A program made the translations under genes and the position numbers. 21,803 bases of DNA, taken from IMG/VR virus record IMGVR_UViG_3300034198_005697, positions 1 to 21,803 of that record; one strand, written 5' to 3'. Source of the DNA: a virus. Shown here one piece after another: positions 1 through 21,803 of the stretch. The notes below the pieces were generated by a model. It saw nothing but the letters and a program-made list of their open reading frames with translations. It had not been told where the DNA came from and searched no databases. Position 1 is the first letter of the stretch, and every line of letters starts with the position of its first letter.

Positions 1-1
1 A

Positions 2-1345
2 TTTCTTATTACCAATCGGGATGGAGAAACATATGATATCCGAAATCTTGTTATTAGCTTTACAATAACTGAAGAAATATTTTCTCCTATTATAGTTCTT
101 AATGCAAGATTTCGTGATAACATCAATTTCTTTGAAGACTTTGGGGTTAGTGGTCAAGAGATCGTTAGACTAAAACTTAAAAAGATAGATGGCACTGAAA
201 AGTTAGATGACGATAATCGCACGTCATACATTGAACTTACCCTGACGGTTAAGGAATATCCTAACTATAAAAAGTCAACTGAAACTCTTGATGCTCAGGA
301 ATATAATATGATTGCCATATCGGAGTTTGCATATCTTAGTGCACTGCAACGAATTAGTCGTAGCGTTCACGGCAATCCTTCCGAGAATATTAAGAAGATC
401 TTTGTGGACGACCTGAATGTTGCATCGTCTAAAGTAAATATCAATATCAACAGTGATGCAAAATATCCATGCGTCACATCCTTTGACGGCGTTATAACAA
501 TACAGAGTCCTCTTAAAGCAGTCGAATGGTTAAGAACAAAATCATTTGATTCAAAGGGTGCACCGTTTTTTGTATTTACCACGGTAAGATCAAATCATAT
601 TCATTATCGTTCATGGTCTGCTTTCATTGATGATGACAACCGTTATCCAAATGCAAACTTTACATATAAGTTTAAAGCACACGGTGATACCAATCCATTA
701 ACCGATGATTCATATGCAGAAAATATGGGACGCATCTTAAGCATGACTTCCAATATCAGGCTCGATAAATTAGCTCAAGCTACATCTGGTGGGTTTGCGA
801 ATAAAGTTCAAATCACAGACTTTGGTGTAAAGACATTTACTGAAAAAATATTTGGTATAGACCGTGATAAGACTGTCATGGATAATCGTCTAAAGAGATC
901 CGAAGATTCGTTTAAATATACCGAATGGGGAAAAGCATTTGGATTCCTGAGCGGATCCGATAATTCGACTGCCAATTCTTTGGACTTAAGTAAGCTGTCA
1001 AATGCTAGTATAAGTCAAATATCTACTCTGGCTGGCAGCGCAAATGCTAGCAGTGTATATGAGTCTAACCTTGCCACTGCTAAATCATATTTAGCTAATA
1101 TGCAATCGGAAACACATGAGATTGTATTGTATGGTGATTTCAGATTGAACCCAGGACGTAAGATTGCAATCAAAATTCCAAAATCGGCTAACATACAAGA
1201 ATACAATGACAAGATCAATCCGAAGCAAACCTATGAGGATGTTGATCTTAGATTGAGTGGTGACTATGTTGTAGCTGTGGCAGTTCATACCTTTCAAAGT
1301 GGAGTTTATACCACACGTGCTAAAATCATACGCGATAACACATGA
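2..1345 (+). CDS. gp27: Baseplate hub protein, gp27-like (5' partial)
   Basis: The reading frame is open from the window edge, so the gene begins upstream and the methionine at 308 is internal; 447 residues are visible. In T4, gp27 is a trimeric ring that caps the tail tube and carries the gp5 spike (family knowledge). The visible N-terminal part has a beta-rich region (ISFTITEEIFSPIIVL) like the first gp27 beta domain. The C-terminal part (about nt 1120-1340) contains GDFRLNPGRKIAIKI and then a variable loop and beta strands. That resembles, from memory, the T4 gp27 C-terminal GNFNLTPGVKIIF region. A low-complexity Ser/Asn/Ala stretch lies at about nt 960-1070. The 3' end overlaps the next start by 4 nt (ATGA), and the downstream gene is a gp5 counterpart, the natural partner. 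Assignment rests on remote similarity plus context. A different hub protein is possible. Confidence 0.72.
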   Translation, partial: FLITNRDGETYDIRNLVISFTITEEIFSPIIVLNARFRDNINFFEDFGVSGQEIVRLKLKKIDGTEKLDDDNRTSYIELTLTVKEYPNYKKSTETLDAQEYNMIAISEFAYLSALQRISRSVHGNPSENIKKIFVDDLNVASSKVNININSDAKYPCVTSFDGVITIQSPLKAVEWLRTKSFDSKGAPFFVFTTVRSNHIHYRSWSAFIDDDNRYPNANFTYKFKAHGDTNPLTDDSYAENMGRILSMTSNIRLDKLAQATSGGFANKVQITDFGVKTFTEKIFGIDRDKTVMDNRLKRSEDSFKYTEWGKAFGFLSGSDNSTANSLDLSKLSNASISQISTLAGSANASSVYESNLATAKSYLANMQSETHEIVLYGDFRLNPGRKIAIKIPKSANIQEYNDKINPKQTYEDVDLRLSGDYVVAVAVHTFQSGVYTTRAKIIRDNT

Positions 1346-2349
1346 TCATATCAGACTGGTTTGTAGGAATAGTAGAAGATGTAAATGATCCAAATGGTCA
1401 GGGGCGTGTGCGTGTACGATGCTTAGGATATCATACACCAGACCGCAATCAATTACCTACCATTGACTTGCCATTAGCAACAGTTATATCTCCGACCACT
1501 TCAGCTGCAACGGCTGGAATTGGTTTTAGTTCAACTGCGCTGCAACCCAACACATGGGTATTTGGATTCTTTCGAGATGGCGCTGAACTTCAAGATCCGG
1601 CTATTCTTGGTACCATTGCTTCTGCTAGCGGGTATGACGCTGGCTATGACACAACTTCCAATATGGGATTTGGTGATCCACATGGTGCATTCAAAAGTTT
1701 TGTTGGAAATGATATGCCGCCAGAAGCCGGAACTTTTAGTGCAGCAACTTCATCGGGTGTGCTGAATAGTTACGGCGCTGCTAATACAAATAACAATGTA
1801 TACTACAATTCCAATGGTATAACATCTTCATTTGATCCTGCAGGTGCGGCCGTTCCTCCGATATCAAATGATGCTGGAGATAAGATTGTCGCTGCAGCAA
1901 AATCTCAAATAGGCGTGCGAGAAACATCTGACAACCAAGGTCCTGGTATTGAAAAATATTGGACTGCAACAGATACCCCGAGCGGATATGCTAGCCGCAG
2001 TAGGTGGTGCGCTGCTTTTGTGTGTTGGGTCATACGAGAAAGCGGTGTATTGTCAGAAAGCGAAAGACCAAAAAACGTAAATGCATATGGGTTTGATGAC
2101 TGGGCAGCTGGTAAGTCATATGCTCAAGTTCGCAACAATCCTCGATTTATTAAGCGCGGTGATATTATTCAATTGCGTTCATATTCACATGTTGTTATTG
2201 CTGTAACCGATTCTGATGCATCTGGGACTTATACTGCTATCGACGGTAACAGCAGTAGCAATATTGTTGGTATACACACTAAGAAAGTATCAGACGTTGG
2301 TGTTGCTATATCTTTGACGAGCGGTGCATCATCACTTCCAGTTGTATAG
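1342..2349 (+). CDS. gp5: gp5-like OB-fold baseplate protein with CHAP/NlpC-type wall hydrolase domain
   Basis: The 335-aa protein combines two modules. Residues about 4-105 form a gp5/VgrG-type OB fold: it opens with GIVEDVNDPNGQGRVRVRC and ends in WVFGFFRDGAELQDPAILG. This is the domain that sits in the gp27 ring in T4. After a Ser/Asn/Gly-rich linker (about 105-175), residues 180-310 look like a CHAP/NlpC-P60-like (TIGR02594-like) peptidoglycan amidase or endopeptidase. It has AKSQIGVRET, the nucleophile motif RWCAAFVCWV (Cys223), SHVVIAV (His283) and a DGN segment (Asp301/Asn303) as third catalytic candidate. It lacks T4 gp5's lysozyme domain and C-terminal beta-helix; the helix is in the next gene. 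The start overlaps the gp27-like stop (ATGA), suggesting coupled synthesis of the two hub partners. The inferred role is local wall digestion during injection. The OB fold and Cys/His site are visible; the exact cleavage specificity is not. Confidence 0.82.
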   Translation: MIISDWFVGIVEDVNDPNGQGRVRVRCLGYHTPDRNQLPTIDLPLATVISPTTSAATAGIGFSSTALQPNTWVFGFFRDGAELQDPAILGTIASASGYDAGYDTTSNMGFGDPHGAFKSFVGNDMPPEAGTFSAATSSGVLNSYGAANTNNNVYYNSNGITSSFDPAGAAVPPISNDAGDKIVAAAKSQIGVRETSDNQGPGIEKYWTATDTPSGYASRSRWCAAFVCWVIRESGVLSESERPKNVNAYGFDDWAAGKSYAQVRNNPRFIKRGDIIQLRSYSHVVIAVTDSDASGTYTAIDGNSSSNIVGIHTKKVSDVGVAISLTSGASSLPVV

Positions 2350-2357
2350 GATAAATA
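2350..2357 (+). promoter_or_regulatory. Putative T4-type late promoter -10 element (GATAAATA)
   Basis: The octamer matches TATAAATA with one mismatch and begins directly after the TAG stop of the OB/CHAP gene. Six nucleotides separate it from the ATG of the spike gene. If it follows T4 late-promoter geometry, transcription would start one base before that ATG. It would give the spike gene its own late transcript. Confidence 0.45.
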
Positions 2358-2363
2358 AAGTAG

Positions 2364-3212
2364 ATGAGTGAAAGCGTACCAATTTCTTCCAATTCGTGGA
2401 GTCCGCCGTTGAATGGCAATGAATCAGTATATCCATTCAACAGTGTACATAAAAGTCGGTCTGGTCATATTCATGAAATTGATGATACGCTTGGTGCGGA
2501 ACGCATTCATCGCCAGCACAAAAGCGGAACGGCCGAAACATTTGATGCAACCGGAAGTCGTACCCTAACAATACTTGGAGATGACTGGATAACCATTGTG
2601 AAGGATGGTCATCTTTACATTGGCGGAAAAGCCTCAATCACAATCATGGGCGACTGTCAAACGACCGTTGAAGGAAATTATAATCTGCGTGTAAAAAACG
2701 ATTTTAATGTTGAAGTCGGCGGTAAGATGCGAACTAAAGTTAATGGTGGCGGCGCATCGTATGACATTGTAGGCGATGTTGGTTGGAACATTTCTCAAAA
2801 TGCCATAAGCGTTATTCACGGTAGCAGTGATCGTAAATGTATGGGTGGAGAATCAACCGTAATCGGTAAAGATAGTAAAACTGTAATATCAGGCGACTGC
2901 AGTTCAATGGTTAGTGGCAATACAGTCGCTGTTACCAACGGTAAAGCCATGAATGTGTCGTCTGGTGCTATGACAATCGGCGCAGGAGCGGGCATGCAAA
3001 TCGGTTCGGGATCGAGCATCACAATCAATGCTCCTGGCAACCTTAACTTAGAAGCTGGAAACTTAACGGTCGCAGACAATGTAAATGTTGACGGACAAAC
3101 ATCCGTTAAAGGAATCATCACATCTGACACTGACGTGTTATCTCAAAGCGTTTCACTGATTAGTCATGTTCATGTTGAGACTGGAGAAATTACATTACCA
3201 CCAACGCAATAA
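2364..3212 (+). CDS. Baseplate central spike, gp5 C-terminal beta-helix type
   Basis: The 282-aa protein resembles the C-terminal needle of gp5 and VgrG, here as a free-standing gene. Residues about 24-60 (YPFNSVHKSRSGHIHEIDD followed by GAERIHRQHKSG) match the entry segment seen in gp5-type spikes of T4-like cyanophages. After that come short alternating beta strands with frequent Gly/Asp turns (TILGDDWITIVKDGHLYIGG, then TTVEGNYNLRVKNDFNVEVGG and similar), the pattern of a trimeric intertwined beta-helix. The C-terminus carries an HVH motif (His268 and His270) followed by a Pro-containing tail. That recalls the HxH metal site at the spike tip of P2 gpV-like proteins; metal binding here is an inference. 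No PAAR protein is visible nearby. The gene follows the OB/CHAP gene by 14 nt and shares one base (TAATG) with the next. Confidence 0.85.
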   Translation: MSESVPISSNSWSPPLNGNESVYPFNSVHKSRSGHIHEIDDTLGAERIHRQHKSGTAETFDATGSRTLTILGDDWITIVKDGHLYIGGKASITIMGDCQTTVEGNYNLRVKNDFNVEVGGKMRTKVNGGGASYDIVGDVGWNISQNAISVIHGSSDRKCMGGESTVIGKDSKTVISGDCSSMVSGNTVAVTNGKAMNVSSGAMTIGAGAGMQIGSGSSITINAPGNLNLEAGNLTVADNVNVDGQTSVKGIITSDTDVLSQSVSLISHVHVETGEITLPPTQ

Positions 3213-4735
3213 TGCCTACACTATCTTCATTACAAGAATCTTTGCAAACCGTGCTACCTAAGCCTGGCACGACGGTACCGCCGCAAGCTGGTACAATATT
3301 AGATCCAAGTTCATTGCGATATGTAAGCAATCCAAATACTGCAATGTCGTTTGATAATGTTAATGGTATTGCTGCAGGTTTGAGTGCAACTGGGATACCA
3401 ATAAACTTAGGTCCAGCACTTAACCTTATTGATTGCGCTCAAAATCTAGAAGATAGACTAATTGCAAAAGTTCAAGAAAAAGCAATCGAATATATCATGG
3501 CAAATGATAAAGCCGCAGATATACTAAAACTTGTTGCGGTTATACCGACTTATATCAATGCAGCTAATCAAATCATAGACGTCATAAAGTCGACCAAGTC
3601 AGAAGATCTGATTATGGCTTTGCTAGCAGCTAAAGCGTTAAGCGGTTTAGAACGTGCAACCAAAATTAACGAAATCCTGACTAAGTTTGGTAGCAGTGTA
3701 AATAATATAGTTGACCTGATTCGGCAGTTAGATGTACTTGATATATGCAGTGTGCCAAATTATAATGCAAACGGTACACCGGCAGCTGCTATGATGCAAA
3801 CTCCAACTGCACCTGCAACCGCTAGTCCAATTACATATCCTGCGGCTAGCATAGATCATAATCAAATACAAATTAAAAATGATTATGATGGCGCTATGGG
3901 TGAAATAAAAGCGCAAACCTCTAAAGATCCGCTTAAGGCTGACAGCGGTGGTTATTCTAGCATGATCACATCAATCAACACGATTGCAATGGCTTATCAT
4001 GATAAGCTACTCAAGTCAACCACAAGCATTGACAATCCAAGATTTTATTCGGAGTTTAAAACTAGCGTTGGCATAGAACAAAATACGCACGGATCACAAT
4101 GGGACGAGGCAACCAAAAGTGATTATACTACACGATGCGATCAACTAGGATATGCTATCAATAAAAATGCAGACATTATACGAGCTTATGGTATGAGAAA
4201 TAACGCTGGTCCTATAAGCGGATCATTGCTATCAAAAGGAGTGACTGTTTATAGTCCACCAGACGGCGACTTCACGACATTCCTTGATCTTAAACCGAGT
4301 GCACGTACGCCAGAATTAACTGCGCTATGGACAAGTCGTGGTTACAATATACAATCTCAGGAAGCTAAATTAAATTCTCGTGGCATTAAGACTGGAACAT
4401 TAAATATGAGCGATACTGTAACAGGTGCTATGGGTGATGCACTGATTTCGGATTTCTCATGCGCATCGACGCGAGTACCGATTGGTAGTGTCTTGGCATT
4501 AAAGAATGCAGATGGATCTCCTTATAACCCAATTGGTGCTAACCCGAATGGTGTTTATACCGTGCATGATACTGGAAATGCAAAGTTGACATATAACAAG
4601 GTCGACATCTTTACACGTTCGCCTAAGCAATATACAAATATGGACGGCGTTCAAGTTTATCTTGTATCCACAGGAACTAAGTATTCATCACAATATAGAA
4701 TAGCTCAAAGTAAATACGGTAATGGGCAGGTATAA
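3212..4735 (+). CDS. Baseplate-associated protein with C-terminal 3D/double-psi-barrel domain
   Basis: The 507-aa protein has an Ala-rich, mostly helical N-terminal half (about residues 60-175, e.g. NLEDRLIAKVQEKAIEYIM) and a linker rich in Ala, Pro and Thr near 185-215. Residues about 395-492 look like a 3D-type double-psi beta-barrel as in MltA-like lytic transglycosylases. The visible elements are SDFSCASTRVPIGSVLAL (Asp414), GVYTVHDTGNAKL (Asp453) and NKVDIFT (Asp465), then GVQVYLV. The DTGN...VD pairing is the family's acidic signature. If active, it would cleave glycan strands between MurNAc and GlcNAc. Its place between the spike and gp25 genes suggests a virion wall hydrolase complementing the CHAP domain. 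It has no signal peptide, as expected for a virion part. I recognise no specific T4 homologue; the N-terminal half is unassigned. The enzymatic call is moderate. Confidence 0.6.
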   Translation: MPTLSSLQESLQTVLPKPGTTVPPQAGTILDPSSLRYVSNPNTAMSFDNVNGIAAGLSATGIPINLGPALNLIDCAQNLEDRLIAKVQEKAIEYIMANDKAADILKLVAVIPTYINAANQIIDVIKSTKSEDLIMALLAAKALSGLERATKINEILTKFGSSVNNIVDLIRQLDVLDICSVPNYNANGTPAAAMMQTPTAPATASPITYPAASIDHNQIQIKNDYDGAMGEIKAQTSKDPLKADSGGYSSMITSINTIAMAYHDKLLKSTTSIDNPRFYSEFKTSVGIEQNTHGSQWDEATKSDYTTRCDQLGYAINKNADIIRAYGMRNNAGPISGSLLSKGVTVYSPPDGDFTTFLDLKPSARTPELTALWTSRGYNIQSQEAKLNSRGIKTGTLNMSDTVTGAMGDALISDFSCASTRVPIGSVLALKNADGSPYNPIGANPNGVYTVHDTGNAKLTYNKVDIFTRSPKQYTNMDGVQVYLVSTGTKYSSQYRIAQSKYGNGQV

Positions 4736-4738
4736 ATA
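4731..4738 (+). promoter_or_regulatory. Putative T4-type late promoter -10 element (TATAAATA)
   Basis: A perfect TATAAATA octamer; its internal TAA (4733-4735) is also the stop codon of the 507-aa protein. The gp25 ATG follows after 7 nt. T4-type spacing would place the mRNA start two bases before the ATG. It would head a gp25-gp6-gp7 unit. Confidence 0.65.
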
Positions 4739-4745
4739 GCATAGA

Positions 4746-5204
4746 ATGAATAGTATTCTTTCAGATTACAATCGCCCTGGCTATACACCAAGTGTAACTC
4801 AGACAATTAGATATGCCGATTTGGATTGGTCTTTGCGTGTTTTATACTACGATGACAAACAAGGGAATACTATCAAGGGTGACATCATACCACTTACTGA
4901 CATTGATGCCGTTAAGAATTCAATACGCAACTTAGTATTAACTTCGGTATTTGAACGACCGTTTGAACCTAGCTTATCATCACGCATACGTTCTTTGCTA
5001 TTTGAGAATGTGAATCCGATTACTGCGTTGAGTCTTAAAGAAGAGATTGACACGGTCATTCGCAAATATGAACCACGCGTAGCTGAAGTATATACGTCAA
5101 TCACAGATGATTCATCCAACAATGCATACTTTGTATCAGTAAGTTTTTCAATCAGCAATCACAATCCTGAAATCATAGAATTTATAATCAACCGCTTAAG
5201 ATAA
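4746..5204 (+). CDS. gp25: Baseplate wedge protein gp25
   Basis: The 152-aa protein belongs to the GPW/gp25 family, a small sheath-initiator-like wedge protein that joins the baseplate core to the contractile sheath. The conserved segments are present. The family's IRNLVLT helix at about 59-65 precedes the EPR-type core loop. The loop begins with SVFERPFEPSLSSRIRSLLF at about 67-87, then NPITALSLKEEI, then a YEPRVAEV stretch near residues 112-119. The length is close to T4 gp25 (132 aa). The start is the only ATG before the conserved region and follows a late-promoter octamer. The stop overlaps the gp6 start in TAATG, so the two wedge proteins are probably translationally coupled. Confidence is high from the motif and its position before gp6. 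Confidence 0.93.
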   Translation: MNSILSDYNRPGYTPSVTQTIRYADLDWSLRVLYYDDKQGNTIKGDIIPLTDIDAVKNSIRNLVLTSVFERPFEPSLSSRIRSLLFENVNPITALSLKEEIDTVIRKYEPRVAEVYTSITDDSSNNAYFVSVSFSISNHNPEIIEFIINRLR

Positions 5205-7120
5205 TGGCAGATAAACTTAATATAACCGAATTGGATTATCAGAAAATCAAAGATAATCTTATTTCGTATTTTCAGAATGTAAAAGATGATAGCGGAAATG
5301 TAGTTTACAAAGACTATGATTTTAAAGGCAGTGCTCTTAATACTTTGATTGGTATACTTGCATACAATACTCATTATAATGCAATGTTAGCGCATATGGC
5401 TGTTAACGAAAGTTTCATTGACAGCGCACAATTGCGAAGCAGCGTGGTATCGGCCGCAAAACTATTAGGATATGTTCCAAAGAGTTCAACCGCTGGCACG
5501 ACAAGTCTTAACATTTCGTTTACTCGAAACAATACTCAAACGACTCCATCATCAATATACCTTGATAAGAATAGTATCTTTAAGACTACTTGGAATAATA
5601 CTGGATTTTACTTTGTATTAAAGGACGGTGTTTCACTTTCAGCTGCTTCCGAAACGCCAACTGTTTATACTGCAACCAATGTTGAGGTCATTGAAGGCCA
5701 GCGCGTCTACAAAAGATTTCAAGTCAACGGTGTTGATGATGCCGAAAAATATGTTATTGATGACGACGATATTGATATAAGCACTTTAGTCGTTCGTGTC
5801 TATAGCAACGCGAGTAACCTTGCCAATCCTAGTGTATATTCTCGCTATAGCGATGTTACTCAAATGGCATCTGATGCTAACTTGTATTACTTGGCAGAAA
5901 ATATGCTTGGGCGATATGAAATTAGTTTCGGCAATGGGATCATTAGTAAAAAGCTTTCGCCTTTGAATATCATTGAGGTAGAATATGTTGTTACAAACGG
6001 TTCGGCTTCGAATGGCGCGCTTGGTACATTTACTCTTGTTAGCACAAATTCTGATATTTCAAACTATACCTCTGGAAATTCCATAACAGCTCTTAGTGCT
6101 GTTGCTGGAGGAAGTTATCGTGAAAACGTCGAAAGTGTTCGTTCTAATGCTACTGCTAATTTTGTAAGTCAAAATCGTGCTGTTACTGCCGATGACTATA
6201 ACAACATCATTATGGCAAACTTTCCTGGTGCACAAAGCGTCAGCGTCTGGGGAGGCGAAAACAATGACCCACCAGAATATGGAAAAGTTTTCATATCAGT
6301 TGAAAAGACAAGCGATTCCCAACTGTCAACTGAACCTCAGTTAAACTCGACCGATCGTCAGTTGATTACAAACTTACTAAACGGCAAAAAGGTTCTTTCA
6401 ATCATTCCAGAAATTGTAGATGCACAGTATGTTAATATTGTATTGGACGTGTTGTTTAAATATAACAGCAACTTAATTGCATCTACTCAAGCCGATTTTG
6501 AAAATAAGATTCGCACGCAAGTCATTGCCGATTACAATGACAAGTATCTAAATGGATTTGGTAAAATATTCCGTCATTCTCATTTTACCAAAACTGTCGA
6601 CAATTATTCATCGGGTATATTAAATTCTCATGTTCGAGTTTTTGTATCAAAATCATTTGACATCAATCCAGATTCATATGATGAATTGGTTCTTAAGTAT
6701 GGATGTGAACTAACAGTTGATGATAATAAAGCAGTTGCAGCATATAATACAAATTCACTTTGGACACTCAATGATGAGCAACTATATATTGCCGATCGTG
6801 CAAATACAAATGACTCAGATCAAAGAATATTGTATACCTATGTAAAGTACAGTGATGGTTCTACACTGGTCATTAACAATAACATTGGTTCCATTACTTT
6901 ATCGACTGGCATATTACGCATCAACCCGCTTGGTATTGCAGACAGTCCGTTTAAATTAACCGTTGACCTTATTCCAATATCAGATGACATTGTATCCAGA
7001 AGAAACCAACTTATACGCATCAACACATCACGTTGTGATGTTCAAGGATATGTTGATGAAGTTGAAGTCGGGGGCCTAAGTCGTTCAATTACATATCAAA
7101 CATTTAAACGCGACAGATAA
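5204..7120 (+). CDS. gp6: Baseplate wedge protein gp6 (baseplate J-like)
   Basis: The 638-aa protein is the main wedge component; in T4, gp6 (660 aa) dimers form the inner baseplate ring together with gp25, gp53 and gp7. Visible markers are FKGSALNTLIGILAYNTHYN near residue 43 and a helical AHMAVNESFIDSAQLRSSV segment. A baseplate-J signature GRYEISFGNGIISKKLSPLN lies near 240-260, followed by VEYVVTNGSASNG. FVSQNRAVTADDYNNIIM and FPGAQSVSVWGGENN lie at about 322-355. The C-terminal third is beta-rich and less conserved. It shares a base with gp25 upstream and with the gp7-like gene downstream (TAATG at both ends), so gp25, gp6 and gp7 are translated as a tight trio. Confidence 0.93.
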   Translation: MADKLNITELDYQKIKDNLISYFQNVKDDSGNVVYKDYDFKGSALNTLIGILAYNTHYNAMLAHMAVNESFIDSAQLRSSVVSAAKLLGYVPKSSTAGTTSLNISFTRNNTQTTPSSIYLDKNSIFKTTWNNTGFYFVLKDGVSLSAASETPTVYTATNVEVIEGQRVYKRFQVNGVDDAEKYVIDDDDIDISTLVVRVYSNASNLANPSVYSRYSDVTQMASDANLYYLAENMLGRYEISFGNGIISKKLSPLNIIEVEYVVTNGSASNGALGTFTLVSTNSDISNYTSGNSITALSAVAGGSYRENVESVRSNATANFVSQNRAVTADDYNNIIMANFPGAQSVSVWGGENNDPPEYGKVFISVEKTSDSQLSTEPQLNSTDRQLITNLLNGKKVLSIIPEIVDAQYVNIVLDVLFKYNSNLIASTQADFENKIRTQVIADYNDKYLNGFGKIFRHSHFTKTVDNYSSGILNSHVRVFVSKSFDINPDSYDELVLKYGCELTVDDNKAVAAYNTNSLWTLNDEQLYIADRANTNDSDQRILYTYVKYSDGSTLVINNNIGSITLSTGILRINPLGIADSPFKLTVDLIPISDDIVSRRNQLIRINTSRCDVQGYVDEVEVGGLSRSITYQTFKRDR

Positions 7121-8301
7121 TGTCTATCAGTATAGCATCAGCACCAACTTCAGTGATTAGTGAACCTAGTCGTTCTGAAGTATTATTTCCGTCGTATGTT
7201 CGAGACGGTGGTTTTGAAATAGTACGTCTAATAAAGTCATATTATGATTATCTTAATGAAGAAGGAATGCCTTCTCATGAGATAAACAATATGATTGCCA
7301 ATCATGACATTGATGTTGTATCTGACAAGTACCTTAGTGCCATTCAGCTTGAGGTTGCTAAATCTGTTCCAGAAAGTACCGTCTTAGACAAGCGTCGATT
7401 GTATAAGATAGTCTCGCAATATTATAAGACGCGTGGATCCGAACAAAGCGTTAATGGATTCTTCCGTATTTTCTTTGATGAAATGGTTTCGGTTTTTTAT
7501 CCATCATCGCAGCTGTTTAATACATCTGGAGATAAGTCACAATCATCATCTCAATTTGTTATACAAGACGGTGACTATTGGCAAAAGTATTCTTATGAAA
7601 TTAAAACTAAGCATGATGCAACTGCATGGAAAAATCCATTCATAAAGTTCGTTCATCCGGCCGGTCTTAAGTTATTCATTACGATCCTTGCAATCATGTA
7701 TGTTGATAATACATGGGAAGGACCGCTAGAAGATTACATTGATTCGCTACAGTCAATTACCGCTGAGGAATATTGGAAGAACATAAACTTAGATATGTTG
7801 ATCGGTCGACACAGTCCTAAGTTTCAGCCAGGAACAAGTTATACTCTTGACTATCTTTTCAAGGCAATTATAGATTCCGAATATCATTACCGCACGCAGA
7901 CCTATCCTATTAATGGTGTAGCAGCTTCAAATTTATATGCCAGTCTGCTTTCAGTCTTTATAGACCTGTTGCTAATAATTGATGCTAACATTTCAGTATT
8001 TAGATCTGACTATCAAGAATGGCTTAAGTTCTACGATGCCGCATCAATATCTAGTTATGCAGATAAAACCATAGCTGATGCAAGTGCCGATTATGATCCG
8101 GTTAACGCCTGTCGTTTTGAATCATTGGGTACTGACGCAATAGTATATAAAAACAACGAGGAAAGCTATGGTGATGTTGTGGATATTGGATCTCAGACCA
8201 ACTGGACGAGTTCTTACTTTACATCTGGCGATGATAGCGTCCCAGATATTCCAGTGTATATTCCAGGATATGCTCCAGAACTATTGGAATCAGTGATATA
8301 A
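7120..8301 (+). CDS. gp7: Baseplate wedge protein, short gp7-like
   Basis: The 393-aa protein lines up with the C-terminal part of T4 gp7 (1032 aa), as far as I can compare from memory. It has an N-terminal helical region (VRLIKSYYDYLNEEGMP) and the motif DKRRLYKIVSQYYKTRGSEQ at about 91-110. Then comes FFRIFFDEMVSVFYPSSQ, matching the T4 order of 'dkRdavarff...YstKGieasykflFkvLy'. An IKFVHPAGLKLFITILAIMY stretch near 176-195 matches T4's RFVHPVGFGF segment. In T4, gp7 clamps the gp6 dimer and gp10 into the wedge. The roughly 600 N-terminal residues of T4 gp7 have no counterpart here, so only the gp6-clamping portion seems kept. Its position between gp6 and gp8 is exactly that of gene 7 in T4. 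It has no methionine alternative upstream because the start is fused to the gp6 stop. Confidence 0.75.
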   Translation: MSISIASAPTSVISEPSRSEVLFPSYVRDGGFEIVRLIKSYYDYLNEEGMPSHEINNMIANHDIDVVSDKYLSAIQLEVAKSVPESTVLDKRRLYKIVSQYYKTRGSEQSVNGFFRIFFDEMVSVFYPSSQLFNTSGDKSQSSSQFVIQDGDYWQKYSYEIKTKHDATAWKNPFIKFVHPAGLKLFITILAIMYVDNTWEGPLEDYIDSLQSITAEEYWKNINLDMLIGRHSPKFQPGTSYTLDYLFKAIIDSEYHYRTQTYPINGVAASNLYASLLSVFIDLLLIIDANISVFRSDYQEWLKFYDAASISSYADKTIADASADYDPVNACRFESLGTDAIVYKNNEESYGDVVDIGSQTNWTSSYFTSGDDSVPDIPVYIPGYAPELLESVI

Positions 8302-8304
8302 ATA
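8297..8304 (+). promoter_or_regulatory. Putative T4-type late promoter -10 element (TATAAATA)
   Basis: A perfect octamer whose TAA (8299-8301) ends the gp7-like gene. The gp8 ATG lies 23 nt further on. This is the only octamer in the window with room for a conventional leader, about 18 nt. That leader (8310-8327) is AT-rich and has no Shine-Dalgarno-like sequence. Confidence 0.65.
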
Positions 8305-8327
8305 ACAATAACACAATTTAGTTAGAC

Positions 8328-9809
8328 ATGGCAGCAATCATTACAGAACAATATAGAAAGAATTCAGCACAAACATTAATTGCTGATGTCACTGAAAATT
8401 TAGAAGCAAAATATTATGTTGGTTTGGGTAAGTCCGACGACTGGTATGAAAAGCTAAGCGCTGGTCAAGAAGCACCATTTCCAATTGGATCTGCTAGCGA
8501 TGCTCGTGGAGTTCAGCATGCGTTGACTGATATTATCAATGTTGGACCATCCAACATCAAGACAGTTATACCACTTGTTACACCATCCGCATCAAAATTT
8601 AAGGCATATAATCCATATGACCCAACCAGTTTTTATCCTTCGACTGTTGGTGCAGATACAATCAAACCTGCATACTTTGTTGATGAAGTATCTGGTCATG
8701 TTTATCTTTTCATACGTTCTTCATCGACTCAGCCATTAGCTTTAAGCAATAATGGATCGGGTAGTGATACATCAAAGATAACTGCCGGCGAAAATCTAAT
8801 CATTACATCATCACAACACGTCATTGTTAAAATTGGTAAAATTGTAACACTTTCTAAATTTAATAATGAACAGTTTGTTGAAATTGATTTAACTTTAAAC
8901 AATGACGATGTATATTGCCCAGGATATATTTACGGACTGCATGCGCTAAATGGAGGACTGTATAAAGTTGGTGCAATTGCACCGACAGGTGTCATTACAG
9001 GTACTGCTGTTGCAAACGGAGTTGATAGCGCTGGTGCTTCCATAACTCTTAGTATACCGTTCAATGCTAATGTCACAGGCGGAGTCATTACTTCAATAGA
9101 ACTAGATGACTATGAATCAATTGTAACTGAGCAATATGATGCAACTCCTTTTGCAGATGCCGTTATAAGATTAACTAATATTACAGTTGCTACATCTACA
9201 ACTAATGGTATTAGTAGCGGTGATGCCGTAACTGAAACGACAGCATCTGTAATTGCTCCAATGTTGTCTAACATAAATGGATTTGGACAAGATATCACTA
9301 AATATACTCCAGCATGGTATGTATGCTTCCTGGTAAATACACGTTCATCAACACACGCTGTATATTCCGACTATGCTCAAGTGTCCTTATTGAAAAATCC
9401 AATAAAGGAATCCGATGATCAGCTAATAACATCTCCAGTTGTTAGTATGACGAAGTCCTTTAAACTTACAGGTTATGCATTTGGCAATGACATCAAAGGT
9501 TACCAAATTGTTCAATCTAGTGGCGGTAATATAACAAAACGTATAGGAGTAGTCGATTCGTATGACACTGCCACCAAAACAGTATATTATAACTGCAGTC
9601 TAAAGTATGGATTTGACACTCCTAGCACAAGTTCTCCTATTATATTTGTAAAGGGTGCTTCTACATTTACGCCTGGTATAAACCCAACAGTCCTAACGTC
9701 TCCAGACTTCCTTCCTGGAAGCGCTGATGTACTCTTTATAGATAATCGTGTTAGCATTGTTCGCTCTGCTGATCAAAACGAAGAACTAAAAATCATCATC
9801 CAACTATAA
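8328..9809 (+). CDS. gp8: Baseplate wedge protein gp8
   Basis: The 493-aa protein matches the two ends of T4 gp8 (334 aa). Near the N-terminus, YYVGLGKSDDWYEKLSAGQE and APFPIGSASDARGVQHALTD (residues about 29-68) parallel T4's 'fitfGRsepWss...ppyPtDsvlgvtdmw'. At the very C-terminus, FIDNRVSIVRSADQNEELKI followed by IIQL parallels T4's 'YMENRPPIIMAMDQTEEINILF'. The middle is about 150 residues longer than in T4 and contains beta-rich inserts, including a repeated-looking stretch near 215-330 (GVITGTAVANGVDSAG and GGVITSIELDDYE). In T4, gp8 dimers bind gp7 and gp10 in the wedge. Gene order gp6-gp7-gp8 is the T4 order. The stop is fused to the next start (TAATG). T4 residues are recalled from memory. 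Confidence 0.85.
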   Translation: MAAIITEQYRKNSAQTLIADVTENLEAKYYVGLGKSDDWYEKLSAGQEAPFPIGSASDARGVQHALTDIINVGPSNIKTVIPLVTPSASKFKAYNPYDPTSFYPSTVGADTIKPAYFVDEVSGHVYLFIRSSSTQPLALSNNGSGSDTSKITAGENLIITSSQHVIVKIGKIVTLSKFNNEQFVEIDLTLNNDDVYCPGYIYGLHALNGGLYKVGAIAPTGVITGTAVANGVDSAGASITLSIPFNANVTGGVITSIELDDYESIVTEQYDATPFADAVIRLTNITVATSTTNGISSGDAVTETTASVIAPMLSNINGFGQDITKYTPAWYVCFLVNTRSSTHAVYSDYAQVSLLKNPIKESDDQLITSPVVSMTKSFKLTGYAFGNDIKGYQIVQSSGGNITKRIGVVDSYDTATKTVYYNCSLKYGFDTPSTSSPIIFVKGASTFTPGINPTVLTSPDFLPGSADVLFIDNRVSIVRSADQNEELKIIIQL

Positions 9810-12800
9810 TGGCAATTACTGCATATAACTCGACATATCGCGACGATATTAACATTCCAGACTCTAACGGATTAACTCCGCTAGACAAGAATTATCTACG
9901 CATCCTATTTAAACCAGGAGTTGCGGTTCAGACTCGCGAACTAAACCAATTGCAGTCAACGATTCAGGCTCAATTGGATCGTATGGGTGAAAGTATTTTC
10001 CGAAGCGGTAAGCCTGTTATAAATGGACTTACACAATTTGATGATACTACAAAAATTTATAGCATTGATGTTACTTTAAATTCTCCGATTGTTGCAGCGG
10101 ATTTTGTTTTTGACACTGCAAAGACAAATGGAACTAGTCCGCTGTCTGCTAATATTATTAGTGCCAAAGCATTTTCGGCTGAGCGCTATCGCTTGTATGT
10201 CAAATCAAACGACTCTCAATCTACATCAGGCGTTAATAAGTTTAAATTTGCTGTGGACGATAGCATTACTCTATCATCCGCTGCAGGTGATGTTACAACG
10301 GCATCAGGAACGGTTACTGCAGTCAATCTTGCAGTTGGCGCTCACATTAGCAAAGGTGTATATTTTACCAAAGGATGTTATGTTGTCGTTGATGAACAAT
10401 ATGTTGTTTCAGACTTACTTGAATCTATTACAAAATTTAGCGGTTATGTAACACTGAAAATTGAAGAGTCTTCTGTGGATTCCACAACCGATTCAACTCT
10501 GTTGGACAATGCTACTGGATCGCTGAACTATGCAGCGTCTGGTGCTGATCGTTATTGCATTGCTCTAACGCTTTCTCTTCAAACTGAAATCCCATCAGAC
10601 AATGACTATATCACGCTCTTAACAGTTCGCAATGATATTGTCGTGGTTGACAATTCCACGCTTAGTGCGTCTGGCATTGATGATAAGTTAGCACAGCGCA
10701 CATATGAAGAATCGGGTGACTATGAAGTCAACCCATTTCCTATTCATATTCTTGAAGCATATAACGATGGTACTGAAGCTGGGTCTGGATTGTATCTTGA
10801 ATCTGAATTGGTTCAAAATGGATATAGTAAAGGTGGAACTGTTGATAGGCAGCCTGACATTGAAGCTGCCAAAAGCGATTTGGCCGTTAAGCTGGATCCA
10901 TCCGTTGCCTATGTTAAAGGATATCGCGTTGAACTTAAGAACAGCATTCCTATTAAACTGCCAAAAGCACGTACTTTTTCCGATGTTAAACCATCATCAG
11001 TTTCTGCATATATGGGTATGTATGTTGATGGTGCATTTGATGCTGCGTCAGGAATTCGTGATATTCAAGATGTTGGTTTGATTTACGACATATATGATAC
11101 GGCCGAAAGTAGTTATTATTTTCAAGATGGTGGTAAAATTGGTACAGCTCGAATCCGCTCGATAGAATATCTTTCAGGATCGACATATCGCATTTTCCTA
11201 TACGACATCAATCTAAACGCGGGCAGCACGATAACTCCAACTGCCTATTTGGAAAACATTTCTTTAGGAGAAGACGATTTTAGATTTTATATTGCAACAA
11301 CTCTTAAATATGCTGATGTACAGGATGCACTGTTTCAGCTGCCAATGTATCCAATATCTACAATTCAAGATGTATCATTCTTTAAGAAAAATACATACAC
11401 TGCAACAGCAAATGTCGAGGATAAAGTTGTTATATCAATAGATTCTGAGGAAGCTTTTGATAAGAGTGTGTCTAACCTACTTGTGTATAATTCAACAACT
11501 CGCTTGATTGTCAATGCTGCAGATATTGTAATTGATAATACCGCATCAAATGTATTATCATTTTCTGCAGGTAATCATATTGCAACTGGTGAAGAGATTA
11601 CTGTTATAACATCGGTTTCATCATTGGGTAACCGCGGCACCAAGACACTTAAAACTCAAACCGTTGCACTGAGTACTTTGACTGCTGTTGACGGCGTATA
11701 TACTCTGCCTGATGTATGGCATCTGGTTAAGATAATAGACGGCACCGGTGTCAATGCAACACTTGCATCTGACTATACTCTTGTTAGCGACGGACAAAAT
11801 TCAACGCATTACACTGAAGCAAAAGTAAAGTACAATGTGTCTGGACCTGTTGGATCTAAGTTTATTACGTTTACACATTTTGAATTTGGCAATACGACAT
11901 CGGACTTCTTTGATGCGACAAGTTACTTCTATGAAAATCCATCAACTGGAGCTGCGGTACGAATGGAATTGGGTGACATCCCATACTATAAAACAACCGC
12001 GTTGCGCGATGTTCTAGACTTCCGTTATTATGACATTGAAAATGTTAAAGCAAATCCTATTGATCCATACAGCGCAATAACATTCGAGGCTAGCTATTAC
12101 TTACCGCGAGTTGATACGGTATTGGTAAATCAAGCTGGCAACTTTTATATCAATCATGGTATACCGTCCATCACACCGCAAAAACCAAAGACGCCAGACG
12201 GTGCTATGGAATTGTATACCTTGACAGTTGCTCCTTATACATTTGGTGCAGACGATGTCATTGTAGAAAAGATTGACAATCAACGGTATACAATGTCTAA
12301 CATTCGTGCAATTGATAAGCGTGTTGCCAATCTTGAATATTACACAACTCTATCATTGCTCGAAAAGTCAGCAAAAGATACTGTGCTATATACGGACGGT
12401 GTCGAACGATTCAAGAACGGCTTTGTTGTAGATAACTTTGCTGGACATAATGTTGGAGATCCATCCGATCCTGACTACATCTGTTCAGTTGATGTTGATA
12501 ACAATGAACTGCGTCCTGCGTTTTCGATCAACAGCTTAAAGCTTTCTGCAATCAATACATCAGAAGTTGCAGTGCACGATCGTTCCATAACATTGCCTTA
12601 CACCACAGTTCCTTATATTTCTCAAACACTCGGAAGTGATACGGAAAGCGTAAATCCTTACAATGTTGCAACCTTTGTTGGTAAACTTAAACTGTTCCCT
12701 ACAGCGGATTACTGGTGTGATACCAAGCAACGTCCTAACTTAGTTATCAAGGACAATACTCTCAAGGACGCAATGCGTTTCTTTGCAAATGATCTTGAGG

Positions 12801-14986
12801 CTCAGCTTGCAGAAGATGGACTTGATATACAAATCCTAGGAACTGAATGGGGCAGCTGGGATACCTATTGGTCTGGTAAAGAAAAGTATACACAACTTTC
12901 AAGAAGTACCGATCGAACATGGTATGGTAAAAAAACAACATCCTATAAGTATGAAGTTGAGCAAGATGTTAAGCAGTCCCGAAAAGGTATCAAGACAAGC
13001 ATCGGTACTGCAAAGACTACTGAATTAAATCTAGGTAATCGGATTGTTGATGTAAGCGTTCGCCCATACATTCGTCAGCGTTTTGTTTATTTCCATGCGC
13101 ATTCGCTAAAGCCTAATACAATTTACTATCCGTTCTTTGATGGCACAAAGGTAAGTCCTTATTGCTATGCCAAAACTGAAAGTACCATTGACAAGAAGAG
13201 TGACATCGCAAGTGTAAATGGTGGGCCGATTCCAGTTCCTACATCTACCAATCAGGTATTGCGTTCAGATTCACGTGGACATTTGTATGGACTGTTTGTT
13301 ATACCAAATCCAAGTAAAACTGGATTGAAGTTCATGACTGGAACACGTCAATTTACATTGAGTGATTCTCCTAACAATATTGCATCAGAAGTAACAAGTT
13401 TTGCAAATGCTAACTATATCGCATCTGGTATGGCTAGTACAAAACAAAAATCAATCCTGTCAACAGCTGTTCCTGAAATCGTTCGTACCAATGTTAAAGA
13501 CAATCGTTCTATAACTGAAACACGTACCACGACATCCAAGAAAACATGTTGGTTGGATCCGATCGCGCAAAGTTTCCTAATCAGTAATCCTGAAGGTATA
13601 TTTGCAACTGGTGTTGATTTATATTTCTCACGTGTTCCATCAGATGACACAACTCCAGTTGAAATATTCATTGTCACATGCGAAAATGGGACGCCGACAC
13701 AAAATGTAGTTCCGCTTACTACAGTAAGTAAAAATGCATCAGAGGTAATTCCAAATGACTATGGTCGAAGTGCTACATACTTTGAGTTTGAACAGCCAGT
13801 ATATCTAACGTCTGGACAAGAATATGCAATCATATGCACGAGCGTAAACAGTGACTATCGAGTATTTACCGCTACACTTGGTAGTAAAGATGTTGATAGT
13901 AACAAACTGATTTCAGCTAATCCATATAACGGCGTATTCTTCAAGAGTCAAAATTCAAGTACTTGGTCACCTGATCAATCAAAGGATTTAAAGTTCCGCT
14001 TACATCGTGCAAAATTTAGTACATCCAATGCAGTTGTTCAATTTGAGACGCTCGGTTCAACGCGAGTTCAAAGCATAAAGGTTACAAATGGTGGATCAGG
14101 TTATACTTCTGTTCCTGCAGTTGCGGTTGTCGGAGGAAGTCCAAGCGTTGCTGCAGTTGCCACTGCAGTTATAACAAACGGTGCTGTGACTGAAGTTGTT
14201 CTTGAAACAACCGGAGACGCTAATACATCTATCCAAGGTGGTGAAGGATATGTAGGCACGCCCCTCATTACTATTGAATCTCCGGTGTCTGGAACAACAG
14301 CAACTGCTGAAGCCGTGATGTACAATGTTGGAGTATCAAGTTTTGTATTGGATCAAGACACCGTTGAAATTTCAACCGTTGATGAAGAAAATCCATCACA
14401 AATCATTCAGTCCAATGTATCCAACCAAATTCAAGTATTAAGTTCAGCGTATGACGTTGAATCAAATATAACATATGATGCATCGCTAAATAAAAAATCT
14501 TGGAGCAATGATGGTGTGAACAATAACAATACAGTTGTTCTTACTACAACATTGCATACAACAAGTGATTACCTATCACCTGTGGTTGATACTGATCGTC
14601 TTAATGTAAAACTAATTCGCAATCGTATCCTTACAACGGATGCAAAGACTTCTAGATACATTACGCGTAATATACCATTAGCTTCTGCAGCAAATCAACT
14701 TGATATTTACTTTGATATAAACCGACCATCAACTGCGTGTGACGTTGAAGTATATGCTAAGTTTATCAATCCTTCTGTTTCCGAAACTGAATGGATGCCA
14801 ATCTCACGCTTAACGCCAATCGTTGTTCCGACCAATTCAAATCCTGATGCGTTCAGTGAATTGCATTATGTTGATCCACAAAGTTTGGCATTCACGGAAT
14901 TTAAAGTTAAGATTGTATTCAAAAGTTCTAACATTGTTGATATCCCGCGTATCAAAAACTTTAGAGCAATTGCTACTATGCATTAA
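9809..14986 (+). CDS. Giant virion structural protein, DUF4815-like (peripheral baseplate/fibre network)
   Basis: The 1725-aa protein is the largest in the window. Its N-terminus (residues about 22-64: LTPLDKNYLRILFKPGVAVQ, then TRELNQLQSTIQAQL) is the hallmark of DUF4815-type proteins found after gp8 in T4-like cyanophages. A long beta-rich body follows. Near 1248-1402 there is a jelly-roll-like domain: LDPIAQSFLISNPEGIFATG, QPVYLTSGQEYAIIC, and NPYNGVFFKSQNSSTW followed by DLKFRLHRAKF. Residues about 1425-1500 carry two GSGYT/GEGY-type beta repeats. No gp9, gp10 or gp11 homologue is seen in the window, and this protein occupies their genomic position. It may therefore form the outer baseplate and fibre attachment (inference). 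It is coupled to gp8 by TAATG. Composition and codon use look like its neighbours. Confidence 0.7.
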   Translation: MAITAYNSTYRDDINIPDSNGLTPLDKNYLRILFKPGVAVQTRELNQLQSTIQAQLDRMGESIFRSGKPVINGLTQFDDTTKIYSIDVTLNSPIVAADFVFDTAKTNGTSPLSANIISAKAFSAERYRLYVKSNDSQSTSGVNKFKFAVDDSITLSSAAGDVTTASGTVTAVNLAVGAHISKGVYFTKGCYVVVDEQYVVSDLLESITKFSGYVTLKIEESSVDSTTDSTLLDNATGSLNYAASGADRYCIALTLSLQTEIPSDNDYITLLTVRNDIVVVDNSTLSASGIDDKLAQRTYEESGDYEVNPFPIHILEAYNDGTEAGSGLYLESELVQNGYSKGGTVDRQPDIEAAKSDLAVKLDPSVAYVKGYRVELKNSIPIKLPKARTFSDVKPSSVSAYMGMYVDGAFDAASGIRDIQDVGLIYDIYDTAESSYYFQDGGKIGTARIRSIEYLSGSTYRIFLYDINLNAGSTITPTAYLENISLGEDDFRFYIATTLKYADVQDALFQLPMYPISTIQDVSFFKKNTYTATANVEDKVVISIDSEEAFDKSVSNLLVYNSTTRLIVNAADIVIDNTASNVLSFSAGNHIATGEEITVITSVSSLGNRGTKTLKTQTVALSTLTAVDGVYTLPDVWHLVKIIDGTGVNATLASDYTLVSDGQNSTHYTEAKVKYNVSGPVGSKFITFTHFEFGNTTSDFFDATSYFYENPSTGAAVRMELGDIPYYKTTALRDVLDFRYYDIENVKANPIDPYSAITFEASYYLPRVDTVLVNQAGNFYINHGIPSITPQKPKTPDGAMELYTLTVAPYTFGADDVIVEKIDNQRYTMSNIRAIDKRVANLEYYTTLSLLEKSAKDTVLYTDGVERFKNGFVVDNFAGHNVGDPSDPDYICSVDVDNNELRPAFSINSLKLSAINTSEVAVHDRSITLPYTTVPYISQTLGSDTESVNPYNVATFVGKLKLFPTADYWCDTKQRPNLVIKDNTLKDAMRFFANDLEAQLAEDGLDIQILGTEWGSWDTYWSGKEKYTQLSRSTDRTWYGKKTTSYKYEVEQDVKQSRKGIKTSIGTAKTTELNLGNRIVDVSVRPYIRQRFVYFHAHSLKPNTIYYPFFDGTKVSPYCYAKTESTIDKKSDIASVNGGPIPVPTSTNQVLRSDSRGHLYGLFVIPNPSKTGLKFMTGTRQFTLSDSPNNIASEVTSFANANYIASGMASTKQKSILSTAVPEIVRTNVKDNRSITETRTTTSKKTCWLDPIAQSFLISNPEGIFATGVDLYFSRVPSDDTTPVEIFIVTCENGTPTQNVVPLTTVSKNASEVIPNDYGRSATYFEFEQPVYLTSGQEYAIICTSVNSDYRVFTATLGSKDVDSNKLISANPYNGVFFKSQNSSTWSPDQSKDLKFRLHRAKFSTSNAVVQFETLGSTRVQSIKVTNGGSGYTSVPAVAVVGGSPSVAAVATAVITNGAVTEVVLETTGDANTSIQGGEGYVGTPLITIESPVSGTTATAEAVMYNVGVSSFVLDQDTVEISTVDEENPSQIIQSNVSNQIQVLSSAYDVESNITYDASLNKKSWSNDGVNNNNTVVLTTTLHTTSDYLSPVVDTDRLNVKLIRNRILTTDAKTSRYITRNIPLASAANQLDIYFDINRPSTACDVEVYAKFINPSVSETEWMPISRLTPIVVPTNSNPDAFSELHYVDPQSLAFTEFKVKIVFKSSNIVDIPRIKNFRAIATMH
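14080..14320 (+). repeat. GSGYT-type beta repeats in the DUF4815-like protein
   Basis: Two degenerate repeats of about 48 residues. The first reads VTNGGSGYTSVPAVAV then an Ala/Val strand and NGAVTEVVL. The second keeps GGEGYVGTPLITI and ATAEAVMYN. Such repeats recur in phage tail proteins and large surface proteins as beta-solenoid-like modules. Only the protein level is repetitive; the DNA is diverged. Boundaries are approximate. Confidence 0.55.
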
Positions 14987-14989
14987 CGC

Positions 14990-15220
14990 ATGCAAAGTGT
15001 ATCGCTTATACCTGTAGGTGAGCATTACGGTTTACATCGTGATGCTCACTCAAATGCCATCATAAACACCGATGATGTTGCATACCAAAACGTCTTGCGC
15101 CAACGCGAAAATCGAAGAAAAAATCGAGAAGAACTTGATGATATGAAATGCAAAATAGAAGCGCTGATGGAAAGATGCGCAAAATTAGAACGTGAAGTAA
15201 ATATCCTGAACAACCGATAA
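14990..15220 (+). CDS. Small coiled-coil protein, 76 aa
   Basis: I recognise no family. The N-terminal 35 residues are polar and possibly extended (IPVGEHYGLHRDAHSNAII). The charged C-terminal half, about residues 38-75, fits a coiled coil. Hydrophobic positions spaced as heptads are visible in LDDMKCKIEALMERCAKLER, with two cysteines. The gene starts 3 nt after the stop of the DUF4815-like gene and ends 15 nt before the RCC1 fibre gene. It is probably co-transcribed with the former. A small trimeric or dimeric adaptor between baseplate and fibre, or a fibre chaperone, would fit; both are guesses. The ORF is supported by position, strand and composition. Confidence 0.7.
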   Translation: MQSVSLIPVGEHYGLHRDAHSNAIINTDDVAYQNVLRQRENRRKNREELDDMKCKIEALMERCAKLEREVNILNNR

Positions 15221-15226
15221 TAAATA
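15219..15226 (+). promoter_or_regulatory. Putative T4-type late promoter -10 element (AATAAATA)
   Basis: One mismatch to TATAAATA; it overlaps the TAA stop (15218-15220) of the coiled-coil gene. The RCC1 fibre ATG follows after 9 nt. It would head a separate transcript for that fibre, with a leader of about 4 nt under T4 geometry. Confidence 0.45.
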
Positions 15227-15235
15227 GACTTAAAT

Positions 15236-17935
15236 ATGGAATTAGTAAATATCACTGATACGTTTGAAACATGGCGTCAAAAGACAAATGATTTGGTTAC
15301 CGAGGTGTCATCTTTTAGCAGCACATATGCACTAAAAAATAATACACTGTTACTTGATGCATCTGCACAGTCAGTTAACGGAGTTAAGACATTTGAAAAT
15401 GGTATAGTCCTAGGTGTTAATGGCGCAGTTGTTACATACAATTCTCAAGGTGGATATGTATCCTTTGTCAATGACATTGTTGTCAATGGACGAAATGTTA
15501 CTGCACTAAAGTTTAACAACACTGGATCTACGCTTGCGATTAACGGTTTAACATATACCTTTCCAAGTGTAAACACAAATGGGTACTTGTATAATACTGC
15601 AGGGATTATATCATTTGCATCATCCGATCAGATGGTAAACGACGCATTGAGTGCGTTTGCTCAAAATCTTACTTTAACAGAAAATGTAATTCCAGTTGGT
15701 ACAATCGTTCCATTCAAAGGCGCTCCAACCGATATGGCATCATTATGGTTGAAGTGTGATGGTTCGACCATTCCAGCTGGGAGTGTCTATGATGCGCTTC
15801 GCACGGCTCTGGGTACAACAACGGTTCCCAATTTAATTGGTAAAAGTTTAATTGGTAAAAACGGATCAAATGATTTGTTAGGCGACATTAATACTGCGAC
15901 CGATAACGATGAATACCTTCCAGTTGATTTTTACATTAAAGCTAAGCCTGGAAATATTGGAACATTTTCACTGATATCTTCTAACGGTATTACCTTAACA
16001 CCAACTGGAGGAAGCCCTGGTGGTACAATAGGTTTTGGAGGTGGTTCGATTGCTCTAAAAGTTGGCTCAGAGTTTTCATTCAATGGTGGAGCATTGCAAT
16101 TGGCATCCGCAAGCATTGAAAATAGTAAATTAAAAAATGCATCCTCATCAGCCGCTGTTAGTACAGTTGCATTGCGAAACGCGTCTGGACAATTAAAAGC
16201 AGCTGATATCGGCCCGGGCGATACCGATTCGACTCTTGTGGTCAATAAGAAGTATGCGGATTCTTTAGTTGATGCTAAAGAACATAAATTCAAAGGTATC
16301 AACGCAAAAGGATTTGCTTCATACAATGTTCAGCCATACAAAGGTATAACATGCCTCGATGTTGACAATAATGTTTTTGTTTACGGCCGAAATACAACTG
16401 ACTACGGGCGTCGTTTTGGTCGATATGATGGTGATGCTTATGGCCATGCTCTATCAGGACGACGTGCTTCACCCGTGGATAAAGTTTATTGTGATACCCA
16501 CAATACATACGTGTTATGGGAAGATGGTATAGTATATTCTCATGGATATAATACCAATCGTAAAACGGGTTCAACCTCTGCTTCAGTAACAGCTGATTAT
16601 GTTAATGGTCCTAGACTAGCATTTAATGGTGAAGCTATTCAAGAAGTCATTTTAAGTTATGATAATGATCCTGGGAATTCAAATGCTGGATCCGTTTATG
16701 CACTTACCACGTCTGGAGAACTATGGGCTGCTGGCGATAATACATACGGTCAGCTTGGAGATGGTACAACCAGTGATACATCCACAGTCAAGATTCCATT
16801 TAAGACTGACGTTAAAGGTAAAGTGGTAACAAAGGCATGGTTAATTGGCGGCAATAAAACTCAGACAGGTTATGCACTAACTAACGATGGCCAACTATGG
16901 GCATGTGGTTATGGACAATATGGGCAAATTGGGCGTTTTACTCCATCTACATCGTCTACTCCTGCCGCGATTAACTCTAAATGGGTACCAGTATTAAATG
17001 CGGTTTACGATCGAACAATTGGAGCCGTAACACGCAGTGGAACGACATATACTAAAAATTCACACGGTTTGTCCGAATATGATAAAATTTTATCTGATAA
17101 TAAGTATTATACCGTTAATGTAGTCAATACCAATCAATTCAAATTATGCACCGACGATAGTTTAGGCACAAATGTTTCAATAACACTATTATCAACCGAT
17201 AAAGTATATACTAGAGTTTCAGGCGTAAAAGATGTAGCGCCTGGCGGACGAGGTAATGAAACATTTGCAATCATAGTATTTACTAGCGGAACCGTTAAAG
17301 TCATTGGTCGTAATAAGTATGGGCAGCTTGGAGTAGATGGAAGTAATATATATGCATCTACTGCAATTAGTATTACTAATATTGCATCCGCCTATACTGG
17401 ATTAGATTACTGCGTTCATTTGGTAACAAATAGTGGTAAGCTATATGCTGCAGGAGATAACCGATATGGATTGTTGGGAATTAATTCTTCAGACAGTAGT
17501 AAATCAGTATTTACTATAATCAGTTCAGACGATCTTAGCGATAGTAACTTGTCAAACCCAAGTGCATATGAAGTATATCGCTTCTTTAGCGTTGGTGGTC
17601 CAGGTGACCGTACTTCCCGCTTCTGCATATTCAAGAGTGGCACTGACTATAAACTAGCTGCATGGGGTAGTGCTAAATGGGATAACCTAGGAACTGACAG
17701 CGATGCAGATTTTCATGGAAAACCACAAAACGTCTATATCGGTAAAAATAAGGATGTCGTTCAAGTCACGTCATGCGAACTTAATGATGACGGAGCTGTT
17801 GCCACGCTGATATTAACTCAGGATGAAGGTCATGATTACGGTAATCTATATGTTTGCGGTTATCAATATTTCAACTTTAATTCTTATCCAAATGGTGCGC
17901 GCGTACCATACTTTACTCAAGTTAAAAATGTATAA
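15236..17935 (+). CDS. Tail fibre with tail-collar domain and RCC1-like beta-propeller
   Basis: The 899-aa protein is a multi-domain adhesin. The N-terminus ([17 protein letters not shown]) resembles the attachment end of fibres in T4-like cyanophages. Residues about 155-205 form a phage tail-collar domain: [27 protein letters not shown] and [11 protein letters not shown] Gly/Ser-rich region and a [18 protein letters not shown] segment (about 335-360) follow. From about 370 to the end there are seven or eight RCC1-like repeats, the clearest being [51 protein letters not shown] and [16 protein letters not shown]. Seven blades would make one closed propeller. An extra segment at about 595-645 ([10 protein letters not shown]...NTNQFKLC) interrupts the propeller. 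The role is inferred: host-surface binding through the propeller. The collar domain in the middle rather than at the tip is unusual compared with T4 gp12. Confidence 0.85.
16340..17880 (+). repeat. RCC1-like propeller repeats (7-8 blades)
   Basis: Protein-level repeats with the RCC1 core pattern 'G.ly.wG.N.yGQLG'. Eight candidates lie near residues 371, 416, 487, 546, 681, 727, 797 and 859. The third to sixth are strong; the first two and last two are degenerate (e.g. [28 protein letters not shown]). The first and last could pair to close the ring. DNA identity between repeats is low, so the array is old. Boundaries are approximate. Confidence 0.75.
17020..17160 (+). other. 'HGLS' beta-domain inserted within the RCC1 propeller
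   Basis: Residues about 595-642 contain [20 protein letters not shown] and then [14 protein letters not shown]. This pattern (NSHGL..yD.i...Y.V..vntnqFkL) recurs in unrelated phage tail proteins as a small beta-barrel-like module. It sits in the long gap between the fourth and fifth propeller repeats. Boundaries are approximate. Confidence 0.5.
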
Positions 17936-17938
17936 ATA
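17931..17938 (+). promoter_or_regulatory. Putative T4-type late promoter -10 element (TATAAATA)
   Basis: A perfect octamer supplying the TAA stop (17933-17935) of the RCC1 fibre gene. The next ATG is 5 nt away. T4-type spacing would start transcription exactly at the A of that ATG, giving a leaderless mRNA for the LRR fibre. Confidence 0.65.
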
Positions 17939-17943
17939 CGATT

Positions 17944-20637
17944 ATGTCGTCCACACCGATCCCAAGTAGATTAGTTCATAAACACACTGGTGTTGCTGGA
18001 GCAACACCGACAACATCATATCTTGAATATGGTGAACTTCTGATCAACCATGCAGACGGAAAACTGTTTTATAAAACGGTAGGTGCGAGTGGTGTTCCTA
18101 CCATACAATTCATTTCAAACGGTTCATCCGGAAGCGGTGAACTCATTACTGGTGTAGCAGTAGTTAGTGGAAAGTTAGCGGTATATACATCTTTGGGGAA
18201 TACTTACACCACATCACAAGATGTTATTGGACCGGCCGGTCCTCAAGGTGCACTTGGTTTAACTGGAGCAACTGGTCCGCGAGGTGCTACTGGCGCTGCA
18301 GCCAATGCGCTTAATCTTAAAGGATATGTTACGTCGCTACCTAGTAGCGGACAATCCGTAGGAGATGTTTATATTGTAAGCAGCACTGGTCATGCATGGG
18401 CATGGATCTATAACAGCGTTCCAGCTTTAGTTTGGGTTGACCTGGGAACATTTCAAGGTCCAGCTGGATCGAATGGTGCGACTGGTGCAACTGGAGTTGG
18501 CGCAACCGGTGTCGCTGGAGCTACTGGATCTGCTGGTGCAACGGGAATTCAAGGAGCAACTGGACCGATCGGTGCATCTGGTATAGCTGGCCCTCAAGGA
18601 CCTACCGGTATTCAGGGAGCGACAGGACCAACCGGTTCAACCGGATCTTCTGGGCCAACTGGGCCAACTGGGCCAACTGGGCCAACCGGTTCAACTGGCT
18701 CGACTGGTTCAACAGGTTCTTCGGGACCGTCTGGCCCGACTGGACCAACCGGTTCAACAGGTTCTTCTGGGCCAACTGGACCGCATGGTGCATCTGGTGT
18801 TCCAGGCGCAACTGGAATAAGCGTTCAAGAAGTACAAGTTACTTATGACGGTGACATGTATATCAAGTTTACCAACGATGATGTTGTTTTTGTTGGTAAT
18901 ATAACAGGTCCACAAGGAGAAGCTGGAAATTCAGTGAACCTTAAAGGCACAGCTGCAACTGTGGGAGCACTCCCGTCAACAGGCAACACTCAAGGCGATA
19001 TGTGGATAGTTTCCGCAGACAGTCATTGTTATGTCTGGAATGGCGCACTGCCTTGGAAAGATGTAGGACTGTTACAAGGACCGGCTGGTGCTAGCGGTGC
19101 TACAGGTCCACGTGGATATTATGGACCGCAAGGATCAACTGGGGCCACTGGACCAACAGGTATTCAGGGATCAACTGGTCCACGCGGAACTCAAGGTAAT
19201 GTTGGACCTAGTGGAGCGACTGGTCCTAGCGGCGCAACTGGTCCTAGCGGAACAACGGCATTTGCTGGTCTGACTGATAAAACCACAGCCGATCTGCCAA
19301 ATATCAACGTGCCGCTGAGAGCTGAGCTCAATACATTGACAACTGAAGCGGAAGCAGTATCCGCAATGGGTGATGCGTTAATACGATCACTAAAGTCTGT
19401 ATGGCCAAGCAACGCTGGAACTTTTCTATTCTCTACAACAAAATCAACTGCTGGAGTAATATATGTTATTACTTCGACCGGATATGCAAGATTGATAAAT
19501 TCCGATGGTACACTTGGTGCACAGGTTGGAACTGGAGATCCAATTAGCACTATTACTTTAACAATTCCAAGCGGTGGTATACATAGACCTCTTGGCGTGC
19601 TATCCGTTGCCAACGGTGGATCTGTTAGAAGTGGCGATATTATTTACATCGTTGCAAATGGACAAAACATCACTGCAGTTTCTGTTGCAGGTTTAAGCAG
19701 CTTAGAATTACTAGGTTTAGACAACAATAGATTGACCAGTTTCTCTGGAAATGGTCTGACGGGTTTAACAAACCTTACCTTAAGCAATAATGCTTTACTG
19801 ACATTTTCCTCGGGAGAAAGTTTGGATAATTTGGTTAATCTTATCCTTGATAATAATGCATTGACCAGTTTTTCCGAAAATGGTTTAAGCGTCTTAGAAA
19901 CTCTAAGCATAACTGAAAATGAACTAACTAGTTTTTCTATAACGGGTTCTTCTACTCTGATCGAACTAAACTTAAGTTATAATGCTTTGACAACATTCTC
20001 TGGAACAGGATTATCAAATTTGGGAACACTTTATCTTGAGAATAATAGATTGACCAGTTTCTCTGGAACAGGATTATCTAATTTGCAATATCTTTTATTA
20101 AATAATAATCAGTTAACTACATTTTCTGGAGTTGGATTTGGTAATTTGAGTGAACTACATCTAAATAACAATTTACTAGAAAGTTTTAGTGGAACAGGAT
20201 TAGGAAACCTGCTTGTTATGGACGCATCGCATAACTTGTTACCTAACTTAAATGCAGCTGCATTAACTAACATTGAAACTTTAATTTTAAGTTATAATGC
20301 GCTAACGTCTTTTGCAACAAGTGGATTATCAAATTTGGGAACACTCATTTTGTCTAATAATCAATTAACTAGTCTTTCGGTATCCAGCTTAACTGTTCTG
20401 GGAAATGTTGATGTTAGTTATAATAACATTTCTTCATTTTCAATGGCAGGATTGGATTATCTGTTACAAATAACCATTGATCATAACCCAACTATGAATG
20501 TTGATAATGCTATTAACTCTATTTCATCCGGTCAGGACGAAGGTACCTTAGTTGCTGATAATAGAGTAACCAGTGCTTCTCAAACCAAACGCAATGACTT
20601 AAATATAAATCATGGCTGGTCGATAATATTAGTATAA
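17944..20637 (+). CDS. Collagen-like tail fibre with C-terminal leucine-rich repeats
   Basis: The 897-aa protein is a chimera of phage fibre and LRR. Residues 1-60 form an attachment-type domain ([19 protein letters not shown]). Gly-X-Y collagen-like segments lie at about 96-118, 172-292, 322-328 and 379-438, rich in GATGPTGS triplets and expected to form trimeric stalks. Two copies of a roughly 50-residue domain interrupt them (about 121-171 and 330-378; NLKG...GD.(Y/W)IVS...W.DLG). A short beta segment lies at 293-321. Residues 439-583 are a beta-rich neck. Residues 584-857 are 13 repeats of 21 residues (one has 22) with the consensus [21 protein letters not shown], a bacterial internalin/BspA-like pattern. 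A 40-residue tail with NHGWSIILV ends the protein. The distal LRR is inferred to be the receptor-binding tip. The start is fixed by the octamer and the conserved N-terminus. Confidence 0.9.
18652..18687 (+). repeat. 9-nt tandem repeat in collagen-like region
   Basis: Three identical consecutive copies of GGGCCAACT followed by GGGCCAACC, encoding Gly-Pro-Thr triplets. The surrounding 18600-18790 region holds further GGTTCAACT/GGTTCAACA-type near repeats. In-frame slippage here would change stalk length without breaking the gene. Confidence 0.85.
19693..20514 (+). repeat. Leucine-rich repeat array, 13 units
   Basis: Thirteen units of 63 nt (the second is 66 nt) encode 21-residue LRRs, residues 584-857. 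Some units are close to identical at DNA level: a 23-nt block (ggattatcaaatttgggaac plus act) occurs in the sixth unit near 20007 and again in the eleventh near 20322. Leucine codons are mostly TTA/TTG. Unit nine ([13 protein letters not shown]) and the last unit (IDHNPTMNV) are degenerate. Confidence 0.9.
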
Positions 20638-20643
20638 TCAAAA

Positions 20644-21072
20644 ATGAAAAATATATTCATACCAAAATCTAATGGTACACACGTTCGCATTTCCGATGAC
20701 GTGCGCGGTGATCTAAAGGAATTTCCTGATACAGCGGTTATAAAGCCAGCTAAAGCGATAGTTGATCCAAGTAAGTTCAAAGTATACTCTAAACAGGTTG
20801 CTGTTCCTACGCCCGTTGGTCCATTAGCTCCATATGAAATTGCTAACTGGCGCGCACGAGCAATACTTGAAATTGATGGACTGCTAGCAAGCGTGGAAAG
20901 CGTACTGTCAAGCATGCCAGGCGATGCTGGCATTATTGCACGATCTGCATGGAATGCCGGTGCTGCACTAACACGACATGGCGCTACGGTTACAGCTATC
21001 GGGTCAACTCTTGGATTGAACGCATCACAAATTGACGCGATGTTTATTCGTGCAGCAGCGCTTGAAGTTTAA
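20644..21072 (+). CDS. Small tail/fibre accessory protein (DALF-type C-terminus)
   Basis: The 142-aa protein has a basic, polar N-terminal part (MKNIFIPKSNGTHVRI). The helical C-terminal half at about 62-142 reads EIANWRARAILEIDGLLASV, then SAWNAGAALTRHGATVTAI and LGLNASQIDAMFIRAA. It fits a motif common in small proteins next to phage tail-fibre genes: arginine/alanine helix, 'W..a..l.R....v..i...LGL...qiD.mF..Aa.l'. Such proteins are often annotated as XkdW-like or hypothetical tail proteins. The function is unproven; a fibre-assembly or baseplate-linking role would fit the context. The start is 6 nt after the LRR fibre stop. No late-promoter octamer precedes it, so it is probably read from the fibre's transcript. 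Confidence 0.7.
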   Translation: MKNIFIPKSNGTHVRISDDVRGDLKEFPDTAVIKPAKAIVDPSKFKVYSKQVAVPTPVGPLAPYEIANWRARAILEIDGLLASVESVLSSMPGDAGIIARSAWNAGAALTRHGATVTAIGSTLGLNASQIDAMFIRAAALEV

Positions 21073-21080
21073 TATAAATA
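21073..21080 (+). promoter_or_regulatory. Putative T4-type late promoter -10 element (TATAAATA)
   Basis: A perfect octamer immediately after the TAA stop (21070-21072) of the accessory gene. The next ATG is 6 nt away. The T4-type transcription start would be one base before it. Confidence 0.65.
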
Positions 21081-21086
21081 CGGTGT

Positions 21087-21431
21087 ATGGCACAATACAC
21101 TGACATCATTATAGATCAAGGATCAACCTATTCTGGTAAGATACCTGTGATTGGATCCAATAAGCTAGCCGTCGATCTTACTGGATATTCGGCGCGTGGG
21201 CAAATCAGACGTTCATATCAATCTCTGACATCAATCAGTTTTTCCACCAGCATTGATGATCCAACTAGTGGTGTGATTTTTATTAATCTTACGCCGGCTC
21301 AAACTGGTGCTCTTAAAGCTGGACGTTATGTATTTGATGTTGAAATTTACAACACATCTGGGACTGATGTCATTCGTGTATGTGAAGGACAAGCTGAAGT
21401 GACTCCGCGTGCAACTAAACCTTCTGTATAA
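21087..21431 (+). CDS. Small beta-sandwich-like tail protein, 114 aa
   Basis: The protein appears all-beta: YTDIIIDQGSTYSGKIPV, VDLTGYSARGQIRRSY, SGVIFINLTPAQTGALKAG, RYVFDVEIYNTSGTDVIRV and EGQAEVTPRAT. The pattern 'idqGsTy...DLtGysargqiR...G.i...Lt..qT..l..GrYvfDveiy...G...r..eG...vtp..T' is shared with small proteins next to collagen-like fibres in diverse phages. It also recalls the N-terminal domain of BppU-type baseplate-to-receptor linkers. It is likely a virion adaptor for the fibre that follows (inference). The gene has its own late-promoter octamer and precedes the collagen-like fibre by 9 nt. Confidence 0.75.
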   Translation: MAQYTDIIIDQGSTYSGKIPVIGSNKLAVDLTGYSARGQIRRSYQSLTSISFSTSIDDPTSGVIFINLTPAQTGALKAGRYVFDVEIYNTSGTDVIRVCEGQAEVTPRATKPSV

Positions 21432-21440
21432 TATAAAACA

Positions 21441-21803
<363 letters not shown>

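Follow-up and report, generated by a model that had tools for sequence, protein, structure and literature searches.

A T4-like collar tail fibre in which an RCC1-type propeller appears to stand in for the gp12-like head

Analysis of a lone 21.8-kb fragment of an uncultured T4-like bacterial virus from IMG/VR (record IMGVR_UViG_3300034198_005697; its whole 21,803 nt are called here the window) revealed a single intact ORF in which an N-terminal fibre anchor and a collar are followed by C-terminal RCC1-type repeats (Table 1); a collar with RCC1-like repeats after it had already been proposed for positions 15,236–17,935 in the initial annotation. The gene probably encodes a baseplate-attached fibre of a T4-like myovirus whose gp12-like head was replaced by an eight-unit RCC1 propeller for host recognition. 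We infer a fibre in which the N-terminus, with the motif DTFxxWxxxTN, would anchor the protein to the baseplate near VrlC and would be followed by a short shaft and the collar; the gp12-like receptor-binding head would have been cut down to a short loop, and its role would pass to the C-terminal propeller of eight RCC1-type units, which would lie distally in the virion and recognise the host by binding a surface protein or glycan.

Table 1. Features of the fibre locus and their positions in the window.
Feature	Position	Strand	Evidence or remarks
VrlC/DUF4815 baseplate-region gene, 1725 aa	9809..14986	+	Pfam DUF4815, 4.6e-47; phage homologues
ORF of 76 aa in the VrlC/fibre interval	14990..15220	+	Homologues right after VrlC in Melnitz-3 and pf16; phrog_473, virion structural protein
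T4-type late-promoter-like box AATAAATA	15219..15226	+	9 nt 5′ of the fibre start codon
NATAAATA boxes	2350, 4731, 8297, 15219, 17931, 21073	+	
Chimeric tail-fibre gene, 899 aa	15236..17935	+	Single intact ORF; Pfam RCC1 and Collar
Anchor motif DTFxxWxxxTN, N-terminal (residues 1–24)	15236..15307	+	Degenerate motif scan
Beta-rich shaft, anchor to collar (residues 25–147)	15308..15676	+	Aligns with T4-like collar fibres L271, L282, L288 and L327
Phage tail collar domain (residues 155–200)	15698..15835	+	Pfam Collar; phrog_14307; BLAST to L282
Short stretch (residues 201–226)	15836..15913	+	Relatives have an HxH head of ca. 115 residues here
Post-collar strand and second shaft (residues 227–364)	15914..16327	+	Residues 227–306 align with L271
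RCC1-type units 1–4 (residues 365–589)	16328..17002	+	Repeat profile; eight-unit family profile
Insert of ca. 78 residues at the boundary of units 4 and 5 (residues 590–667)	17003..17236	+	
RCC1-type units 5–8 (residues 668–899)	17237..17932	+	Repeat profile; C-half profile
Second fibre, collagen then leucine-rich repeats (C-terminal)	17944..20637	+	Pfam
Candidate tail-fibre assembly protein, 3′ of both fibres	21087..21431	+	phrog_3304, L-shaped tail fiber protein assembly, E = 3.9e-21

The window contains a T4-like baseplate operon, with gp25-, gp6-, gp7- and gp8-like genes and the 1725-aa VrlC/DUF4815 gene; the nearest named relatives of its gp6, with ca. 32% identity, are from Pelagibacter phage Mosig, Methylophilales phage Melnitz and cyanophages, and searches with peptide patterns in IMG/VR confirmed no close relative of VrlC. 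The motif DTFxxWxxxTN occupies residues 8–18 of the window fibre. A degenerate DNA scan for this motif retrieved at least 120 contigs, with 123 occurrences among the matches listed, 87 of them at the N-terminus of a protein; the exact anchor peptide pattern had no match, and contigs were obtained only with the looser pattern. VrlC was present on 79 of the 120 motif contigs listed, and in 78 the motif was downstream of it on the same strand, often separated by 232–309 nt (ca. 270 nt in the window); in two other sets of loci VrlC appeared in 2 of 120 and 1 of 80. As judged from gene order, the window fibre gene occupies the usual fibre slot behind VrlC. This synteny, the anchor motif and the homology to collar fibres described below bear out the original identification of the product as a fibre.

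The late-promoter-like box preceding the fibre gene belongs to a series of NATAAATA boxes, six on the plus strand and none on the minus strand of the window, each of which ends 5–23 nt before a start codon. Almost no start codon in the window has a Shine-Dalgarno sequence, and the late mRNAs may have little or no leader.

Residues 8–207 of the window fibre align with T4-like collar fibres, namely L282 (BLAST E = 1e-10), L327 and L271. The Pfam Collar match at residues 155–200 (E = 3.4e-4, 20.9 bits) is under the cut-off of 24, yet the collar call is secure because of the extended alignment to L282, and the collar domain that had been annotated before the repeats is thereby confirmed. The collar fibres L271, L282, L288 and L327, of which L271, L288 and L327 are shown 3′ of VrlC, share with the window fibre the anchor motif, the shaft and the collar. 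They differ from it in what follows, because they lack RCC1 repeats and have, after the collar, a gp12-type head bearing an HxH motif and then a closing strand with the pattern QPYxxxxYxIK. The window fibre instead passes from the collar through a short linker to the equivalent of this strand, from residue 227, with ca. 16 residues in the head region versus ca. 115 in the relatives, and the HxH motif is absent from its entire 899 aa. Residues 227–306 match the post-head stretch of L271 (phmmer conditional E = 5e-6), and none of 1000 shuffles was as good; phrog_14307 is matched by both L271 and the window fibre, and L271 has further matches to short tail fibre families. The second shaft continues to residue 364, with a motif NKKYADSL near its end. 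From this order of collar, linker and post-head strand, the head looks collapsed, with the propeller appended further on. The fibre therefore seems to have lost a gp12-like head and gained an RCC1-type propeller, a reading drawn from distant alignments (ca. 26–27% identity) to a few metagenomic fibres. The initial annotation was thus right in placing the RCC1 repeats after the collar, but the propeller appears to replace the head and not simply to come after the collar.

The RCC1 repeats are matched in the window fibre by Pfam models RCC1 (PF00415; E = 4.6e-18, 66 bits against a cut-off of 21.7) and RCC1_2 (PF13540; E = 4.3e-14, 52.3 bits against a cut-off of 22), and the whole-domain model WD40_RLD (PF25390) scores 112 bits, under its own cut-off of 150. 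With a repeat profile derived from phage RCC1 proteins, residues 365–899 scored 95.9 bits and residues 1–364 only 2.7 bits; among 2,000 shuffled copies, of which 1,232 scored at all, the best reached 8.7 bits, so that neither chance nor low complexity accounts for the repeats.

Seven to eight repeats had been claimed, and we read eight hairpin units, separated into two groups of four (residues 365–419, 420–480, 481–542 and 543–589; and 668–722, 723–790, 791–846 and 847–899) by the insert, which had been overlooked. Units 1 to 6 are each significant, with 0–1 of 500 shuffles as good, while unit 7 is marginal (18 of 500) and unit 8 is not significant alone (307 of 500). We nevertheless read eight because units 6–8 jointly fit the family's C-terminal half, the profile of which covers residues 719–896 with a conditional E of 1.8e-8. 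The eight-unit family profile matched residues 414–709 with a conditional E of 5.6e-34. Likewise, eight units can be counted by eye in the alignments of the insert-free relatives L185, L187, L048, the L193 group, SeaP4 and PollyC. The classical RCC1 fold, as in human RCC1, has seven blades, and a broad sample of phage RCC1 proteins is dominated by repeat numbers divisible by seven, mostly 7 or 14, from which the eight-unit group stands apart.

For the insert (residues 590–667) we found neither a Pfam match nor a relative, and AlphaFold assigned most of it a pLDDT of ca. 26–35. Its resemblance by eye to an FCCH-like beta module (HGL...YYTV...NxFxL) was discarded, with no Pfam match and no support from a home-made profile. 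We also rejected a degenerate extra blade: MAFFT aligns the insert with unit 5 of the relatives, yet this leaves the last unit without a counterpart. The sequence appears better described as eight units and an insert, with an uncertain register of units 5–8 with respect to the relatives because the repeats may slip by one.

An AlphaFold2 model of residues 365–899, built with 29 relatives, had a pLDDT of 60 and a pTM of 0.58; it was confident in the middle units and weak at units 1 and 8 and in the insert. All 50 PDB matches listed by Foldseek for this model were RCC1-type propellers (UVR8, HERC2, RCC1), the best of them UVR8 with E = 2.4e-17. The eight-unit family member L193, which has a better alignment, gave a pLDDT of 79 and a pTM of 0.85, with its strands in about eight blade-like groups; its top PDB matches were again UVR8, HERC2 and RCC1 (best E = 6.7e-25), and those in a viral structure library included the Littlefix and PollyC fibres. 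Against seven-bladed structures L193 reached TM-scores of ca. 0.6–0.7 of target length with 5–8 Å rmsd, which is what a ring with another number of blades could give. The models thus show a predicted propeller-type fold for the middle of the window fibre and for L193, and the units of the window fibre may close into an eight-bladed ring. The propeller originally assigned to this region is in this way upheld by the repeat sequence, by the partly confident model of the fibre itself and by the confident one of L193. The window fibre resembles the RCC1/BLIP-II superfamily (PF00415, PF13540, PF25390) in repeat motif, fold and best PDB matches; unlike classical, seven-bladed RCC1, it has eight units, a 78-residue insert and a position at the end of a phage fibre.

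RCC1 tips also exist on other fibre anchors. PollyC and Ppr_SeaP1-4, which are T7-like, and gp88 of Littlefix (Schitoviridae) have a C-terminal RCC1-type domain on a fibre anchor, as does the window fibre; they differ from it in belonging to other virus families, with a T7-like or schitovirus anchor, no insert and no collar found, and their tips are distant, partial relatives of the window tip (27–34% over parts). Residues 1–300 of the fibres of the Pseudomonas phages SeaP1-4 and PollyC are 96–100% identical, whereas their RCC1 tips fall into two classes with identities as low as 34–37%, SeaP1 and SeaP4 having one class and SeaP2 and SeaP3 the other. Additionally, one tail protein of Littlefix, a schitovirus isolated on the host strain of PollyC, ends in a tip 35% identical to that of PollyC. 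Receptor-binding domains are typically recognised by such a combination, a constant anchor joined to a tip that varies and is shared horizontally; the pattern in these phages therefore supports an adhesin role, and homologous RCC1 tips appear to behave like receptor-binding tips. By analogy, the window propeller is probably an adhesin that holds on to host cells in a different manner. N-termini of tail-fibre or baseplate type are also present in many other RCC1 proteins. With the anchor of the window, however, the search for further collar-RCC1 fusions in phages yielded no second example, RCC1 repeats being absent from all 87 proteins with an N-terminal anchor motif among the matches listed. 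At locus L185 (positions 2459–7182), three genes in a row code for short fibres, all of them ending in an eight-unit RCC1 tip, and each outer protein is ca. 51% identical to the middle one.

The second fibre gene, immediately downstream, had been described as ending in leucine-rich repeats, and its Pfam matches agree (Collagen, 6.8e-25; LRR_4, 2.3e-18; LRR_8, 2.5e-16). Its presence suits an explanation in which this collagen/LRR fibre performs recognition and the RCC1 domain does not bind the receptor but serves structure or decoration, as a spacer, a whisker or a joint; many phage RCC1 proteins are indeed stand-alone, of ca. 380 aa and arranged as tandem copies, as if structural. We consider a structural role rather unlikely, because the RCC1 domain is C-terminal, where the tip of a fibre is expected, its presence coincides with the loss of the gp12-like head and homologous tips diversify on a constant anchor. 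Much less probable still is an artefact of assembly, by which a collar fibre would have been joined to an unrelated RCC1 gene that belongs to a different phage or to a cell. The fusion is known from one contig, and neither peptide patterns in IMG/VR nor phage records yielded a close relative of the whole 899-aa fibre; nevertheless, the reading frame is continuous, the second shaft links the collar to the propeller in frame, the same kind of late-promoter box precedes both the fibre gene and the next gene, and comparable tips are found on the anchors of PollyC, SeaP1-4 and Littlefix.

RCC1 proteins are common in phages, with at least 120 stretches of IMG/VR matched by a degenerate pattern, and papers dealing with them present them as DNA-condensation proteins or as virion components to which no role is given. 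They were detected by mass spectrometry in virions of phages W70 (PMC11370258) and GAP32 (PMC5259590), and another paper counts them with the small number of proteins that diverge strongly between two near-identical jumbo phages (PMC13070987). The proteins from jumbo and vequinta-like phages (W70_237-239, GAP32 gp1 and those of phAPEC6) share RCC1-type repeats with the window fibre and, unlike it, are mostly of ca. 380 aa, without anchor or collar. For phAPEC6, its authors proposed that RCC1 orders DNA in the head (PMC7247149), and phrog_4219, phrog_7220 and phrog_16766 are filed under DNA, RNA and nucleotide metabolism, both in keeping with a phage RCC1 domain that organises DNA, as in chromosome condensation. 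We find this scarcely credible, since the repeats of the window are fused to a fibre anchor and a collar in the fibre slot and the phAPEC6 argument derives only from eukaryotic RCC1. Moreover, phrog_4219 also spans the T7-like tail-fibre N-terminus of PollyC (E = 1.4e-255), so its category is uninformative, and the three PHROGs are likely misfiled.

Returning to a propeller for host recognition, we give about even chances to a broader proposition, that eight-unit RCC1-type propellers are widespread and unrecognised host-recognition heads of phages, which occur on the fibres of T4-like phages, T7-like phages and schitoviruses alike and can substitute for gp12-type heads. RCC1 tips on fibres were already present in sequence records, although we found no description of RCC1 as a fibre tip in open-licence papers; as far as these searches show, what is new is a gp12-type collar fibre with its head swapped for an eight-unit RCC1 domain. 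The fusion to a fibre anchor in the fibre slot and the evolution of variable tips on a constant anchor in five cultured Pseudomonas phages make the adhesin hypothesis directly testable. If it is true, a large annotated group should be refiled under host recognition instead of DNA metabolism, and RCC1 tips should count as receptor-binding domains in the prediction of host range.

The gene for the candidate tail-fibre assembly protein (Table 1) has relatives in 22 of the 120 anchor-motif contigs listed. Among 110 genes located beside RCC1 genes in IMG/VR, counted without a matched background and hence given no weight as evidence, tail fibre and baseplate families were among the commonest; sulfotransferases accounted for 15 of these 110 neighbours, and are perhaps a surface- or fibre-modifying partner of RCC1 proteins.
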